Source: Oceanidesulfovibrio marinus (GTDB taxonomy: Bacteria > Desulfobacterota > Desulfovibrionia > Desulfovibrionales > Desulfovibrionaceae). From it: a stretch of DNA of 64,000 nucleotides. Positions 1 through 64,000 of the stretch are shown here, one piece after another (positions within the stretch are counted from its first letter, which is position 1; every line of letters starts with the position of its first letter). The position numbers and the translations under genes were made by a program. Under the pieces are notes generated by a model. That model saw only the letters and a list, made by a program, of their open reading frames with translations, did not search any database and was not told the origin of the DNA. The DNA is taken from positions 868,001 to 932,000 of the forward strand of contig NZ_CP039543.1 in the NCBI RefSeq assembly GCF_013085545.1, given 5' to 3'.

Positions 1-1
1 G

Positions 2-2566
2 TTCAACTTCCAGAACCCGCGGGACATCGACCCGGACAGCGTGGAGACGCTGGTGGTGGTGGACACGCGGCAGCGGTCACGGCTGGCGCACGTGGAGCCG
101 ATTCTGGAGCGCGCGGACAAGGGCGAGGTCAAAGTGCACGTCTGGGACCACCATCCGGACTCCAGCGAGGAAGGCGAGGACATCGCCTATGACGACGGCG
201 CCGTGGTGTTCTGGGGATCGGCCACGGCCATTCTGGTGGACCGGATCGAGAAGCGCGGCATCCGCCTCACCGAGGACGAGGCCACGATGATGGCCCTGGG
301 CATTTACGAGGATACGGGCTCGTTCACCTTCGCCTCCACCACAGAGCACGACTTTCTGGCCGGGGCGTATCTGAAGAGCCAGGGCATGGACCTGAACGTG
401 GTGACGGACATTCTGCACCGCGATCTTACGGCCGAGCAGATTTCCATCCTCAATGACCTGCTGGAATCGGCAGTGACGCACGAGATCAACGGCGTGCCCG
501 TGGTGGTGGCCGAGGTCGCCATTGACGAGTTCATGGGCGACTTCGCCTTGCTCGCGCACAAGCTGCTGGAAATGGAGAATATCCGCGTGCTTTTCGCCCT
601 GGGCATGATGCGCGACCGCGTCCACGTGGTGGCGCGCAGCCGTACTCCGGATGTGGACGTGAGCGTGATCTGCAAGTCTCTGGGCGGCGGCGGGCACGAG
701 TTCGCGGCCTCGGCCACGGTGAAGGACCGCACCCTCACCCAGGTCAAGGACGAGCTCTTCGCCCTGCTCTACTCGCACATCAACCCACAGCGCCTGGTGC
801 GCGACCTGATGACCTCGCCGGTCATCTCCATCCACGAGGACGAGCCCATCGACGCGGCCGTGGAGATCATGACGCGGTATGGCCTCAAGGCCTTGCCTGT
901 GTTGGCACGGGAGAACGACTCCTGCGCCGGCATCCTGGACCACGCCACCGCGGACAAGGCCAAGGCCCACGGCCTGGGCCAGGTGACCGTGGACGCCTAC
1001 ATGGCCCGCGACTGCCAGGTCATCAACCCGGCCAGCGACCTTTACCCGGTCATGGAGATCATTGTGGGCATGGGCCAGCGGCTGTGCCCGGTGGTGGAGG
1101 ACGGCATGGTGGTCGGCGTGGTCACGCGTACGGACCTCATCAACCACCTTATCGAGGAGCCGGCGCGCATTCCCGAGACCCTGCTGCCGGAACGGCGGTC
1201 CAGGGAGCGCAGCATCCGCTCGCTGATGCGCGAACGGCTGTCCGAGCACCGGCTGCAATTGCTGGAGGAAGCCGGCCGCCTGGCCGAGTCCATGAACCAT
1301 CAGGTATTTGCCGTGGGCGGGTTCGTGCGCGATCTTCTGCTGCGGCGCGACGTGCTGGACATGGACCTCGTGGTGGAGGGTGACGGCATCGCCTTTGCCC
1401 GGGCCCTGGCCAAAAAGCTGGGGGGACGCGTGCGCGCGCACAAGAAGTTCCGCACGGCGGTCATCGTGTACACGCCGCCAGGGGAAGGCGAGAACGGCCT
1501 GCCGCCGGAAGAGCAGAAGGTGGACGTGGCCACGGCGCGTCTGGAGTACTACGAGTACCCGGCCGCCCTGCCCACGGTGGAGCTTTCGTCCATCAAGATG
1601 GACCTCTTTCGCCGGGACTTCACCATCAACGCCCTGGCCGTGCAGCTCAACCCGGAAGACTTTGGCCGGCTCGTGGACTTCTTCGGCGCGCAGCGCGACA
1701 TCAAGGAACGCGTCATCCGCGTGCTGCATTCGCTGTCCTTTGTGGAGGACCCCACGCGTATCCTCCGCGCCATCCGCTTCGAGCAGCGCTTCCACTTCCG
1801 CATCGGCAAGCAGACCACCCGACTCATCAAGAACGCCATCCAGCTCAAGCTCGTGGACCGGCTCTCGGGCGCGCGGCTCTTCAACGAGCTCAAACTCATG
1901 CTGCGGGAAAAGGACTTCCTGCTGGATCTGTTGCGCATGGAGGAGTTCGACGTGCTCAAGGCCATCTACCCGGCCTTCAGCATGAACCAGCGCGTGGAGA
2001 AGCTGCTGCGCGAGATCGAAAAGGTCCTCAACTGGTACGCCCTGCTGTACGAGCCCACGGCCCCGCGGCAGTGGCTCCTGGTGCTCATGGGGCTCACGGA
2101 GCGCTTTCCGGACGAGGACGCCCGCGGCGTAGCCACCAGACTGGCCATTCCTCCCAGGGAACGGCGGGAGTTCCTGAACCTCCGCTCGCTGTGCGTCGAG
2201 ACTCTCGATCGGCTCAACACCTGGAAGTATGCGGACGGCTCCCGCAGCGGCCTCTACTTTATCCTGGAGTCATTGCCCCTGGAGGGCATCCTGTTCATCA
2301 TGGCGCGCACTGGGGACGAGGATCTGCGCAAGCACATCTCCCTGCATCTGACCAAGCTCTCCCACGAAGCGCTGGAGATCACCGGCGAAGACCTCATCGC
2401 CATGGGCCTGCAGCCCGGCCCGGATTTTGGCAAGATTCTGCGTGAGGTTCTGGCCGCCAAGCTGGATGGCCAGGCGCCCACCCTGTTGGCCGAGCTTGGC
2501 TATGCCGAGCGTCTGGTGCGGGAGATGCGCCGTGGCGGGGGCTCCGGCAAAAAGCGAGTGCAGTGA
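2..2566 (+). CDS. DHH phosphoesterase / CBS / tRNA nucleotidyltransferase fusion (5' partial)
   Basis: The frame is open to the left window edge, so the true start lies upstream; the GTG at 41 is internal. Numbering from that GTG: a DHH phosphoesterase lobe with the DHH triad at residues 36-38 and a DHHA1-type GGGGHEF motif near 215-221, two CBS domains (about 253-370), then a class II nucleotidyltransferase head with GG (426-427) and the catalytic DMD (440-442), followed by an RDFTINALA segment and a helical RNA-binding body. Such fusions occur in Desulfovibrio and relatives, where the nucleotidyltransferase part adds CCA, CC, A or poly(A) to RNA 3' ends and the DHH part resembles nanoRNases. 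CBS domains usually bind adenine nucleotides, suggesting regulation by energy state. Whether this copy is CCA-adding or poly(A) polymerase cannot be told from motifs alone. The family assignment is secure. Confidence 0.93.
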   Translation, partial: FNFQNPRDIDPDSVETLVVVDTRQRSRLAHVEPILERADKGEVKVHVWDHHPDSSEEGEDIAYDDGAVVFWGSATAILVDRIEKRGIRLTEDEATMMALGIYEDTGSFTFASTTEHDFLAGAYLKSQGMDLNVVTDILHRDLTAEQISILNDLLESAVTHEINGVPVVVAEVAIDEFMGDFALLAHKLLEMENIRVLFALGMMRDRVHVVARSRTPDVDVSVICKSLGGGGHEFAASATVKDRTLTQVKDELFALLYSHINPQRLVRDLMTSPVISIHEDEPIDAAVEIMTRYGLKALPVLARENDSCAGILDHATADKAKAHGLGQVTVDAYMARDCQVINPASDLYPVMEIIVGMGQRLCPVVEDGMVVGVVTRTDLINHLIEEPARIPETLLPERRSRERSIRSLMRERLSEHRLQLLEEAGRLAESMNHQVFAVGGFVRDLLLRRDVLDMDLVVEGDGIAFARALAKKLGGRVRAHKKFRTAVIVYTPPGEGENGLPPEEQKVDVATARLEYYEYPAALPTVELSSIKMDLFRRDFTINALAVQLNPEDFGRLVDFFGAQRDIKERVIRVLHSLSFVEDPTRILRAIRFEQRFHFRIGKQTTRLIKNAIQLKLVDRLSGARLFNELKLMLREKDFLLDLLRMEEFDVLKAIYPAFSMNQRVEKLLREIEKVLNWYALLYEPTAPRQWLLVLMGLTERFPDEDARGVATRLAIPPRERREFLNLRSLCVETLDRLNTWKYADGSRSGLYFILESLPLEGILFIMARTGDEDLRKHISLHLTKLSHEALEITGEDLIAMGLQPGPDFGKILREVLAAKLDGQAPTLLAELGYAERLVREMRRGGGSGKKRVQ

Positions 2567-2744
2567 TTCCCGTCCGGAATCCGGGGTGGACGACTCCACG
2601 TCCGCGCTGTTAGACCTGCTCCCCGAAAAATGGCGGAGGAAGCGGGGATGAGGATATGCGACATCACCCTCTGACCGGCCCTGTCCCTGATTCCGCTTGT
2701 TTTGCCGCGTCCATGGAACATGCAGGACGCGAGGAGTCTTTTTC

Positions 2745-3680
2745 ATGAAGTTCACACGGCGTACCCGCGAACGAGTCCACAGAAAGCTCACGCTGCCGCC
2801 GCGCACCCGAGTGCGCCGCATTCTGGTGCAGCAATGGCTCATCCTTATCGGATCGGCTCTGGCCGCCCTGGGCTACTCGCTCTTTCAGGTGCCTTTCAAC
2901 CTCGCCGCCGGAGGCGTCTCCGGCCTGGCGATCATCGTCAACAAGTACACGGCTCTTCCACCCGGCACGCTGTACCTCGTTCTCAACATCCCTCTGTTGG
3001 TGCTGGGGTTCTACAAGCTCGGACGCTGGCGGTTCCTGTTTTCCACCATCCTGGCCGTTGTGGCCTTCTCGTTCCTGACGGACATCTTCGGCCACGTCCT
3101 GCCCGAGGTGCTCAGGCGCTTCCCGGTCACGGACGACGCCCTGCTCTCGGCCATATACGCTGGCATTCTCTACGGCGTGGGCATGGGCCTGGTCTTCCGC
3201 AACGGCGGCACCGTGGGCGGCACCTCCATCCCGGCGCGGCTGGTGCACAACGCCACCGGCTTTCCCATGTCCCAGGCGTACCTGTACACGGACCTCTCGG
3301 TAATCATCGCCGCGGGCGTGGTCTTTACCTGGGAGTCCGCGCTGCTGGCCTTTCTCACGCTGGTGCTCTCTGGAATCATCTCGGACTTCACTCTGGAAGG
3401 CACATCCCAGGTGCGCACGGCCATGATTATTACCGACCAGCCAGAGCCCCTGACCTATGCGCTGATGACGGAGCTTCGGCGCGGCGTATCCTTCTGGGAT
3501 ATCACGGGTGGCTATACCCAGCAGTCGCACACCATGATCTACTGTACGGTGCTGCGCTCGCGGGTGTATGACCTCAAGTATATCGTGGCCAAGATCGATC
3601 CCAAGGCGTTCATGGTCATCGGCGTTGCACAGCAGGCGTTCGGCGGGCTCAACTTCCGCAAGCTCAAGACAGAAGAATAA
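2745..3680 (+). CDS. YitT family membrane protein (DUF2179 C-terminus)
   Basis: 311 residues. The start at 2745 is chosen because a GAGGAG ribosome binding site lies 8 nt upstream; an earlier in-frame start at 2697 has none. A basic N-terminal tail of about 28 residues is followed by five or six hydrophobic segments (roughly 30-215) that carry the YitT signature of small-residue-rich helices (AAGGVSGLAIIVN). A soluble C-terminal domain of about 85 residues has the DUF2179 pattern (AMIITDQPE ... RGVSFWDITGGYT). The family is widespread in bacteria and its substrate is unknown; a transport role is usually assumed. It is preceded by a 178-nt gap and followed by an intergenic palindromic repeat, so it is probably monocistronic. 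Confidence 0.9.
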   Translation: MKFTRRTRERVHRKLTLPPRTRVRRILVQQWLILIGSALAALGYSLFQVPFNLAAGGVSGLAIIVNKYTALPPGTLYLVLNIPLLVLGFYKLGRWRFLFSTILAVVAFSFLTDIFGHVLPEVLRRFPVTDDALLSAIYAGILYGVGMGLVFRNGGTVGGTSIPARLVHNATGFPMSQAYLYTDLSVIIAAGVVFTWESALLAFLTLVLSGIISDFTLEGTSQVRTAMIITDQPEPLTYALMTELRRGVSFWDITGGYTQQSHTMIYCTVLRSRVYDLKYIVAKIDPKAFMVIGVAQQAFGGLNFRKLKTEE

Positions 3681-3860
3681 GAACCTGTTGAAAAAGTCCA
3701 CTGCGGCAGGCTGTTCGATAATCATGCTGGCAAGGCGCAAGAAAAGTTCAAGGCTGACGCGTACAAAAGATATGCGAGGGGTTGAACTTCCACAGCAACG
3801 CAATCAGCAGGATATTTTCTACAGCTGGTGCGGTTCGTGTTTTCTACCTTGCCCTTGCTG
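3681..3860. repeat. Imperfect palindromic intergenic repeat (MITE-like)
   Basis: The gap after the YitT gene contains an element whose outer ends are imperfect inverted copies (CCTGTTGAAAAAGT near 3684-3697 against the complement of the segment near 3811-3830) and whose inner part has an AGTTCAAGG arm near 3745 facing GGTTGAACTT near 3780. In between is a short GCGTAC/ATATGCG pseudo-palindrome. The layout matches intergenic repeats I recall from other deltaproteobacterial genomes. No open frame fits it. Its boundaries are approximate. Confidence 0.45.
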
Positions 3861-3919
3861 GCCTTTATCCGTAGATTGCCCCACAGTCGGAGTGGCCTGG
3901 AGCAATGGAGCGCAGTGAC

Positions 3920-4387
3920 ATGAAGACCATACGCATATCGTGCATCGGCTCCGGCGATGCGCTGCCGGGCAGCCCGCAGTACGAGCTCGCGCTGGAAGCG
4001 GGTCGCCTGCTGGCCGAGGCTGGCTGGACCGTTGTCTGCGGCGGCCTGCGCGGCGTGATGGAGGCCGTGTGCAAGGGCGCCAAGAAAGCAGGCGGTAGCA
4101 CCGTGGGCATACTGCCCACCTCCGATCCGGCCGACGCCAACGACTGGGTGGATACGCCGGTGGCCACGGGCCTGGGCCCCATGCGCAACTATCTTGTGAT
4201 ACTCAACGGCGATGCAGTGCTGGCCTTTGAAGGCGGCGCCGGAACCCGCTCGGAATTGGCTTTGTCGCAAAAAACAGGTAAAGAAGTCGTCGCCTTGGCG
4301 CGTTTTTCCGGCTTTGACGAGCTGATCTACGCACATAGTCCGGCCGAGGCTGTCATGGAGCTCACTAAAATCGTGGGCGCACGTTGA
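3920..4387 (+). CDS. TIGR00725 / LOG-family-like nucleotide-binding protein
   Basis: 155 residues from the ATG at 3920, which has a GGAG site 9 nt upstream; the ATG at 3905 is only 2 nt from its nearest purine tract. The sequence has the Rossmann-like organisation of the LOG/lysine-decarboxylase-like superfamily: an N-terminal SCIGSG strand-loop, GGLRGVMEAVCKGAKKAGG, and a C-terminal GGAGTRSELALSQKTGKEV segment. It lacks the full PGGxGTxxE motif of cytokinin-activating LOG enzymes, which fits the TIGR00725 branch of unknown function. The next gene starts 28 nt downstream on the same strand, so co-transcription with the HIT protein is likely. Confidence 0.85.
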   Translation: MKTIRISCIGSGDALPGSPQYELALEAGRLLAEAGWTVVCGGLRGVMEAVCKGAKKAGGSTVGILPTSDPADANDWVDTPVATGLGPMRNYLVILNGDAVLAFEGGAGTRSELALSQKTGKEVVALARFSGFDELIYAHSPAEAVMELTKIVGAR

Positions 4388-4415
4388 ACGACGAATGTAG
4401 CGGAGAACTTTGCAC

Positions 4416-4907
4416 GTGGAAAACCTCTGGGCGCCGTGGCGCATCGATTATATCCTGGGACCCAAACCTGACGAGTGCGTCTTTTGCCTGCCGGATCATA
4501 CGCGCGAGGACCGTGAACGCCTCGTGCTCCATCGCGGCGAGCACAACTTCGTGATCATGAACAAGTTCCCGTACAACAACGGGCACCTGCTGGTCACACC
4601 CTACCGCCATGTGATGAACCTGTACGAGCTGGAGCCTCACGAGACGCACGAGGCCATGGACCTCATCTCGCTTTGCGCGGAAATCCTCAAGAAGCACTTC
4701 AACTGCGAAGGCATTAACATCGGCCTGAACATGGGTGAGGCCGCAGGCGCCGGCATCCGCGAGCACCTGCACTTCCACCTCGTGCCACGCTGGAATGGCG
4801 ACTCCTCGTTCATGGCCGTCTTTTCCGAGACTCGCGTCATTCCCGAGCATCTGCTCGCGAGTTATGATAAGCTCAAACCACATTTCATGAATTCGAGCCG
4901 GACATAA
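4416..4907 (+). CDS. HIT family nucleotide hydrolase/transferase
   Basis: 163 residues. A TTG at 4410 is also in frame, but the GTG at 4416 gives the usual family N-terminus (MENLWAPWRIDYI) and lies 10 nt after GGAG. A CxxC pair (CVFC) near residue 24 and the histidine triad HLHFHLVPRW near the C-terminal third identify the HIT superfamily, branch III-like (the AP4A phosphorylase-like group common in bacteria). These enzymes hydrolyse or transfer nucleotides from phosphoramidates and dinucleoside polyphosphates. The gene lies between the LOG-like gene (28 nt upstream) and the LapA-like gene (21 nt downstream), suggesting one operon. Confidence 0.92.
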   Translation: MENLWAPWRIDYILGPKPDECVFCLPDHTREDRERLVLHRGEHNFVIMNKFPYNNGHLLVTPYRHVMNLYELEPHETHEAMDLISLCAEILKKHFNCEGINIGLNMGEAAGAGIREHLHFHLVPRWNGDSSFMAVFSETRVIPEHLLASYDKLKPHFMNSSRT

Positions 4908-4928
4908 CAACCGCCGAAAGGAGGACAC

Positions 4929-5297
4929 ATGCGTTTCGTCAAAGGTATATTGCTCCTGGTCATCGTCGCCTTCCTTGTGCTTTTCGCAGCGCAGAACTCC
5001 GACGTGCTGACATCCGGCACGCTGTTCAAGCTCGACCTGCATTGGGTTACCTGGGAGACGGGCCAGCTTCCGCTCTACCTCCTCGTTGTGGGCGCCTTCC
5101 TCCTCGGCGGCCTGCTCATGTTCATCTATCTGCTCACCGAGTACCTGCGCTCCAAGGGCGCGGCCAAGAGCCTCCGCCACGAGCGTGACCGGTTGAAGCG
5201 CGAGCTGGAGAACGAGCGCGCCTCCTCCACGAGCTACACCTCTTCGTACACGAGCTCCTCCTCGAATGATTCGGATTCCGAGTCGGCCGAATCCTAA
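4929..5297 (+). CDS. LapA/DUF1049 family inner-membrane protein
   Basis: 122 residues with a strong AAAGGAGG site just upstream. Two transmembrane segments (about residues 4-22 and 46-70) enclose a short periplasmic loop containing the family-typical AQNSDxL motif. A charged coiled-coil segment (KSLRHERDRLKRELENER) and a low-complexity Ser/Thr tail of about 25 residues follow. This is the architecture of LapA (YciS), which works with LapB in lipopolysaccharide assembly in E. coli. No lapB neighbour is present here, so the role is by family resemblance only. It probably ends the small operon that begins at 3920. Confidence 0.88.
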   Translation: MRFVKGILLLVIVAFLVLFAAQNSDVLTSGTLFKLDLHWVTWETGQLPLYLLVVGAFLLGGLLMFIYLLTEYLRSKGAAKSLRHERDRLKRELENERASSTSYTSSYTSSSSNDSDSESAES

Positions 5298-5396
5298 GCC
5301 GGCCGACTGTCCGGCGTATTGCCGGAGCTCCGGCTCACACACTGAAAACACACGCCCCGTGCGCCGCCCGTCGCGGCGTACGGGGTCTTCCATTCT

Positions 5397-8081
5397 ATGA
5401 GCGCTGTCAAACTCACACCCATGTTCGAGCAGTACCTCGGGATCAAGGAGGAGTATCCCGACGCGCTGCTGTTCTATCGTATGGGTGATTTCTACGAGCT
5501 TTTTTTTGAGGACGCGGAGATCGCCGCGCGCGAGCTCTCCATCGCCCTTACCAGCCGCAACCCCAACGACGAGGCGCGCGTGCCCATGTGCGGCGTGCCC
5601 CACCACGCTGCCAAGGAGTATCTGGGCAAGCTCCTGCAGAAAGGCTTCAAGGTCGCGATCTGCGATCAGATAGAAGACCCCAAGGAGGCCAAGGGCCTGG
5701 TCAAGCGCGCGGTCACCCGGGTGCTCACTCCGGCCACTGTTGTGGACGAAGACTCCCTGGAGGCCAAGGACCACAACTTCCTTGCCGCGCTGTTCTGGAA
5801 CTCCTCCAAGAACCGCGGCGGCCTTGGCTGGTTGGACTACTCCACGGGCGACTGGTCCGGGTTCGAGTCCGCACGCGAGACCGAGCTGTGGCAGTGGGCG
5901 CAGAAGATCGGCCCGCGCGAGCTGCTGGTTCCGGAAGGGCACGAGGTTCCCGCTTCCCTGGCCCAGAACTTTTCCCAGATCGTGCGCCTGCCCGGCAAGG
6001 GCCCCTTTGACGGCGCCGCAGCCGAGCAGCGCATCTGCAAGGCGCAACGCGTGGCCGACCTCGCCGTGCTCGACCTGGCCGGCAAGCCCGAGCTGGTCAG
6101 GGCGCTTGGCGGATTGCTCTTTTACTGCGTGCAGACCCAGAAGCACGAGTTGGAGCACCTGGCCCCGTTCAAGCCGCTGACCCTGGGCAAGCACCTGCTG
6201 CTGGACGAGGTGACCGAGCGCAACCTGGAACTCTTCCGCCGGCTGGACGGCCGCACCGGGCCGGGCACCCTGCTCCACGTGCTGGACAAGACCAAGACGC
6301 CCATGGGCGGCCGGCTGCTGCGCGAACGCCTGAAGCACCCCTGGCGCGAGGCCGGACCCATCGAGGAGACGCTGGACGCCGTGGCCTGGTTCGCAGATGA
6401 CGAGACCCTGCGCGCCAAGGTCCGCGAGGCCCTGGATGCCGTGTACGACCTGGAGCGCTGCATCACCCGCATCTTTCTGGGCCGCGCTACACCCAAGGAC
6501 TTCACGGCACTGCGCTCCTCCATCGCCCGGCTGCCCGGCGTACGGGACCTCCTGGAGCAGCATGGCCAGGCCGCGCCCCCGCCCAAGGCCCTGGCCGCCA
6601 TCCTGGCCAACTGGGATGACCTTTCCGACTTCCACGCCCTGCTCGAAGCGGCTCTGGTGGACAACCCGCCGCCGGTCATCACCGAGGGCGGCCTCTTCCG
6701 CCAGGGATACAGGCCTGAGCTGGACGAGCTCCTGAACCTCACGGAGCACGGCGAGTCCGCCCTGGACGAGCTCCTGGCGCGGGAACGCGCGGACACCGGC
6801 CTGCCCAAGCTGAAGATGGGCTACAACCGCGTGTTCGGCTACTTCTTCGAGCTGCCGCGCGGCCAGAGCGGCGATGCGCCAGAGCGGTTCGTGCGGCGCC
6901 AGACCCTGGCCAATGCCGAGCGCTTCACCACCGACGAGCTCAAGGGCCTGGAAGAGAAGCTGATGAATGCCAGCGAGGAGCGCAAGCGGTTCGAGTACAA
7001 GCTCTTCCTGGAGCTGCGCGACCAGGTGGCCGAGGCCAGACCGCGGTTCCTGTACATGGCCGACGTGCTGGCGGCCGTGGACTACTGGCAGGCCCTGGCC
7101 GAGGCGGCCCGCGTGAACAGCTGGACCCGGCCGGAGCTGACCACGGGACGGGAGCTGAACATCTCCGGCGGACGGCATCCCGTGGTGGAGGCCGTGCAGG
7201 GCGCGGCCAACTTCATCCCCAACGATCTGGCCATGGACGAGGACCGCAAGATTCTGCTCATCACCGGGCCGAACATGGCGGGCAAGTCCACGGTGCTACG
7301 GCAGGCCGCGCTCATCCTCATTCTGGCGCAGATGGGCTCCTTTGTGCCAGCGTCCAAGGCAACGCTGGGCCTGGCCGACCGCATCTTCTCCCGCGTGGGC
7401 GCCTCGGACAACCTGGCCCAGGGCCAGTCCACCTTCATGGTGGAGATGACCGAGACCGCGCGTATCCTGCGCCAGGCCGGCAAGCGCAGTCTGATCATCC
7501 TGGACGAGATAGGCCGCGGCACATCCACATTCGACGGCTTGGCCCTGGCCTGGTCCGTGGTGGAGGAGCTGGCAGCCCGCGGCGGCGACGGCATGCGCAC
7601 CCTCTTCGCCACCCACTACCACGAGCTCACCAGCCTGGAGGGCACCATTCCTGGCGTGCGCAATCTGAACATCGCGGTCAAGGAATGGGGCGGGGATATC
7701 GTGTTCCTGCGGCGGCTCGTGCCCGGACCGTCCGATCGCAGCTACGGCATCGAGGTGGCCAAGCTGGCCGGGGTGCCGCCGCGCGTGGTGCAGCGGGCCA
7801 AGGCCATTCTGGCCGAACTGGAGGAGCGCGCCAAACGCGGGGAGTCCCACCGCGGTGCGTTCACCCGCATCGAGACCTGCCCGACCACCCTGCCCGGCAT
7901 GGACCGGCCCGGACACAGGAACGAGATTCCGGAGGAGCCTCCGGGCTTCGAGGATATTGCCCCGGAGCGCGCCGAGCTGCTGAACCAGATCGCCGAGAGT
8001 CTGGCGTCCGTGGATCTGGACGCCCTCTCGCCGCTGGAAGCTCTCAACATGCTGAGTTCGTTAAAAAAACGCCTGGAATAA
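5397..8081 (+). CDS. mutS: DNA mismatch repair protein MutS
   Basis: 894 residues, normal to slightly long for bacterial MutS. The mismatch-reading GDFYELF motif lies near residues 27-33 (the Phe stacks on the mismatch and the Glu contacts it). The connector, lever and clamp domains follow. The ATPase domain has Walker A TGPNMAGKST near 622-631 and Walker B DEIGRGTSTFDG near 703, then the THYHEL segment and a C-terminal helix-turn-helix dimerisation region (RSYGIEVAKLAGVP). The C-terminal tail probably carries the tetramerisation segment. MutS recognises mispairs and recruits MutL. The gene has no obvious ribosome binding site and follows the LapA-like gene by 99 nt; mutL is not in the window. 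Confidence 0.99.
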   Translation: MSAVKLTPMFEQYLGIKEEYPDALLFYRMGDFYELFFEDAEIAARELSIALTSRNPNDEARVPMCGVPHHAAKEYLGKLLQKGFKVAICDQIEDPKEAKGLVKRAVTRVLTPATVVDEDSLEAKDHNFLAALFWNSSKNRGGLGWLDYSTGDWSGFESARETELWQWAQKIGPRELLVPEGHEVPASLAQNFSQIVRLPGKGPFDGAAAEQRICKAQRVADLAVLDLAGKPELVRALGGLLFYCVQTQKHELEHLAPFKPLTLGKHLLLDEVTERNLELFRRLDGRTGPGTLLHVLDKTKTPMGGRLLRERLKHPWREAGPIEETLDAVAWFADDETLRAKVREALDAVYDLERCITRIFLGRATPKDFTALRSSIARLPGVRDLLEQHGQAAPPPKALAAILANWDDLSDFHALLEAALVDNPPPVITEGGLFRQGYRPELDELLNLTEHGESALDELLARERADTGLPKLKMGYNRVFGYFFELPRGQSGDAPERFVRRQTLANAERFTTDELKGLEEKLMNASEERKRFEYKLFLELRDQVAEARPRFLYMADVLAAVDYWQALAEAARVNSWTRPELTTGRELNISGGRHPVVEAVQGAANFIPNDLAMDEDRKILLITGPNMAGKSTVLRQAALILILAQMGSFVPASKATLGLADRIFSRVGASDNLAQGQSTFMVEMTETARILRQAGKRSLIILDEIGRGTSTFDGLALAWSVVEELAARGGDGMRTLFATHYHELTSLEGTIPGVRNLNIAVKEWGGDIVFLRRLVPGPSDRSYGIEVAKLAGVPPRVVQRAKAILAELEERAKRGESHRGAFTRIETCPTTLPGMDRPGHRNEIPEEPPGFEDIAPERAELLNQIAESLASVDLDALSPLEALNMLSSLKKRLE

Positions 8082-8233
8082 AACTGACGGTCCACAACTG
8101 TCCCGCAGGATCATACATCTTTTTCATATCGTTGATTCTGCAACAATATATTGGACATATTTCAGCCGCGTGCGGTACGTCTTCCGGCAAGAGCGGAGAA
8201 CAGCGCCTGGCCGCATCCGCCAAATTTGCTCGA

Positions 8234-8335
8234 ATTAGCGCATTTTCGTCTTGAAACAAGACTCCCATCTGAAACAACTTACTGTTGTTTCAGATAAATG
8301 CATGAGAGCATCTAAACCTTTTCAAGGCTAATATG
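8234..8335. repeat. Dispersed ~100-bp repeat, copy A (upstream of lysA)
   Basis: This stretch between mutS and lysA aligns over about 100 bp with 58883-58984, some 50 kb away, in the same window orientation. A 50-bp ungapped block (8287-8336 against 58936-58985, approximately) matches at 39 positions by my count, and a 27-bp block at the other end matches at 22. No known gene, tRNA or insertion sequence accounts for it. It contains the perfect inverted repeat listed separately. No open frame is shared by both copies. Confidence 0.65.
8267..8295. promoter_or_regulatory. Perfect 12-bp inverted repeat upstream of lysA
   Basis: ATCTGAAACAAC (8267-8278), a 5-nt spacer and GTTGTTTCAGAT (8284-8295) form a perfect hairpin or operator-like palindrome about 65 nt before the lysA start. 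No U-run follows on either strand, so an intrinsic terminator for mutS is unlikely. It could be a protein-binding operator or an RNA hairpin in the lysA leader. The equivalent position in repeat copy B is not a perfect palindrome. Confidence 0.5.
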
Positions 8336-8360
8336 CTCTAAACGCCAAGGACTGATACAT

Positions 8361-9617
8361 ATGCATTTTTTTGAACATCGTGGCGGCGAGCTCTATGCCG
8401 AGGATCTCCGTGTTACCGACCTTGTCAAGGAGTTCGGATCGCCCCTCTACATCTACTCTGCCAAGACATTTCGCCGGCATTTCGAGGCCTTTGACTCCGC
8501 CTTTGCCGGTCTGGACCACCTCACCTGCTACTCGGTGAAGGCCAACTCCAATCTCTGCATCCTGAAGCTCCTCGCGGAGATGGGCGCCGGCATGGACATC
8601 GTTTCCGGCGGCGAGCTCTACCGCGCGCTTAAGGCCGGGGTCGATCCGTCCAAGATCGTCTACTCCGGCGTGGGAAAACGCAGCTACGAGATTGAGGAGG
8701 CGCTGACCGCGGACATCCTGATGTTCAATGTGGAGTCCCTGGCCGAGCTGGAAAAGATCAATGAAATCGCCGGGAACATGGGCAAGAAGGCGCGCATCAG
8801 CCTGCGCATCAACCCGGATGTGGACCCCAAGACCCACCCCTACATTGCCACCGGCCTGAAGAAGGCCAAGTTCGGCCTGGACATCGAGTCCTCCCTGGCC
8901 GCGTACGCCAAGGCCAAAGAGCTGGAGCACATCGAACCCGTGGGCATCGACTGCCACATCGGCTCGCAGCTCACCTCCATCGATCCTTTCCTGGAGGCCC
9001 TGGACAAGATTATGGCCTTCCGCGACAAGCTCACGGCCATGGGCCTGGACATCCAGTACCTCGACCTCGGCGGCGGGCTCGGCATCACCTATGACGAGGA
9101 AGAGCCGCCCCACCCCTCGGCATTCGGCGAGGCCCTGACGCAGAAGCTGGCCGGCCTGCCCATGAAGGTCATCCTGGAGCCTGGCCGCGTCATCGCCGGC
9201 AACTCCGGCATCCTGGTCACTGAGGTCCTCTACACCAAGGGCGGTGAGACCAAGGAGTTCGTCATCGTGGATGGCGCCATGAATGACTTGGTGCGGCCCT
9301 CGCTGTACGGCTCGTTCCACCGCATCGGCGAGGTTACGCCCAAGGGCCGGCCCGAGCACGTGGTGGACGTGGTGGGCCCCATTTGCGAGTCCGGCGACTT
9401 CCTGGCGCGGGAGCGCAGCCTGCCTGCCGTGGAGTCCGGCGAGCTCCTGGCGGTCTACTCGGCCGGTGCCTACGGCTTTACCATGAGCTCCAACTACAAC
9501 TCGCGTCCCCGTGTAGCCGAGATCCTCGTGGACGGCGACCAGGCTATCCTGGCGCGCCGCCGGGAGACGTACGAAGACCTCGTGGAAGCCGAGAAGAGCT
9601 GCCTGGACAAGATCTAA
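8361..9617 (+). CDS. lysA: Diaminopimelate decarboxylase
   Basis: 418 residues, the usual length. It catalyses the last step of lysine synthesis, decarboxylating meso-diaminopimelate with pyridoxal phosphate. The PLP-binding lysine lies in CYSVKANSN (K60), the glycine-rich phosphate loop is DLGGGLGI, the EPGRVIAGNSG segment contacts PLP/substrate, and the catalytic Cys of CESGDFLA is near residue 342, donated across the dimer. All are intact. The gene is alone on its transcript, with a strong terminator at 9647-9677. I see no lysine riboswitch in the 279-nt leader, which instead holds the dispersed repeat and the inverted repeat. Confidence 0.98.
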   Translation: MHFFEHRGGELYAEDLRVTDLVKEFGSPLYIYSAKTFRRHFEAFDSAFAGLDHLTCYSVKANSNLCILKLLAEMGAGMDIVSGGELYRALKAGVDPSKIVYSGVGKRSYEIEEALTADILMFNVESLAELEKINEIAGNMGKKARISLRINPDVDPKTHPYIATGLKKAKFGLDIESSLAAYAKAKELEHIEPVGIDCHIGSQLTSIDPFLEALDKIMAFRDKLTAMGLDIQYLDLGGGLGITYDEEEPPHPSAFGEALTQKLAGLPMKVILEPGRVIAGNSGILVTEVLYTKGGETKEFVIVDGAMNDLVRPSLYGSFHRIGEVTPKGRPEHVVDVVGPICESGDFLARERSLPAVESGELLAVYSAGAYGFTMSSNYNSRPRVAEILVDGDQAILARRRETYEDLVEAEKSCLDKI

Positions 9618-9646
9618 ATTGCATTCAATCAATGCTTGACGAAATG

Positions 9647-9677
9647 GCCCTGGATGGTTTCCATCCGGGGCTTTTTT
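9647..9677 (+). terminator. Intrinsic terminator of lysA
   Basis: GCCCTGGATGG and CCATCCGGGGC form a stem with a 3-nt loop, followed directly by a T6 run, 30 nt after the lysA stop codon. Confidence 0.85.
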
Positions 9678-9686
9678 CTTGTACAA

Positions 9687-9700
9687 CCATACCAGTATGG
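9687..9700. promoter_or_regulatory. Palindromic operator candidate upstream of the flavoprotein gene
   Basis: CCATACCAGTATGG is a perfect 14-bp palindrome immediately after the lysA terminator and about 115 nt before the flavoprotein start. A further GGTATAG half-site-like sequence follows near 9714. The arrangement looks like a site for a MarR/HxlR-type redox or xenobiotic regulator, but this is inference; no regulator gene is adjacent. Confidence 0.4.
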
Positions 9701-9815
9701 AAATCCTACATTAAGGTATAGAATTTACCCGCTTGCCAGGATGGGGTTTCCTGATACGATGGTCCCTCTTGTCTTCTGTCCGTTGTAATCACATACAATT
9801 CTGGAGGAAATTACC

Positions 9816-10427
9816 ATGTACGCTCTGGCTATCAATGGCAGCCCGCGCAAAGACGGCAACACGCGCGTCCTGCTCGAAAAAGTGACCGAGCAGCTCAAGA
9901 ACGCCGGCTGGGACACCGAGATCGTCCAGGTGGGCGGCAACAAGGTGCGCGGTTGCATCGCCTGCTACAAGTGCTTCGAAAACAAGGACCAGCGTTGCGC
10001 CGTAAAGAACGACGCGTTCAACGACGTCATGGAGAAGATCGTCCGCGCGGACGCCATCATCATGGGCTCGCCCACCTACTTTGCCGACGTCAGCTCCGAT
10101 TGCAAAGGCGTGCTGGACCGCGCCGGCCTTGTCTCCATAGCCAACGGCGGCCTGCTGCGCGGCAAGATCGGCGCGGGCGTTGTGGCCGTGCGCCGCGGCG
10201 GCGCCACCCACGTGCTCGACTCCATCAACCACATGTACCTGATGTCCGAGATGATCGTGCCCGGCTCCACATACTGGAACATGGGCTACGGCATGAACAA
10301 GGGCGAAGTTTCCGGCGATGAGGAAGGCATGCGCAACGCCGAGCACCTGGGCAAGGCCATCGACTGGCTCGGCAAGGCCACCGTGCCGCACCGCGACAGC
10401 TACCCGGTGGGACGCGGCGAGGCATAG
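9816..10427 (+). CDS. Flavodoxin-fold iron-sulfur flavoprotein (Isf-like), NAD(P)H-dependent FMN reductase family
   Basis: 203 residues with a GGAGG site 8-9 nt upstream. The N-terminus has the FMN phosphate loop of the FMN-reductase family (INGSPRKDGNTR). Four cysteines at residues 47, 50, 53 and 61 form CX2CX2CX7C, matching the compact 4Fe-4S motif CX2CX2CX4-7C of archaeal and anaerobe iron-sulfur flavoproteins. SPTYFADVS is the second FMN contact. Isf proteins are homodimers or tetramers that pass electrons from ferredoxin to acceptors such as O2 or peroxide. The substrate here is unknown. Monocistronic, with a terminator at 10474-10506. Confidence 0.88.
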   Translation: MYALAINGSPRKDGNTRVLLEKVTEQLKNAGWDTEIVQVGGNKVRGCIACYKCFENKDQRCAVKNDAFNDVMEKIVRADAIIMGSPTYFADVSSDCKGVLDRAGLVSIANGGLLRGKIGAGVVAVRRGGATHVLDSINHMYLMSEMIVPGSTYWNMGYGMNKGEVSGDEEGMRNAEHLGKAIDWLGKATVPHRDSYPVGRGEA

Positions 10428-10473
10428 CTTGGCGCGGTTGTTCGGCGCCGCAACACGATGGTGCGAACAAACG

Positions 10474-10506
10474 AAAGGCCCGGACGACGCAACCGCCCGG
10501 GCCTTT
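10474..10506. terminator. Bidirectional intrinsic terminator
   Basis: AAAGGCCCGG and CCGGGCCTTT pair around an 11-13-nt loop, with T-rich sequence on the + side and A-rich on the other, between two convergent genes (flavoprotein + and PEGA-like protein -). Confidence 0.8.
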
Positions 10507-10529
10507 GTTTTGTCTTATTGAACGGATGG

Positions 10530-12179
10530 CTACTTGGCCAGGCCGACCATGAGCTGGTCCACGTCCACGACCTGGCGGTTATCCACCTTGAAACCGACCA
10601 TGGTGCCGCCGGCCGGTTTGTACGGCGCCGTATTAACCTTCACGCCGTTCACGTAGAACTCCAGGGTATCGCCGTTGCGGCGGATGTGGATGGTGTTGGT
10701 GGCGCCCAGGCCCGGCGCAATGGCGTCGCTGGGCGTCCAGTCGATCACCGTGTCGGCCTTGCCGTCCTTCTCCTGGCGGTAGCTGTACAGGCCGTTGCCG
10801 CTGATGCGGAAGCTGTTGTAGGCCTCGCCCTTGTTGGTCACGCCCCAGATGACGCCGTAGCCGTAGTCCAGCACGCCATCCACCTTTCTGAACACGGCCT
10901 CGATCACAAACTGGCTCTTGGGATCGAAGTCCATGGTATTCCAGGCAATCCAGCCTTCCGATCCTGCCTTGTGGTCGATGTGGTAGTGGCCGTCCTGCAC
11001 TGCGATGTTCACCTGCGGCGTGGAGGCCTCGAACCATTTGCGGTCGTTGTTGGAGAACTCCTCCAGCTGCACCACGGAGGCGATGGCCGGCGTCTTCTTG
11101 ACAGGGGTCTGCTCGGCGGCCGTCTCCTCCGGCGCAAGCTTCACCGTCAGGGTGTTCTCGCTGCCGGCCTCCACCTGGTAGTCCATGGAGCGGGTCATGT
11201 AGCCGGGATGCGAGACCTCGATGGCGTACTCGCCGGGCTCCAGCTCGATGCCGTCCTTGTAGGGCGGCTTGATGTTCAGGATGCGGACCGTGGCGTTCTT
11301 GGGATCGGTCTGCACGGTGAGGGTTCCATTGGTAGTGCCGGGTCCGGGCTTCTGCTCGGCCTCGGTCACGGCCTGGGCGTCCTTGGCAGGCTCCGCAGCC
11401 AGAGTGAAGGAGAAGCTGTTGTCCTGGCCGGCCTTCACGGTCACGGTGTGCGTCAGGGTGACGTAGCCGGGCTTGGAAATCTTCAGATCGTAATCACCGG
11501 CCGACACGGGCATGCCCGCCTCATAGGCCGGCTTGATGTTCATGATGTGGATTTCGGCATCCTTGGGCTCGGTCACAACGGTGAGCGTGCCGCTCTTGGC
11601 TACGGGCTCCGGCTTCTGCTCGATTACGGGCTCTGACTTCTGCTCAGGCTGGGCCGGAGTCGTTGTCTGCGAGGCGTTGTTGGCCGCGGCCTCCGCCGTC
11701 AGGGTGAAGGAGAAGCGGTTCTCCTGATTGGCCTTGACGGTCACGGTCTTGGTGATGGTCGCGAAGCCGGACTTGGATATCTCCAGATCATAATCGCCGG
11801 CCGGCACGGATATGCCGTCCTCGTAGGCCGGGGCGATGTTCATCACGCGCACGGTGGCGTCCGCGGGCTGAGTCTGGACAAAGAGCGCGCCCTCGGGCGG
11901 CGCTTCCTTGAGGTCGAAGCTGAAGCGGTTCTGCGTGCCGCCCTTCACGGTGACGTCCCTGCGCTGGGTGATGTAGCCTTCCTTGGACACCTCGACGTCA
12001 TAGGTGCCGGGCTCCAGCTGCATGCCGGACTCGTACGGCGGCGAAATGTTCATGATGCGGATGAGCGCATCCGGCGGCGTGGCTTCGATAACAATGGTGC
12101 CGTTTTGTTGCGCGGCGGCTGGCAGGCAAAAGACAAGGGAACTGAAAAGAATCATCAACCATATCTGTAGTGTGCGCAT
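10530..12179 (-). CDS. Secreted protein with four PEGA-like repeats and a C-terminal concanavalin-like domain
   Basis: 549 residues. The start at 12179 is chosen for its GAAGGAGA site and because it places a signal peptide (residues 1-23, ending AAA-Q) at the N-terminus. Four repeats of about 67 residues follow (about 26-92, 96-162, 196-263, 284-350), each with the core [IV][MLV]NI.P.YE.G, GxYD and SxxG[YF] pattern, a variant of the PEGA domain of surface proteins. Pro/Glu-rich linkers separate repeats 2-3 and 3-4. The last 175 residues resemble LamG/DUF1080-type beta-sandwiches (NDRKWFEAST, WIAWNTMDFD, RRNGDTLEFYVNGVKV). Likely periplasmic or surface-exposed and carbohydrate- or peptidoglycan-binding by analogy. 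No catalytic residues are evident. Confidence 0.85.
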   Translation of the reverse strand: MRTLQIWLMILFSSLVFCLPAAAQQNGTIVIEATPPDALIRIMNISPPYESGMQLEPGTYDVEVSKEGYITQRRDVTVKGGTQNRFSFDLKEAPPEGALFVQTQPADATVRVMNIAPAYEDGISVPAGDYDLEISKSGFATITKTVTVKANQENRFSFTLTAEAAANNASQTTTPAQPEQKSEPVIEQKPEPVAKSGTLTVVTEPKDAEIHIMNIKPAYEAGMPVSAGDYDLKISKPGYVTLTHTVTVKAGQDNSFSFTLAAEPAKDAQAVTEAEQKPGPGTTNGTLTVQTDPKNATVRILNIKPPYKDGIELEPGEYAIEVSHPGYMTRSMDYQVEAGSENTLTVKLAPEETAAEQTPVKKTPAIASVVQLEEFSNNDRKWFEASTPQVNIAVQDGHYHIDHKAGSEGWIAWNTMDFDPKSQFVIEAVFRKVDGVLDYGYGVIWGVTNKGEAYNSFRISGNGLYSYRQEKDGKADTVIDWTPSDAIAPGLGATNTIHIRRNGDTLEFYVNGVKVNTAPYKPAGGTMVGFKVDNRQVVDVDQLMVGLAK

Positions 12180-12484
12180 GCAGTCTCCTTCTCGATGATG
12201 CGGGCATGGCTCTGTGGGGAGATGCCAACCCGTTGCGACCATCCTTTCGTGATACCGTGTTATGCTGTGGAGTCAACCAGAATTGAAAGGTTTGATGACC
12301 ACTGCGACTCGCGGATCATGATGCATCAGAACCGGTTGCCGACGGTATTTCCTGAATCGGAAGGGAGGTACGTAAGCCCTGCGGGGCAGTCAGCTTTATC
12401 GAGATTGCAAAGCACGCCCTCTGTAAAAGAATTGTGCGCGCAGATCGGCTGGTGGGAACTCCGGGGTGTTCCGAGGTTCATCCA
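12180..12484. other. Intergenic region upstream of the PEGA-like gene
   Basis: About 305 nt between the PEGA-like gene start and the terminator of the secG-tRNA operon. Apart from the ribosome binding site at the left edge, and presumably a promoter for the minus-strand gene, I see no gene, RNA or repeat in it. Confidence 0.5.
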
Positions 12485-12526
12485 AAAAGGAAGCGGCCAC
12501 GCCCGGTATGGGCATGGCCGCTTTTA
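12485..12526 (-). terminator. Terminator of the rimI-tpiA-secG-tRNA-Leu transcript
   Basis: On the minus strand GCGGCCATGCCC and GGGCGTGGCCGC form a 12-bp stem with one G-U or mismatch, followed by CTTCCTTTTTGG. It starts a few nt beyond the tRNA 3' end. Confidence 0.8.
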
Positions 12527-12533
12527 TGAAAAA

Positions 12534-12620
12534 TGGTGCCGAAGGGGAGACTCGAACTCCCACGGACAGGTGTCCACTACCCCCTCAAGATAGCGTGTCT
12601 ACCAGTTCCACCACTTCGGC
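12534..12620 (-). tRNA. tRNA-Leu (anticodon GAG)
   Basis: 87 nt including an encoded CCA. The acceptor stem GCCGAAG pairs with CTTCGGC, followed by ACCA. The anticodon stem CTATC/GGTAG encloses TTGAGGG with anticodon GAG. The long variable arm expected of a class II leucine tRNA and a GTTCGAGTC T-loop are present. It follows secG directly, as leuU (also tRNA-Leu GAG) follows secG in E. coli. Confidence 0.96.
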
Positions 12621-12634
12621 ACGCGGGTACTGAC

Positions 12635-13078
12635 TTATTCTGTGGCGTTCCCCTGCTGTGCAGGTTGCTCGGGAGCAGTGACGCCTGTGTCTTCATTCGC
12701 CGGTGCGGGCTGCTCGTCGGCTGCCTTGTCCTCGGAAGGTTGGGCAGCGGGCTCAGCCGCGCTCTGGTTCTGCTCCGTGGCGTTGCCCATATGCTCAAAG
12801 TCGAGCGGCTGGCTTTGCACCGGAGCCTCGTCCATCACGCTGGACTCGACCTTGGTCGGGCTGGTGATGACGTTGTAGCCGAGCGAGGTGGCCAGGAAGA
12901 TACCGGCGACAACTGCCGTTACCTTGGCGAGAAGACCGCCTGCGCCGGAAGAACCGAACAGGGAGCTCGAGCCCCCTCCGAAGATGACGCCCATCCCTTC
13001 CTTGCCGGATTGAAGGAGCACCACCACGATGAGCACGAGGCAGGCGATGATATGTAATGCCAAGATCAGTGTTTGCAC
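12635..13078 (-). CDS. secG: Preprotein translocase subunit SecG
   Basis: 147 residues from a GTG. Two transmembrane segments (about 3-22 and 52-72) flank the SecG signature loop LLQSGKEGMGVIFGGGSSSLFGSSGAGGLL. SecG is the small third subunit of SecYEG and assists SecA-driven export. The C-terminal half (about residues 80-147) is an acidic, Pro/Gln/Ala-rich tail, longer than in E. coli SecG (110 residues) and probably disordered. It lies between tpiA (97 nt upstream) and the tRNA-Leu gene (14 nt downstream) on one minus-strand transcript. Confidence 0.97.
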   Translation of the reverse strand: MQTLILALHIIACLVLIVVVLLQSGKEGMGVIFGGGSSSLFGSSGAGGLLAKVTAVVAGIFLATSLGYNVITSPTKVESSVMDEAPVQSQPLDFEHMGNATEQNQSAAEPAAQPSEDKAADEQPAPANEDTGVTAPEQPAQQGNATE

Positions 13079-13174
13079 GGAATCCCTTCCAAAATCCTTT
13101 GTTCGCTCATCAGCGAAAGACCAGTTTTACTAGATCAAACTTGCAACGTCGTCCAGTGTTTTTTTCAACTTTTT

Positions 13175-13927
13175 TCAGCCAAGGACAATCTGGCTGAAAC
13201 TGTCTGCCTGCAAGGACGCGCCTCCTACCAAGACCCCTTCCACATTGTCAAGGGTGATGATCTCGCCGATGTTGGCCGGCTTCACGCTGCCGCCGTACAA
13301 AATGCGGATGTTCTTGCCAGTCTTGGGCAGGAGATCGCTCAGAATATTGCGAACGATTCCATGCGCTTCCAGTATCTCTGGCGGACCGGCTGTCTTGCCG
13401 GTGCCAATGGCCCAGACAGGCTCGTAGGCCACGGAGAACATTTCCTGGTTCACGCCGTTGTCCAGCTCGGCCAGGCCGGCCTTGAGCTGTCGGGAGAGCA
13501 CGTCGGTCAGGGCGCCGGCTTCGCGTTCTTCCAGAGTCTCGCCGATGCAGAGCACGGTATGCAGGCCGGAGCGCAGTGCAAAGGCGGTCTTCTTGCCTAC
13601 GAACTCGTCCGACTCGCCCAGGATGTGCCGCCGCTCGGAGTGGCCGGTCAGGACGCTGCGGCAGCCGAGATCAAGCAGCATGCGCGGGGAGATTTCGCCG
13701 GTAAAAGCGCCCTCATCCGCCGGGTAGCAGTTCTGGCCGCCCACGATGAAGTTCTCGTTGCCGGCAAAGGCCTCCACCACTCCGGCGATGGCCGTAAACG
13801 GCGGGAAGACCATGACCTCCCGGTCCTCGGGCAGGTTGTCCGTCGCCTCGACAAGCTCCCGCGCCGTCTTCTCGGCGTCGGCAGCAGTCTTGTACATCTT
13901 CCAGTTTGCGGCCATGAGCTTTTTCAT
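13175..13927 (-). CDS. tpiA: Triosephosphate isomerase
   Basis: 250 residues, normal length. It interconverts dihydroxyacetone phosphate and glyceraldehyde 3-phosphate. AANWKMYK carries the substrate-binding Asn and Lys, GHSERR the electrophilic His, and YEPVWAIGTGK the catalytic Glu and the mobile loop 6; YGGSVK and the final GVLVGGASL phosphate loop are intact. The ATG overlaps the rimI stop (ATGA) and has AAGGAG 10 nt upstream, so translation is probably coupled to rimI. secG follows. Confidence 0.99.
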   Translation of the reverse strand: MKKLMAANWKMYKTAADAEKTARELVEATDNLPEDREVMVFPPFTAIAGVVEAFAGNENFIVGGQNCYPADEGAFTGEISPRMLLDLGCRSVLTGHSERRHILGESDEFVGKKTAFALRSGLHTVLCIGETLEEREAGALTDVLSRQLKAGLAELDNGVNQEMFSVAYEPVWAIGTGKTAGPPEILEAHGIVRNILSDLLPKTGKNIRILYGGSVKPANIGEIITLDNVEGVLVGGASLQADSFSQIVLG

Positions 13928-14460
13928 TCGGTCGTGTCTCCTTGGTCCAAGTCGTGTTCGGCGGCGCCGTCGCCGTTTTCCGAGTCCATTTCCAGGCGCA
14001 TGAGTCGTGCGTCCTCGCCGGTGTCCGGATAGTAATGGGGCCGGACGCCGACTGCCTCGAAGCCCATGCTCTCGTAGAGCGTCTGGGCAGCGATGTTATT
14101 TTCACGCACTTCCAGAAACGTTCTTTGTATGCCCATTTTACGTGCTATTTGCAAGACAAGCCGTAGAAGACGCCTGCCGTATCCCTTGCGCCGCATGTCC
14201 GGGGTCACGGCGATGTTCAGGATTTCCATCTCCGGAGGGAGCAGGTATATGGTGGCGTAGGCGGCCAGGTGGTCTGGAGCGCCCGGCAACAAGCGCGAGG
14301 ACGGCTCGAACAGGCCGAAAACGTGGCAGATGTTCTGCTTGAAAGCCAGGGAGTACTGCTCCTCCCCCCACGGGCAGGAGAAGCATGCGCTCTCCAGAGC
14401 CAGCAGCTCGGGCAGGTCCTTGTCGTCCAGCTTGCGAAATATGGCGCTGTCTGCCGTCAT
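13924..14460 (-). CDS. rimI: Ribosomal protein S18-alanine N-acetyltransferase RimI
   Basis: 178 residues, a GNAT-fold acetyltransferase. The LLALESACFSCPWGEEQY N-terminal motif is typical of RimI, followed by the acetyl-CoA loop MRRKGYGRRLL and the C-terminal LEVRENNIAAQTLYESMGFE with the catalytic-region Glu and Tyr. RimI acetylates the N-terminus of ribosomal protein S18, and in some bacteria other proteins. First gene of the operon rimI-tpiA-secG-tRNA-Leu, with a 4-nt overlap into tpiA. The divergent Nudix gene starts 47 nt away on the other strand, so both promoters must sit in or near that short gap. Confidence 0.93.
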   Translation of the reverse strand: MTADSAIFRKLDDKDLPELLALESACFSCPWGEEQYSLAFKQNICHVFGLFEPSSRLLPGAPDHLAAYATIYLLPPEMEILNIAVTPDMRRKGYGRRLLRLVLQIARKMGIQRTFLEVRENNIAAQTLYESMGFEAVGVRPHYYPDTGEDARLMRLEMDSENGDGAAEHDLDQGDTTE

Positions 14461-14507
14461 GTCCTTTCAATGCGGTTGCTTGCGCATGCCCATACAGGAA
14501 CACACGA

Positions 14508-15071
14508 ATGTCTGCTCATTACTATATACCGCTGCTGCCGGCCCCTTCCGCTGAGATAGAGCTCGTGGATATCGTGGACGAAACCGACACGCCCTTTGCC
14601 GTGATGCCGCTGGCCACGGCCATCAAGCAATCCCTCTTCCGCCGCGCCGTGCTCGTATTGGTGTACGACCGCGCCGGCAGGCTCTATCTACAGCGCCGCA
14701 GCCGCACCAAACAGCTCTATCCAGGCCGACTCGATCTTTCGGCCACGGGCCATGTCCGCGCCGGGGAGTCCCGCCTGGACGCAGCCACGCGGGAGCTGAA
14801 TGAAGAGCTCGGCCTGACCGGCCTCCGGCTCACCATGATCGCTTCGGTGGAGGCCAGCCACCACACCGGCTACGCCTTTGTCAGCCTGTTCTCGGCAGGC
14901 GCCGTGGACGAGGAACCGCAGCCCCTGTCCGACGAGACCGAGGGTGGTCTCTTCGTAGACCAGGAGGAGGCCGCCGCACTGGTGGAGAACTTCCGCGAGC
15001 AGCTCACCCCCGGCCTGGTCTACTTCTGGGAGCGCGGCCTGCTCTTTCCAGAGACCCGGCTTACTCCGTAA
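14508..15071 (+). CDS. Nudix hydrolase (IPP isomerase-like subgroup)
   Basis: 187 residues. The ATG at 14508 has AGGA 8 nt upstream. The Nudix box is complete: G-H-V-R-A-G-E-S-R-L-D-A-A-T-R-E-L-N-E-E followed by LGL, exactly GX5EX7REUXEEXGU. The preceding segment (VDETDTPFAVMPLATAIKQSLFRRAVLVLVYD...LYLQRRSRTK) resembles the isopentenyl-diphosphate isomerase/YfcD-type Nudix proteins. These hydrolyse nucleoside or isoprenoid diphosphates, and the substrate here is not determined. The 3' end overlaps the convergent inositol monophosphatase gene by 11 bp. Confidence 0.9.
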   Translation: MSAHYYIPLLPAPSAEIELVDIVDETDTPFAVMPLATAIKQSLFRRAVLVLVYDRAGRLYLQRRSRTKQLYPGRLDLSATGHVRAGESRLDAATRELNEELGLTGLRLTMIASVEASHHTGYAFVSLFSAGAVDEEPQPLSDETEGGLFVDQEEAAALVENFREQLTPGLVYFWERGLLFPETRLTP

Positions 15072-15846
15072 TCAACGCGCGCATAGCCTCGTGCAGGGGC
15101 CCGTTGGTGGCCAGTACCGACGACGAAAACAGCGTGAACGGCGCGTCTGGTTCGAAAGCGCTCACGCGTCCGCCGGCCTCTTCCACCAGCAGCCAGCCGG
15201 CCGCCATGTCCCACGGCTTCAGGTTGATCTCATAGTAGCCGTCGTAGTTGCCGCAGGCGAGATAGGCGAGGTCCAACGCGGCCGAGCCGTAGCGCCGCAC
15301 GCCCTGTGTGACGGGCAGCACAGCGTCCAGCCAAGCGGTGATGCGGCCCACCTGCTTGTCCACGTCATAGGGAAATCCCGTGGCCACCAGCGCGTCCTGC
15401 AAAGAATCAGTGTCAGTCACGCCGATGCGCTCGCCATTCCGGAAAGCGCCTTGGCTGCGCACCGCCACGAACATTTCTTCAAGTATTGGATTATACACCA
15501 CGCCGAGGCCCACGCCCTCTCCGGTCCACAGCGCCACGGACGTGGCCACGAACGGCAGCTTATGTGCGTAGTTGGTGGTGCCGTCCAGAGGATCAACCAC
15601 CCAGGTCAGACCCTCCACCTTGGTGGCGCTGGAGCCCTCCTCGCCCATAAAGGCAGCCTCGGGCAGGATGGCACCCAAGCTTTTGCGCAGCGCCTCTTCC
15701 ACGGCCACGTCGGTTTGGGTCACCAGATCGATGCGGCCCTTGTGGCGAATCTGCCGGGGCTGGTCCCACTGTGTGCGGATGATGGCGCCGGCTTCGCGCA
15801 CGGCGTCCTGCGTTGCTGCGGCAATGTTCGAAAGATCGATGTCCAC
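15061..15846 (-). CDS. Inositol monophosphatase family protein (SuhB-like)
   Basis: 261 residues from a GTG with GGAG 8 nt upstream. Metal-binding motifs are intact: FMGEEGSS, WVVDPLDGTTNYAH and the C-terminal WDMAAGWLLVEEAGG. The family is Mg2+-dependent and Li+-sensitive and removes phosphate from inositol phosphates or related substrates; in E. coli SuhB also acts in rRNA antitermination. It lies 87 nt after mreB on the same strand, with a GC-rich 7-bp hairpin at 15900-15926 in between but no T-run, so read-through is possible. Confidence 0.94.
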   Translation of the reverse strand: MDIDLSNIAAATQDAVREAGAIIRTQWDQPRQIRHKGRIDLVTQTDVAVEEALRKSLGAILPEAAFMGEEGSSATKVEGLTWVVDPLDGTTNYAHKLPFVATSVALWTGEGVGLGVVYNPILEEMFVAVRSQGAFRNGERIGVTDTDSLQDALVATGFPYDVDKQVGRITAWLDAVLPVTQGVRRYGSAALDLAYLACGNYDGYYEINLKPWDMAAGWLLVEEAGGRVSAFEPDAPFTLFSSSVLATNGPLHEAMRALITE

Positions 15847-15933
15847 GAGACACGCTCCAAGGCTCCGGCCCGGCCGGATCTGCGATGATTGGAAGGCGGC
15901 GCCGGCTCATGCCTCGGACCGGCGCAAAGTCGG

Positions 15934-16959
<1,026 letters not shown>

Positions 16960-16964
16960 AGTCG

Positions 16965-17996
16965 TCACGCGCCTCCGGCCGGAGCCGATCCGGGCGAATT
17001 GTTGTATGTATCCTGCAGGTGCCGGGCAAAGGCCTCGGACTCCTGCAGTTTGCTTCTGAGATACAGATTTTCGAGGAACAACGCCAGTTGCTCCGAGGCC
17101 ATCGTGCAGAAGGTTTTCAGATCATCGCCGATGGGCAGGGCCGAGGGGCTGGAGAGCCCGAGCACGCCGCGCACCTGCTTCTGAAAGACCAGCGGCATGA
17201 GCAGTACGCTCTTCATGGGCTGGGTCTTGGCCGCCTTGCCGAAAAGCGGTGTGAGGTTGCAGGCCCCCTCGCCCTCTCCGGAAATGACCGGCTGGCCGTT
17301 GCGGAAGACGAATCCCACAAGGCCCACGCTCATGTCCAGATGCATCTCGGCGTCCTTGGCGGTCATCAGTGGCACATGGGCGCCTTCGATGTAGTAGCGC
17401 TCCCCGTTGGGATCGCGCGCCGCCAGAAAGGAGTGCTCGAAGCCGGCCGCGTCGCTCATCAGCGCCAGGAACTTGCCCAGAAAGTCCGGCCAGCGCTTGA
17501 TGGTGGTGCGCATGCCGTGGATGAGCTGCAGGCAGTGGTAGTACTGAAACTGGCTCTGGCTGGCGCGTGCCAGCTCGAACCGCTCGTGAAGGTCCAGCAG
17601 GAAGTCCGCGAAGAGATGGAGAATCTTCTGGTCCTTCTCGCTGAAGCAGAAGGTGCGCTTGGAGTCGAGGCAGATGACGCCCTCGCCGCGCTTGAGCGGA
17701 CAGCCCATGAACGCCTTGATGGTGGCTTCCACATCCTGCGGGTAGTAGCCCAGCTTGCCCTTCTTCTTGTCCACATTGTTGACGAGCAGCGGCTGGCGGT
17801 TGCGCACGATCCAGCCGACAAAGCCCTTGCCCGGCTCGGCAATGGATTCCGTGAGCACATGGTCGCCCAGGCTGAAGTGTGCGGCAACCCGGTATGTTCC
17901 GGAACGCTTGTCATGCATGTAGAGCACCACGGAGTACGCGTCGAAGACGCTGCAGACGATGCTCAGAAGACGTTCCAGATAGCTGTGCTCATCCAT
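16965..17996 (-). CDS. Protein with two GAF-like domains, upstream of mreB
   Basis: 343 residues, no transmembrane segment. Two GAF-type modules can be seen: residues about 1-150 (YLERLLSIVCSVFDAYSVVLYMHD ... GFVGWIVRNRQPLLVNN ... GCPLKRGEGVICLDSK) and about 165-325 (LGKFLALMSDAAGFEHSFLAARD ... GLVGFVFRNGQPVISGE ... LLMPLVFQKQVRGVLGLSS). GAF domains bind small ligands such as cyclic nucleotides. No output domain is attached, so it may act by binding a partner. The stop codon overlaps the alternative GTG start of mreB, so translation is probably coupled and a role in regulating MreB or cell shape is a reasonable guess. Confidence 0.85.
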   Translation of the reverse strand: MDEHSYLERLLSIVCSVFDAYSVVLYMHDKRSGTYRVAAHFSLGDHVLTESIAEPGKGFVGWIVRNRQPLLVNNVDKKKGKLGYYPQDVEATIKAFMGCPLKRGEGVICLDSKRTFCFSEKDQKILHLFADFLLDLHERFELARASQSQFQYYHCLQLIHGMRTTIKRWPDFLGKFLALMSDAAGFEHSFLAARDPNGERYYIEGAHVPLMTAKDAEMHLDMSVGLVGFVFRNGQPVISGEGEGACNLTPLFGKAAKTQPMKSVLLMPLVFQKQVRGVLGLSSPSALPIGDDLKTFCTMASEQLALFLENLYLRSKLQESEAFARHLQDTYNNSPGSAPAGGA

Positions 17997-18343
17997 GAGA
18001 ATATTCCGGCAAAAGAAGTATGTGTTGCATGAGAGGAGTGCGGCCGGGAGCTGAGGACATGGAGCACCCCATGAGCAGGAAACCTAGTGGAAGAGGCGAA
18101 CAAATGTCAACAGCCTGATATTGTTGGCTATGTATTTCCCTTGGGCGATTTTGCTCAGAATAGCTCATAACACTTGCTAACGATCTGGATTTTCTCTAAA
18201 AAATATTTAGCACAATTGGCCGAATTGTGAAAGCGAAAAATGCGGGCGCCAATCCGCGCGGTTTTCGATTGCTGGCTTGAGTAATATGCCGTGTGCGTAT
18301 ATGGATAAATGTTCAGGCGGCGACCACCCCGGGGTGAATTACG
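17997..18343. other. Divergent promoter region, AT-richer than surroundings
   Basis: 347 nt between the divergently transcribed GAF protein gene and the unrecognised 581-residue protein gene. It holds no gene I can support. A perfect CACAATT-N5-AATTGTG palindrome at 18211-18229 is listed separately. Promoters for both directions must lie here. Confidence 0.6.
18211..18229. promoter_or_regulatory. Palindromic operator candidate
   Basis: CACAATT (18211-18217), GGCCG, AATTGTG (18223-18229): a perfect 7-bp inverted repeat with a 5-nt spacer, 115 nt before the start of the 581-residue protein. It is not followed by a T-run. The regulator is unknown. Confidence 0.4.
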
Positions 18344-20089
18344 ATGCTCAAGACATGGAAACACGCATTCAAGGATTCGAGGTGGACGCTCGTCGATAAT
18401 CCGGACGACTATAGCCTCCACCCGCAGATCACCACCCTGACCGATCTCAAGGCGTATCTTGATGTCGTCCATGCGAAGTATTGCCTGATCAAACCGTATT
18501 TCGAGCATCCCAAGTATCCGCTGGTGGACGCCCGCGAGCTTTTGCCTTCGTTCGAGTCCGACCCCTTCGAGTACGAGGAGCTGCCCGGGTTCAGCATGGT
18601 CGCTTTCGAGCGGCCCATGGAGTACTTCGACGAGATTTTCCAGTTCGACATTCTCCACTCCCTGCTGGACCAGAATGACACGGCTCAGGGCATGGCCTGC
18701 CCGCTGGAGCCCGCCGTTCTGCAGAATAACCTCCAGACTTTGCTGAACCGCCTGCCCAAGCGCATGCAGGACGACCTCTCCGAGAAGTTTTCCAATCGCG
18801 ACGTCACCGATCTGGACCATTACCATGAGATGCTGCCGTTTCTGCTCCAGATGGATCGGGCCCATGTGCTGGCGCGGGACATGTACGATAACTTCATCCT
18901 TACCGGCGTTTACGGCTCGTTTCCGTCCGATCTGGACACGGAGATCAAGCGCTTCGGCCTGCGCATCGGCAAGTTCACCGTGGGCGACAGCATCCGTTAC
19001 GAGTTGCACCGCATCTTCGTCTACACGTTCCTCATGGAGCTGTACGGCTTCCCCATCGTCTCGGAGCGGCGCACCTCATCCGCTCTCTTTGCCCGCAAGC
19101 TACACAAGCTGGGCGAGCGTTTCCTGGTCCGCGTGCTGGGCCAGTCCGACCGGACAATCACCACACTGTACTCCGAAGATGGGGAAAAACGCTACCCTCG
19201 CGTGGAAAAACTTGCCCTGGTGCGCGTGGAAAAGGAGCAGAAGGATGTCATCCGCCTGCTCAAGGACGGCGGCTACTTCATTGATCCCAAGAAGCTCGTG
19301 GTGCTCCTGCGCGTGCGCTACAAGCAGCACAAGTTCAACCCCCACAACGTGCGCCAGGACCGCGCCCTGTCCGTGGAGAACCAGGAGGTCATCCACCCCC
19401 TGACCGGCCGCGCCTACACGGGCCTCAACATCATCAAGGACGCCACGAACATGTTCCTGCGGCTCAACGACATCGTGCGCGGCGAGTATGTGGGGACCAT
19501 CGTGTTCAAGCGTAACGAGGTCGTGGAGAACACGGACACGGACGAGAAGCGCCTCAAGTTTCTGTACTCGTGGCTTTCCAAGCACCAGCGCCGGATCATC
19601 AGCTACTCGGACGACTTCTACGCAAAGGTCGTACAGGTTCTGGACAACTACCTGCTCAACCCGGAAAATTACGACGTCTTCCAGAACTCGTACGATCTTT
19701 ACCACGAGGTCTGGGCCAAGTACTCCTACATCCAGCAGGCGCGCAAGGTGCGCCATCTGGAGGAGATCTCCGACGGCGTGGACCGCAAGGGCAACCGCAT
19801 CTCCCATCTCGACCGGCTCAAGGAAGCGTGCGAGCTCCTGCAAGAGCTCAAGTTCGAGATCGTCAACTATTTTGAAGACCTGGTACAGAGCGTCATCGGC
19901 ATCAGCGAATCCATGCTGTCCGATCGCTATCTTGCACGAAAATACATGGAGAAGAAGGAAGAGGAGCTGACCGACTACGGCAAAACCGTCAAGCGCAACT
20001 ACGGCAAGCTCGTCTCGCTGCTCGACGAGTTCAAGTCCATCCGCAAGACGCGCGCCGAGCTCCTCCCTTCGCTCTTGGAAACCGGCTAA
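18344..20089 (+). CDS. Unrecognised 581-residue cytoplasmic protein
   Basis: I do not recognise this protein. It has no signal peptide, no transmembrane segment and no Walker, HTH or catalytic motif that I can name. It is rich in aromatic and charged residues, with many D/E-Y/F pairs (DPFEYEEL, PMEYFDEIFQFDILHSLL). The C-terminal 90 residues look helical and coiled-coil-like (ESMLSDRYLARKYMEKKEEELTD). Codon use is like its neighbours, so it is native rather than recently acquired. gcvT starts 10 nt after its stop, with an AAGGAG site inside the junction, so it heads an operon with gcvT and perhaps rsmE and rarA. That context suggests a housekeeping role, but none can be assigned. Confidence 0.85.
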   Translation: MLKTWKHAFKDSRWTLVDNPDDYSLHPQITTLTDLKAYLDVVHAKYCLIKPYFEHPKYPLVDARELLPSFESDPFEYEELPGFSMVAFERPMEYFDEIFQFDILHSLLDQNDTAQGMACPLEPAVLQNNLQTLLNRLPKRMQDDLSEKFSNRDVTDLDHYHEMLPFLLQMDRAHVLARDMYDNFILTGVYGSFPSDLDTEIKRFGLRIGKFTVGDSIRYELHRIFVYTFLMELYGFPIVSERRTSSALFARKLHKLGERFLVRVLGQSDRTITTLYSEDGEKRYPRVEKLALVRVEKEQKDVIRLLKDGGYFIDPKKLVVLLRVRYKQHKFNPHNVRQDRALSVENQEVIHPLTGRAYTGLNIIKDATNMFLRLNDIVRGEYVGTIVFKRNEVVENTDTDEKRLKFLYSWLSKHQRRIISYSDDFYAKVVQVLDNYLLNPENYDVFQNSYDLYHEVWAKYSYIQQARKVRHLEEISDGVDRKGNRISHLDRLKEACELLQELKFEIVNYFEDLVQSVIGISESMLSDRYLARKYMEKKEEELTDYGKTVKRNYGKLVSLLDEFKSIRKTRAELLPSLLETG

Positions 20090-20099
20090 GGAGCCCTCT

Positions 20100-21194
20100 G
20101 TGAGTGACCTGAAGAAGACTCCGCTTTTTGACTGGCATGTTGCCCGCGGCGCCAAGACCGCGCCTTTTGCCGGATGGGACATGCCCATCCAGTACACCTC
20201 CATCATTGCAGAGCACGAGCAGACCCGCACTAAGGCCGGCCTGTTCGACATCTGCCACATGGGCGAGTTCCTCATCTCCGGCCGCGAGGCCAAGGCTGCG
20301 CTCTCCCGCGTGGTCACCCAGAACCTCGCCACCCTGGTGCCGGGCCGCTGCCGCTACGGCTTCGTGCTCAACGAGCGCGGCGGCGTCATTGACGACTGCA
20401 TCGTCTACTGCCTGGACGAAACCCAGTACATGATCGTCTGCAACGGCGCCCGAGTGGATGTCATCGGCCAGTGGCTCAAAGATAACCTGCCCCCTGTGGA
20501 CAGCCCTCTGGAGGTGACCGACATCTCCGACGGCACAGCCAAGATCGACCTGCAGGGCCCCCTTTCCCTGGACGTGCTCCAGGACGCCACCGGCCAGGAC
20601 TTCACCGACCTCAAGTACTTCGGCTTCAAGCAGGTGGAGTTCGACGGCGAGCCCATGCTGGTCAGCCGCACCGGCTACACCGGCGAGCGAGGCTTCGAGC
20701 TCTACATCGCGCCCGAGAAGGCCCTGCCCCTGTGGGAAAAGCTGGAGAGCGACGTGCGCGTGGAGCCCTGCGGCCTGGGCGCGCGGGACACCCTGCGCCT
20801 GGAGGTGGGCCTGCCCCTGTACGGCCATGAGCTGGACGAGGACCACAACCCCACCGAGGCCGGCTACGGCGCCATGCTCACCTCCGAGGCCGACTACATC
20901 GGCAAACCCCATGTGGGTGAGGTGCGCGAAAAGCTCATCGCTCTGGCCCTGGAAGGACGGCGCAGCGCCCGCCACGGAGACATCCTGCTGAACGCAGACG
21001 GCGTGGAAGTGGGCCGCGTGACCAGCGGCTCCTACTGCCCCAGCATCGGCCACGCCGCGGCCCTGGCTTTTGTGCAGGCGGATCAGGCCGACGCCGACGA
21101 GTTCGCCGTGAAGACCGCCCGCACCGAGCTGCCGGCAAAGCGCGTGGAACTGCCCTTCTACACCGAAGGCACCGCCCGCAAGAAACTGGTATAA
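20100..21194 (+). CDS. gcvT: Glycine cleavage system aminomethyltransferase (T protein)
   Basis: 364 residues from a GTG with AAGGAG upstream. The N-terminus has the GcvT signature (TPLFDWHVARGAKTAPFAGWDMPIQY, then HEQTRTKAGLFDICHMGEF), the folate-binding region (YTGERGFELYI), and GLGARDTLRLEVGLPLYGHELDED with the conserved Asp/Arg. T protein transfers the aminomethyl carbon from lipoylated H protein to tetrahydrofolate and releases ammonia. gcvH and gcvP are not adjacent. The upstream neighbour is the unrecognised 581-residue protein (10 nt) and the downstream one is rsmE (29 nt). I see no glycine riboswitch. Confidence 0.95.
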   Translation: MSDLKKTPLFDWHVARGAKTAPFAGWDMPIQYTSIIAEHEQTRTKAGLFDICHMGEFLISGREAKAALSRVVTQNLATLVPGRCRYGFVLNERGGVIDDCIVYCLDETQYMIVCNGARVDVIGQWLKDNLPPVDSPLEVTDISDGTAKIDLQGPLSLDVLQDATGQDFTDLKYFGFKQVEFDGEPMLVSRTGYTGERGFELYIAPEKALPLWEKLESDVRVEPCGLGARDTLRLEVGLPLYGHELDEDHNPTEAGYGAMLTSEADYIGKPHVGEVREKLIALALEGRRSARHGDILLNADGVEVGRVTSGSYCPSIGHAAALAFVQADQADADEFAVKTARTELPAKRVELPFYTEGTARKKLV

Positions 21195-21223
21195 CTGTTA
21201 GAAACGGCCTTTCGAGGAGGCTT

Positions 21224-21955
21224 ATGCGTTCCTTTTATCTGGATTCCTCGGACTGGCCGGAGCTGCCTGACGAGAGGCTGAGCCTGACCGAAGCCGAGGC
21301 CCACCATGCCTCGCGCGTGGTCCGCGTGCAGCCCGGCGAGGAGGTCCGCGTCTTTGACGGCCTGGGCCGCGAGGCCCTCGCCGCTGTGGAGTATGTGGGC
21401 AAGAACCGCGTGGACCTCGCACCGGTGGAGATTCGCGTGGTCCAGCCGTCTGCGCGCCCGGTCACCCTGGCCGTGGCCTGGACCAAGGCCCTGCGCCGCA
21501 GCTGGCTGCTGGAAAAGGCCGTGGAGCTGGAAGCCTCGGCCATCTGGTTCTGGCAGGCGGACCGCTCCCAGGGAAGAATTCCGGACGAGCCCAAGGAAAC
21601 CTGGACCGGGCAGCTCGTGGCCGGGGCCAAGCAGTGCGAGTCGGCCTGGATACCGGAGCTGCGCACCTTTCCCAAAGGCCTGGCAGAGGTCGCCGCTGCC
21701 GCGGCCTCCATTCCCGGACGCTACATCCTTTGGGAGGACCCGCAGCAACCGCGCATGCTCACAGCGCAGGACCTCGCCGCCAGCGAACCCATGCTCTTTG
21801 TCCTCGGTCCGGAAGGCGGCTTCTCGCCCAAGGAAGAGGCGCTGTTCACGGCCGAAGGCTCCGGCTTTGTCCCTGTAAGCCTGGGCCGGCGCATTCTGCG
21901 CTGGGAGACAGCGGCCCTGCTCTGCCTCGGCCTGGCGTTCTGGAGCGGATCGTGA
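21224..21955 (+). CDS. rsmE: 16S rRNA (uracil-1498-N3)-methyltransferase
   Basis: 243 residues with a strong GAGGAGG site. A PUA-like N-terminal domain (about 1-75: LTEAEAHHASRVVRVQPGEEVRVFDG) is followed by a SPOUT/trefoil-knot methyltransferase domain with LGPEGGFSPKEEALF and LGRRILRWETAAL, the two knot motifs of RsmE. It methylates U1498 at the decoding site of 16S rRNA using S-adenosylmethionine. Its stop codon overlaps the rarA start (GTGA), so the two are translationally coupled. Confidence 0.96.
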   Translation: MRSFYLDSSDWPELPDERLSLTEAEAHHASRVVRVQPGEEVRVFDGLGREALAAVEYVGKNRVDLAPVEIRVVQPSARPVTLAVAWTKALRRSWLLEKAVELEASAIWFWQADRSQGRIPDEPKETWTGQLVAGAKQCESAWIPELRTFPKGLAEVAAAAASIPGRYILWEDPQQPRMLTAQDLAASEPMLFVLGPEGGFSPKEEALFTAEGSGFVPVSLGRRILRWETAALLCLGLAFWSGS

Positions 21956-23214
21956 GCCCGAAAAAGAAGACGGACGAACCCTTGCTCGCCCCCATGGCCG
22001 GACCGGCCCCGGCGCGCCAGCCCCTGGCCGACCGCATCCGGCCGCATACCCTGGACGAGTTTGTTGGCCAGGGCCACCTGCGCGAGCGCATCGCCACCTT
22101 CATGGCGGCGGAGCGGCTGCCTTCGCTCCTGTTCTTCGGCCCCCCTGGCTGCGGCAAGTCCACCCTGGCCCTGCTCCTGGCCGAGAAAAGCGGCCTGCCG
22201 TACATCCGCGTCAGTGCGCCGGAGGCCGGCCTTGCGCAGCTCCGCAAGCAACTCGCCGGGGCGCGGCTCCTGGTGCTCGATGAGCTGCACCGCTTCTCCA
22301 AGGCGCAGCAGGACTTCTTCCTCCCGCTCCTGGAAAGCGGCGAGATCACCCTTATCGCCACCACCACGGAGAATCCGTCCTTCTCGGTCACCCGGCAGCT
22401 CCTCTCGCGGCTGCACGTGCTCCGGCTCGGGCCACTCACCGACGAGGATTTGCTGTCCATCGTCCGCCGCGGTTCCGAGGCCCTGAGTCTTGAGTTATCC
22501 GAGGACGCCATGCGCCTTCTCGTCACCGTGGCTCACGGCGACGCCCGCACACTACTGAACCTCGTGGAGCACGCGGCCAGCCTGGAGCCAGACAAGCGCG
22601 ACGTGGAGCACTTGAAATCCGCCCTGCCCGAGTTCGTGCAGCGCCACGACAAGGCCGGGGATAGCCACTACGACCTCGCCTCGGCCCTCATCAAGTCCAT
22701 CCGCGGCAGCGACCCGGACGCCGCGCTCTACTACCTGGCCAGCCTGCTGGAGGGCGGCGAGGACCCGCGCTTTGTCTGCCGCCGGCTCATCCTTTCGGCA
22801 TCCGAGGACGTGGGCCTGGCCAACCCGCAGGCCCTGCCCATGACCGTGGCCTGCCAGCAGGCCGTGGAGTTCGTAGGCATGCCCGAGGGCTTCATCCCCC
22901 TGGCCGAGACCACGGTCTATCTGGCTGTGAGCCCAAAATCCAACGCGAGCTACGCCGCCTACCGCCGTGCGCAACACCACCTGCGCGAGCACGGGACAGA
23001 CCCGGTGCCCATCCACCTGCGTAACGCTGCGACCAAATTGATGAAGGAGTGGGGTTACGGCGAAGGCTACAAGTATCCGCATGACTTCCCGGGCGGCTGG
23101 GCCGAGCAACGCTACCTGCCGGACGAGGTTAACGCGCGCTTCTACAAGCCATCGGACAACGGTCAGGAGCCGCGTCTGCTGGCCTGGTGGCGGGAAGTAA
23201 CGGGACGGCGGTGA
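21952..23214 (+). CDS. rarA: Replication-associated recombination protein A (RarA/MgsA AAA+ ATPase)
   Basis: 420 residues from the GTG at 21952, which overlaps the rsmE TGA and has GGAG 7 nt upstream; longer in-frame extensions run through rsmE and are not credible. It has PLADRIRPHTLDEFVGQGHL at the N-terminus, Walker A GPPGCGKST (63-71), Walker B LLVLDELHRFS, sensor 1 TTENPSF and the C-terminal tetramerisation and helical domains (YYLASLLEGGEDPRFVCRRL). RarA is related to clamp-loader subunits and acts at stalled replication forks. It ends the run from 18344. The downstream secreted-protein genes are convergent. Confidence 0.96.
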   Translation: MSPKKKTDEPLLAPMAGPAPARQPLADRIRPHTLDEFVGQGHLRERIATFMAAERLPSLLFFGPPGCGKSTLALLLAEKSGLPYIRVSAPEAGLAQLRKQLAGARLLVLDELHRFSKAQQDFFLPLLESGEITLIATTTENPSFSVTRQLLSRLHVLRLGPLTDEDLLSIVRRGSEALSLELSEDAMRLLVTVAHGDARTLLNLVEHAASLEPDKRDVEHLKSALPEFVQRHDKAGDSHYDLASALIKSIRGSDPDAALYYLASLLEGGEDPRFVCRRLILSASEDVGLANPQALPMTVACQQAVEFVGMPEGFIPLAETTVYLAVSPKSNASYAAYRRAQHHLREHGTDPVPIHLRNAATKLMKEWGYGEGYKYPHDFPGGWAEQRYLPDEVNARFYKPSDNGQEPRLLAWWREVTGRR

Positions 23215-23271
23215 GGGAAGATTGAGTCACGAGTAATTTTGCATTTCAATAGCAGTCCCTATCTTCATTAA

Positions 23272-23679
23272 CTATTGAGTATGCTCCTCGTGCTTTATTT
23301 CGATCGAACCGTCCTCTCCGAAAATTAGAGCTGTTGTCTGTATTTCTCTTGATGTAAAGCCGAATGAAAATATGACGTACACACTTGCGCTGATATTTCC
23401 CATGCCGCCACAGTACACGAGCCGGATGCCGTTTGCCGTTGTACCGCTTAGTCCTGCCAGCAACTCCGCCGGAACGAGATATGTCTGTCCAAAGGCCTCA
23501 ACGCGCATGCTCAAAATTCCGGTATCATCTTGCTCACCGGATACCAGGACTGGCCCAGAGGAACCAATTCCTTTGGATTCCAAAAAAAATGACGACAGAG
23601 CTAATGCGCCTTCTTTCGAAGCATGAACGCTTGGGACGCAGAGGAAAAGAATCATTACAACCAATAATACAGTCTTCAC
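23272..23679 (-). CDS. Small secreted protein of unknown function, paralog 1
   Basis: 135 residues from a GTG at 23679 (AAAGGA six nt upstream), giving a clean signal peptide (MKTVLLVVMILFLCVPSVHA). The mature part of about 115 residues has no cysteine pair, enzyme motif or membrane anchor that I recognise. It aligns along its length with the protein encoded immediately upstream (23747-24166): S-F-F-x-E-S-x-G-x-x-S-x-GPV-x-VSG near the N-terminus and NGxxLxYxGGxxN in the middle. The C-terminus also matches (TTALIFGEDG against ATTLILTENG). The pair is a tandem duplication that has diverged strongly. A terminator separates the two genes, so they are not obviously one transcript. Confidence 0.75.
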   Translation of the reverse strand: MKTVLLVVMILFLCVPSVHASKEGALALSSFFLESKGIGSSGPVLVSGEQDDTGILSMRVEAFGQTYLVPAELLAGLSGTTANGIRLVYCGGMGNISASVYVIFSFGFTSREIQTTALIFGEDGSIEIKHEEHTQ

Positions 23680-23697
23680 TCTAAATCCTTTACATAA

Positions 23698-23735
23698 CAA
23701 AGGCCCGGACTCCGTATACGAAGCCCGGGCCGCTA
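23698..23735 (-). terminator. Terminator between the tandem paralogs
   Basis: On the minus strand GGCCCGGG and CCGGGCC pair around a 16-nt loop that itself can fold (TTCGTATACGGA), followed by TTTGTTAT. It follows the stop of the 23747-24166 gene by about 12 nt. Confidence 0.7.
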
Positions 23736-23746
23736 CTTAGTCTAAG

Positions 23747-24166
23747 CTAGTCCGCTTCGTAATAGACGTTGCCTGAGGTGTCGAGCCAGGCGTCGCCGTT
23801 TTCCGTGAGAATCAACGTGGTTGCTTGCTCTGTAAACGGAATGGTTCCCTTGGTGAACTGTACGTGCACGCGTCTGGGAAGGTTATTGAATCCGCCGGCA
23901 TAAGAAAGCTTGACGCCGTTGGGCATGAAGTCGCGCAGATGGTCGAGTTGGGCCTGCGACAGGGTGAACTCCTGGTCGAATGCCGTGGCCTGGATGTGCA
24001 CAATGCCTGCGCCGTTGTGTTGTCCGCTAACCGAGACAGGGCCGAACGAGCCGTCCCCCTGCGATTCAATGGCGAATGCGGACATTGGTAAGCTGTTTGA
24101 GTTGGATGCATACACAACGGAACACGCCAACAGTACAAAAGCAACAACACAAAGTACTCGCTTCAT
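23747..24166 (-). CDS. Small secreted protein of unknown function, paralog 2
   Basis: 139 residues from the ATG at 24166, which has GAAGG upstream. Signal peptide about 1-20 (MKRVLCVVAFVLLACSVVYA). The mature region has the shared pattern ESQGDGSFGPVSVSGQHNGAG, a central beta-rich portion and the PNGVKLSYAGGFNNLP motif, ending TTLILTENGDAWLD. It is the paralog of the protein encoded just downstream. No family is recognised, and the conserved positions suggest a small beta-sandwich. The signal peptide contains CSV/ACS but no proper lipobox, so it is most likely soluble in the periplasm or secreted. Confidence 0.78.
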   Translation of the reverse strand: MKRVLCVVAFVLLACSVVYASNSNSLPMSAFAIESQGDGSFGPVSVSGQHNGAGIVHIQATAFDQEFTLSQAQLDHLRDFMPNGVKLSYAGGFNNLPRRVHVQFTKGTIPFTEQATTLILTENGDAWLDTSGNVYYEAD

Positions 24167-24407
24167 CTGCCTTCCCCTTGGTTTAAGTAGCGATGTACCA
24201 AAACGTTGATGTCCGACCCCGTCCATGTCGCCGTCGTGTGCGACACTACATCATTGACTACGCAGGCAGACAACAGAATAATGCAGTGCGCTCAGCTATT
24301 GGCCACGGTGCGGGTCGAATTATCTGTCAGCATGAATTGCGAGAATAGATGCGTTCCTCCGGGCGTAGCGCTCTTCTTTTCAAACAGCCATACGCTATTT
24401 ATTCACT

Positions 24408-26792
24408 TTATTCCACAGTAAAGGTCAGGGAGTCGCTACGGCCCTGGGAGTCCTGCACCACAATGCGGTGCTCACCTTTCCGGGCCGCGAGGAACAGGTT
24501 CTCGGCCACGCCACCCTGTGCAACCAAGGCGCCGTCCTGGAACCAGTAGAGATTGGAATCGCCGCCGTCAGTGCGCGCCACCAGGGGGATGCGCTGGAAC
24601 TCGTCCGGCGCGTCAGAGCGCAGTACATACGGCGTGGTTGCCGAAGGCGAGACAATGGCCGGCCCGCCCGTGGCCGGCACGGCGCTGCACTCCGGCGAGA
24701 GCGGCGGCGCGGTCTGCACCGGGATGCCCCGCGAGAGCTCCCAGGCGATGAGCTCTTCCGGCGGCGTGCGCACCACGCGCGGCTCGGCCTTGATGGTGGC
24801 AAGGCACCGCCCTTCCACCCGCAACTCTGTGTCCGGGTTTACGAAGATGCGTTGGTGCAATGTGGAGCGTTTGAGCTTGGTCCGGCCGGCAATGACCGTG
24901 ATGGCCATGGTCCGCGGCGTGAACGGGTTGGGCAGCTCCCGGTCCTCGGTGCAGACCTCTACCGTGTCCAGGGCGAGGTTGTCGGGCATGGGCAGCGGGG
25001 CTCCGGGCTCCTCCACGGCGCGGAGCACGTCGAACAGAAGCGGCCCGGCGTGCCGCGCGCCGGAAATGCCCTTGGCGGCCCGGCCGTCCAGGTTGCCGGT
25101 CCACACCCCCACCACGTAGTGCGCGCTGAAGCCGATGGCCCAGGCGTCCCGATGGCCAAAGGACGTCCCGGTCTTCCAGGCCACCTCCGGCGCATCCAGG
25201 GTCATGGCCCACGCCGTGGGGAGGTCCCGCCGCGGCACTTCCTCCAGAATGGAGCGCACCAGGTACGCCGATTCGCGCGAGAGCAACCGCACCGAGCCGT
25301 CATTTTGTATGGATGTTTCTTTCCGATTGATTTCCAGGGGTTCCGACTGATCGGCGAGCAGACGCGCCGATTGCCACACGCCCTCGTCAGCCAGGGCAGC
25401 GTACAGTGTGGTGAGCTGCACGAGCGAGGACTCACATGCGCCCAGGGCCAGCGGCAACCCGTAGTGTCCGGGGCCATAGCGCAGCTCCAGTCCGCCCTGC
25501 CGCAGCAGCCGGTGGAAGCGCGGCAGCCCGGCCTTGGCGAGCATCCGCACGGCCGGCGCATTCAGCGAGTGGACCAGCGCCTGCCGCACCGTGACCGGAC
25601 CGCGGTAGCGATCGTCATAGTTTGTGGCTACATAGCCGGAGTAATCCGTGGGGATGTCCAGGACCATGGATTCCGGAACCGCGATGCCCTCGTCAAAGGC
25701 GAGACCGTAGAGGAACGGCTTGAGCGTGGAGCCTGGCGAGCGCATGGCCAGGGCCGCGTTGATCGGGCCATGGCGCGCGGTATCAAAGAAGTCATGCGTG
25801 CCCACAAGCGCCCGAATCTCCCTGGTTTTTCGGTCCAGCACCACCACGGCGGCGTTCTCCAGCCCGGCCAGCCGCAGCGATGTCAGCCGCCGGCGCATGG
25901 CAGTGAGCGCCTGATTTTGAAACGCCGGATCGATGGTAGTCGTCACATCCCATACCGACAGTTTAGGAGACCGCGCCAATGCTGAACGCTTAAGCTGCTC
26001 ATAGGCCATTCGGCTGGCATGCGGCGCGATCATGGGCGGAGGCGTCAGCCTGGTGGGGAGTGGTTGCACCTTGGCCAGGGCTACCCGATCCGGTGGGAAC
26101 ACGCCCCGCTCCTCCAGCGTGTCCAGCAACCGATCCCGCGCAGCCTGTGCCGCTTTGGGATGGGCAATGGGATCGTACGCCTGCGGCGACCGCGGCAGCA
26201 CGGCCAGCAAGGCGGCCTCGCCCAGGGAGAGCGCCCCGGCCGATTTGCCAAAGTACGTGTACGCCGCAGCGCCGACGCCGACCACGTTGCCGCCGTACGG
26301 CGTGTTGTTCAAGTAGAGCTTGAGTATTTCGTCCTTGGACAAGCCATACTCAAGTTGGAGCGCCCGGAAGGCCTCAACGATTTTGCCCTTGATTGAGCGC
26401 GATTTCGGCTCAGCCAGCCGGGCAAGCTGCATGGTGATGGTGGAGCCGCCGGAGACCACCCCGTCCGCCTGCAGGTTCTGCAACGCGGCGCGCAGAATGG
26501 AGAATGGATTGACGCCGGGATGGTAGCGGAAGTAGCGGTCCTCAGATGCGATGATAACCTTCTGGAAAACCGGGGAAACATCCTGCAACGCCAAGGGGAA
26601 GCGGCGGCGGCCGTCTTCCGGCAGGAAGATTCGCATGGGCGTACCATCTCTGGCGCGGACCATGACCGCTGGATCAGCACGCAAGGCCCTGTCCGGAAAG
26701 GGAAAGCTGGCATCGAGCGCTAAGAATGCGACATACCCGGCAAGGCAGAGTGCAATCGCGCAATACGCAAAAACTCGAAAAGTATTACGCAT
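24408..26792 (-). CDS. pbpC: Penicillin-binding protein 1C
   Basis: 794 residues with AGGA 8 nt before the ATG. An N-terminal membrane anchor (about 7-27) is followed by a family-51 glycosyltransferase domain (EDRYFRYHPGVNP, GGSTITMQLARL, LNNTPYGG), a transpeptidase domain with the active-site SPGSTLKPFLYG, SLN and KTGTSFG motifs, and a C-terminal BiPBP_C domain (from about 690). It polymerises glycan strands; PBP1C is thought to have weak transpeptidase activity. It lies 36 nt after the alpha-2-macroglobulin gene on the same strand. This pairing is conserved across proteobacteria (yfhM-pbpC in E. coli) and is taken to couple a protease trap with cell-wall repair. Confidence 0.97.
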   Translation of the reverse strand: MRNTFRVFAYCAIALCLAGYVAFLALDASFPFPDRALRADPAVMVRARDGTPMRIFLPEDGRRRFPLALQDVSPVFQKVIIASEDRYFRYHPGVNPFSILRAALQNLQADGVVSGGSTITMQLARLAEPKSRSIKGKIVEAFRALQLEYGLSKDEILKLYLNNTPYGGNVVGVGAAAYTYFGKSAGALSLGEAALLAVLPRSPQAYDPIAHPKAAQAARDRLLDTLEERGVFPPDRVALAKVQPLPTRLTPPPMIAPHASRMAYEQLKRSALARSPKLSVWDVTTTIDPAFQNQALTAMRRRLTSLRLAGLENAAVVVLDRKTREIRALVGTHDFFDTARHGPINAALAMRSPGSTLKPFLYGLAFDEGIAVPESMVLDIPTDYSGYVATNYDDRYRGPVTVRQALVHSLNAPAVRMLAKAGLPRFHRLLRQGGLELRYGPGHYGLPLALGACESSLVQLTTLYAALADEGVWQSARLLADQSEPLEINRKETSIQNDGSVRLLSRESAYLVRSILEEVPRRDLPTAWAMTLDAPEVAWKTGTSFGHRDAWAIGFSAHYVVGVWTGNLDGRAAKGISGARHAGPLLFDVLRAVEEPGAPLPMPDNLALDTVEVCTEDRELPNPFTPRTMAITVIAGRTKLKRSTLHQRIFVNPDTELRVEGRCLATIKAEPRVVRTPPEELIAWELSRGIPVQTAPPLSPECSAVPATGGPAIVSPSATTPYVLRSDAPDEFQRIPLVARTDGGDSNLYWFQDGALVAQGGVAENLFLAARKGEHRIVVQDSQGRSDSLTFTVE

Positions 26793-26828
26793 GTATTACA
26801 TCCTGCCCTACCGGGTCCTTATCCATTT

Positions 26829-29800
26829 TTATTCTTGTGTAGAGCCGGGCTCCGACTGCTCGGAGCTCGTCGCATTCGCCGTGGACGTTCCGGCTGTTGC
26901 GTTATCCTGCTCTCCGCTAATTGCAGATACTTCCAGTGTGGTCGCATTACCGGAAGCCGCACCGGCAGCGGCCTCGCCCACCGGCAGCTCCGAGATGACG
27001 GACATGGCGCCGAGCTCCGTGGATGCCGCGAGCTGCGGATCGTACATGGCTTCCGCCAGCACAGGCGGCAGCTTGAACTCGCCCGAGGTCACGGCCCGGA
27101 GCAGTGCGTACACCGTGCGTGTCTTCTTGTTGCCGAGATCGACAAAGAAGATCACGCGGTCGTCACGCATGTCGTGGTGCGCCGCCGCGTCCGGCTTCTT
27201 GTCCAGCCACGGCAACCGTTCCGTCGTGGTCAGGCGGGGGTTCTCCACCTCCAGGCCGGCCGGCAGCATGTTCACCACGGCGACGTTGTCCACAGGACCG
27301 GATTGACTGGAGATACTCAGCTTGAGCGCCACGAGGTCGCCCTGCTTCACGTCCTTCAGATCGATCGTGTCGCCCGTTCTGTTGTAGAACGTGCGCGCCA
27401 CCTTCAGGCCGTTGACGTATGGTGCGTAGCTTTGCTCCGTAGGCGTTCCTACGGTGCGCACGGTGTAGAACAGGGAGCCGGGCTCGTAGCCCTCATCCAT
27501 CATGATCTCCAGCTTCTTCGCGCCTTGGATGGCGTGCTCTCCGGAGAGACGCAGGGTCGTGTCGCTGGAGAAACGCCGCACCTCCTTGCCGTCTGCAAGC
27601 AGCCGGCCGGAGAACGGCGGTTTTTCCGCCTGGGCCTTGTAGAAGCGCCCCAGGGAAACCAGAGCCCAGGCCGCTTCCTGAGTGGAGATGTAACGCTTGG
27701 CGTCCATCATGCGGACGAGGTCCTGCACCAGCTCGCCAATGCGGCGGTCGCCGGGCAGCTGAAGCTGGAGCACGGCCAAGCGCAGCGCCGTGTCGCGCAG
27801 GGGCGAACGCAGGAACCCGCCGGTTTCGCGACCGGTCTCGCCCTTCTTCCCCTCCCAGCGGCCTTCCATCAGCTTTTCCAGGGCGTTGGTATCGCCAGTC
27901 ATGGCGTACGCAGCACCGAGGAGTGCGCCGGCAGCCGGTGAGAGCTTGTTGCCGTAGCGCGAACGGATGTGGTCCATGGATCCCTTGTCCGGTCTGTCGA
28001 CAAGGGCGAGAATGTAGAGCCCATAGGCGATGCGGTCGAGCTCTGCATCATCCTTGTCCAGGTACTCGCGTACCCGGTCGGTGACGTAATCCAGCGCGCG
28101 ATTTATCTCGTTTTCGTGGTCGCGGTATCCGGCGTGCCATGCCTCCACCAGGAAGTGCGTGGCGTAGAAGGAGCCAAAGGCGTAGGCCTCGCGGCCGCCC
28201 GGCCAGAAGGAGAACCCGCCGTCATCCACCTGCATGCTGTAGAGCCGCTCGATGCCGGCCTGGACCATGTACGGCACGCCGCGGGTATCCAGATCCGGAT
28301 CGAGCTCCGCGGCCAGCGGACCGATGTACAGAAGCGGGAAGACGCGCGACGTGGTCTGCTCCACGCAGCCGTAGGGATAACCGAGCAGATACTTCAACGA
28401 GCCGGTATAGCGCACGATCGGCGACGTGCTCAGGTAGACCTCGCGGTACATGCCCTGGGACCGGAAGGTGTCGGCCTCCGGCGTGGGCAGCTCGATGCTA
28501 GGCTCGCTCAGCGCGCCGGACTGGATCACCGTCTTGGGCGGCAGGGCCGGACGCACCGGAAGCTCCACATTCGCTTTGGAGGTCTCGCCGTTGCCTTTTG
28601 CCGTAAAGGACGCCTGGATGATGCCCTCTTCCGTGGCGTTCAGGGTGAACACGGCGAGGCGTTCCTGTCCCTGGGGTATTTCGATGTCCATGGTGGAGGC
28701 GTTCACCTCGCCCGGGCCCGAAACATTAAAGGAGACAGAAAACACGCCGTCTTCCGGGGTGTCGTTGCGCACGGCCACAGGCACCTTGGCCGTATCGCCG
28801 ATGGCCATGAAGCGCGGCAAGGTCGGCGTGAGGACCACCGGGCTCTTGACCCGCGTCTGGGCGTCCGCCGCGCCGAAGCGCTTGCCCTTCACCGTGACGG
28901 CCATCAGCCGCAGCGCGCCCTGGAACTCGGGAATGTCCATGTGGAATGTGGCCTTGCCTTCGGCGTCCGCCTGCACCGGGCCGAACCAGAAGGCCACGGG
29001 CTTGACCCGCCGCAGGGACTCCGTGCGCACGTACTTGGAGAGCCTGGAGCCCTCGCCGCCGCCGGCCGGTGCGCGGCCTTCCACCTCGGGCAGAAGCATG
29101 GCGAAGGTGTCGTAGCTGCTCACCTCCAGCTGCCGCTTGGCGTAGAAGTACGGGAACGGGTCGGGCGATTCCTGGTCGATGAGCTGCAGGATGCCCTCGT
29201 CCACGGCGGAGAGCGTAACCATGGCGCCGGCATCGGCCTGCACGGTCACGTCCAGCGTGGTCTCGGGCCGGATGACTTCCGGTGCGTCGATGGCGACCGG
29301 GGCGTTGTTCACCTCGCGGTTGACGAAGATGGGTGCGGAGCCGAAAGCGCGGCCCGCCTTGCCCGGCGCGGTTGCCTCTGCCGGACGCACCAGCACGGCC
29401 GTGACGTACACATTGGGCCCATACTCCTCCTTGATGGGGAAGGAGACCTGGGCGGTGTTGGAGTCCATGGGGTAGGAGGCCACGTGGTAGACGCGGCGGC
29501 CTTCCACCGTGACCAGCAGCTTGCCGGAGAACGGTGCGCGCACCTGGACCGAGGCGGTATCGCCCGGCGCGTACTCCTTCTTGTCGGGCACGAGCTCGAT
29601 GTTCGCCGGGTTCTCCACGGCCCACGGCGAGTAGCCCCAGCCGCCGGCGTAGATGTTGAGCTGCGAGGACGCACCGGAGCCGTCGCGCAGCACCACGCGG
29701 TAGCTGCCTGCCTGGGGCGGCGCAAAGGTGAAGGCGCCCTCTTCCGCACTGCCCACGGTCTTGGTGGAGACAAGCTGCGAATCGCGCACGGACTGGTAGT

Positions 29801-32477
29801 GGAAGCTGCCGGACGGCGTACGCCGCAGCACTGTCTGCCAGCGATCCAGGTAGAGCTCGGCCGTGAGGTCCTGGCCGGCCACCTTTGTTCCGTCGGGCGC
29901 GACCACCACGTAATCGAAGTTGACATCCCTGCCCGGATCGTAGCCGTAGCGATTCGGCCGCTTGATGCCCGGATAGCGCGGATAGGCATGGGCCGTGATC
30001 TGCTGCATGGAGGCCACGCCGCGGCCGCCACGCTCGCTCACGCGGGCGGTGATCTGCGCGGCCAGGGCGGCAGGCGGGGTCAGCCCTTCCGGCACGGTAA
30101 AGGTGAACGCGGCCGTACCGTTGCCGTCCAGCACGCCGTCGTTGGAGCTCAGGTCCATGTCCTCGAAGGACTTGTCCGAATCGCCGAACACGTAGCCGTC
30201 AAAGCCCTTGGGCGCGAACGGCGCCGGCAGCAGGCGAACCTGCGTTTCCACGGGCAGGCCCGATGCCGGTGGACCGAAAAAGTAGCGAGATTCAACCGTA
30301 TATGTGAATTCCTTGCCGGGCAGCGGCGCGCCCTTTTCCGAGGCAATATCCACCTTGATGCGATCCGGCATGAACTCTTCCACCTGGAAGTCGTATGTGG
30401 CCACGATCTCCTCGGCCACTTCGAGCTGCAAGGTGTGGTGCCCGGTCAGGGCGTAGGCCGGCACGTCGAAGCTGTATGGGGCCATGCCCTGCTCGTTCAT
30501 GGTCAGGGAGAGCTTGGCCAGCTCGCGGCCGCGCGGATCGACCCACTTCAACGTAAGCGGCATGGACGGTGGTGTGGCCAGGTCGGCCTGGCGCAGCACG
30601 GCCACGCCCTCCACGGTCTCGCCGGGCCTGTAGATGTCGCGCTCGCCATAGACATAACCCATGTACCCGGCCGCAGTGGGTGATACGCCGCCCACGTTCT
30701 GGCCCGTAGTGTCTATGCCGAACTCGTTGAACACCAGGAAGCTCATGTCGTCGCCGAGCTCCGCTGTGATGATGTACGGCGTGTTATCCTGGAAGGTTTT
30801 GGCCATGTCCGTGAAGTGGACCACGCCGTTCTCGTCGGTCTTGCCCTCGGCCATGGTCTGGTTCTGATAGGAGACGAGCCGCACCGTGACGCCGGGCTTG
30901 ACCGAGAGGTCCTTGTACGAGGCGACCCAGACGAGCATGTCGTCCACGCCGCGCTTGGCCACCATGCCCAGGTCCGTGACCAGCACGAAGCGCTGCGAGG
31001 CATGCCACTGCCCGGGCAATGAAAGCAGCACGCGGTACAGGCCCGGCTCGTCCGGGAAATACTCGTCCGTGCTCAGCACGAACTTCTGCGGCGTGTTCCT
31101 GGGCGCGTCCAGCTTCAGCTCTTTCTGGAGCACCCGATCGCCCAGATAGCTGGAGAGCTCGCCAGAGTAGTAGCCGTCGTTGAGCAGCATGCCCGTGGAG
31201 TAGTCGTGCAGCAGGTAAAGGATGTTGTTGCGGTAGATGCGGTCCACCTTGAAGTCGGCGTCGGCCGCATTCACGCTGGTGAATGCGATGTTCTTCAGAC
31301 CGCTCTTGGCCAGGAACACGCCGGTGTCGTCAAAGGCAACGGAAGGTTCAAGGTCCGGAATGCGCACCTTCAGGCTCTTGGCCTCGGGCAGCTTGGCCCC
31401 GTCCAGGGCGGGCAGGCCCTTGTCCAGCTGCACGGTATAGGTGTGGCCGGCGGCGAAGTCGCCACTCAGCACCAGGTCGTTGCCGTCCAAGCTCAGACTG
31501 TACTGGGCCTCCGGCCCCACGTGGATGTACTGCTGCGCCGTGTCCGCATCCACGGAGGTGGACAAGGACAGGGTGATGGAGCCGCCCTGCTGCGAGGATC
31601 GCGCATCGGTTCCTCTCACGGTCAGGTTCGGGTCCAGCACGATGGTGATGCTCTTGCGCGCGGTCTCGCCCAGAGTGAACTTCGTACCGGCGGCAGGCAG
31701 CGACTCGTCCACCACCAGCGTCAGCTCCCTGGGCTCGGCGGTCTTGACGATGGGATGCTCGGGATCGGAGGCGAAGTAGACCTCACTGCTCTGGTAGTAG
31801 CGCTCCATGACGATGGGCACGGTGCCGTTCTCGGAGCTGGGGTCATCCAGCCACGCGTGCTTCAGGAACTCCTCGGGATCAACGTCCAGGGTGAACTCGA
31901 CGGAACCGCGGATCTGTACAGAGCCCGGCGCGCCTCTGACCGGCGCGGTGTTCAGGGAGATATCCTCGGTCTCGAAGTCCTGCATCTTGAGCGTAAAGTC
32001 CGTGGGTCCGGTAAAGGATTCCCCGGCCGCCACGATATTTTGTGGATCAAGCGTCAGGGTGTACGGCTTGGAGCTGTCGAATGTGTCCTTGGCGTCGAAG
32101 CGCAGCATGAAGGGGCTGACCCAGACCCACTCACCCTCGATTGCGGGCTTGAATATCCCGGGCTCGGGAGTCAGCTTCTTACCTACGGCGGAGCTATCAA
32201 CGACGGGCCGGTTGAAGGCCACCAGGGCGAAGGAGCCGCGGGCGCGATCCAGGATGGCATCGATAACGGCCACGTCATGGGCCGAGAGCGTTACGGCGGG
32301 CTCAGTCTGGTTGTCCGGGGCCGTCTCGTTGGTGGCGTAGGCCGCCGGCCCCTTCTCCATGAAGTCCGACCGCGATTTGGAAAACAGCAGACCCGCCTGG
32401 ACTGCGGCGACTATTATGAGCGCGACAATGAGGAAGTTCTTTCCTTTATCTTTCATTCTGTTCCGGTCGTCGCTCAT
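26829..32477 (-). CDS. Alpha-2-macroglobulin family protein (YfhM-like), membrane-anchored
   Basis: 1882 residues with AGGAGG 6 nt upstream. An uncleaved N-terminal membrane segment (about 13-30, FLIVALIIVAAVQAGLLF) replaces the lipobox found in E. coli YfhM. Many macroglobulin-like domains follow (residues about 60-1000), with a bait-region candidate near the 1100s. The thioester motif CVEQ is present (Cys1371, Gln1374) in PYGCVEQTTSRVFPL, inside an alpha-helical thioester domain, and the C-terminus is an Ala/Ser-rich tail. Thioester-containing bacterial alpha-2-macroglobulins trap attacking proteases covalently in the periplasm. At 1882 residues it is longer than E. coli YfhM (about 1650). 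Co-transcribed with pbpC. Confidence 0.95.
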   Translation of the reverse strand: MSDDRNRMKDKGKNFLIVALIIVAAVQAGLLFSKSRSDFMEKGPAAYATNETAPDNQTEPAVTLSAHDVAVIDAILDRARGSFALVAFNRPVVDSSAVGKKLTPEPGIFKPAIEGEWVWVSPFMLRFDAKDTFDSSKPYTLTLDPQNIVAAGESFTGPTDFTLKMQDFETEDISLNTAPVRGAPGSVQIRGSVEFTLDVDPEEFLKHAWLDDPSSENGTVPIVMERYYQSSEVYFASDPEHPIVKTAEPRELTLVVDESLPAAGTKFTLGETARKSITIVLDPNLTVRGTDARSSQQGGSITLSLSTSVDADTAQQYIHVGPEAQYSLSLDGNDLVLSGDFAAGHTYTVQLDKGLPALDGAKLPEAKSLKVRIPDLEPSVAFDDTGVFLAKSGLKNIAFTSVNAADADFKVDRIYRNNILYLLHDYSTGMLLNDGYYSGELSSYLGDRVLQKELKLDAPRNTPQKFVLSTDEYFPDEPGLYRVLLSLPGQWHASQRFVLVTDLGMVAKRGVDDMLVWVASYKDLSVKPGVTVRLVSYQNQTMAEGKTDENGVVHFTDMAKTFQDNTPYIITAELGDDMSFLVFNEFGIDTTGQNVGGVSPTAAGYMGYVYGERDIYRPGETVEGVAVLRQADLATPPSMPLTLKWVDPRGRELAKLSLTMNEQGMAPYSFDVPAYALTGHHTLQLEVAEEIVATYDFQVEEFMPDRIKVDIASEKGAPLPGKEFTYTVESRYFFGPPASGLPVETQVRLLPAPFAPKGFDGYVFGDSDKSFEDMDLSSNDGVLDGNGTAAFTFTVPEGLTPPAALAAQITARVSERGGRGVASMQQITAHAYPRYPGIKRPNRYGYDPGRDVNFDYVVVAPDGTKVAGQDLTAELYLDRWQTVLRRTPSGSFHYQSVRDSQLVSTKTVGSAEEGAFTFAPPQAGSYRVVLRDGSGASSQLNIYAGGWGYSPWAVENPANIELVPDKKEYAPGDTASVQVRAPFSGKLLVTVEGRRVYHVASYPMDSNTAQVSFPIKEEYGPNVYVTAVLVRPAEATAPGKAGRAFGSAPIFVNREVNNAPVAIDAPEVIRPETTLDVTVQADAGAMVTLSAVDEGILQLIDQESPDPFPYFYAKRQLEVSSYDTFAMLLPEVEGRAPAGGGEGSRLSKYVRTESLRRVKPVAFWFGPVQADAEGKATFHMDIPEFQGALRLMAVTVKGKRFGAADAQTRVKSPVVLTPTLPRFMAIGDTAKVPVAVRNDTPEDGVFSVSFNVSGPGEVNASTMDIEIPQGQERLAVFTLNATEEGIIQASFTAKGNGETSKANVELPVRPALPPKTVIQSGALSEPSIELPTPEADTFRSQGMYREVYLSTSPIVRYTGSLKYLLGYPYGCVEQTTSRVFPLLYIGPLAAELDPDLDTRGVPYMVQAGIERLYSMQVDDGGFSFWPGGREAYAFGSFYATHFLVEAWHAGYRDHENEINRALDYVTDRVREYLDKDDAELDRIAYGLYILALVDRPDKGSMDHIRSRYGNKLSPAAGALLGAAYAMTGDTNALEKLMEGRWEGKKGETGRETGGFLRSPLRDTALRLAVLQLQLPGDRRIGELVQDLVRMMDAKRYISTQEAAWALVSLGRFYKAQAEKPPFSGRLLADGKEVRRFSSDTTLRLSGEHAIQGAKKLEIMMDEGYEPGSLFYTVRTVGTPTEQSYAPYVNGLKVARTFYNRTGDTIDLKDVKQGDLVALKLSISSQSGPVDNVAVVNMLPAGLEVENPRLTTTERLPWLDKKPDAAAHHDMRDDRVIFFVDLGNKKTRTVYALLRAVTSGEFKLPPVLAEAMYDPQLAASTELGAMSVISELPVGEAAAGAASGNATTLEVSAISGEQDNATAGTSTANATSSEQSEPGSTQE

Positions 32478-32727
32478 GGAAGCCTCCTGGCTGGTCTCGC
32501 GGTATCGGGATTAGAAGAGCATGGCGGTTATGGGAGCCGGCGAACGCCGTCTCGAATCATCATCATCCATTTGTATGCAGAACCGTGCCGGAGTTCAACC
32601 GAACTGTGCGTGTTTTTTACACGATGTGCTCGTGCGAGGTGGCTTGACCTGGAAACGACGCGTCCTATATTCATGTATTGTGAACGAGGGTTCCTCTCGT
32701 TCTCCACCAGCAACAACCCACGCGCCC

Positions 32728-33516
32728 ATGACCATCCGCCGCCTGATTCGCCTTGTCCTCCTCCTCTGCGCCGTTATCGCCGCAGGTTCTCTGGCCGCGC
32801 CGTGCGCGCAGGCGGAGTGGTACGGGTATGAAGATCCGCTGGGCATGCTCCACCTGAGCCGCACCAAGAAGAACGACAAGTACAAGCCCCTGAAGAATCT
32901 GGAGCGCGGCAAAGGCGAGAGCAACACGGAGGGCGACGCCGAGCGATATGAGAAGCTGGTGAAGTCGCTGCGTGAGAACGACGCCATCGACGATCCGGAA
33001 GGGCCGCTCACCGGGTTCACCAACCTGCCCGAGGTCTCCCACGCGCGCGGCATTCCCTCCTCGCTCACGCCGCAGCGCTGGGCCAGCCGGCCCTATCCCC
33101 ACCCGAGCGCAAGCAGCTCGTACATGAAGTTCATCCGGAAGGCGGCCAAGCGCCACTCCCTGGACCCGCTGCTGGTCTACTGCGTGGCCGAGCTCGAATC
33201 CGGCTTTGTACCCGGAGCCGTGTCGCCCAAGGGGGCACAGGGGCTCATGCAGATAATGCCGGGAACGCAGCGCGAGCTGGGACTTACCAGCCCCTTTGAT
33301 CCGGCGGCGAACATCGCGGCCGGGGCGCGCTACCTGCGCTGGATGATGAACAAGTTCAAGAGCGTGCCGCTGGCCCTGGCGGCGTACAACGCCGGGCCGG
33401 ACGCCGTGCTCAAGTACGGCGGCGTGCCGCCTTACGGCGAGACGCGGCGCTACGTGGCGCTGATCATGTCGCGCTACGGTCGGCTGAAAGGTCTGGAAGT
33501 GTCCGGCAGCGGCTAG
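32728..33516 (+). CDS. Lytic transglycosylase (SLT domain) with DUF4124-like N-terminus
   Basis: 262 residues from the ATG at 32728, the first start that gives a signal peptide (MTIRRLIRLVLLLCAVIAAGSLAAPCAQA). No good ribosome binding site is visible. After the signal peptide a WYGYEDPLGMLHLS segment resembles the DUF4124 module often found in front of transglycosylase domains. The SLT domain (about 130-255) has the catalytic Glu157 in ELESGF, GLMQIMPGT, NIAAGARYL and LALAAYNAGP. It cleaves peptidoglycan with 1,6-anhydro product formation. It is divergent from the alpha-2-macroglobulin-pbpC operon, which suggests a shared envelope theme. Confidence 0.93.
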   Translation: MTIRRLIRLVLLLCAVIAAGSLAAPCAQAEWYGYEDPLGMLHLSRTKKNDKYKPLKNLERGKGESNTEGDAERYEKLVKSLRENDAIDDPEGPLTGFTNLPEVSHARGIPSSLTPQRWASRPYPHPSASSSYMKFIRKAAKRHSLDPLLVYCVAELESGFVPGAVSPKGAQGLMQIMPGTQRELGLTSPFDPAANIAAGARYLRWMMNKFKSVPLALAAYNAGPDAVLKYGGVPPYGETRRYVALIMSRYGRLKGLEVSGSG

Positions 33517-33529
33517 CGCCGGGTGTGCG

Positions 33530-33553
33530 TTCCGGCTGCGCCGCCGGAATTTA
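33530..33553. terminator. Hairpin between convergent genes
   Basis: TTCCGGC and GCCGGAA pair perfectly around a 6-nt loop, with TTT following on the + strand. It lies between the lytic transglycosylase stop and the FlgM-like stop, so it could serve both. Confidence 0.55.
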
Positions 33554-33844
33554 CAGGAGGGGTTCGCTGTTGTCGTTGAACAGCAGATTGCGCGCCACCT
33601 CGTGCAGATCGGCGCGGTATTGGCCTTCGGCCACTTTCTTCTTGAGCGCCAGAACGCGCTCGGCGCGCTCCTGATCCGCAGAAGTCCGGGACGAGTCCCG
33701 TTCTCCGCTTTCCTGGCAGCGGGCAAGCTTCGCGGCAAAGTCGGCGTTGCCGTCCGCGCTCTTGGCGTTGCGCCTGGTCCGCGCCTGATGGGCCTCGGCC
33801 CGGGCTGCGTGTTCGGCTGCGTATCCTGGTTTCTTGACGTCCAT
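33551..33844 (-). CDS. FlgM-like anti-sigma-28 factor (probable)
   Basis: 97 residues. The N-terminal half is Ala/Arg/Lys-rich and probably unstructured. The C-terminal 35 residues, RAERVLALKKKVAEGQYRADLHEVARNLLFND, follow the FlgM pattern (V.xLKxxI.xGxYxVDxxxVAxxLL) that wraps sigma-28. FlgM holds the flagellar sigma factor until hook completion. The length fits. A sigma-28-type promoter can be seen upstream at 33895-33922, which strengthens the call. No flagellar structural gene is nearby. There is no clear Shine-Dalgarno before the ATG. Confidence 0.6.
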   Translation of the reverse strand: MDVKKPGYAAEHAARAEAHQARTRRNAKSADGNADFAAKLARCQESGERDSSRTSADQERAERVLALKKKVAEGQYRADLHEVARNLLFNDNSEPLL

Positions 33845-33894
33845 TGGTCTTGCGCTGTTTGGTCGTTATTACAAATTGTGCTGGCGTACTTGTT

Positions 33895-33922
33895 CTATCG
33901 ACGACCTTTGCGCAAATATTTA
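33895..33922 (-). promoter_or_regulatory. Putative sigma-28 (FliA) promoter of the FlgM-like gene
   Basis: On the minus strand TAAATATT (33922-33915), a 12-nt spacer and GTCGATAG (33902-33895) resemble the flagellar consensus TAAAGTTT-N11-GCCGATAA: six of eight positions match in each box, with the spacer one nt longer. It would start transcription about 45 nt before the start codon. Confidence 0.45.
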
Positions 33923-34007
33923 GGCGTCAAACGCAATCGTCCATTATTTTCTTGGGATATCGTCTCGAAGGCCTTGTGCTCCAGGGGCTGCGGCCGGTTC
34001 CGTTTTA

Positions 34008-34367
34008 TCAGTAAAGACGCGAGCCCGGCTGCACGTCATGATCCGGACCGATGAGCGAGACCCCTTCGCCGGACTCGGAGTCCAGGCCCAGGACAAGCAC
34101 CTCCGAGACAAAGCCGGCGATGCGCTTGGGCGGGAAGTTCACCACGGCCAGGACCAGCTTGCCCGGCAGCTCGTCAGCATCGTACAGGGTGGTGATCTGG
34201 GCGCTGGAACGCTTCTGCCCCAGCGGTCCGAAGTCGATGGTCAGCACGTACGCAGGCTTGCGCGCCTTGGCCAGCGGCTCTGCGGAAAGGATGCGGCCAG
34301 CGCGTATGTCCACGCGGCGAAAATCGTCCCACTCGATCTGCGACTCCACGCCGTTTTCCTGATCCAT
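34008..34367 (-). CDS. csaA: CsaA-like tRNA-binding domain protein
   Basis: 119 residues from the ATG at 34367 (GGAG 9 nt upstream); an ATG at 34373 overlaps the nitroreductase stop but is only 3 nt from the same site. It is a single tRNA-binding OB-fold close to CsaA: DFRRVDIRAGRILSAEPL, ARKPAYVLTIDFGPLG, KRSSAQIT, LAVVNFPPKRIAGFVSEVLVLG. CsaA was described as a secretion-related chaperone in Bacillus and shares its fold with the C-terminal domain of methionyl-tRNA synthetase. It is translationally linked to the nitroreductase gene upstream. Confidence 0.9.
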   Translation of the reverse strand: MDQENGVESQIEWDDFRRVDIRAGRILSAEPLAKARKPAYVLTIDFGPLGQKRSSAQITTLYDADELPGKLVLAVVNFPPKRIAGFVSEVLVLGLDSESGEGVSLIGPDHDVQPGSRLY

Positions 34368-34372
34368 GCTCA

Positions 34373-34885
34373 TCAGCTCCAGCGATCGCGCTTGATCTTG
34401 TCGGGGTTGAAACGATCCGCCTGCTCTTTGTGCTCCTTGGGATGGCCCAGAGGCACCAGGGCCAGGGGAATGATGTGCTCCGGCAGAGAAAAGAGACGGC
34501 GGAAACCTTCCACCCGGCTGGCGTCCGGGTAGATGCCAGTCCAGACAGCGCCGAGGCCCGTGGCGTGAGCCGCCAGCAACAGGTTCTCCACGGCCGCGCT
34601 GCAGTCCTGCACCCAGAAACCGGGATATTTTTCCGCAGAGACATCGCCGCACACGAGGATGGCCAACGGCGCCTGGGGCGTCATCTTGGCGTAGGGATGC
34701 ACAGTGGGTACGGCGTCCAGCAGCTCGCGGTCGCGAATGACCATAAAAGTCCAGGATTGGGCGTTGCCTGCCGAGGGTGCGGCCATGGCCGCGCGCAGCA
34801 GCGTCTCTACCTGTTCGTCGGTAACCGCCTCTTCGGTATATGCGCGGATGCTGCGCCGGGTCAGTATGGCTTCCATGGCGTTCAT
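34373..34885 (-). CDS. Nitroreductase family protein
   Basis: 170 residues with GGAGG 6 nt before the ATG. It has the nitroreductase signature TRRSIRAYTEEAVTDEQVETLLRAAMAAPSAGNAQSW at the N-terminus (FMN contact residues in RRSIR and PSAGN) and GLGAVWTGIYPD near the middle; the C-terminus is PLGHPKEHKEQADRF. These are FMN-dependent NAD(P)H oxidoreductases acting on nitro compounds, quinones or flavins, and a substrate cannot be assigned. Its stop shares one base with the possible csaA start (TGATG), so the two form an operon. Confidence 0.93.
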   Translation of the reverse strand: MNAMEAILTRRSIRAYTEEAVTDEQVETLLRAAMAAPSAGNAQSWTFMVIRDRELLDAVPTVHPYAKMTPQAPLAILVCGDVSAEKYPGFWVQDCSAAVENLLLAAHATGLGAVWTGIYPDASRVEGFRRLFSLPEHIIPLALVPLGHPKEHKEQADRFNPDKIKRDRWS

Positions 34886-35086
34886 GTTCGTCCTCCAACT
34901 CTTCGTGAAAAGTTGCTCAAGATTCTTTTTGTATGCAGTATTGGTACGCTAGAATAACATTCGTGTATGAGCGGTCAAGGAAAACGAATGTCCGGACCCT
35001 TGGCCTGTCCGCTTTACGTTGACAGCTCGCACGGCGTAGCACACAAAACCGTAACCGAGCAGTATCCATATCGGAGAACCACCCCC

Positions 35087-35968
35087 ATGACCACTCTCTT
35101 TATCATTCTCCTCATCGCCTGCGCCGCCGGGTTCTGGGTCGCCGCCACCACCCTGCTTTTCTTTCTGTATGAATCGCGCAACTCCGGCTACGTGAAAACC
35201 CTCGCCGACATGGGCTACAGCTCCTCCGCCATAATCCGGCGCATCCTGGGCTTCGGCTTTCTGAGCGAGATCGGCATCTACCTGCAGACCCTCACCACGC
35301 CCGTGACCGGCTGGATCTGGTCACCCAAACGCCGCGGCGAAGTAAATGAGGACAACGGCGATGTCCCGGTGCTCCTGGTGCACGGCCTGTACGGCAACGC
35401 CTCCAACTGGCTGGCATTCCGCTGGAAGCTCAAACGGTCGGGAGTGCGCCATGTCTACGCCTACTCCTACAACTCCTTCGGACCGGACTACTTCGCCCTG
35501 CTGGAGAAGCTGGACCGCATGGTGGACGCAACCCGCGCCAGGCATGGCGGCCGGCCCGTCTTTCTGGTGGGACACAGCCTGGGCGGGCTGCTCATCCGCG
35601 GCTACGCCTCCAGCGGCATGGCTGTGGAAAATGGCGAGTGCAAGATTGCCGGCGCAACGACCATAGGCGCGCCCCTGGAAGGCAGCAAGCTCGCCGCCCT
35701 GGCCGTGGGCAAGCTGGGCCGCTCCATCATCTATCGCAGCGAGCTGATTCAGGAGCTGGAAAAACGCGACGTCGCGCCGCCCTTCCCGTGCCTGGCCATC
35801 TACTCGCCCATCGACAACTTTGTGCTGCCCAACAGCTCCATGGACCCGAAGATGCATGGCTGGCGCACAGAGCACAGCCCGGCCGTGACGCACGTCTGCA
35901 TGCTCTTCAGCCGGCCAGTGATGCGCCGTGTGGCGGAGTTCTTCAAGGAATGTGTGAAGTCAGTGTAG
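35087..35968 (+). CDS. Alpha/beta-hydrolase, triacylglycerol-lipase-like, membrane-anchored
   Basis: 293 residues from the ATG at 35087 (GGAG 11 nt upstream), which opens with a hydrophobic helix (residues about 2-27) that probably anchors it in the membrane. The lipase fold shows the oxyanion-region motif VLLVHGLYGNASNW (about residue 98-111) and the nucleophile elbow GHSLGG with Ser164. An acidic residue in YSPIDNFV and a C-terminal His (THVCML or the preceding HSPAVTH) complete a plausible triad. It looks like a lipase or esterase facing the periplasm. It is monocistronic and convergent with the glycosyltransferase gene. Confidence 0.85.
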   Translation: MTTLFIILLIACAAGFWVAATTLLFFLYESRNSGYVKTLADMGYSSSAIIRRILGFGFLSEIGIYLQTLTTPVTGWIWSPKRRGEVNEDNGDVPVLLVHGLYGNASNWLAFRWKLKRSGVRHVYAYSYNSFGPDYFALLEKLDRMVDATRARHGGRPVFLVGHSLGGLLIRGYASSGMAVENGECKIAGATTIGAPLEGSKLAALAVGKLGRSIIYRSELIQELEKRDVAPPFPCLAIYSPIDNFVLPNSSMDPKMHGWRTEHSPAVTHVCMLFSRPVMRRVAEFFKECVKSV

Positions 35969-36046
35969 CTGTGCAGAAGGCTCTACCGCTAAAGGTCGTG
36001 CTGCCTGTCCTATCCGGTTGATAGCATGAGCTGCGGCGGTTCACCC

Positions 36047-37753
36047 CTACTCCACAATCTCCAGCAGATCGTGCTTGAGCGCCCAGAGCGCGAGGCGTTC
36101 GGCCTCCTCCGGCGTCAGGGACTGCGCCGCGGCAAGGCGCTGCACAAGCTCGGCCGCCGGGCGGGGCTTGCGCGCCAGCACCAGCAACGGCTTGAGCGCC
36201 TGCTCCGGCAGCCAGCCGTCCAGGTCCGCGTAGACCTGGGGGAACTCCCGGCCGCGATAGACGTTCTCCCCGCTGCGGCTTGTCTGAACAATCAGCCCAT
36301 TCAACTTCGCCGAGGGATGCCAGCCGAAGATGCGTCCATACGGCAGCTCGAACGGCGGCGTGGCCTTGCGCGCCGCGTCCTCATCCACCGTGCGGGTCCA
36401 GAGTTCGTCCCAGAGCGCTAGGTGGCGCTCCACCACGTGATCCCATGAGAACTGCCCGGTCACGCGCTCGTGCGCCCGGCGGCCCATGGCTTGGCGTAGC
36501 GGTTCATCGCTGGCCAGGGTCTCGATGGCCCGGGCGAGCGCGGCAACGTCCACGGCCGTGGACTGTGCGAGCCGCAGATGGTGGACATCTCCGGGCAGGA
36601 TGGAGCCCATGGCGTCGTCCATCGGCGATTGTTCCTGACGGCCGAAGGTGCGCACCAGAATGCCCGTGGCGTTTTCTCCTTCACTGGCCACGAGGTCGCG
36701 GTAGCCGTCCCAGTCCGAGGCAATGACCGGCAGACCCGAGGCCCCGGCCTCCAGGATGGTCAGGCCGAAGGTTTCCTGTACGTTGTCCGATGGCGAGATG
36801 AAGATGTCCGCGGCGGCCAGGAGCGTGCGCTTGAGGCCTTCGTCCGGCCGCGGCACGCGCCGCACGGTCAGGCCGATGTTTCTGGCCAGGGCCTGGAGCA
36901 GATCCAGGTACGGGTCCTTTGCCGGCATGGAGCCGGCCACCACGAGGCAGAGGCTGCTGGGATCGCGGCCCTTTACCACAAGCCGTTGCACGGCCCGGAC
37001 CACAGGCAGCAGGTCCATCTTGAGGCCGGGCGACACCCGGCCCAGGGCCAGCAGCATGACCGCGTCTTTTGGAATGGCCAGACCGCCCTGCACTTTTTCG
37101 TCGGATTCGTGCGCGGCCAGCATCTCCCGGAGCCAGCGCTTTTCCGCCGGGTCCGGCGCGAGGTACGCCTTCGGCTCCACGCCCAGAGGCACGATCTCCA
37201 GGGTAGGCTCGCGGAACAGCGCGTTGCCCAGGCCGTACGCCTCCCGTAGCCAGCCGTAATACCCCTGCATGACCTTCTCTGCCGCACGCGAGGTGCACAC
37301 GGTGCAGTCCCGCGGGGTGACGCCCTGCCACAGGTGGGCCAGCACGTGCCGCTTGAACTCCTGGAAGCTCAGGGAGTGCGTGGTGGCGGTGATGGGGAAG
37401 ATGTCCGGCGCATGGAGGTTGCGCAGCCTGACCATGGGCCCCGGCCTGTTGTGGCAATCCGAAAGGTGAAACGCGTGGAACCTGTTCGTGGCCAGAGCGT
37501 GCGGCAACGCGGCCCATGTATCCACGACAAAGGCGCCGCGAGCGTGCAGCGTTGGATGGCGCCGCTCCAGCTCCTGGCTCTGCATGGCGGCCAGTCGCTC
37601 GCTCTCCAGATAGAAATGGTAGCGCGGGAACGGATCGCGCCGGAGCAAGGCATCCAGAAAACCGGCGTTGGCCACGGGCCGGCCCATGACCACCTTGCCA
37701 GCAAGTCCCTCGTAGAACGGGTCCAGGGTTCCCCAATCTGCGTGCTGTGTCAT
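36047..37753 (-). CDS. Glycosyltransferase (GT4/GT1-like, GT-B fold)
   Basis: 568 residues from the ATG at 37753. Longer in-frame starts exist at 37816 and 37825, but the codons between them are atypical of the gene, so the shorter form is preferred; neither has a strong ribosome binding site. The C-terminal half has the GT4 donor-binding pattern: LLALGRVSPGLKMDLLPVVRA, DIFISPSDNVQETFGLTILEAGASGLPVIASDWDGYRDLV (E-x7-E motif). The N-terminal acceptor domain is longer than usual. It likely transfers a sugar to a lipid- or polysaccharide-type acceptor. It stands alone, not in a polysaccharide cluster. Confidence 0.88.
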   Translation of the reverse strand: MTQHADWGTLDPFYEGLAGKVVMGRPVANAGFLDALLRRDPFPRYHFYLESERLAAMQSQELERRHPTLHARGAFVVDTWAALPHALATNRFHAFHLSDCHNRPGPMVRLRNLHAPDIFPITATTHSLSFQEFKRHVLAHLWQGVTPRDCTVCTSRAAEKVMQGYYGWLREAYGLGNALFREPTLEIVPLGVEPKAYLAPDPAEKRWLREMLAAHESDEKVQGGLAIPKDAVMLLALGRVSPGLKMDLLPVVRAVQRLVVKGRDPSSLCLVVAGSMPAKDPYLDLLQALARNIGLTVRRVPRPDEGLKRTLLAAADIFISPSDNVQETFGLTILEAGASGLPVIASDWDGYRDLVASEGENATGILVRTFGRQEQSPMDDAMGSILPGDVHHLRLAQSTAVDVAALARAIETLASDEPLRQAMGRRAHERVTGQFSWDHVVERHLALWDELWTRTVDEDAARKATPPFELPYGRIFGWHPSAKLNGLIVQTSRSGENVYRGREFPQVYADLDGWLPEQALKPLLVLARKPRPAAELVQRLAAAQSLTPEEAERLALWALKHDLLEIVE

Positions 37754-37950
37754 ACCGGGAGCAAAGCCACATCTGTCGCGGCCTGTCAAATGATCGACTC
37801 TTTTGCCTACTGGCATAGATTTCACCTATGCAACATGCCGTCGCTCTTCATAAAATAGAAACTGGGCGCAGGAATTGCTGTAAATGAAGTCATCCATCTC
37901 ACGCTGCAAAAATTACTGTCCGATTACTGTACTGACAAGGAGCTGATGAC

Positions 37951-39420
<1,470 letters not shown>

Positions 39421-39447
39421 GCTACTACGAAGAACGGATTGCTTCGG

Positions 39448-39480
39448 AAAGGCGCTGCCATGGGGCGGCGTCTTTTTTTG
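39448..39480 (+). terminator. Terminator of the diguanylate cyclase gene
   Basis: GGCGCTGCC and GGCGGCGTC pair across a 4-nt loop with one G-U, then a T7 run, about 30 nt past the stop codon. Confidence 0.75.
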
Positions 39481-39495
39481 TGAAACGTATTAGTA

Positions 39496-39942
39496 TCACT
39501 GGAAAGTGCCGATCAAAGCATTGAAAGCATCCAAGTGTGGTGCCCAGAGAATTGAATACAGAATCAATAGGGTCAAAGCGATGACCATATTTCTGTACAT
39601 CTTGAAAGCTCGATTCATCCACACATCCCGTTTCATTATTTTGGATTTAATCAAACTAATTTTTCCTTCACGATGTTTGATTTCCTTATACAACCTATCA
39701 ACTTCAAATCGGTAACACAGCGCAATGATGCTTACAACAAACCCAGAAATATATATACAAATACAAAAAAATATGCAGACAATATATAAAATGCCAAAGA
39801 CATAGAGAATCAGATCGATCATTTTTTTAGACTCTAAACAGTTATATTCATAGCAAACTATCCTGTTGGCCCCATATTCCACGAGATAGCTTAAAGCAAT
39901 TATTACAAAGGGACATGTGCCATTTATCAATCTGAGTATCAA
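39496..39942 (-). CDS. AT-rich membrane protein of unknown function
   Basis: 148 residues. Two or three hydrophobic segments at about 8-22, 45-75 (YVFGILYIVCIFFCICIYISGFVVSIIALCY) and 112-130 enclose a Lys/Arg-rich cytoplasmic stretch (YKEIKHREGKISLIKSKIMKRD). I do not recognise the family. The base composition is strikingly AT-rich compared with everything around it, with AT-preferring codons throughout, which points to acquisition from elsewhere. It lies next to the IS481-type element. Whether it is expressed is not clear; no obvious ribosome binding site is seen. Confidence 0.6.
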   Translation of the reverse strand: MILRLINGTCPFVIIALSYLVEYGANRIVCYEYNCLESKKMIDLILYVFGILYIVCIFFCICIYISGFVVSIIALCYRFEVDRLYKEIKHREGKISLIKSKIMKRDVWMNRAFKMYRNMVIALTLLILYSILWAPHLDAFNALIGTFQ

Positions 39943-40010
39943 TATCTAAGCAGATAACACACTACAAAAATTGACTCTCTTCTACCATCACCTGTACAGA
40001 GATAGTATTC

Positions 40011-41186
40011 ACCTGACACTCCGCCCCTGGCGGGGTGATGGTTATGCTGCTTCTTCGATTGTTTCTGCCTCTGCCTCGTCGTTTACGATGCCGTCCAGGA
40101 ACGCCTGGTAGGGCACTCGGCCGTTCATGCCGCGACCCTGGTGGGTGCGTTCCCGGTTATAGTGGTTCAGGTAACTATCCAAATCCTCTTGCATTTCCTC
40201 CACCGATTCGTACCACTTCTCGCGGCCCTTGATGCGGAAATGTTCGTCGAGCAGCGTCCGATGCAGCCGCTCCACGAAACCGTTGCTTTGCGGCCTCCGA
40301 ACCTGTGTCGTGCGATGTTCAATACCTTCTAATTGCAGGAACAATTCGTACGGATGCCTGTCCGGTCGACCGCAAAACTCGCGACCATTGTCCGACAGAA
40401 TCGTGGAGATGCGCGCGGCGTGCTCCTCGAAGAACGGCAGCACGTCTTCATTCAGCACGTGAACCGCGGTGACCGGCAGCTTGGTGGTGTAGAGTCGGCC
40501 CCAGGCGTAGCGGCTGTGGCAGTCGATAACAGACTGTAAATACACGCGTCCAACGCCTTTGAGCGTGCCCACGAAGAAGGTGTCCACGGCCACGAGGTCG
40601 CCGGTGTGGCGCGTCTCGATGTGTCGGTCGCGGAACTCGGGGCTGAAGCGCTCCAGAACGCGAATCTGCTCGTCCGAGAGTTCGAGGCGCTGCGCCCGCA
40701 CGCTCTTCTCCAGCCGTAGCAGTCGCTCGTGTCGGGTGAGCAAGCCGTGCCGGCTCCAGACGCCGCGGACGCCGCCGGAGCTGACCTGAACGCCCTGCAG
40801 GACAAGCTGTTGGGCGACGCGGAGCGGGCCGTACGTGGGGTGGGCCAAGCAGTAGTCGAGGATTGCCTGCTCGACAGCCTCGTCAACGCGGTTGGGATGC
40901 GGGCCTCGCGGCCCGGGCAGACGATCCAGCAGGCCTTCAGCGCCGAAGGTCTGGTAATTGCGCCGGATTTCGTAGAATTGCTGCCTGGAATAGCCCATGA
41001 TTTTGCAGGCTTTGCTGACGTTTCCCAGCTCGGTAGCCAGCTCTAGCAGACTCATCTTCCTTCGTGCTACTTTGCGTTTCGTGGTCATGGCGTTCTCCTC
41101 GCTGCGGGTTGGATGAAGCTTCGCAACTCCATCGATACCCAGCCAGGGACGGCATGACCACAACCTTTTGGTGGTCAGTGTCAGGT
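40011..41186 (-). mobile_element. IS481-family insertion sequence, apparently complete
   Basis: An element of about 1.18 kb carrying one intact transposase gene on the minus strand. The ends share the inverted sequence ACCTGACACT (40011-40020) and AGTGTCAGGT (41177-41186), after which similarity falls off. I could not identify a target-site duplication with confidence. It sits between the AT-rich membrane gene and the queuosine-precursor transporter and does not interrupt a recognisable gene. Confidence 0.85.
40042..41088 (-). CDS. IS481-family transposase
   Basis: 348 residues from the ATG at 41088 (AGGAG 6-7 nt upstream). The N-terminal helix-turn-helix region (SLLELATELGNVSKACKIMGYSRQQFYEIRRNY) is typical of IS481/IS3-like transposases. 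The catalytic core shows the DDE triad: Asp in VAVDTFFVGTL, Asp in TILSDNGREF, Glu in NGFVERLHRTLLDEHF. The C-terminal YLNHYNRERTHQGRGMNGRVPYQAF is the usual family end. The frame is intact with no stop or frameshift, so it may be active. Confidence 0.95.
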   Translation of the reverse strand: MTTKRKVARRKMSLLELATELGNVSKACKIMGYSRQQFYEIRRNYQTFGAEGLLDRLPGPRGPHPNRVDEAVEQAILDYCLAHPTYGPLRVAQQLVLQGVQVSSGGVRGVWSRHGLLTRHERLLRLEKSVRAQRLELSDEQIRVLERFSPEFRDRHIETRHTGDLVAVDTFFVGTLKGVGRVYLQSVIDCHSRYAWGRLYTTKLPVTAVHVLNEDVLPFFEEHAARISTILSDNGREFCGRPDRHPYELFLQLEGIEHRTTQVRRPQSNGFVERLHRTLLDEHFRIKGREKWYESVEEMQEDLDSYLNHYNRERTHQGRGMNGRVPYQAFLDGIVNDEAEAETIEEAA

Positions 41187-41347
41187 TATATCCATCTCAG
41201 TTCACATCACCTCTCCTATTTCGCCACCACCTTTTCTCGTATCCTTTCCCCCTTCACAACCCCCACATGATGCGCTATCAAAACTGTTTCCGGCAGCACT
41301 GATTTTATCCCGCCCTCCAGAGGACGCCAGTTAAGGACGTATTTTCC

Positions 41348-42031
41348 ATGAACGAGACATTGTGGCTGGGCTTCGCCCTTCTCGATCTGACCCTTGTAGT
41401 CTTCATATACCGCTTCTTCGGCAAGGCCGGCATGTTCGCCCTGGTGGTCTTCAACCTCGTGCTCTGCAATATCCAGGTGCTCAAGGTCATCGATATCTTC
41501 GGCATGACCACCACCCTGGGTAACGTACTCTACGCCAGCGTGTTCCTGGCCACGGACATCCTTTCCGAGCACCACGGCAAGGAAGAGGCCCGCCGCGCCG
41601 TGCTCCTGGGCTTCCTCGCGCTGCTCATGGCCACGGTCTACATGCAGATCGCTCTGCTCTTCACGCCCAATGCGGACGACTTCGTGCAGCCGCACCTGCA
41701 GGCCATCTTCAGCTTCATGCCGCGCGTGGCCGCCGCCTCCATGGTGGCGTACCTCGTGTCCCAGCTGCACGACGTCTGGGCGTTCCACAAAATCCGCGCG
41801 CGCACCGGCGTCAAACATCTGTGGCTGCGCAACAACCTTTCCACCCTGGCCTCGCAGTTCCTGGACTCGGCCATCTTCACCCTGGCCGCATTCTGGGGCG
41901 TGTTCCCGGCCAACGTGGTCTGGGAGATCTTCTTCACCACGTTCCTGATGAAGGCGTTTGTGGCTTGCCTGGACACACCGTTCATCTACGTGGCAGGCTG
42001 GGTGCGGCCCACGGCCGCGGCGCAATCATAG
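41348..42031 (+). CDS. Queuosine precursor transporter (YhhQ/VUT family)
   Basis: 227 residues with six hydrophobic segments. The family motif ATDILSEHHGKEEARRAVLLGF matches the conserved TDIxxExxGxxEA of VUT/ECF-like transporters. The C-terminal half contains another pair of conserved helices with LDSAIFTLAAFWG. YhhQ imports preQ0/preQ1 or queuine for the modified nucleoside queuosine. No que or tgt gene is adjacent. I looked for a preQ1 riboswitch in the 161-nt leader and found none I could defend. Confidence 0.9.
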   Translation: MNETLWLGFALLDLTLVVFIYRFFGKAGMFALVVFNLVLCNIQVLKVIDIFGMTTTLGNVLYASVFLATDILSEHHGKEEARRAVLLGFLALLMATVYMQIALLFTPNADDFVQPHLQAIFSFMPRVAAASMVAYLVSQLHDVWAFHKIRARTGVKHLWLRNNLSTLASQFLDSAIFTLAAFWGVFPANVVWEIFFTTFLMKAFVACLDTPFIYVAGWVRPTAAAQS

Positions 42032-42226
42032 CGGCGTATCACCCTGCGCATTCTTCGCCCCGCCGGGCCACGGTTCATCCACATGAATGGCCGCACCTGG
42101 CGGGGTTTGTTGTTTCCATACAGGGAGCTGCTTCTGCCGCCGCTTTCGATGGGTCCGGACTGCCTTTCCGGCCTTTTCCCGCACACATGTTGCGCCGATC
42201 GGTGTCCACCTGTATAAACGGAAGCC

Positions 42227-42715
42227 ATGACCAGACATTCCCACGACACGCAACACAGTTCCGCCGCCGGCGAGGACACCTCCACCGTACAGGGTCCGGA
42301 CGAGGTCCACGAGTCCGGTATCGACGTTGTCCTGGCCCGCTACATCCGCCTTGCCAACCGGCGCGACCTCGATGGCCTGCTCGATCTCTACGCCGATTCA
42401 CCGGTCATCTCCCTGGAGGGCGACCCCATGGAGCATGACCTGCAAACAAACATGCGCCGTGCCGTCCGCGCCTGGAAGGACGTGAACGCGAGGTTCAAGA
42501 GCGTGGAGGTGGAATCGTTAGACATCGATGGCGACAACGCCACTGTGGATTGCGTGATCCCCTCGCGCGGCAGGTTGTTCGCCTTCTCCAAGCATTTCAA
42601 CTTCCACAAGCATCTGGAACTGACTAAAAACGGCCAGGGCTGGCTCATCGTCAAGGACGACACCAGAGAGTCCGGGATCGTGGGACGCGTCCTCAAGATG
42701 GCGGGAGTCATCTGA
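42227..42715 (+). CDS. NTF2-like (SnoaL/DUF4440-type) fold protein
   Basis: 162 residues with CGGA five nt upstream. After a His/Ser-rich N-terminal tail of about 30 residues it shows the NTF2-like pattern: a helix with YIRLANRRDLDGLLDLYADSPVISLEGD, a central cone (WKDVNARFKSVEVESLDIDGDNATVDCVIPSRGR) and a C-terminal strand with LTKNGQGWLIVKDDTRE. Proteins of this fold act as isomerases, hydrolases or small-molecule binders. No catalytic residue points to a specific activity. Cytoplasmic and apparently monocistronic, 137 nt before the SLC13 permease. Confidence 0.7.
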   Translation: MTRHSHDTQHSSAAGEDTSTVQGPDEVHESGIDVVLARYIRLANRRDLDGLLDLYADSPVISLEGDPMEHDLQTNMRRAVRAWKDVNARFKSVEVESLDIDGDNATVDCVIPSRGRLFAFSKHFNFHKHLELTKNGQGWLIVKDDTRESGIVGRVLKMAGVI

Positions 42716-42852
42716 ACTTAGTGCGCTGAAACACCGGCGGCGTTGAGCTGCGGTGTTGCCCTCATCAAAAATCGCTTCCTGGCGGTGGCACTCCTCAACC
42801 GATCCCAATCTGGCCATGCGGCCTGCAACGATGGAGCGCTGACAACGAATCC

Positions 42853-44658
42853 ATGACCGCCCCCCCCTTCACACTCGATATCGCTCTTGTTTTCGTCGTT
42901 GTCGGAGTCACCATCCTCCTGTTCCTCACGGAATGGCTCCGTGTGGACGTGGTCGCCATCCTGGTCATGATCAGCCTGCCGCTGCTGGGTCTGGTGCAGG
43001 GCAAAGATACCTTTGTCGGGTTCTCCTCCACGGCCGTCATCTCCATTATCGCCACCATCATCATGGTGCGGGGGCTGGACCACACGGGCCTGGTCAGCCG
43101 CATGGTCCGACCGCTCACCCGTCTGGCCGGTCGCAGCAGACGACGCACCACCCTGCTTCTGTGCGTCGCCGTGTCTATCAGCTCCAGCTTAATGCAGAAC
43201 ATAGGCGCGGCCGCGCTTTTCCTGCCGGTGGTCCAGCGCATGAGCCGCCTCACCGGCCGGCCCATCTCGCAGATGCTCATGCCCGTGGGGTTTTCGGCCA
43301 TTCTGGGCGGCACCATCACACTGGTGGGCTCCAGCCCGCTGCTCATGCTTAACGATCTGATGACGCCCTTTGGTCTGAAGCCGTTCGACCTCTTCGACGT
43401 GACGCCGGTGGGACTGGCCCTTGCGGCGGCCGGCATCGCCTATTTTGTGATCTTCGGCAAAGGCATGCTGCCCGGCGGCGAAACGCGCCAGACCGAGGAG
43501 ATCGACCCGGACGGCGACCCCTCCCCGTTCTATCCGGGCATAGGCAACCTCTACGAGCTGAAGTATCCGGCCACGGCCGAGGATACTCTGGAGGTGGGCA
43601 CCCTGTGCGACCAATTCCATGTGCATACGGTGGGGCTGTACCGCTCGAAGAGTGAAGGTAAGCTGCTGCCGCCGGACCGCGGCACGCGCATTGTCCCCGG
43701 CACCACCATCGCGGTCTACGCCACGCCCGAGGAGCTGCGGGTGCTGGCCGAGGCGCACGGTTTTCTGGTCCGGCCGCGTCTGAGGCTTTTCGCCGCCGAC
43801 CTGAACGACGATCTGGCCGGGCTGGTGGAGGCCGTGGTGCCGCCCCACTCCGAGTTTGTGGGCAAGTCCGTCCAGGACGGCCGCTTCCGCCACCGGTACC
43901 ACATGGCGGTCATGGCTGTTTCCCGCGGCGGCCACACGCACTACGGTTTTCTGGCGAAATGGATAATGGAGCCCGGCGACGTCATCCTGATGCACGGGAG
44001 CTGGGAAAGCTTCCACCGCATGCGTCCTTTGCGACAGCTTTTGTTCGCGCAGTCCCTGGACTACGAGGTCCTGCAGCCGCACAAGGCGCGGATCGCCCTG
44101 GGCTGCTTCGGCCTGGGCACCGGGCTCGTGGCGTTCACCAGCCTGCCCATCTCGGTCTGTCTCATGGCCGGGGCCCTGGGCATGATCCTGACCGGTGTGC
44201 TCTCCATAGACGATGCCTATCGCGGCGTGGACTGGCGCACGGTCTTCCTGCTGGCCGGCCTCATCCCTCTGGGCCTCGCCATGCAGCAGACAGGAGCCGC
44301 GCAATGGCTGGCCTTCCACATGCTGGACATTGTGGGCTCGCCGTCGCCCCTCCTGTTCTATCTGCTCGTGGGCATCATCGCCACAGGGTTGACCCTGGTC
44401 GTGTCCAACGTGGGAGCCACGGTGCTATTGGTGCCGCTGGTCATTGGCATGGCCCAGAAGATTGGCGCCGACCCCCGCGTGGCCTCGCTGGTTGTGGGCA
44501 TGGCGGTCTCCAACTCGTTTCTCCTGCCCACCAACCAGGTGAACGCGCTCTACCTGGGACCGGGCAACTACACCAGCCTGAACTTCGTCAAGGCCGGAAC
44601 CCCGCTGAGCATCCTGTTCCTGGTCGTACTCACGCTCACGCTGCACATCCTGTACTGA
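42853..44658 (+). CDS. SLC13/DASS-family anion permease with two TrkA-C domains
   Basis: 601 residues. The N-terminal half (about 5-205) has the DASS arrangement of helices and hairpin loops, including SSSLMQNIGAAALFLPVVQRM and ILGGTITLVGSSPLLML. A cytoplasmic insertion (about 220-400) contains two TrkA-C/RCK-C modules (EVGTLCDQFHVHTVGLYRSK... and VVPPHSEFVGKSVQDGRFRHRYHMAVMAV), and the C-terminal membrane half ends with SNVGATVLLVPLVIGMAQKI. This domain order is typical of Na+-coupled sulfate, thiosulfate or dicarboxylate transporters. In a sulfate reducer it is a candidate sulfate importer, but the sequence alone does not decide the substrate. Confidence 0.92.
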   Translation: MTAPPFTLDIALVFVVVGVTILLFLTEWLRVDVVAILVMISLPLLGLVQGKDTFVGFSSTAVISIIATIIMVRGLDHTGLVSRMVRPLTRLAGRSRRRTTLLLCVAVSISSSLMQNIGAAALFLPVVQRMSRLTGRPISQMLMPVGFSAILGGTITLVGSSPLLMLNDLMTPFGLKPFDLFDVTPVGLALAAAGIAYFVIFGKGMLPGGETRQTEEIDPDGDPSPFYPGIGNLYELKYPATAEDTLEVGTLCDQFHVHTVGLYRSKSEGKLLPPDRGTRIVPGTTIAVYATPEELRVLAEAHGFLVRPRLRLFAADLNDDLAGLVEAVVPPHSEFVGKSVQDGRFRHRYHMAVMAVSRGGHTHYGFLAKWIMEPGDVILMHGSWESFHRMRPLRQLLFAQSLDYEVLQPHKARIALGCFGLGTGLVAFTSLPISVCLMAGALGMILTGVLSIDDAYRGVDWRTVFLLAGLIPLGLAMQQTGAAQWLAFHMLDIVGSPSPLLFYLLVGIIATGLTLVVSNVGATVLLVPLVIGMAQKIGADPRVASLVVGMAVSNSFLLPTNQVNALYLGPGNYTSLNFVKAGTPLSILFLVVLTLTLHILY

Positions 44659-44714
44659 TGAGTCCTACGAGCTTTTCACTTTGCTTCCCGGCGCCTCGTG
44701 CGTATAGACTTTTC

Positions 44715-45392
44715 ATGCCTCTTGGTAAGATCCTCTCGACAGTCGTCCTGCTGTGCGCCGTGGTGCTTTTTTCGGCAACGACTTCCGCGGCAAAAAACAT
44801 TCCCCCCTTCATGCCCAGCCATCACTACCTGGTGCGTGTGGTGCTCTTTGCCCAGGATACACGGCGCGGCGGCACGGTCTTTCTCGGCGATTCCATAACC
44901 GAAGGCTGGCTGGTCTTCCCGGAGTTCGCCAAGCACGGCCTGCGCAACCGGGGCATTGGCGGCGATACCACCTTTGGCGTGCTCATGCGTCTGAACGAGC
45001 TGGTCCTGGAGAAGCCGGACAAGATCTTCATCCTGCTCGGCGTGAACGATATCATCCGCGACCAGTTCCACGGGCTGGTCCAGCGCTACGAGTACATTGT
45101 GAACACGCTGGAGCTGGCCCTGCCGGACACGAAGATCTACATGCAGTCCCTGCTGCCGGTGAACTGGGAGGATTTCCCGCGCATCACCGAATACGTGAAC
45201 AACGACAAGATCCGCGATGTGAACAAACGGCTGAAGAGACTCGCCGACCAAAGCGGCTTGGAGTTCATAGACCTGGCGCCGCATTTTGAAGACGACAACG
45301 GCAATCTGAAGAAAGCATTGTCTCTCGACGGCCTGCACATCAATCAGAAGGGGTACGCAGTCTGGTACGACCTGATCAAGGACAAGCTCTGA
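44715..45392 (+). CDS. SGNH/GDSL-family esterase, secreted
   Basis: 225 residues from the ATG at 44715, giving a signal peptide ending near TTSAA. A longer start at 44658 would overlap the permease stop (TGATG) and also give an export signal, so the start is uncertain. SGNH blocks: GDSITEG with catalytic Ser60, GGDTTFG (block II Gly), LLGVNDI (block III Asn) and DGLHINQKGY (block V Asp and His). It probably cleaves acyl or acetyl esters on carbohydrates or lipids in the periplasm. It follows the permease by 56 nt and may be co-transcribed with it. Confidence 0.9.
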   Translation: MPLGKILSTVVLLCAVVLFSATTSAAKNIPPFMPSHHYLVRVVLFAQDTRRGGTVFLGDSITEGWLVFPEFAKHGLRNRGIGGDTTFGVLMRLNELVLEKPDKIFILLGVNDIIRDQFHGLVQRYEYIVNTLELALPDTKIYMQSLLPVNWEDFPRITEYVNNDKIRDVNKRLKRLADQSGLEFIDLAPHFEDDNGNLKKALSLDGLHINQKGYAVWYDLIKDKL

Positions 45393-45445
45393 CAGGGGCG
45401 TGCGCATCCGGAAACGATGCGCATGAATAGACAGAAAGTCTGCGC

Positions 45446-45472
45446 GGCCGCCGTTCCATACGGCGGTCTTTT
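45446..45472 (+). terminator. Terminator of the SGNH esterase gene
   Basis: CCGCCG and CGGCGG pair around a 7-nt loop, followed by TCTTTT, 55 nt after the stop codon. Confidence 0.75.
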
Positions 45473-45651
45473 CATTGTCTGGGGTTGGTCAGGCCAGGAT
45501 GCCGAGCCACGGTTTGCCGCAGACTCTCTCAATCTATCCTGAAACTACGGTACACACGGACCGAGGGGCTGGACTCTTTGAGCGCTGGCTGACCGGATGA
45601 TTCCGTAAGCATTCGACCAAAAGCGTCGCCGCTGCGGCATCCCGGCCGTGA

Positions 45652-45945
45652 TCACTGCCTGGGGCCGGCGAACGCTTCGATATCTTCCTGCCACATCCTG
45701 ATGACGCGTTGGCCCTTGGGTGTCAGCTTCATGCCGCGCATCCTGTCGCACTGTCCCCAGCATCCCCGCGTTATCAACCCCAGCGTTTCCAGACGCTGGA
45801 TATCCTCCTCGGCGCGGGTCATGGCCAGCTTGCGCGGCATGTAGCCGTCAAACGCCTTGATATCCTCGAAAGCGAGCATGTCCTGGAGCAGCTCGTAATC
45901 GGCACCGCTCAATCCGCATGTGGCGCAGTACAGAGTATTCTTCAT
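45652..45945 (-). CDS. Small winged-helix-like protein with Cys-rich N-terminus
   Basis: 97 residues from the ATG at 45945. The N-terminus has three cysteines around CATCGLSGADYELLQ. A middle part (MTRAEEDIQRLETLGLITRG) looks like the recognition and wing region of a winged-helix domain (LGLITR...MKLTPKGQRVIRM), common in MarR/PadR-type and archaeal regulators. A further Cys pair occurs in GCWGQCDR. It could bind DNA, perhaps with a metal, but that is inference. There is no good ribosome binding site and no neighbour within 200 nt. Confidence 0.6.
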   Translation of the reverse strand: MKNTLYCATCGLSGADYELLQDMLAFEDIKAFDGYMPRKLAMTRAEEDIQRLETLGLITRGCWGQCDRMRGMKLTPKGQRVIRMWQEDIEAFAGPRQ

Positions 45946-46216
45946 CGGGTGCGTCTCAGTCCTGGCAGAATCGTTATCGTGGAACAGGTAGCAATACACT
46001 GCACAGGTTGCAGCAGTATCGCACGCAACTGCCGCGTCAAAACCCATTCGATGCGGCAACGTTTTCGGTCGACATGCACATCCAATGCCAGATAAGAATA
46101 CACCATCACACGTGCGCATTCCAATATGCCCGATAACGAAATACGCATCATGCGAGAAAATCGCAAGGATGCCTGGATGCGGACGCGGCATATGCCCGGC
46201 GCGCGCCGGGCGCACG

Positions 46217-47818
46217 TCACCTGCCGAAATAGCTGTGGATGAGCTGGGAGAGGAAGATACAGCCGATATAGAAGAACAGCAGAAACACTTCCACGGCGCC
46301 GAGTATGCCCTCGAAGGAGTAGCCCACGTACACGTAGTTGTAGACCATCAGCGAGAGAAAAAAGACGGCGGCCGTGGCCACACGGGAGCGATAGCTCATG
46401 GTGATCAAGTAGCCGGCCGCCAGCACATAAACGCCGATGAACACTGCGGATGACGAGACGTCGTTGTCTCGCACCCACAGGGCCAGCGCACATCCTACCG
46501 CGGCGATGAACAGGGAGACGCCGATATTGTGGACCTTGTGCCTTCCCTTGTCCGAGCTGCCGTACACATCGCCGTAAATGGACGCGGGAGCGCCGTTCTG
46601 CCGCGGCGGCGGATAGGTTGAGGACGAGGAAGTGCGCGACTTCTTTGAACGCTTGAAGAACTCGTCGTCCTCGTCGTCATCGCTGTAGAAGCTGGACTGG
46701 CCGTTTCCTGTCGGGCTGGCAGCCGGCTTGCTCTGTGGCGTTTCAGCGGGCTTTGACGGCGCCGGCTTCTCCGCGGCCGCGGGTTGCGGCTTGGGAGCGG
46801 CAGCCTCGGGCGCGGACTCCGACCCGGCAATTGCCTCCGGGTCGTCCGGATACGGGATGACGATTTCCAACGGGCTGATGGACTCCTGCCCGCCGGTCGC
46901 CACGGCGCGTTCCAGCGATTCCAGGAACTCCAGCGCTGTGGAGTAGCGCGTCAGCGGATCGTAGCTGAGGGCGCCGAGGATGGCTTGCTGCACGCCTTCA
47001 GGCACGCCGTCGGTCTCGAATCGCACCGTGCCGCCGGAGAGGCGCTTCTTCACCATGCAGTTCTTGTTGCCCTCGCACTCCACCTCGAAGGGCAGCCTGC
47101 CGGTGAGCATCTCGTAGGCGACCATGCCCATGGAGTAAATATCCACCTGGAAGTCGTAACCGTGGCCGAAGGGGTCCTTAATGACCTCCGGGGCGATGTA
47201 CAGCGGCGTGCCCACGCGGGTCTCGGCGTGGTCGGTCTCGGAAACGCGGCGCGCAACGCCGAAATCGCCGATCTTGGCCGTGCCTTCCGCGGTGATGAAG
47301 ATGTTTTCGGGCTTGATGTCGCGATGGATCACGCTCTTGGCGTGGATGTGGGCCAGGCCGCGCAGGCAGTCGGAGAGAATCTCGATGGTCCGGCGCCAGG
47401 GAATCGGCCCCTTCTTCATCTCCTCGGCCAGCGAGTTGGGCAGATAGTCCATCATCACGGCCACAAGCGCCGTGACGGACTCCTCATCCTTCTGATGGAA
47501 AACCTGGTGGTTGTGCCAGCCCACGATGTTCTGGTGGCCGCCCAGGCTGTAGAGGTGGACGAGCTCGCGCGCATCCTGGCTGATGGAGTCTTCCAACTGC
47601 TTGATGGAACGCTCGTGGCGGGAAAGACGCCGCGTCAACGAGATGACCTTGAGCGCCGAGGTGAACTTCTGTCCCAGGTCCTCGCGCTCCAGCTTGTACA
47701 CGCAGCCAAAGGCGCCGGCTCCGATGAAGTCGACAACGGTCCATCCACCGAAGAGGGGCTCGTTCCTCTTGAGAAGATTCCAAATCGTCGTTTTGCAAAA
47801 GAGTGACTTCTCAGCCAT
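46217..47818 (-). CDS. Membrane-tethered Ser/Thr protein kinase
   Basis: 533 residues. The kinase domain (about 25-315) is complete: glycine-rich loop GAGAFGCV, Lys57 in ALKVI, HRDIKPEN with catalytic Asp near 167, DFG at 185-187, APE at 209-211. A Pro/Ala/Lys/Ser-rich linker (about 330-395) and an acidic patch (YSDDDEDDEFF) follow. Four hydrophobic segments in the last 110 residues hold it in the inner membrane with the kinase in the cytoplasm. No PASTA or other sensor domain is present. No phosphatase or obvious substrate gene is adjacent. Confidence 0.94.
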   Translation of the reverse strand: MAEKSLFCKTTIWNLLKRNEPLFGGWTVVDFIGAGAFGCVYKLEREDLGQKFTSALKVISLTRRLSRHERSIKQLEDSISQDARELVHLYSLGGHQNIVGWHNHQVFHQKDEESVTALVAVMMDYLPNSLAEEMKKGPIPWRRTIEILSDCLRGLAHIHAKSVIHRDIKPENIFITAEGTAKIGDFGVARRVSETDHAETRVGTPLYIAPEVIKDPFGHGYDFQVDIYSMGMVAYEMLTGRLPFEVECEGNKNCMVKKRLSGGTVRFETDGVPEGVQQAILGALSYDPLTRYSTALEFLESLERAVATGGQESISPLEIVIPYPDDPEAIAGSESAPEAAAPKPQPAAAEKPAPSKPAETPQSKPAASPTGNGQSSFYSDDDEDDEFFKRSKKSRTSSSSTYPPPRQNGAPASIYGDVYGSSDKGRHKVHNIGVSLFIAAVGCALALWVRDNDVSSSAVFIGVYVLAAGYLITMSYRSRVATAAVFFLSLMVYNYVYVGYSFEGILGAVEVFLLFFYIGCIFLSQLIHSYFGR

Positions 47819-48096
47819 GGATCAATTCAGCCGTGGGCTTGGGTGCTCGTTGTTGTATCGTGTGCTGGCCTGATCATACCGTCATTTGAACCGACGAACG
47901 CAATCAGCAAATGCAACGTCCTTGCCATCCGAGACGGCACGACAAAGGTGCCGTCAGGGAGCTCTTTCCATCCGTACGCGTATTCTGCGGGAAGGTTTTT
48001 CGAGCGCAAGCAAACACCCATTTACCTGCCGACACAGGACAAAGCCAGGCGGACTATACGCATGAAGCACCAAACGCCGCAACCCGAAAAAACGGC
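47819..48096. other. Intergenic region upstream of the kinase gene
   Basis: About 278 nt. A 64-codon minus-strand frame at 47827-48021 has a protein-like stretch (YGWKELPDGTFVVPSRMARTLHLLIAFVG) but only a weak start, and it ends 9 nt before the kinase start. It may be a small gene or a remnant. Nothing else is recognised. Confidence 0.3.
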
Positions 48097-48558
48097 TCAA
48101 GTGCCCAGGCGGAAGGCCCGAATCCTGCTCGCCATCTCCACCCCGGCGGATTGGAATACGAGCATTGCGTTAAGAACTCGCGGATCTTGTACGACAGTCA
48201 GGTTACTTGTCGCCACGGCGACTACATTCACTATATCCCGCTCGAACCGGGCAAGCTGGACGAGATCGCCCTGCCTGACCAGACGGCGTTGCGACAGGCG
48301 GCACACCTCGCTCAGCCGCATGCAATGGGAAACCATGGCGCTGGTCACCTTCACGGAAATCGCGTCCTGATTGTCCTGGTTCGCAAGCTCGGTAAAGCGA
48401 ATGGTGAAGGCGGCCAGATCGGCCTCGGCCTTCCCCAGTATCTTTTGCCCTGTATCCTTGTGGCTGACGCCAAGAATGACAAAACCGACACTGATGAGAA
48501 GCACGGCGGCCAGGACAAAGCTCACCGTTTTCGATTCAAGGCGGATGGATGCAATCAT
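48097..48558 (-). CDS. Small membrane-anchored protein, possibly a truncated sensor or chemoreceptor N-terminus
   Basis: 153 residues from the ATG at 48558. An N-terminal transmembrane helix (about 9-30, KTVSFVLAAVLLISVGFVIL) is followed by a helical periplasmic-type domain (GQKILGKAEADLAAFTIRFTELANQ ... RLSEVCRLSQRRLVRQGDL). This is what the start of a methyl-accepting chemotaxis or sensor protein looks like, but no second helix, HAMP or signalling domain follows before the stop. There is no clear ribosome binding site. It may be a short sensor, a decayed chemoreceptor or a false call. Confidence 0.5.
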   Translation of the reverse strand: MIASIRLESKTVSFVLAAVLLISVGFVILGVSHKDTGQKILGKAEADLAAFTIRFTELANQDNQDAISVKVTSAMVSHCMRLSEVCRLSQRRLVRQGDLVQLARFERDIVNVVAVATSNLTVVQDPRVLNAMLVFQSAGVEMASRIRAFRLGT

Positions 48559-48679
48559 CGAATTTTTATAAACGGGAACAGGGCCTTCCGCAAGCCCGGC
48601 ACGAAAAACCGAGCAAGACACCCAGCAGGTGGAGCAGGCATGTTGGCGATGCGGCGCATGATCACGCGCGCCGCATGTC

Positions 48680-48850
48680 CTACACGCACTCCTGATCAGA
48701 ACGTTCCGTGTAGATGCGTACGGTTTCTTCCACGATAATCTCGATTTCCCGAAGATCCTGCGCTCTGCGTTTTGCGTCCTCGAGCTGCTGCTTTTCCAGT
48801 CGTTCCATTTCCCGTCGGTGGTGTTCTCGCAGCGCTTCACACGGATCCAT
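48680..48850 (-). CDS. 56-residue coiled-coil microprotein
   Basis: 56 residues with a good AGGAG site 7-8 nt before the ATG. The whole protein reads as one charged amphipathic helix (EALREHHRREMERLEKQQLEDAKRRAQDLREIEIIVEETV) ending QECV. Two cysteines, one near each end, could form an intermolecular disulfide or bind metal. I recognise no family. The gene lies 121 nt upstream of the small membrane-protein gene on the same strand. Confidence 0.6.
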   Translation of the reverse strand: MDPCEALREHHRREMERLEKQQLEDAKRRAQDLREIEIIVEETVRIYTERSDQECV

Positions 48851-49023
48851 GACAGTGCTCCTGTAGCTGGAAGGTCCTTGAAAGAGTCCAGATTTCGCGT
48901 AGGAAGAGTCTAGAGCTTCTCTAAAGATTGCATACTCGTACAGAAGTGTCAATAAACTCGGGGAGAAAGATGTCACTGAAATCTGACCGAAAATCGGACG
49001 GTAGATACGCTCCGCCCGGCAGG

Positions 49024-49872
49024 TCACAGCACGCCGCGGTAGAAAGCCAGCCGCCTGGCATGTGGCCGGAAGGCATCTTCCAGGGCCCGGCGCTCATCGG
49101 CGCCCATCGGCGGCGCGTCTTCGGCTCCGGCCGTAACCAACGTTTTGACCTCCTCGGGCGTGGAGCACCCTGCGATGGCCACGGTGACTGGGTGCGACAG
49201 CGCGTAGGCCAGAAGGCTGCGCGCCGTGAGGCCGCTTTCCGGTGCGACATAATGCCCGCCGCCCAGAATCTTCATGGCGATGACGGCCATGCCGCGCTCC
49301 AGCGCCGCCGGCATCGTCTCGGTCAAAAACCCGCCTAGGGCCCCTTCCAGTGGGTTCACCGGCAGCAGCACGCTATCCAGCGGCCAGTGCGTGATGCAAT
49401 GGGTGAGGATACGCGGGTCGTGGTGGCCGGTGACGCCGATGTGCCGCACTGTCCCCCTTTCCCGCGCAGTGACGAAGGCTTCGAGGGCGCCGCCCTGCCC
49501 TTCGATGGCCTGCACGTCGTCCATGGTGCGCACGTCGTGGATCTGCCAGAGGTCGAGATAGTCCGTGCCAAGGGTTTCGAGGGTGCGATCCAGATCAGCC
49601 AAAGCACCGCTGGCCGTGCGCTGGGCCGATTTGCTCGTATGGAACACCGTCTCCCGCACGCCGGGATTGGCGCGCCACGCCTCTCCCAGATAGCCTTCAC
49701 TGCCGGAGTATGCGGGCGCGGTGTCGAAGTAGCCGATACCGTTGTCAATGGCCGCCTGGATGACGGACCGCGCCTCCTCCTCGCGGCCGAAGGTTCGCAA
49801 CACGCCCTCTCCGCCCAGGCCCACGCGTGTGACCTCGGGGCCATCCGTTCCAAAGCTCATCTTCGCCGGCAT
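49024..49872 (-). CDS. Aldo/keto reductase family protein
   Basis: 282 residues from the ATG at 49872 with GGAGG 6 nt upstream. Features of the AKR barrel: GLGGEGVLRTFG near the N-terminus, GIGYFDTAPAYSGSEGYLGEA with the catalytic Asp and Tyr, a HTSKSA strand carrying the active-site Lys, DLWQIHDV with the His, and a C-terminal AGCSTPEEVKTLV NADPH-contact region. It reduces aldehydes or ketones with NAD(P)H, and the substrate is not predicted. Monocistronic. Confidence 0.93.
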   Translation of the reverse strand: MPAKMSFGTDGPEVTRVGLGGEGVLRTFGREEEARSVIQAAIDNGIGYFDTAPAYSGSEGYLGEAWRANPGVRETVFHTSKSAQRTASGALADLDRTLETLGTDYLDLWQIHDVRTMDDVQAIEGQGGALEAFVTARERGTVRHIGVTGHHDPRILTHCITHWPLDSVLLPVNPLEGALGGFLTETMPAALERGMAVIAMKILGGGHYVAPESGLTARSLLAYALSHPVTVAIAGCSTPEEVKTLVTAGAEDAPPMGADERRALEDAFRPHARRLAFYRGVL

Positions 49873-50108
49873 CGATGCCTCCATGTATGCTGGCCACAGG
49901 CCGGTTTGCGGTGCCAGACCACGCCGACCGAGGGTGGTCCCATTTTGGTAGAATACGCGGTCCCGAAGCCCGGCACAAGGCGGCCCGGAGGGAGCTGGAA
50001 CACGTCCGGCCAAGAGAAATCGGTTGCAAATGCGGATAAAATACCTACACTGCTTTGTTATCGGCAGATCAAGCTTTGTGCACACTGCAAATTACTTCGG
50101 AGGAAACA

Positions 50109-50609
50109 ATGCTCCACCGATTCAGCCTCATCGCATCCCTGCTCTTTTTCGGCGTTCTGCTCGCCCTGCCGGCGCACGCCGCGGACGACATGAATCTGAA
50201 AGGCTGGGAAAAGGACAGCGAGTACGAGCAGCTCTACATTCCCGAGGACCGGGAAAAGTTCTACGCGACATTCATGCGCACCGTGCCCATCGAGCCCTTC
50301 CCGGACATGGCACCCGGCACCGGCATTATCGTGGAGGACCGCGACACCAAGGAGGAGATCCTTGTGCATGTCGGGCCGTCCGACTTCGTGGACAAGGACC
50401 TCTCCATGCTGCGCCGTGGCGATCAGTGCAAGGTGTACGGCGTGTGGAACGAGATCGACGGCGAGTGGGTCTTTCTCATGAACAAGATTCTTTGCGAGAA
50501 CACCAAGCTCATCAAGGTCCGCAAGACCAGCGACGGCATGGCCTGGTGGAACCTGAGCCCCGAGGATCTGGCCCAGGAACAGCAGGACAACACCATCGAC
50601 GCCCAGTAG
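50109..50609 (+). CDS. Secreted protein of unknown function
   Basis: 166 residues from the ATG at 50109, with GGAGGA just upstream. Signal peptide about 1-25 ending PAHAA. The mature domain (about 140 residues) is acidic and has several W and Y residues (LKGWEKDSEYEQLYIPEDREKFYATFMRTV, MLRRGDQCKVYGVWNEIDGEWVFLMNKI). The VHVGP...RGDQCKVYG...LMNKI pattern recalls small OB-folds, but I cannot place it in a family. Single cysteines only, so no lipobox. It has its own terminator and probably its own promoter. Confidence 0.78.
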   Translation: MLHRFSLIASLLFFGVLLALPAHAADDMNLKGWEKDSEYEQLYIPEDREKFYATFMRTVPIEPFPDMAPGTGIIVEDRDTKEEILVHVGPSDFVDKDLSMLRRGDQCKVYGVWNEIDGEWVFLMNKILCENTKLIKVRKTSDGMAWWNLSPEDLAQEQQDNTIDAQ

Positions 50610-50632
50610 GCGCCGCCGTTGCCAATACGTTG

Positions 50633-50674
50633 CGAAACGCCGCGGGGTCTGTTCCGGCCCGCGGCGTTTTCTTA
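50633..50674 (+). terminator. Intrinsic terminator
   Basis: AACGCCGCGGG and CCCGCGGCGTT pair perfectly across a loop of about 11 nt, followed by TTTTCTTATT, about 25 nt past the secreted-protein stop codon. Confidence 0.85.
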
Positions 50675-50758
50675 TTGTATGTCATTTCATGTATTCACGG
50701 TTGCGGCTGGTCACACGCCTGTCCGTCGCCTTCCCTTCAAAAAGAACGGATCAGCATC

Positions 50759-51100
50759 ATGACACAGGAATCCACACCGAATAATCGTCCCCTCGGCGTC
50801 CTGCGGGAAATCATGGAAGCAATCGGTTTCGAGGCCACGTACGCCTACGACGACCTTGTCTTCGCCTCGCACAACGTCTTCATGGTCCAGTTTCCGGAGC
50901 ATGCTGGTGAGCCTCTACGGCTCTTCTTCAACAAGGATTGCGAGGAAGACGCGGCCTACGCCGTGGAGAACGCCTTTGTTCAGGAGGCGGAAAAGCGCAA
51001 TCTCGGTGCCGTCCGCGCCGGCCGGTACGACATCGTCGACAACGAGGACGAAGAGGAGATCGAGGTGACGCTGATGCCCGAAGAAGAGGCGGACGACTAG
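50759..51100 (+). CDS. Small cytoplasmic protein of unknown function
   Basis: 113 residues from the ATG at 50759. Acidic, no membrane segment or signal peptide. The sequence (LREIMEAIGFEATYAYDDLVFASHNVFMVQFPEHAGEPLRLFFNKDC...AVENAFVQEAEKRN) suggests a small alpha/beta fold like the YbjN or type III secretion chaperone-like families, which would bind proteins, but the match is not strong. A very acidic tail (DNEDEEEIEV, EEEADD) ends it. Its last four bases overlap the convergent DUF523 gene. Confidence 0.72.
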   Translation: MTQESTPNNRPLGVLREIMEAIGFEATYAYDDLVFASHNVFMVQFPEHAGEPLRLFFNKDCEEDAAYAVENAFVQEAEKRNLGAVRAGRYDIVDNEDEEEIEVTLMPEEEADD

Positions 51101-51576
51101 CCGCGCGACGCCTCCGTATCGAACACGGCGGCGTTGAGCACCTGTATTCCCGCGTCCAGCAGCATGCCTGCGAACACGCCGTGGCCGGGCACGAGCACGC
51201 CGCCGAAGCTGCCGTCATAAACCATGTCGCATCCGCAGCTTGGCGAGCGCGGCTGGAGCACGGCGGCGCGCACCTTGGCCTGCAGGCAGAGCTTCACGGC
51301 CGAACGCGCGCCCCTCTGGAACGCCTCGGTCACGTCGTCCCCGTCCTGGGCTATCACCACGCCGTTGCGGATTTCGTACGGTTTGCGCGGCGTGGGCAGG
51401 CCCCCTATCTGCTCCGGACACAGGGGCAGCGCCTTGCCCGCGGCAATGAGTCTGGCCACTAAAGGATGCGCCCTGTCCGTGCCGTCGTACCGAGTGGGCA
51501 TGCCAGCCAGACAGGCGCTCACGGCAATGGGTCCGGGGAGCGCAAACAACCGCGCTTCCAGGGCTTCCGGCTGCAT
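51097..51576 (-). CDS. DUF523 family protein
   Basis: 159 residues from the ATG at 51576; starts at 51603 and 51645 are also in frame. Conserved DUF523 motifs are all present: SACLAGMPTRYDG, LCPEQIGGLPTPR and LQPRSPSCGCD, with four cysteines that could hold a metal or Fe-S cluster. In other proteins this domain is fused to DUF1722 and occurs with photolyase-like genes. Its activity is unknown. Convergent overlap of 4 bp with the 113-residue gene. On the other side the sirtuin gene starts 122 nt away, divergently. Confidence 0.9.
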   Translation of the reverse strand: MQPEALEARLFALPGPIAVSACLAGMPTRYDGTDRAHPLVARLIAAGKALPLCPEQIGGLPTPRKPYEIRNGVVIAQDGDDVTEAFQRGARSAVKLCLQAKVRAAVLQPRSPSCGCDMVYDGSFGGVLVPGHGVFAGMLLDAGIQVLNAAVFDTEASRG

Positions 51577-51697
51577 AGAGGTTCCGCCGTTCCTGTCGAT
51601 CATTCGTCGTTCACCTATTCCTGGACATCCGTTGACTGCCGGCAAACCGGCGGTTTTTCCAATTCACTTGAGCATATAGATTTGTTACTGGATCGCC

Positions 51698-52438
51698 ATG
51701 GATCGTGACTTACGTGATGCCGCCGCAGCCATCAGCTCCGCACAGCGAATCGGAGTTCTTGCCGGTGCAGGAATCTCCGCCGAAAGCGGCATTCCCACAT
51801 TTCGCGGGGCGAGCGGTTTATGGAAGGGCATGGACCCCGTAAAGCTCGCCACGCCCCGAGCCTTTGAAAACGATCCCGCGAGCGTCTGGGAGTTCTACGC
51901 CTGGCGCAGGCAGCTCATCGCCAAGGCGCGGCCCAACCCGGCGCACCACGCCCTCGCCCTTCTCGAAAAGGTCCGCCCCGGAACCACCGTCATGACGCAG
52001 AACGTGGACGGTCTGCACGCCCTGGCCGGCAGCAGGAACGTGGTCGAGATCCACGGTTCCATCTGGCAGGTGCGATGCGAGTCGTGCGGCACGACCTTCG
52101 AGAACCGCGACCCGGAGCTCGGCGCCGATCCGAACATCGCGCCGCCACAGTGCGCATGTGGCGGTCCGCTCCGTCCCGGTGTGGTCTGGTTCGGCGAACA
52201 TCTGGACCCGGACGCCTGGAGCAAGGCCTTCGAGGCAGCTGTCAGCGCCGAAGTTTTCATCATCGTGGGCACCTCGGGCCTGGTTCAGCCGGCGGCTTCC
52301 CTGGCCGACGCCGCTGCAGCCAGCGGCGCAACGCTCATCGAGGTCAACCTGGAGCCCACGCCGCTCTCTCCGCACGTGGATATCATGCTCCTTGGCGCCT
52401 CCGGCGACATCCTGCCGCGGCTCGTTCCCGCCATGTAG
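51698..52438 (+). CDS. cobB: NAD-dependent protein deacylase (sirtuin, CobB-like)
   Basis: 246 residues. Rossmann motif GAGISAESGIPTFRG, catalytic region QNVDGLHALAGS...EIHGS with the active-site His, and a zinc site made by CESC and CACG pairs in the inserted small domain. FYAWRR contains the Tyr-x-x-Arg pair that marks class III sirtuins (SIRT5, E. coli CobB), which accept succinyl and malonyl groups as well as acetyl. It removes acyl groups from protein lysines at the cost of NAD. Monocistronic. Confidence 0.95.
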   Translation: MDRDLRDAAAAISSAQRIGVLAGAGISAESGIPTFRGASGLWKGMDPVKLATPRAFENDPASVWEFYAWRRQLIAKARPNPAHHALALLEKVRPGTTVMTQNVDGLHALAGSRNVVEIHGSIWQVRCESCGTTFENRDPELGADPNIAPPQCACGGPLRPGVVWFGEHLDPDAWSKAFEAAVSAEVFIIVGTSGLVQPAASLADAAAASGATLIEVNLEPTPLSPHVDIMLLGASGDILPRLVPAM

Positions 52439-52651
52439 ATGTCTCGAACGCCTCGCCTGTTCCCAGCCTTCCTGCCCTTCCCAGTTTCTCAGGCATACGT
52501 CCCATGCGCTGCACGGCCGTAGCCATGCGCGCAGCGCTGGCCTGTCCGGGTCGTTGTGGTCCCAAGAGCAGGGTTCTGTAAAGGGTCGGGCGCAAATTTT
52601 TACACGCCTCTGCAAGAGCGGCGCTGGGAAGACAAGGCGGAAACCAGAGGA

Positions 52652-53842
52652 TCACCCGTTCATGTTGGCCACGGCCTCGGTGTTGAGGAGATCCTGTAGC
52701 AGGCTGCCGTCGAGGGCCGCTTTCGCTAGCCGGTTCTTGCCGGTGAGCGCAAGGAACCCGGGCTCCAGGCCGCCGCCCGGAGGCATGCCGAACACGTGGC
52801 GGTGCGCAAAGGCGCGGGCAATGAAATCCGCCGTCTGGAGTATGGCCACGTAGGTCAGGGGTTCTTCATCGAGCTCGCTGGCCGCGTAGCTGCCTGCATG
52901 GTGGTTGTACACCACATCGGCCATCAGGTCCGGAAGCTGCCAGTCCTCCATGGCCATCTTGCCCAGCAGGCAATGGTCGATGCCCAGCTCGCCCCGCTCC
53001 ACATCCACGGAGGTCTGGTAATCGTCGCTGGCCTTCACCACCTTTTCCCACTCCATGACCTGGTGGATCTTCTTGTGCCCTTCCTCAAGCATGGGCATCT
53101 GGCAGATGATGAACTTGCCGATGTCGTGCAGCAAGCCGAGGGTGAAGGCGGTTTCCGGAACGGCCTTGCTGAACGCGGTGGACACATGGTTGGCGGCCAC
53201 GGCCGTGAGCATGGCGTGCTTCCACAGGCCGCGGCGCGATGCCGCATTGCCTTCGGAGGGTTCGAGCATGCGGAAATGCTCGCGGAAGTAGAGTGATCTC
53301 AGGTTGTTGAAGCCCAGGATGCGCGCAGCGTGCTGCACGGAGGTAACCTCTTCCGTGTAGCCGAAGTAGGCGGAGTTGGCGGCGCGCAGCACTTTGGACG
53401 AAAGGACCACGTCCTTGGACACGGCGTTGGCCACCTGCTCAAGGCTGGCGAACGGGTCGTTGAACTCCTGGAACTTGGAGAAAGTCTCGCCCACGCGGTC
53501 CATGCCCTTGAGCGTGAGCAAGGCGCGATGCAGCATGCGCTGGTTCGCCTCCATGCCTTCCATGGGCCGACTGCCCTCCACGGGCGGCGAGTCGGTCAGC
53601 ACGTCCAGCGCCTTGGCGAGAAATGCCGAGTCCTGCTCGTGCTCCTGTTCATACTCCAGATCCGGCTCCTCTTTTGGAGCAGAACCAGAAGCTCGGCGTG
53701 CGGGCTTCGAAATGGCCGAAGACGCTGACAACTTACCGGCGGACTTCGCCTGCGCCCGGCCTCGTTGCTTTCGCACGAAGAACAGGACAATGAAAAATAC
53801 GACAATGAGCCCGATGCCAGTCAGGATGCCCCCCAGTGACAT
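52652..53842 (-). CDS. Membrane-anchored HDOD domain protein
   Basis: 396 residues from the ATG at 53842, with AGGAGG 9 nt upstream. An N-terminal transmembrane helix (about 5-25, ILTGIGLIVVFFIVLFFV) and a basic, Ala/Ser-rich linker with an acidic patch are followed by an HDOD domain (about 120-370): FNDPFASLEQVANAVSKDVVLSSKVLRAANSAYFG, LYFREHF, GLLHDIGKFIICQM (an HD-type motif), YNHHAGSYAASE. HDOD proteins are signalling modules, often in chemotaxis, motility or c-di-GMP networks, and usually lack phosphodiesterase activity. The membrane anchor is less usual. Confidence 0.92.
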   Translation of the reverse strand: MSLGGILTGIGLIVVFFIVLFFVRKQRGRAQAKSAGKLSASSAISKPARRASGSAPKEEPDLEYEQEHEQDSAFLAKALDVLTDSPPVEGSRPMEGMEANQRMLHRALLTLKGMDRVGETFSKFQEFNDPFASLEQVANAVSKDVVLSSKVLRAANSAYFGYTEEVTSVQHAARILGFNNLRSLYFREHFRMLEPSEGNAASRRGLWKHAMLTAVAANHVSTAFSKAVPETAFTLGLLHDIGKFIICQMPMLEEGHKKIHQVMEWEKVVKASDDYQTSVDVERGELGIDHCLLGKMAMEDWQLPDLMADVVYNHHAGSYAASELDEEPLTYVAILQTADFIARAFAHRHVFGMPPGGGLEPGFLALTGKNRLAKAALDGSLLQDLLNTEAVANMNG

Positions 53843-54114
53843 GGCCGCCGCCTCCTTTGAATCCGATGATTCGATATACAACCCGATACCCAATTCCCTT
53901 GGCAAGGTAAAGCACGGATATTACACGAATCCTCATCCAAGGTGCGGCCAAGTGGCGGAAAGCCGTAAACCGATCGTCACCCTCCTGCCATGGTTGTTCG
54001 GGATCAGATCGTCACGATATGGTCCACGAACAATCCCCGAGATTGCGCTGCCATCCCGTGGTATGCTTGTTATTTGGATATGTTTTCAGCCCGTACTTTT
54101 AATAAGGACTACCC
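53843..54114. other. Divergent promoter region
   Basis: 272 nt between the HDOD gene and the small lipoprotein gene. Ribosome binding sites lie at both edges. I see no gene, RNA or repeat in it. Confidence 0.5.
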
Positions 54115-54453
54115 ATGAGACATTCATGTTGGCGTTATGGCGCAACAATGGCTGTGGCCTGCATCCTCTTTCTCCTTGCCGCAGGCTGCACGCATGGTGG
54201 CAGGCACAGTGCGGATGGCTACGGCCGTCACGACCAGCAGCATCACAACCATGCGAACGGCCTGCTCAGCCCGGACCACATCACCGCGGAGTTTCCGGGA
54301 AAGCTCGTCTACACCACAGAGCGCGATGTGGATGTGGAAGCTCTGCGCAAAGACTGCACCCTGCGCGGCGGGTACTTCAACGAGTGCGGCTCGCCGTGCG
54401 AGGAAGGCGCCATCTGCGCCCAGGTCTGCGCCTATACATGCGAGTTCCGCTAA
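54115..54453 (+). CDS. Small Cys-rich lipoprotein
   Basis: 112 residues with AAGGA 7 nt upstream. Signal peptide with lipobox LAAGC (Cys25). A His-rich stretch (RHDQQHHNHANG) follows, then a C-terminal region with six cysteines: DCTLRGGYFNECGSPCEE, ICAQVCAYTCEF. The spacing (C-x10-C-x3-C-x6-C-x3-C-x3-C) suggests three disulfides in a compact knot, or metal binding together with the His stretch. No family recognised with confidence. Confidence 0.8.
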   Translation: MRHSCWRYGATMAVACILFLLAAGCTHGGRHSADGYGRHDQQHHNHANGLLSPDHITAEFPGKLVYTTERDVDVEALRKDCTLRGGYFNECGSPCEEGAICAQVCAYTCEFR

Positions 54454-54530
54454 GGGACCGGAGACCGCAAGACAAGGCCCTGCTCGCGTCTAGAGATGCA
54501 TGATTTTGGACGCGGCGATTCACACCGCCA

Positions 54531-55286
54531 TTACTTCACCGTGACGGTCGTGCGGTCGATTCCCGTGTTCCCGTCGCGCGGATCATAGGCGTACACGGTG
54601 ATGCTGTAGACGCCGGGCTCCCCGGGCCGAAACTCGCCGGTGAACAGGCTGGGCTCGCCGCCGTAGGCCAGGGGCACGGTCTTCCAGTATGCGCCGTCCT
54701 TGGCGATTCGCGCGGCCACCTCGAACACATCCGCATCCCACAGGCCGCCGGGAGTGACCGGGCAGCCGCAGTTCATCACCACATTGGCTGAAATGGAGAC
54801 CGGACCTGCCGGAGCACGACTCGCGGCGCGGGGTTCCAGCACGTCCACGGTCAGGCCGGGCAGCTCGATGAGCCAGGCGTTGCCGTTGCGCACGTGCTTT
54901 CCGGGCACGACCCATCGCGTGGTCGTGGCCTCGTTGCCGGTCTGCGGTTGGGCCAGGGGACCGGCCGTGCGGACGCGGATGCGCGTGGGCTCGTCCAGGT
55001 CCAGCGTGGCGGCGAATCGCGCAGTCTCCGGCGTGACAATAACTGCGCTGGCGTCACGCTTGTCGGTCATGATGCGATCTGTGTCGCCTGTGGAGCCTTT
55101 GGTGACGCCTTGGGCAAGGATGGCGCCGGTGTCGGCGTTCTCCAGGATCACGCGTGCGCCGGCCATGCTGGTGCCAATGAACTTGGAGCCCTGGCCCCGG
55201 ACATGGACAACGATCTCGGTGGGTTCGGCCCAGGCAGCAGAGGCGGCGAGCAGCACGGCGAGCACGGCAAGGATAAATCTGGACAT
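54531..55286 (-). CDS. Secreted protein with Ig-like beta-sandwich domains
   Basis: 251 residues from the ATG at 55286, with AAGGAG 8 nt upstream. Signal peptide about 1-22. The mature protein is beta-rich with no catalytic motif. It contains a NCGCP cysteine pair and a C-terminal stretch (FRPGEPGVYSITVYAYDPRDGNTGIDRTTVTVK) that resembles Ig-like or CARDB/PKD-type sandwich domains. Likely periplasmic or secreted. I do not recognise a family. It is convergent with the lipoprotein gene and alone on its strand here. Confidence 0.78.
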   Translation of the reverse strand: MSRFILAVLAVLLAASAAWAEPTEIVVHVRGQGSKFIGTSMAGARVILENADTGAILAQGVTKGSTGDTDRIMTDKRDASAVIVTPETARFAATLDLDEPTRIRVRTAGPLAQPQTGNEATTTRWVVPGKHVRNGNAWLIELPGLTVDVLEPRAASRAPAGPVSISANVVMNCGCPVTPGGLWDADVFEVAARIAKDGAYWKTVPLAYGGEPSLFTGEFRPGEPGVYSITVYAYDPRDGNTGIDRTTVTVK

Positions 55287-55484
55287 GGCTGGGCTCCTTG
55301 AATTCGGACAGCGGTTAGGGCGCTTTTCAGGACATAGCGTAAATATTCTTGGGCAAATGCGCATACAGGCATCTGATGGGTATAGAACCCGTCTTTTTTT
55401 ATTTTTCCAGTTCCGTACTCACCAATTTCCGGGTAAAGTATCACATCATTAATCCAATGAACCTACCTGGAGGAGGACAAAAAG

Positions 55485-55874
55485 ATGGTTCTGAAACGCT
55501 TGGTCGCCCCTTTGTGCATGCTTGCCCTGGTGCTCAGCATGATAGGCGCAACCGCAGCCAATGCACATGAGTTGCCTATAGTTACCGGTGCGGACTGGGT
55601 CGCTTCCACGGATCGTGAACGTGGCGCTTTCCTTCTTGGCATGGCCACCGTCATTGAGTTAGAGAAGCAGGTGCAGGGAATCGATCCGCCGTTCGCGGAT
55701 CACACCCTTATCGACACGTGGGTCAAAGGGCTGAGCCCGTACACCATCAGGGAGCTGCGGACCATGCTGGACCAGTATTTCGTTGATCATCCCGACCAGA
55801 TGGACAGGCCAGTGGTGGAGGTCCTCTGGGATGATATCGCCTTGAAGCAAGCGTACAAGGAGGCCAAGCAATGA
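55485..55874 (+). CDS. Small secreted protein, Rap1a/Tai4-like in pattern
   Basis: 129 residues with GGAGGAGGA upstream. Signal peptide about 1-27. The mature part (TDRERGAFLLGMATVIELEKQ ... IRELRTMLDQYFVDHPDQMDRPVVEVLWDDI) follows the general pattern of Rap1a/Tai4-type periplasmic immunity proteins, in which a GxxxG helix is followed by a segment ending in a YLxxHPEx-like motif; the disulfide cysteines of that family are absent, so the match is weak. The stop overlaps the start of the lipoprotein gene (ATGA), so the two are coupled. Confidence 0.65.
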   Translation: MVLKRLVAPLCMLALVLSMIGATAANAHELPIVTGADWVASTDRERGAFLLGMATVIELEKQVQGIDPPFADHTLIDTWVKGLSPYTIRELRTMLDQYFVDHPDQMDRPVVEVLWDDIALKQAYKEAKQ

Positions 55875-56119
55875 TTAAAGCATACTTTATCCCACTTGTT
55901 CTCGCCCTGGCTATTGCCGTGGGGGCGTGCACCAACATGACGCCGACCCAGCAGGGCGTGACCAGCGGCGGTCTGCTCGGCGCGGGCGCGGGCGCAGGCA
56001 TCTCCGCCCTCTCCGGCGGCAACGCTGGTGTGGGCGCGCTGATCGGCGGCGCCGCTGGCGCCATTGCCGGCGGCCTTATCGGCCACGAGCAGGAGCGGCG
56101 CAACCAGTACGGCGACTGA
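55871..56119 (+). CDS. Glycine-zipper lipoprotein
   Basis: 82 residues. Signal peptide with lipobox VGAC (Cys20). Most of the mature protein is a glycine zipper (GGLLGAGAGAGISALSGGNAGVGALIGGAAGAIAGGLIG), a membrane-inserting helix pair typical of YMGG-type proteins. Short charged end (HEQERRNQYGD). Such lipoproteins stabilise the outer membrane or associate with larger complexes. Co-translated with the gene before it and followed by a strong bidirectional terminator. Confidence 0.87.
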   Translation: MIKAYFIPLVLALAIAVGACTNMTPTQQGVTSGGLLGAGAGAGISALSGGNAGVGALIGGAAGAIAGGLIGHEQERRNQYGD

Positions 56120-56144
56120 TTCCGCGCAACAGTCCTGGACCAAC

Positions 56145-56192
56145 AAAAAAACCGGCGACGCCTTGCAACGGCGTCGCCGGTTTCGTTTTTTG
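56145..56192. terminator. Strong bidirectional intrinsic terminator
   Basis: AAACCGGCGACGCC and GGCGTCGCCGGTTT form a perfect 14-bp stem with a 7-nt loop, flanked by an A6 run on the left and T6 on the right. It separates the glycine-zipper lipoprotein (+) and the family-2 glycosyltransferase (-). Confidence 0.95.
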
Positions 56193-56254
56193 CATCCAAC
56201 TGGTCGCCTGCCGGGCAAACCGGGGAGCCCCGCCGGAGTGTCAGGCCTCGGCCT

Positions 56255-57175
56255 TTACCGCTTGTCCCGCGCGACCTTTCTGTGCAGCTTCCTGCCTACG
56301 GGGCCCAGGCAGGCCAACATGGCGAAGAGCATGGCCTTGCTCTTGATCTTGCTGGGATCGTAACGCACCATTTTCACTGCCATGACGATGACGTCGCCAT
56401 AGCGACCACCGCGGAAGTACCAGGGAATAAAGTACATCAAGGACTTTGCGAGCAGGCGCTTGTACTCCTTTTCGTCCACCTCGGGGTAGCGTTCGTACAG
56501 CTTCTTCCGTAGCTTGAGGCTCTGGGCGTGCTGGCGCTCGAAGTTCAGGGTGACGTTCTCGCTGTGGTGCACCCAGCCGCAGTAGACCGCCTCTATGGTA
56601 TGGATCTCATACTTGCGGGCCACGCGGAGGCTGAACTCGTAGTCCTCCACCCCTTCGAGCTCCCGGTCGAACCCCCCCACGGCTTCGAACACCTTCTTGG
56701 GAAACATCATGGACGACGGCTGGTTCATTATGTTGTGGCCCAGGAGCTCCTTGAACGAGTCGCCGTGCTTGACGCGGTCGAGCACCTCGATGATCTTGCC
56801 CTGGTTGTTCACGATCTCCGTAAACGTATCCATCAGGCCGATGTTCGAGTCCGGATGGGAGTCGAAGAAGTCCACCTGCGCCTGGAGCTTGCCCGGCAGC
56901 CAGTAATCGTCGCTGTCCAGCATGGCGATGAGCTCGCCCTTCGCAGCCTCGATCCCGGTGTTCCGGGCTCCGCTTACCCCCCTGTTGTCCTGGGAGATGA
57001 CGCGCACCTTGTCGCCGAACTTCTGGCGAACCACCTCGGCTGTGTTATCTGTGCTCCCATCGTCGACAACGATCACTTCAAAGGGAAAATCAGTCTCTTG
57101 CGCCAGAACCGTTTCAACGGCCTGGTTGACGAATTTCTCAGCATTATACGCTGGAATAACAACGGAAACCTTCAT
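56255..57175 (-). CDS. Family-2 glycosyltransferase (GT-A fold)
   Basis: 306 residues from the ATG at 57175, with GAGG 9 nt upstream. N-terminal KVSVVIPAYNAEKFV and VIVVDDGSTDNTAEV, the metal-binding DxD region IAMLDSDDYWLPGKL, and a later GGFDRELEGVEDYEFSLRV acceptor-loop with the ED catalytic-base candidate. The C-terminal 70 residues are basic and may contact the membrane. It likely adds a sugar to a lipid-linked or surface polysaccharide. Neither neighbour is a polysaccharide gene. Confidence 0.93.
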   Translation of the reverse strand: MKVSVVIPAYNAEKFVNQAVETVLAQETDFPFEVIVVDDGSTDNTAEVVRQKFGDKVRVISQDNRGVSGARNTGIEAAKGELIAMLDSDDYWLPGKLQAQVDFFDSHPDSNIGLMDTFTEIVNNQGKIIEVLDRVKHGDSFKELLGHNIMNQPSSMMFPKKVFEAVGGFDRELEGVEDYEFSLRVARKYEIHTIEAVYCGWVHHSENVTLNFERQHAQSLKLRKKLYERYPEVDEKEYKRLLAKSLMYFIPWYFRGGRYGDVIVMAVKMVRYDPSKIKSKAMLFAMLACLGPVGRKLHRKVARDKR

Positions 57176-57410
57176 CAGTAGGCACCTCTGGCTCGCGGCG
57201 ATCCTCAATCTCAGGCGTGTTCGCTCCGGATTATCGGCTGTCTGGAATCGCTCGCTGCTGTCTACAAAGCCGATATCAGAATACAGGAATCAATAGTATG
57301 CATCATTGCCGATTTTCAGCGCACATACAAGCGATTTCCAAAAATATGGCGCACTCATTACGTGCAGCCGAACAGACAATGGACATAAAACGTGCGGAAC
57401 GAATGCGGGA

Positions 57411-57468
57411 AAATTGTCCGGGTCCCGGGCAGAACCACGCAGGCTCGTGCCCGAAACCCGGACAGGCG
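57411..57468 (-). terminator. Terminator of the Tat-exported HD protein gene
   Basis: On the minus strand TGTCCGGGT and ACCCGGACA pair over a loop that can fold a second hairpin (GGGC/GCCC), then AATTTTCCC, just past the stop codon at 57474. Confidence 0.7.
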
Positions 57469-57473
57469 TGAGG

Positions 57474-58610
57474 CTAGGCAGGCGTAACGATGGAGAGAAC
57501 GGTGTCGGTCAGGGCGTCTTTACCCTGGCTGGCGTAGAGGTGGTACAGGCCCATGATGGTGGCCTGGGAGAAGACGTAGTTGCGGAGCTGGTTGAACTTC
57601 TTGCCGTCAAGGTCGGCCTCGGTGAGCCCATACTTCTGGACAGCAATCTCCTTCATCTGCGGAATCATCCAGTGCGCGGCAGGCACGGTGAGAATCCAGT
57701 CGTGGTCTCCCAGGTGGCAGACAAAGTTCTCCATGCCGCGCGGCTGCGGCAGGGTCGAGCCATCCGGAGCGAGCCAGCCCTCGGCCGCGGCGTCCTTGCC
57801 GATGAGCTTGGCCGCCGTGCTGATCCAGTTGACCGGGCCCTTCTCGTCGTTCTCAAAGCCGGGGTGGTTGTGCGCGCAGGCCTGGGCGATGCACACCGAG
57901 GCGGGCAGGCCGCGGTAGAAGCTCTCGGCCACGCTCAAAGTGTGGTGCTCGCCGGTGCCGGCCAGGCTCAGCTCGGTGCGGCTCTCGCCGTTGTCCTGCC
58001 ACTGAAAGACCCACGGCTTGTGCAGGTCGTGCAGCGCCTGGGAGGCGATGACCACGTCGCGGTCCAGCAGGTAGTCGTAGATGTCGCGGTAGCCTTCATA
58101 CAGCGCCAGGGAGGCGCGGAGGTTCAGCGCCGTGTGCGTAACCACGCCGCCGGGATAGGCATGGTGGCTGCCGTAGCCGCTGCCCGGTGCGGAAAGGAAG
58201 GGCTGGGGGCTCTTGGCCGCATCCTTGGCCTGAGGCAGGAAATCTTCAAGCGCCACGTCCTTCACCATGCCGGAAGCGGAAAGCTCCTCGTACACTTCTT
58301 TCTTTTCCTTGGTGCCGAGCCCCTCCATAATCGTGGGGGCCGGGTTGTCCAGAATGGACTGCACGCCGCTGCGGATGACCGGGTTGCGGATGGAGGCCAC
58401 GGTCTTCTCGATGTAGCGCATGGACGCCGTTACCGGCCCGGACGCCTTGGCCATGTCCTCCGGCCCCATGTCCATGACGTCGGAGTACTTCACAGGTGTG
58501 TAGCTCGAAGCGCGGCCAATGGAAGGCAGCGCGCCTACAGCCATGAACCCGGCGCCCAGCAATGCGCCAGCCTTGATAAAATCCCGTCTGTCTATCCCTT
58601 GCTTCTTCAT
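57474..58610 (-). CDS. Tat-exported HD-like metal-dependent phosphohydrolase-type protein
   Basis: 378 residues from the ATG at 58610 (AGGGA upstream). The N-terminus is a twin-arginine signal (IDRRDFIKAGALLGAGFMAVGALPS, cleaved after about residue 34). The mature part has the hallmarks of an HD domain: SHHAYPGGVVTHTALN (His149, His150, His159), SQALHDLHKPW with His194-Asp195, and further His residues at 222-223 and 247-249 that could complete a metal site. HD proteins normally act in the cytoplasm on nucleotides. Export by Tat, which handles folded cofactor-containing proteins, suggests metal loading before export. Substrate unknown. Monocistronic. Confidence 0.85.
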   Translation of the reverse strand: MKKQGIDRRDFIKAGALLGAGFMAVGALPSIGRASSYTPVKYSDVMDMGPEDMAKASGPVTASMRYIEKTVASIRNPVIRSGVQSILDNPAPTIMEGLGTKEKKEVYEELSASGMVKDVALEDFLPQAKDAAKSPQPFLSAPGSGYGSHHAYPGGVVTHTALNLRASLALYEGYRDIYDYLLDRDVVIASQALHDLHKPWVFQWQDNGESRTELSLAGTGEHHTLSVAESFYRGLPASVCIAQACAHNHPGFENDEKGPVNWISTAAKLIGKDAAAEGWLAPDGSTLPQPRGMENFVCHLGDHDWILTVPAAHWMIPQMKEIAVQKYGLTEADLDGKKFNQLRNYVFSQATIMGLYHLYASQGKDALTDTVLSIVTPA

Positions 58611-58770
58611 CCAAGCTCCCTCCAATACAAGTGATTGTTTGGACAATGAGTATCGTGTGGCCATGGCGGAACGATGACTCTTGCGTGATCGTTTTTGACG
58701 ATGCGGTGAAAAAGGGGTCACAAAACAGGCGGGGTATGAAACGCTGCGAGGTAAGGACTTCTGGATATGA

Positions 58771-58818
58771 AAAAAGGCCGACCCAAGTATGGGCCGGCCT
58801 TTGGTTTTTTTATACGAG
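58771..58818. terminator. Bidirectional intrinsic terminator
   Basis: AAGGCCG and CGGCCTT-type arms (58775-58802, with a GGCC/GGCC core) flanked by an A6 run and TTTTTT. On the minus strand it would end transcripts from the PPC/DUF296 gene and its long 3' region. Confidence 0.8.
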
Positions 58819-58882
58819 GAGCGTAATCGGGCGGGATGATCCCCGGCCCGCGCATCTCCCCTGCTGCAGTCTGGAAACGGCG

Positions 58883-58985
58883 CTTCAGCGCATTGTCATC
58901 GAAAAACAAGACTTACAGTGAAGCAATCTCCTGTTGTTCCAGATCAATGCATACGAGCAGCCAAGCCGTTTCAAGCGTACGATGC
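58883..58985. repeat. Dispersed ~100-bp repeat, copy B (3' of the PPC/DUF296 gene)
   Basis: Second copy of the element seen at 8234-8335. It begins immediately at the stop codon of the PPC/DUF296 gene and lies in that gene's 3' region. On the minus strand it is followed within about 70-100 nt by the terminator at 58771-58818, so it is probably transcribed as a 3' untranslated region or an independent small RNA. Conserved blocks include AAACAAGACT, CTGTTGTT, CAGAT, AATGCAT and TTTCAAG. Confidence 0.65.
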
Positions 58986-59405
58986 TTAATACTTGATCAG
59001 GTTCAGACCGATCTTCTCGCTGTGCTCGCGGTCGATCTGGCCGTCAAAGGTGTCGATGATGATCTCCGCGGTACAGCTCACGTCCGCCTCGTTCAGGTGG
59101 CCGCCCTGGGCGTTGGCCTCGATGTCCGCCAGGGTGGCGTGGGCGTGGATGTAGACCTCGCCGTTCATGGTGCTCACGTTGCCCGCCAGGGCAGTGATCT
59201 CCATGTACTTCTTCAGCTCGTTGGAATGGTACTTCTTTTCCTTGGGATCAAAGAGGCCGACCACAGCGCGGTCCACGGCGCCGATGCCGTTCAGCACGCC
59301 CATGGTGACCTTTTCCTCGCGGCATACAGTCTTGATGGACTCGATGACCTCGTCGCCAGGGTCGAGACGAATCACAATTTTTGCGCCAAAGCGTTTGTAT
59401 TCCAT
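58986..59405 (-). CDS. PPC/DUF296 domain DNA-binding-type protein
   Basis: 139 residues with GGAGGA 6 nt upstream. One PPC domain fills the protein: LDPGDEVIESIKTVCREEKVTMGVLNGIGAVDRAVVGLFD and the signature VYIHAHATLADIEANAQGGHLNEADV, with His residues that bind a metal in family structures. Plant homologues bear AT-hooks and bind DNA; the stand-alone bacterial proteins have no proven role, and DNA binding is only inferred. Its stop codon abuts the dispersed repeat copy B. Confidence 0.9.
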   Translation of the reverse strand: MEYKRFGAKIVIRLDPGDEVIESIKTVCREEKVTMGVLNGIGAVDRAVVGLFDPKEKKYHSNELKKYMEITALAGNVSTMNGEVYIHAHATLADIEANAQGGHLNEADVSCTAEIIIDTFDGQIDREHSEKIGLNLIKY

Positions 59406-59645
59406 GATGTTCCTCCGATTCGGTTTCGGTTCATGTATGAACAGTCAATGGGTTCACAATCCCAACCAGTGTAGACACTGAAAAGCCTCAATGCAACGGC
59501 TGGCTTTTATTTCAATATGTTTAAAAATAGATACCTTACGCCAGAACAGTTCTGACCGTATGTACCCAGAAACGGCATGAAAAATCAGCGCGCAATCATT
59601 TGCCCTTCGGTCAGCTGTGCCATGAGTTACGGAATGTTTCGTGCG

Positions 59646-60449
59646 CTACCCCGCGATCGCGCTCCACAGCATGCGCGAGCCCACCAGGAACAGCAGCACG
59701 GCAAAGACCTTCTTCAGCGTAGCCACCGGCAGCGTGTGCGCCAGCTTTGCGCCAAAAGGCGCCGTGAGCACGGACATGCACACGATGCCGATCAGGGCCG
59801 GCAGGTAGATGTAGCCGATGGTCCAGGCCGGACGGCCGGCCACACCGATGCCGTTGATCAGGTAGCCCAGAGACCCGGCCAGGGCGATGGGCAGGCCAAT
59901 GGCCGCGGCCGTGCCGATGGCCGTCTGGATGACCACGTTGCACCACGTCAGGAACGGCACCGAAAGCGTGCCGCCACCGATGCCGACCAGGGCCGAGAAG
60001 ATGCCGATGACGCCGCCCACGCCGAACATGCCGGGCTTGCCGGGCACCTGGCGCGAGGGGTTCGGCTTCTTGCCGGTGATCATCTGGAAAGAGACGTAGT
60101 ACAGGAACACGCCGAAGATGACCTTGAGCGTGTTCGTGGGCAGCATGCTCGCCACCCAAGCGCCCACGAACGAGCCCACGATGATGCCGGGCGTGATGCG
60201 CCAGAACACGTCCCAGCGCACGGCCCCGCGTTTGTTGTGCGCGCGGAAGCTGGAGATGGACGTGAAGATGATGGACATCATGGAGGTGCCGAGGGCCATG
60301 TGCAGAATGTGCTCGTGCGGTATGCCCTGCCAGGTAAACGCAAATGTCAGCATGGGCACAATGACGAGCCCGCCGCCAATGCCCAGGAGCCCGGCCAGGA
60401 TGCCGGCGAATGCTCCCAGCGCCAAGTAGAGGATGAAGAGACCGATCAT
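59646..60449 (-). CDS. Sulfite exporter TauE/SafE family permease
   Basis: 267 residues, about eight hydrophobic segments. The duplicated TauE pattern is visible: LALGAFAGILAGLLGIGGGLVIVPML in the first half and VGGVIGIFSALVGIGGGTLSVPFL in the second, each with the G-x-G-G-G core. The family exports sulfite, sulfoacetate or other organosulfur anions. It follows the alpha-hydroxy-acid oxidase by 24 nt and ends the operon headed by the FadR-type regulator, so its substrate is likely tied to that pathway; a carboxylate or lactate role is possible but unproven. Confidence 0.93.
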   Translation of the reverse strand: MIGLFILYLALGAFAGILAGLLGIGGGLVIVPMLTFAFTWQGIPHEHILHMALGTSMMSIIFTSISSFRAHNKRGAVRWDVFWRITPGIIVGSFVGAWVASMLPTNTLKVIFGVFLYYVSFQMITGKKPNPSRQVPGKPGMFGVGGVIGIFSALVGIGGGTLSVPFLTWCNVVIQTAIGTAAAIGLPIALAGSLGYLINGIGVAGRPAWTIGYIYLPALIGIVCMSVLTAPFGAKLAHTLPVATLKKVFAVLLFLVGSRMLWSAIAG

Positions 60450-60473
60450 TGGAACCTGTTCTTTGTTGAGGAG

Positions 60474-61502
60474 TTATGCGCCGATATTGTACAAGCGGTC
60501 GCGGCCGATGGCCTTGATGGTTCCGCTGCCGGTGAGCACCATGGCCTGCACGAGCTGGCCCTTGATCTGGTCGATGTAAGCGGCAACGCCCTCGCGCAGT
60601 CCACCCACGGCGGCTACGGAGAAAGGCCGGCCGATCATCACGGCGTCGGCGCCCAGGGCCACCATCTTGAAGACGTCCACGCCGTCGCGCACGCCGCCAT
60701 CCGCCAGAATAGACATCTTGCCGGCCACCGCGTCGGCAATGGCGGGCAGTACCTCGGCCGTGCCCGGCGTGTGGTCCAGCACGCGGCCGCCGTGGTTGGA
60801 GACCACGATGCCGTCCACACCGATCTCGCTGGCCAGGCTGGCCTCGTCCGGGGTCATGATGCCCTTGAGGACGAACTTGAGGCCCCACTCGTGCATCTTG
60901 GCCACGATCTCGCGCAGCTCGTCCGGGGTCTTGGGCGAAACGGGCCGGCCCATCTTGCGCAGGGTCACCAAGCCGGCCGCGTCAACGTCCATGCCCACGA
61001 TGGAGCAACCCGTGTTCTTGGCCTTTTCCAGCTTCTCCCACATCTCCTCGCCTTCCCATGGCTTGATGAAGGGGATGCCCTTGCCGCCGAGGGAGGCGAT
61101 GGCCTCGTTCACGGACTCGTGGATGAACGGGGGCACGCCGTCGCCGCCGCAGCCGATCAGGCCCTTGTCCACGCAGCCGCCCAGCACGGCGTCCACGTAC
61201 TCTTCCTCGGTGATCTTGCCGCCCATGTTGAACTCCACCCCGCCGATGGGCGCGGCTAGAAGCGGCATGTCCAGGTCGAGGCCCAGCACGGAGACCGTGG
61301 TGTCCGGCTCCTTCACGTCGTGCAGCAGGCGCATGTTCAGACGCACCTTGCGCAGGGCTTCGATGTTGTTCTTGAAGGAAGCGGCAGTACCCAGACCGCC
61401 CATGCCCGGAACCTCGCCCACGCAGGCGCGGCCGTCGCACACGGGGCAGACACGGCAGTAGCCCTTCATCCTCTCACGTGCGGTGTTGCGAACTTCTTTC
61501 AT
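60474..61502 (-). CDS. FMN-dependent alpha-hydroxy-acid oxidase/dehydrogenase with N-terminal Cys cluster
   Basis: 342 residues from the ATG at 61502 with GAGGA 6 nt upstream. The FMN barrel shows LAAPIGGVEFNMGG, KFVLKGIMTPDEA and the active-site VSNHGGRVLDHTPGTAEVLP (catalytic His and Arg), then ILADGGVRDGVDVFKMVALGADAVMIGRPF (FMN phosphate). The N-terminus carries four cysteines at 16, 19, 22 and 27 (CX2CX2CX4C) in GYCRVCPVCDGRACVGE, which may hold an Fe-S cluster and is not part of classical glycolate or lactate oxidases. It probably oxidises L-lactate or another 2-hydroxy acid with an electron-carrier acceptor. Confidence 0.92.
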   Translation of the reverse strand: MKEVRNTARERMKGYCRVCPVCDGRACVGEVPGMGGLGTAASFKNNIEALRKVRLNMRLLHDVKEPDTTVSVLGLDLDMPLLAAPIGGVEFNMGGKITEEEYVDAVLGGCVDKGLIGCGGDGVPPFIHESVNEAIASLGGKGIPFIKPWEGEEMWEKLEKAKNTGCSIVGMDVDAAGLVTLRKMGRPVSPKTPDELREIVAKMHEWGLKFVLKGIMTPDEASLASEIGVDGIVVSNHGGRVLDHTPGTAEVLPAIADAVAGKMSILADGGVRDGVDVFKMVALGADAVMIGRPFSVAAVGGLREGVAAYIDQIKGQLVQAMVLTGSGTIKAIGRDRLYNIGA

Positions 61503-61534
61503 GGCAATTCCTCGCAATGGTTGTAGATGTATGG

Positions 61535-62239
61535 TCACTCCTCCGGGAAGAGCATGCCCCGGATGGATTCCAGATGGTCGCGCATCGCCTTTTCGGCGGC
61601 CTCGGCGTCGCCTTCATGCAACGCTTTAAGAATATGCTCGTGGGCAAGCACCGAAGCGCGTTGCCTCTCGCGTGGCTGCAGTCCCTCGGCGCGTGATTCA
61701 CCGACTATATCCGAGATAGTGGCCGCCAACCGCTCGACAACCGCATTGTCGGTCATGGCCGCCAGCCGCGCATGGAACGCCTGGTCCTCGGCGTGGCCGT
61801 CGCCGGTGGCGGCGATGGCCTGTCGCTGGGACTCCAAAAGAGTTTCGAGCTCGGCAAGCTCGTCCTCGGTTCGGTTTTGCGCCGCCAGAGCAGCGATCTG
61901 GGGTTCCAGAAACAGCCGCACCTGGAAGATATCCGAAAGCCGTTTGCGCTCCAGAGCCACCACGCCGGCCAGGGCCGCGGCGAACTCCTCGCCCTGCACG
62001 TCGGCCACGTAGGTGCCGCTGCCTACCTTGCTGATGATCAGGCCCTGGTTGGTGAGCACGCGGATGGCCTCGCGCACAGAGTTTCGCGACACGCCAAAGG
62101 CCTCGGCAAGACGCCGCTCTGCCGGCAGCCTGTCGCCGGGAGCCAGCTCGCCCGAGGCGAGCATAACGCGGATGCGCCTCGCTACCTCGGCAGATACCGA
62201 GTGCGTGGCGGACACGGGGGGAATGGTTAATGACGTCAT
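61535..62239 (-). CDS. FadR/GntR-family transcriptional regulator (LldR-like)
   Basis: 234 residues from the ATG at 62239. N-terminal winged helix (SAEVARRIRVMLASGELAPGDRLPAERRLAEAFGVSRNSVREAIRVLTNQGLI) and a C-terminal FCD ligand-binding domain (ISDIFQVRLFLEPQIAALAAQ ... HARLAAMTDNAVVERL ... EHILKALHEGDAEAAEKAMRDHLESI) with the His and Asp ligands usual for metal and carboxylate binding. It starts the operon regulator-oxidase-exporter (32 and 24 nt gaps), and palindromic sites lie directly upstream. It is likely a lactate- or other hydroxy-acid-responsive repressor of its own operon. Confidence 0.93.
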   Translation of the reverse strand: MTSLTIPPVSATHSVSAEVARRIRVMLASGELAPGDRLPAERRLAEAFGVSRNSVREAIRVLTNQGLIISKVGSGTYVADVQGEEFAAALAGVVALERKRLSDIFQVRLFLEPQIAALAAQNRTEDELAELETLLESQRQAIAATGDGHAEDQAFHARLAAMTDNAVVERLAATISDIVGESRAEGLQPRERQRASVLAHEHILKALHEGDAEAAEKAMRDHLESIRGMLFPEE

Positions 62240-62259
62240 GAAAAGCCCTCTCACTCAAA

Positions 62260-62295
62260 TTGGTAGGGCCAAAATACCAAAAGTACCAATTTGGT
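62260..62295. promoter_or_regulatory. Operator candidates of the FadR-type regulator
   Basis: Two palindromic sites lie 20-55 nt before the regulator start: TTGGTAGGGCCAA (62260-62272) and ACCAATTTGGT (62285-62295). A TACCAAAAGTACC direct pair lies between them. The first has the TGGT-N3-RCCA half-site arrangement of FadR/LldR-type operators (NNTGGTNNNACCANN). Their position near the expected promoter suggests autoregulation. Confidence 0.6.
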
Positions 62296-62406
62296 CAAGA
62301 GGGAGGAGAGTCGTAAAAAGGAATAATCCGTGCGCGAGCAGAAAAGCATCCGCAGTCGCGCAACATCATTTTGAATGTTCTGGTATTAATCTGAAAATAC
62401 AAACCA

Positions 62407-62436
62407 AAAAGCAGCCGGAAATCCAGGCTGCTCTTC
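62407..62436 (-). terminator. Terminator of the second diguanylate cyclase gene
   Basis: On the minus strand AGCAGCC and GGCTGCT pair around a 9-nt loop, followed by TTTTTGG, about 40 nt after the stop codon. Confidence 0.75.
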
Positions 62437-62471
62437 ATCGCACGTACTCGAAATCAGGATGGGTACACAGG

Positions 62472-63683
62472 TTACGACTGCTCCTCATAGATCTGGATCT
62501 GATTTTTCCCATTCTTCTTGCTGCGGTACAGAGCCTGGTCAACATAGCTCACAAGCTCGCCCGAAGACACGGACCTGCTCGAATTGACTGAAGCGACACC
62601 TATGCTCAGGGTGATCGCGTCAGATACTGTGGATGCCTTATGCGGGATAGCCAGCGAGTCGATAGCCTTCTGAATACCGCCCGCCACCGTCTCAGCGCCG
62701 TGCAGATCCGTATTGGGCAGCAGCATGATAAACTCTTCGCCGCCGTAGCGCGCCGCAATATCCGAAACACGCCTGCACGATTTCTTGAATACTGCAGCGA
62801 CTTCCCTGAGACAATCATCACCGGCCTGATGGCCATACGTATCGTTGTATTGCTTGAAGCAATCAACATCCGCCATAACCAATGAAATCGGTAACGAGCT
62901 TCGCTGCAAGCGCTTTATCTCAAGCTCTAGCTTGGTATCAAAGTATCTTCTGTTGAATATGCTTGTGACACCGTCAACATTGGCCAGCGCTTCTATCCGC
63001 TTATTTGCAGCGCTCAGGTCATTTTCCATACGATGTGTATTCAAAATCAAAAAAGAATATCCGCTTGCTATTGCTGCCAGAATTGACATGGAAATAGCAA
63101 TACCCTGGAATATTTCTGTGTTATTAAACAAAGATACATGGTCATGCAATGAGACAACTACAACGCGGAACAACAGCCCAAAAATTGAAAAGATTATTGA
63201 CGCCACAATGAGCCAATCCTGCTCTCCCAGCACTGGAGGAATATATTTTATTGCGATGACGAGCGCTTCAAAGAAGAAAAACGCCATGATCAGGCAGAAG
63301 CAAACAATCCTGACTCGCAAGCTGGGTTCAATATATGTGGCCCACAGGAGCACCAATGTAAAAAAGAAGAGGACGACAGAGTTAACAACCCGAACTCTGT
63401 TTGGCACGTCTACAAAAGCGATCAGCCCTTTTGTAAACATGAGCGGCAACAAGAGGAGCAGGAAGTTACCGAGAATTATAGAGATGAAATCAGGAACGAT
63501 CCCGCGCAGGGAGATCACAACACCACCAAGCCCGGCGCTCACAACGCCGCCTGTCCAGTAATGGAATCCCGGGTATGTACGTCGTGCAATGGAAAAATAT
63601 GTCATGACACCAGCGAGAATCAGACTGCTCACGGCGCCGAACATCAACATCGTACGCACATTCAACAATTCGAAGACCATCAT
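62472..63683 (-). CDS. Membrane diguanylate cyclase (GGDEF)
   Basis: 403 residues from the ATG at 63683; an alternative TTG at 63719 would add 12 residues. Six or seven hydrophobic segments (about 5-230) form a membrane sensor region of unknown ligand, followed by a short helix (RMENDLSAANKRIEALANVDGVTSIFNRRYF) and a GGDEF domain. The active site GGEEF lies at 314-318, and the inhibitory RxxD motif (RVSD) is present five residues before it, so it should make c-di-GMP with product inhibition. VMADVDCFKQYNDTYGH carries metal and substrate contacts. Codon use is less GC-biased than its neighbours. Confidence 0.95.
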   Translation of the reverse strand: MMVFELLNVRTMLMFGAVSSLILAGVMTYFSIARRTYPGFHYWTGGVVSAGLGGVVISLRGIVPDFISIILGNFLLLLLPLMFTKGLIAFVDVPNRVRVVNSVVLFFFTLVLLWATYIEPSLRVRIVCFCLIMAFFFFEALVIAIKYIPPVLGEQDWLIVASIIFSIFGLLFRVVVVSLHDHVSLFNNTEIFQGIAISMSILAAIASGYSFLILNTHRMENDLSAANKRIEALANVDGVTSIFNRRYFDTKLELEIKRLQRSSLPISLVMADVDCFKQYNDTYGHQAGDDCLREVAAVFKKSCRRVSDIAARYGGEEFIMLLPNTDLHGAETVAGGIQKAIDSLAIPHKASTVSDAITLSIGVASVNSSRSVSSGELVSYVDQALYRSKKNGKNQIQIYEEQS

Positions 63684-63841
63684 CCTGGACCACTTAACCC
63701 TGTATACATAGCCGTTCAATGACGGCGTTATGGCAGCACAAACTATGCGGCGCAGTTCCGATCTGGCAGGAACGCCTTACCGACTCCACAGCACATCCAA
63801 CTTCCGTGCCATAGACAGATCACCCACAAAGGAGTCAGCTT

Positions 63842-64000
63842 TCACGTTCTGAAGAAAAGATGGGCAACAGCCCAGGAGAACTTCGAATACCTTTGATGCT
63901 CCGATTCTTCAACGCCCTCGTAAAAGAGCGTCACCGAAAACATCGCATGGCTGGCGTCGCTTGGCATCCTAAAAAAACAGGGGACCAGCCAAATGTTTGG
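63842..64000 (-). CDS. Possible 3' end of a gene running off the right edge
   Basis: A minus-strand frame is open from the window edge to a TGA at 63842 and gives 52 residues with a protein-like tail (MPSDASHAMFSVTLFYEGVEESE, then KFSWAVAHLFF). A plus-strand frame from 63896 is also open to the edge (MLRFFNALVKERHRKHRM) but has no ribosome binding site. The minus-strand reading looks more plausible, but the evidence is thin and only the neighbouring sequence would settle it. Confidence 0.3.
   Translation of the reverse strand, partial: PNIWLVPCFFRMPSDASHAMFSVTLFYEGVEESEHQRYSKFSWAVAHLFFRT

Follow-up and report, generated by a model that had tools for sequence, protein, structure and literature searches.

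A 105-bp folded repeat family of Desulfovibrionaceae with the probable character of a MITE-like mobile element

Two copies of a short element and their neighbourhoods

The stretch of DNA analysed here (the window) comprises 64,000 nucleotides of the genome of Oceanidesulfovibrio marinus, which is assembled as one contig of 4.76 Mb (genome G000; window at C1:868001-932000). Two copies of an element of about 100 bp are found in it, in the same orientation. Copy A, a full element of 105 bp from TA to TA, occupies positions 8236..8340 of the plus strand, between mutS (5397-8081) and lysA (8361-9617), both identified by Pfam; it is documented by blastn against its own genome, by a covariance model of the family (R1, 122.4 bits) and by its folding. 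Copy B, at 58886..58988 of the plus strand, abuts a PPC/DUF296 gene on the minus strand (58986-59405), whose TAA stop codon (58986-58988) overlaps the 3' end of the copy and lies within the element's last bases. An earlier note on this DNA had located the pair at 8234-8335 and 58883-58985, which are the right places but off by two to five bases, and had put copy B in the 3' region of the PPC/DUF296 gene, which the copy in fact adjoins without lying inside it.

In a gapped alignment, A and B are identical at 78 of 103 aligned positions (75.7%), and the best ungapped block, starting at 8282 in A and 58931 in B, matches at 39 of 50 bp, exactly as the earlier note had counted by hand. The local alignment score is 99, compared with a mean of 17.6 and a maximum of 34 among 2000 dinucleotide shuffles of B; among 250-base tiles taken from either strand, the best one outside A and B scored 31. 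A blastn search of the genome with copy A did not return copy B, and a search with copy B returned itself and one weak match (E 0.6) and not copy A, because B is too diverged for blastn. Membership of B in the family rests on the direct alignment with A and on R1 (68 bits, with B itself among the model's 11 training rows). The two blastn results are the sole point in favour of a chance similarity, the probability of which is practically nil against a score so far above the shuffle maximum and a multi-copy family in the same genome.

The element is bounded by imperfect 21-bp terminal inverted repeats, which in copy A (8236..8256, plus strand, and 8320..8340, minus strand) agree at 17 of 21 positions as reverse complements. 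Reading from the 5' TA, a three-way junction in which helix P1 (GCATTT/AAATGC) closes P2 (GTCTTG/CAAGAC) and P3 (12 bp) forms the 5' arm (8240..8301, plus strand). It is followed by a linker, ATGAG in copy A and ATAAG in most other copies, and by the 3' arm (8305..8339, plus strand), a long hairpin with internal mismatches, P4, that adjoins the 3' TA. Both arms were delineated by predicted folds and covariation. On both strands, as RNA and as DNA, copy A folds far beyond its shuffles (z -6.0 to -8.0; plus strand -7.35 as RNA and -7.99 as DNA). The plus strand of copy B folds no better than shuffles (z 0.12 as RNA, -0.9 as DNA), and its minus strand folds weakly (z -2.0). Copy A is the well-preserved member of the pair and copy B the worn one.

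Copy A ends 20 bases before lysA and is an exception to the placement at stop codons described below. Upstream of it, a 26-base block (8137-8162) is identical in a congener (genome G001) while the rest of the gap has diverged; this block overlaps a promoter-like match and is likely to be the lysA promoter or operator. Because copy A follows this block and lies so close to the gene, it probably sits in the lysA leader, and any influence that it has on lysA would be incidental. Only one terminator-like match falls on copy A, in the minus strand of P3, and 0.8 such matches are expected by chance. A search of the window against Rfam gave no match at the gathering score and two chance-level matches near copy A (E 9-10). 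The element is too short for an ordinary gene, and the only mechanical open reading frames (ORFs) of at least 100 amino acids there overlap its ends.

Distribution, ends and insertion sites

The earlier note had reasoned that the A/B match would be a coincidence if a genome-wide search found no further copies and proper alignment showed near-background identity; both blastn and the covariance model did find further copies. With copy A as the query, blastn identified nine others that span most of the element (E<=3e-13) and a partial one (1e-11). Counting A and B, the whole-element model R1, built from 11 copies, recognised 12 places in G000 at a threshold of E<=7e-6 and 14 when this was relaxed to E<=0.0021. 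The suggestion that the pair arose by recent duplication was therefore wrong, both copies being members of an older multi-copy family. At E<=0.01, R1 matched 4 of 39 related genomes, its own included: G000, the congener G001 (5 matches), G014 (8, all shorter, at 48-65 bases) and G004 (one weak match). A second model, R2, which describes the P4 hairpin alone, matched 10 of 99 genomes of the family, own included, with 31 matches in G043, a genome from another genus of the same family, and none in G004. For G043, 24 of the 31 R2 loci were fetched, and all 24 also match the full model R1. Three element patterns gave 0, 1 and 0 matches in viral contigs, the single match lying inside a mechanical ORF and without an R1 match, and plasmid and phage records held nothing matching copy A with flanks.

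Relatives sharing P4 and having other 5' parts occur in G040, G067, G078, G083 and G102 and may represent a wider superfamily or convergence. In G078 there are 64 matches to the P4 hairpin, with a different 5' part (TAGAGCAATTTAA...) and some near contig ends (L061, L070, L079, L086-L089); these are perhaps a sister repeat family. A search there for an IS with a P4 hairpin on each side, covering the ORFs of L086 and L088 (2 of 6 stretches), found no ORF that was transposase-like by eye. Separately, a different dispersed repeat of about 110 bp adjoins an element copy at L019:1304-1415 and has more than 15 matches in G001.

The ends of the element follow the pattern TAGNGCATNTNNNNCTTGAAA. Of 40 copies, 30 both begin and end with TA and 10 do not; the TA is preceded by a pyrimidine and followed by a purine in 23 of the 30, including 12 with C and G (CTAG), and such a TA could equally be a 2-bp target duplication or the element's own TA at one end, the two being indistinguishable. 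In the 36-copy alignment, the base immediately inside the 5' TA is G in 32 copies and the one immediately inside the 3' TA is C in 34, so that a TAG or TAA receiving the element stays a stop codon in either orientation.

Among 44 loci (16 from G000, 5 from G001 and 23 from G043), there are 27 at which the stop codon of a neighbouring ORF falls in one of the element's ends, usually being made up of TA and the initial G of the element. The count is 12 of 21 in G000 and G001 together, or 13 with copy B, which is one base off in model coordinates, and 15 of 23 in G043, where L137, at a contig start, was excluded and 7 of the 31 matches were not among the loci fetched. The G000 loci include the weak matches L028-L031 (E 9e-4 to 0.6), without which the total is 25 of 40; ORFs were called by a longest-ORF and GC3 rule, not taken from annotation. 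As a baseline, non-coding YTAR sites number 56 in the window, and 8 of these lie at stop codons; of its 10 non-coding CTAG sites, 3 do. Binomial comparison of 27/44 with these gives 8e-13 (YTAR) and 2e-5 (CTAG), values that overstate true stop targeting, since the baseline ignores selection against insertions upstream of genes; it is also drawn from the window alone, with the ends of A and B counted in. A preference for CTAG, together with selection, can account for much of the excess. With respect to the gene whose stop is carried, 14 ends are sense and 15 antisense.

Eight host loci were examined in G001. Six lack the element there, namely those of copies A and B, L019, L005, L024 and L030. 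At the loci of A and B, the intergenic DNA is too diverged for the junction to be read. At L005, L024 and L030, the G001 match continues through the joined flanks with a single TAG (TTAG, ATAG and CTAG, respectively) at the element's place; the right flank of L024 is poorly conserved, and the element there ends in CA, not TA. In all three, the alignment shows a stop codon at the corresponding position of the element-free relative, and for this reason the stop was probably the target of insertion rather than a product of truncation. At L019, G001 has GCTC before CTAG, resembling the element's last bases, so this may be a lost copy rather than a never-filled site.

At the other two loci, L023 and L031, each of the two congeners has what appears to be a decayed copy. 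L031/L114, with neighbours taken by eye from their translations for pheS and pheT, is an old insertion common to G000 and G001 that has suffered different internal deletions in each. L027 has lost its 3' half, and L022 stands directly after what appears by eye to be an older decayed copy. In G043, by contrast with this picture of wear, four copies at unrelated loci differ pairwise at 1-3 of 105 bases, which points to recent movement in that genome.

Fold conservation and the pattern of change

The covariance analysis that the earlier note had proposed was run on an alignment of 36 copies (A4; 11 from G000, 4 from G001 and 21 from G043), and all four helices, P1-P4, covary. A4 omits L027-L031 of G000, which are weak or partial, and L032, which is an included copy read on its opposite strand; from G001 it omits the shortened L040, and from G043 L134, L136 and L137, which are shortened, decayed or truncated at a contig end. 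In A4, 90.0% of cells pair. Double changes occur in 28 of 39 pairs, against a mean of 15.8 in shuffled alignments and 7-15 in slid controls, and the covariation score is 0.307, against 0.131 shuffled and <=0.078 in slid controls; as the shuffles ignore relatedness, these figures speak for constraint at the level of the lineage but are not to be read as a probability. Run on A4, RNAalifold recovered P1-P3 and part of P4.

Changes were then counted in 32 nearest-neighbour comparisons between copies. One-sided changes kept the pair, as G-U, in 29 of 135 cases (21.5%), where the transition rate by itself would predict 26-28%. There were 51 double changes, 38 of them paired in both copies, compared with 19.5 expected if the two sides change independently. 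The earlier note's argument that scattered mismatches favour selection thus holds for the paired double changes, which reflect constraint on the lineage, and fails for the one-sided mismatches, which look neutral. The element has kept its fold down its lineage even as individual resident copies decay. Neutral single hits together with double changes in fold-keeping lineages fit a mobile element with folding source copies, or templated correction, and are not what an RNA selected at every site would show.

Templated correction would mean that the paired changes arise by hairpin-templated mutation (quasipalindrome correction) and call for no role of the structure, the element itself still being a MITE. 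An excess of double changes beside near-neutral single changes is what such correction predicts. The arms of P1, however, stand about 50 columns apart around two hairpins and nevertheless show double changes in 3 of 6 pairs, and we consider this account of the covariation doubtful, if worth keeping in mind.

Paired substitutions distinguish the helices P1-P4 of different copies, both from one genome to another and inside a genome, and the loops, linker and TA ends are nearly constant. On these grounds the element could be imagined to move as a folded single strand, with an undescribed recombinase that reads shape more than sequence and lands on YTAR stops, the element being a low-cost passenger that restores the stops it enters. 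We offer this more specific scheme tentatively, as an unlikely one.

A particular form of single-strand movement would be that of a REPIN or REP-like element moved by a Y1 (RAYT) transposase without target duplication. REP and REPIN sequences associated with RAYT have a hairpin beside a fixed tetranucleotide, which resembles the present element, with its hairpin beside a fixed short sequence and its shape kept while the sequence changes; the TA ends are also compatible with the absence of target duplication. A REP pair differs in length and form from this 105-bp two-arm element. Mobilisers were sought with two profiles, PF01797 (Y1) and PF13358 (IS630 type). PF01797 found nothing in G000, G001 or G014, whereas 5 of 14 control genomes, E. 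coli included, were positive; G004, with its one weak R1 match, has two Y1 genes. PF13358 likewise found nothing in four host genomes and was positive in 3 of 14 controls. Because these searches of the host genomes found no IS630-type or Y1 genes, we have filed the element neither as an IS630-derived MITE nor as a REPIN, and movement by a Y1 transposase appears improbable.

A different kind of explanation is that the copies form a multi-copy structured RNA that acts in place, its hairpins being transcribed at gene ends, where they would stabilise, process or terminate mRNA. The strong covariation and the frequent placement at gene 3' ends would suit such a role, as would the short G014 copies L034, L037 and L039, which by eye lie between the arms of terminator-like inverted repeats with runs of G and C; NEMIS (PMC2229807) and BIME (PMC3049150) provide precedents for repeats that act on co-transcribed mRNA. 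Against it, orientation is unbiased, one-sided changes have no G-U bias, and resident copies decay, as seen in B, in L027 and in the different deletions of L031 in the two congeners. Copy A is moreover upstream of lysA rather than at a 3' end, its one terminator-like match is on the minus strand at about the chance level, and Rfam offers no match at the gathering score. An RNA role in place is accordingly the less likely reading, and we hold it to be improbable.

An integron attC site was also considered on account of the shape and the position after stop codons. attC sites carry GTTRRRY/RYYYAAC boxes; inspection by eye found the ends of the element to be without them, and this candidate was dropped.

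Relation to known repeats and proposed life cycle

RIME of Rhizobium is a repeat that we take to belong with CIR and Bru-RS. The models R1 and R2 found no match in positions 1-50000 of S. meliloti pSymB, searched for RIME-like relatives, a weak test at 50 kb and with no confirmed positive. ERIC/IRU/RU-1 elements form one long end-to-end stem, and they differ further from the present element in their length of 127 bp and in their hosts. Like it, they are small, end in TA and have inverted repeats at their termini; a duplication of the target is described for them (PMC2229807).

More generally, several accounts describe bacterial MITE-like repeats as sequences of about 100-200 bp, mostly TA-ended, rich in hairpins and mostly intergenic, with mobilisers that are seldom identified (PMC2229807, PMC10969869, PMC3049150, PMC2267715). 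Among them, RUP (the repeat unit of pneumococcus, 107 bp) is like the present element in length, intergenic position, terminal inverted repeats, TA termini and tight folding (PMC2229807, PMC3049150). The ends of RUP resemble its host's IS630-Spn1, whereas an IS630-type gene was found in none of the four host genomes here, and in descriptions of RUP the terminal repeats pair with each other, whereas the two arms here fold independently. CIR of Caulobacter and Brucella has about 110 bp, TA termini and two folded arms with a linker, as here (PMC2229807), and Bru-RS of Brucella is given as 103-105 bp or 118 (PMC2267715). CIR has a reported GANTC (CcrM) site; GANTC is present in 7 of 11 G000 copies and 3 of 4 G001 copies but in 0 of 21 G043 copies, and as a shared feature it was dropped. 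In BOX of S. pneumoniae, a copy supplies a gene's stop codon in 36 cases, as element ends do here (PMC3049150); BOX differs in its modular A/B/C structure and its host. Of the known repeats, RUP is the nearest in size and ends and CIR in two-arm form, and BOX is a precedent for supplying stops. In the titles of the Desulfovibrio literature searched, no such repeat is named, which is not proof that the present family is absent from print.

Taken together, the results identify A and B, with considerable confidence, as members of a non-autonomous, MITE-like mobile family whose element is about 105 bp long and of the RUP/ERIC/CIR kind. The family belongs to the Desulfovibrionaceae and is recently mobile in one genus and older and decaying in the genome of the window. 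Beside a small RNA family and a shared protein-binding region, the earlier note had suggested a decayed mobile element: the dispersed copies, sharp TA ends, element-free congener loci and near-identical G043 copies bear out the mobility, and the decay applies to copy B. We propose that a transposase acting in trans would recognise the inverted-repeat or folded ends and that insertion would occur at TA within YTAR, often CTAG, with duplication of the TA. Insertion into TAG or TAA would restore the stop either way round and leave the neighbouring genes intact, so that stop codons would be the safe landing sites that survive selection. After insertion, copies would drift and decay, as copy B appears to have done.

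For such a mobile element, the near-identical copies in G043 are a place to look for the mobiliser. Conservation of the fold at the level of the lineage and neutral decay of resident copies proved separable by counting, and such a counting test could help elsewhere in distinguishing mobile hairpins from non-coding RNAs that have a function. The family adds a stop-codon-associated, MITE-like member in the Desulfovibrionaceae to a kind of repeat that the reviews consulted describe in other bacterial groups.
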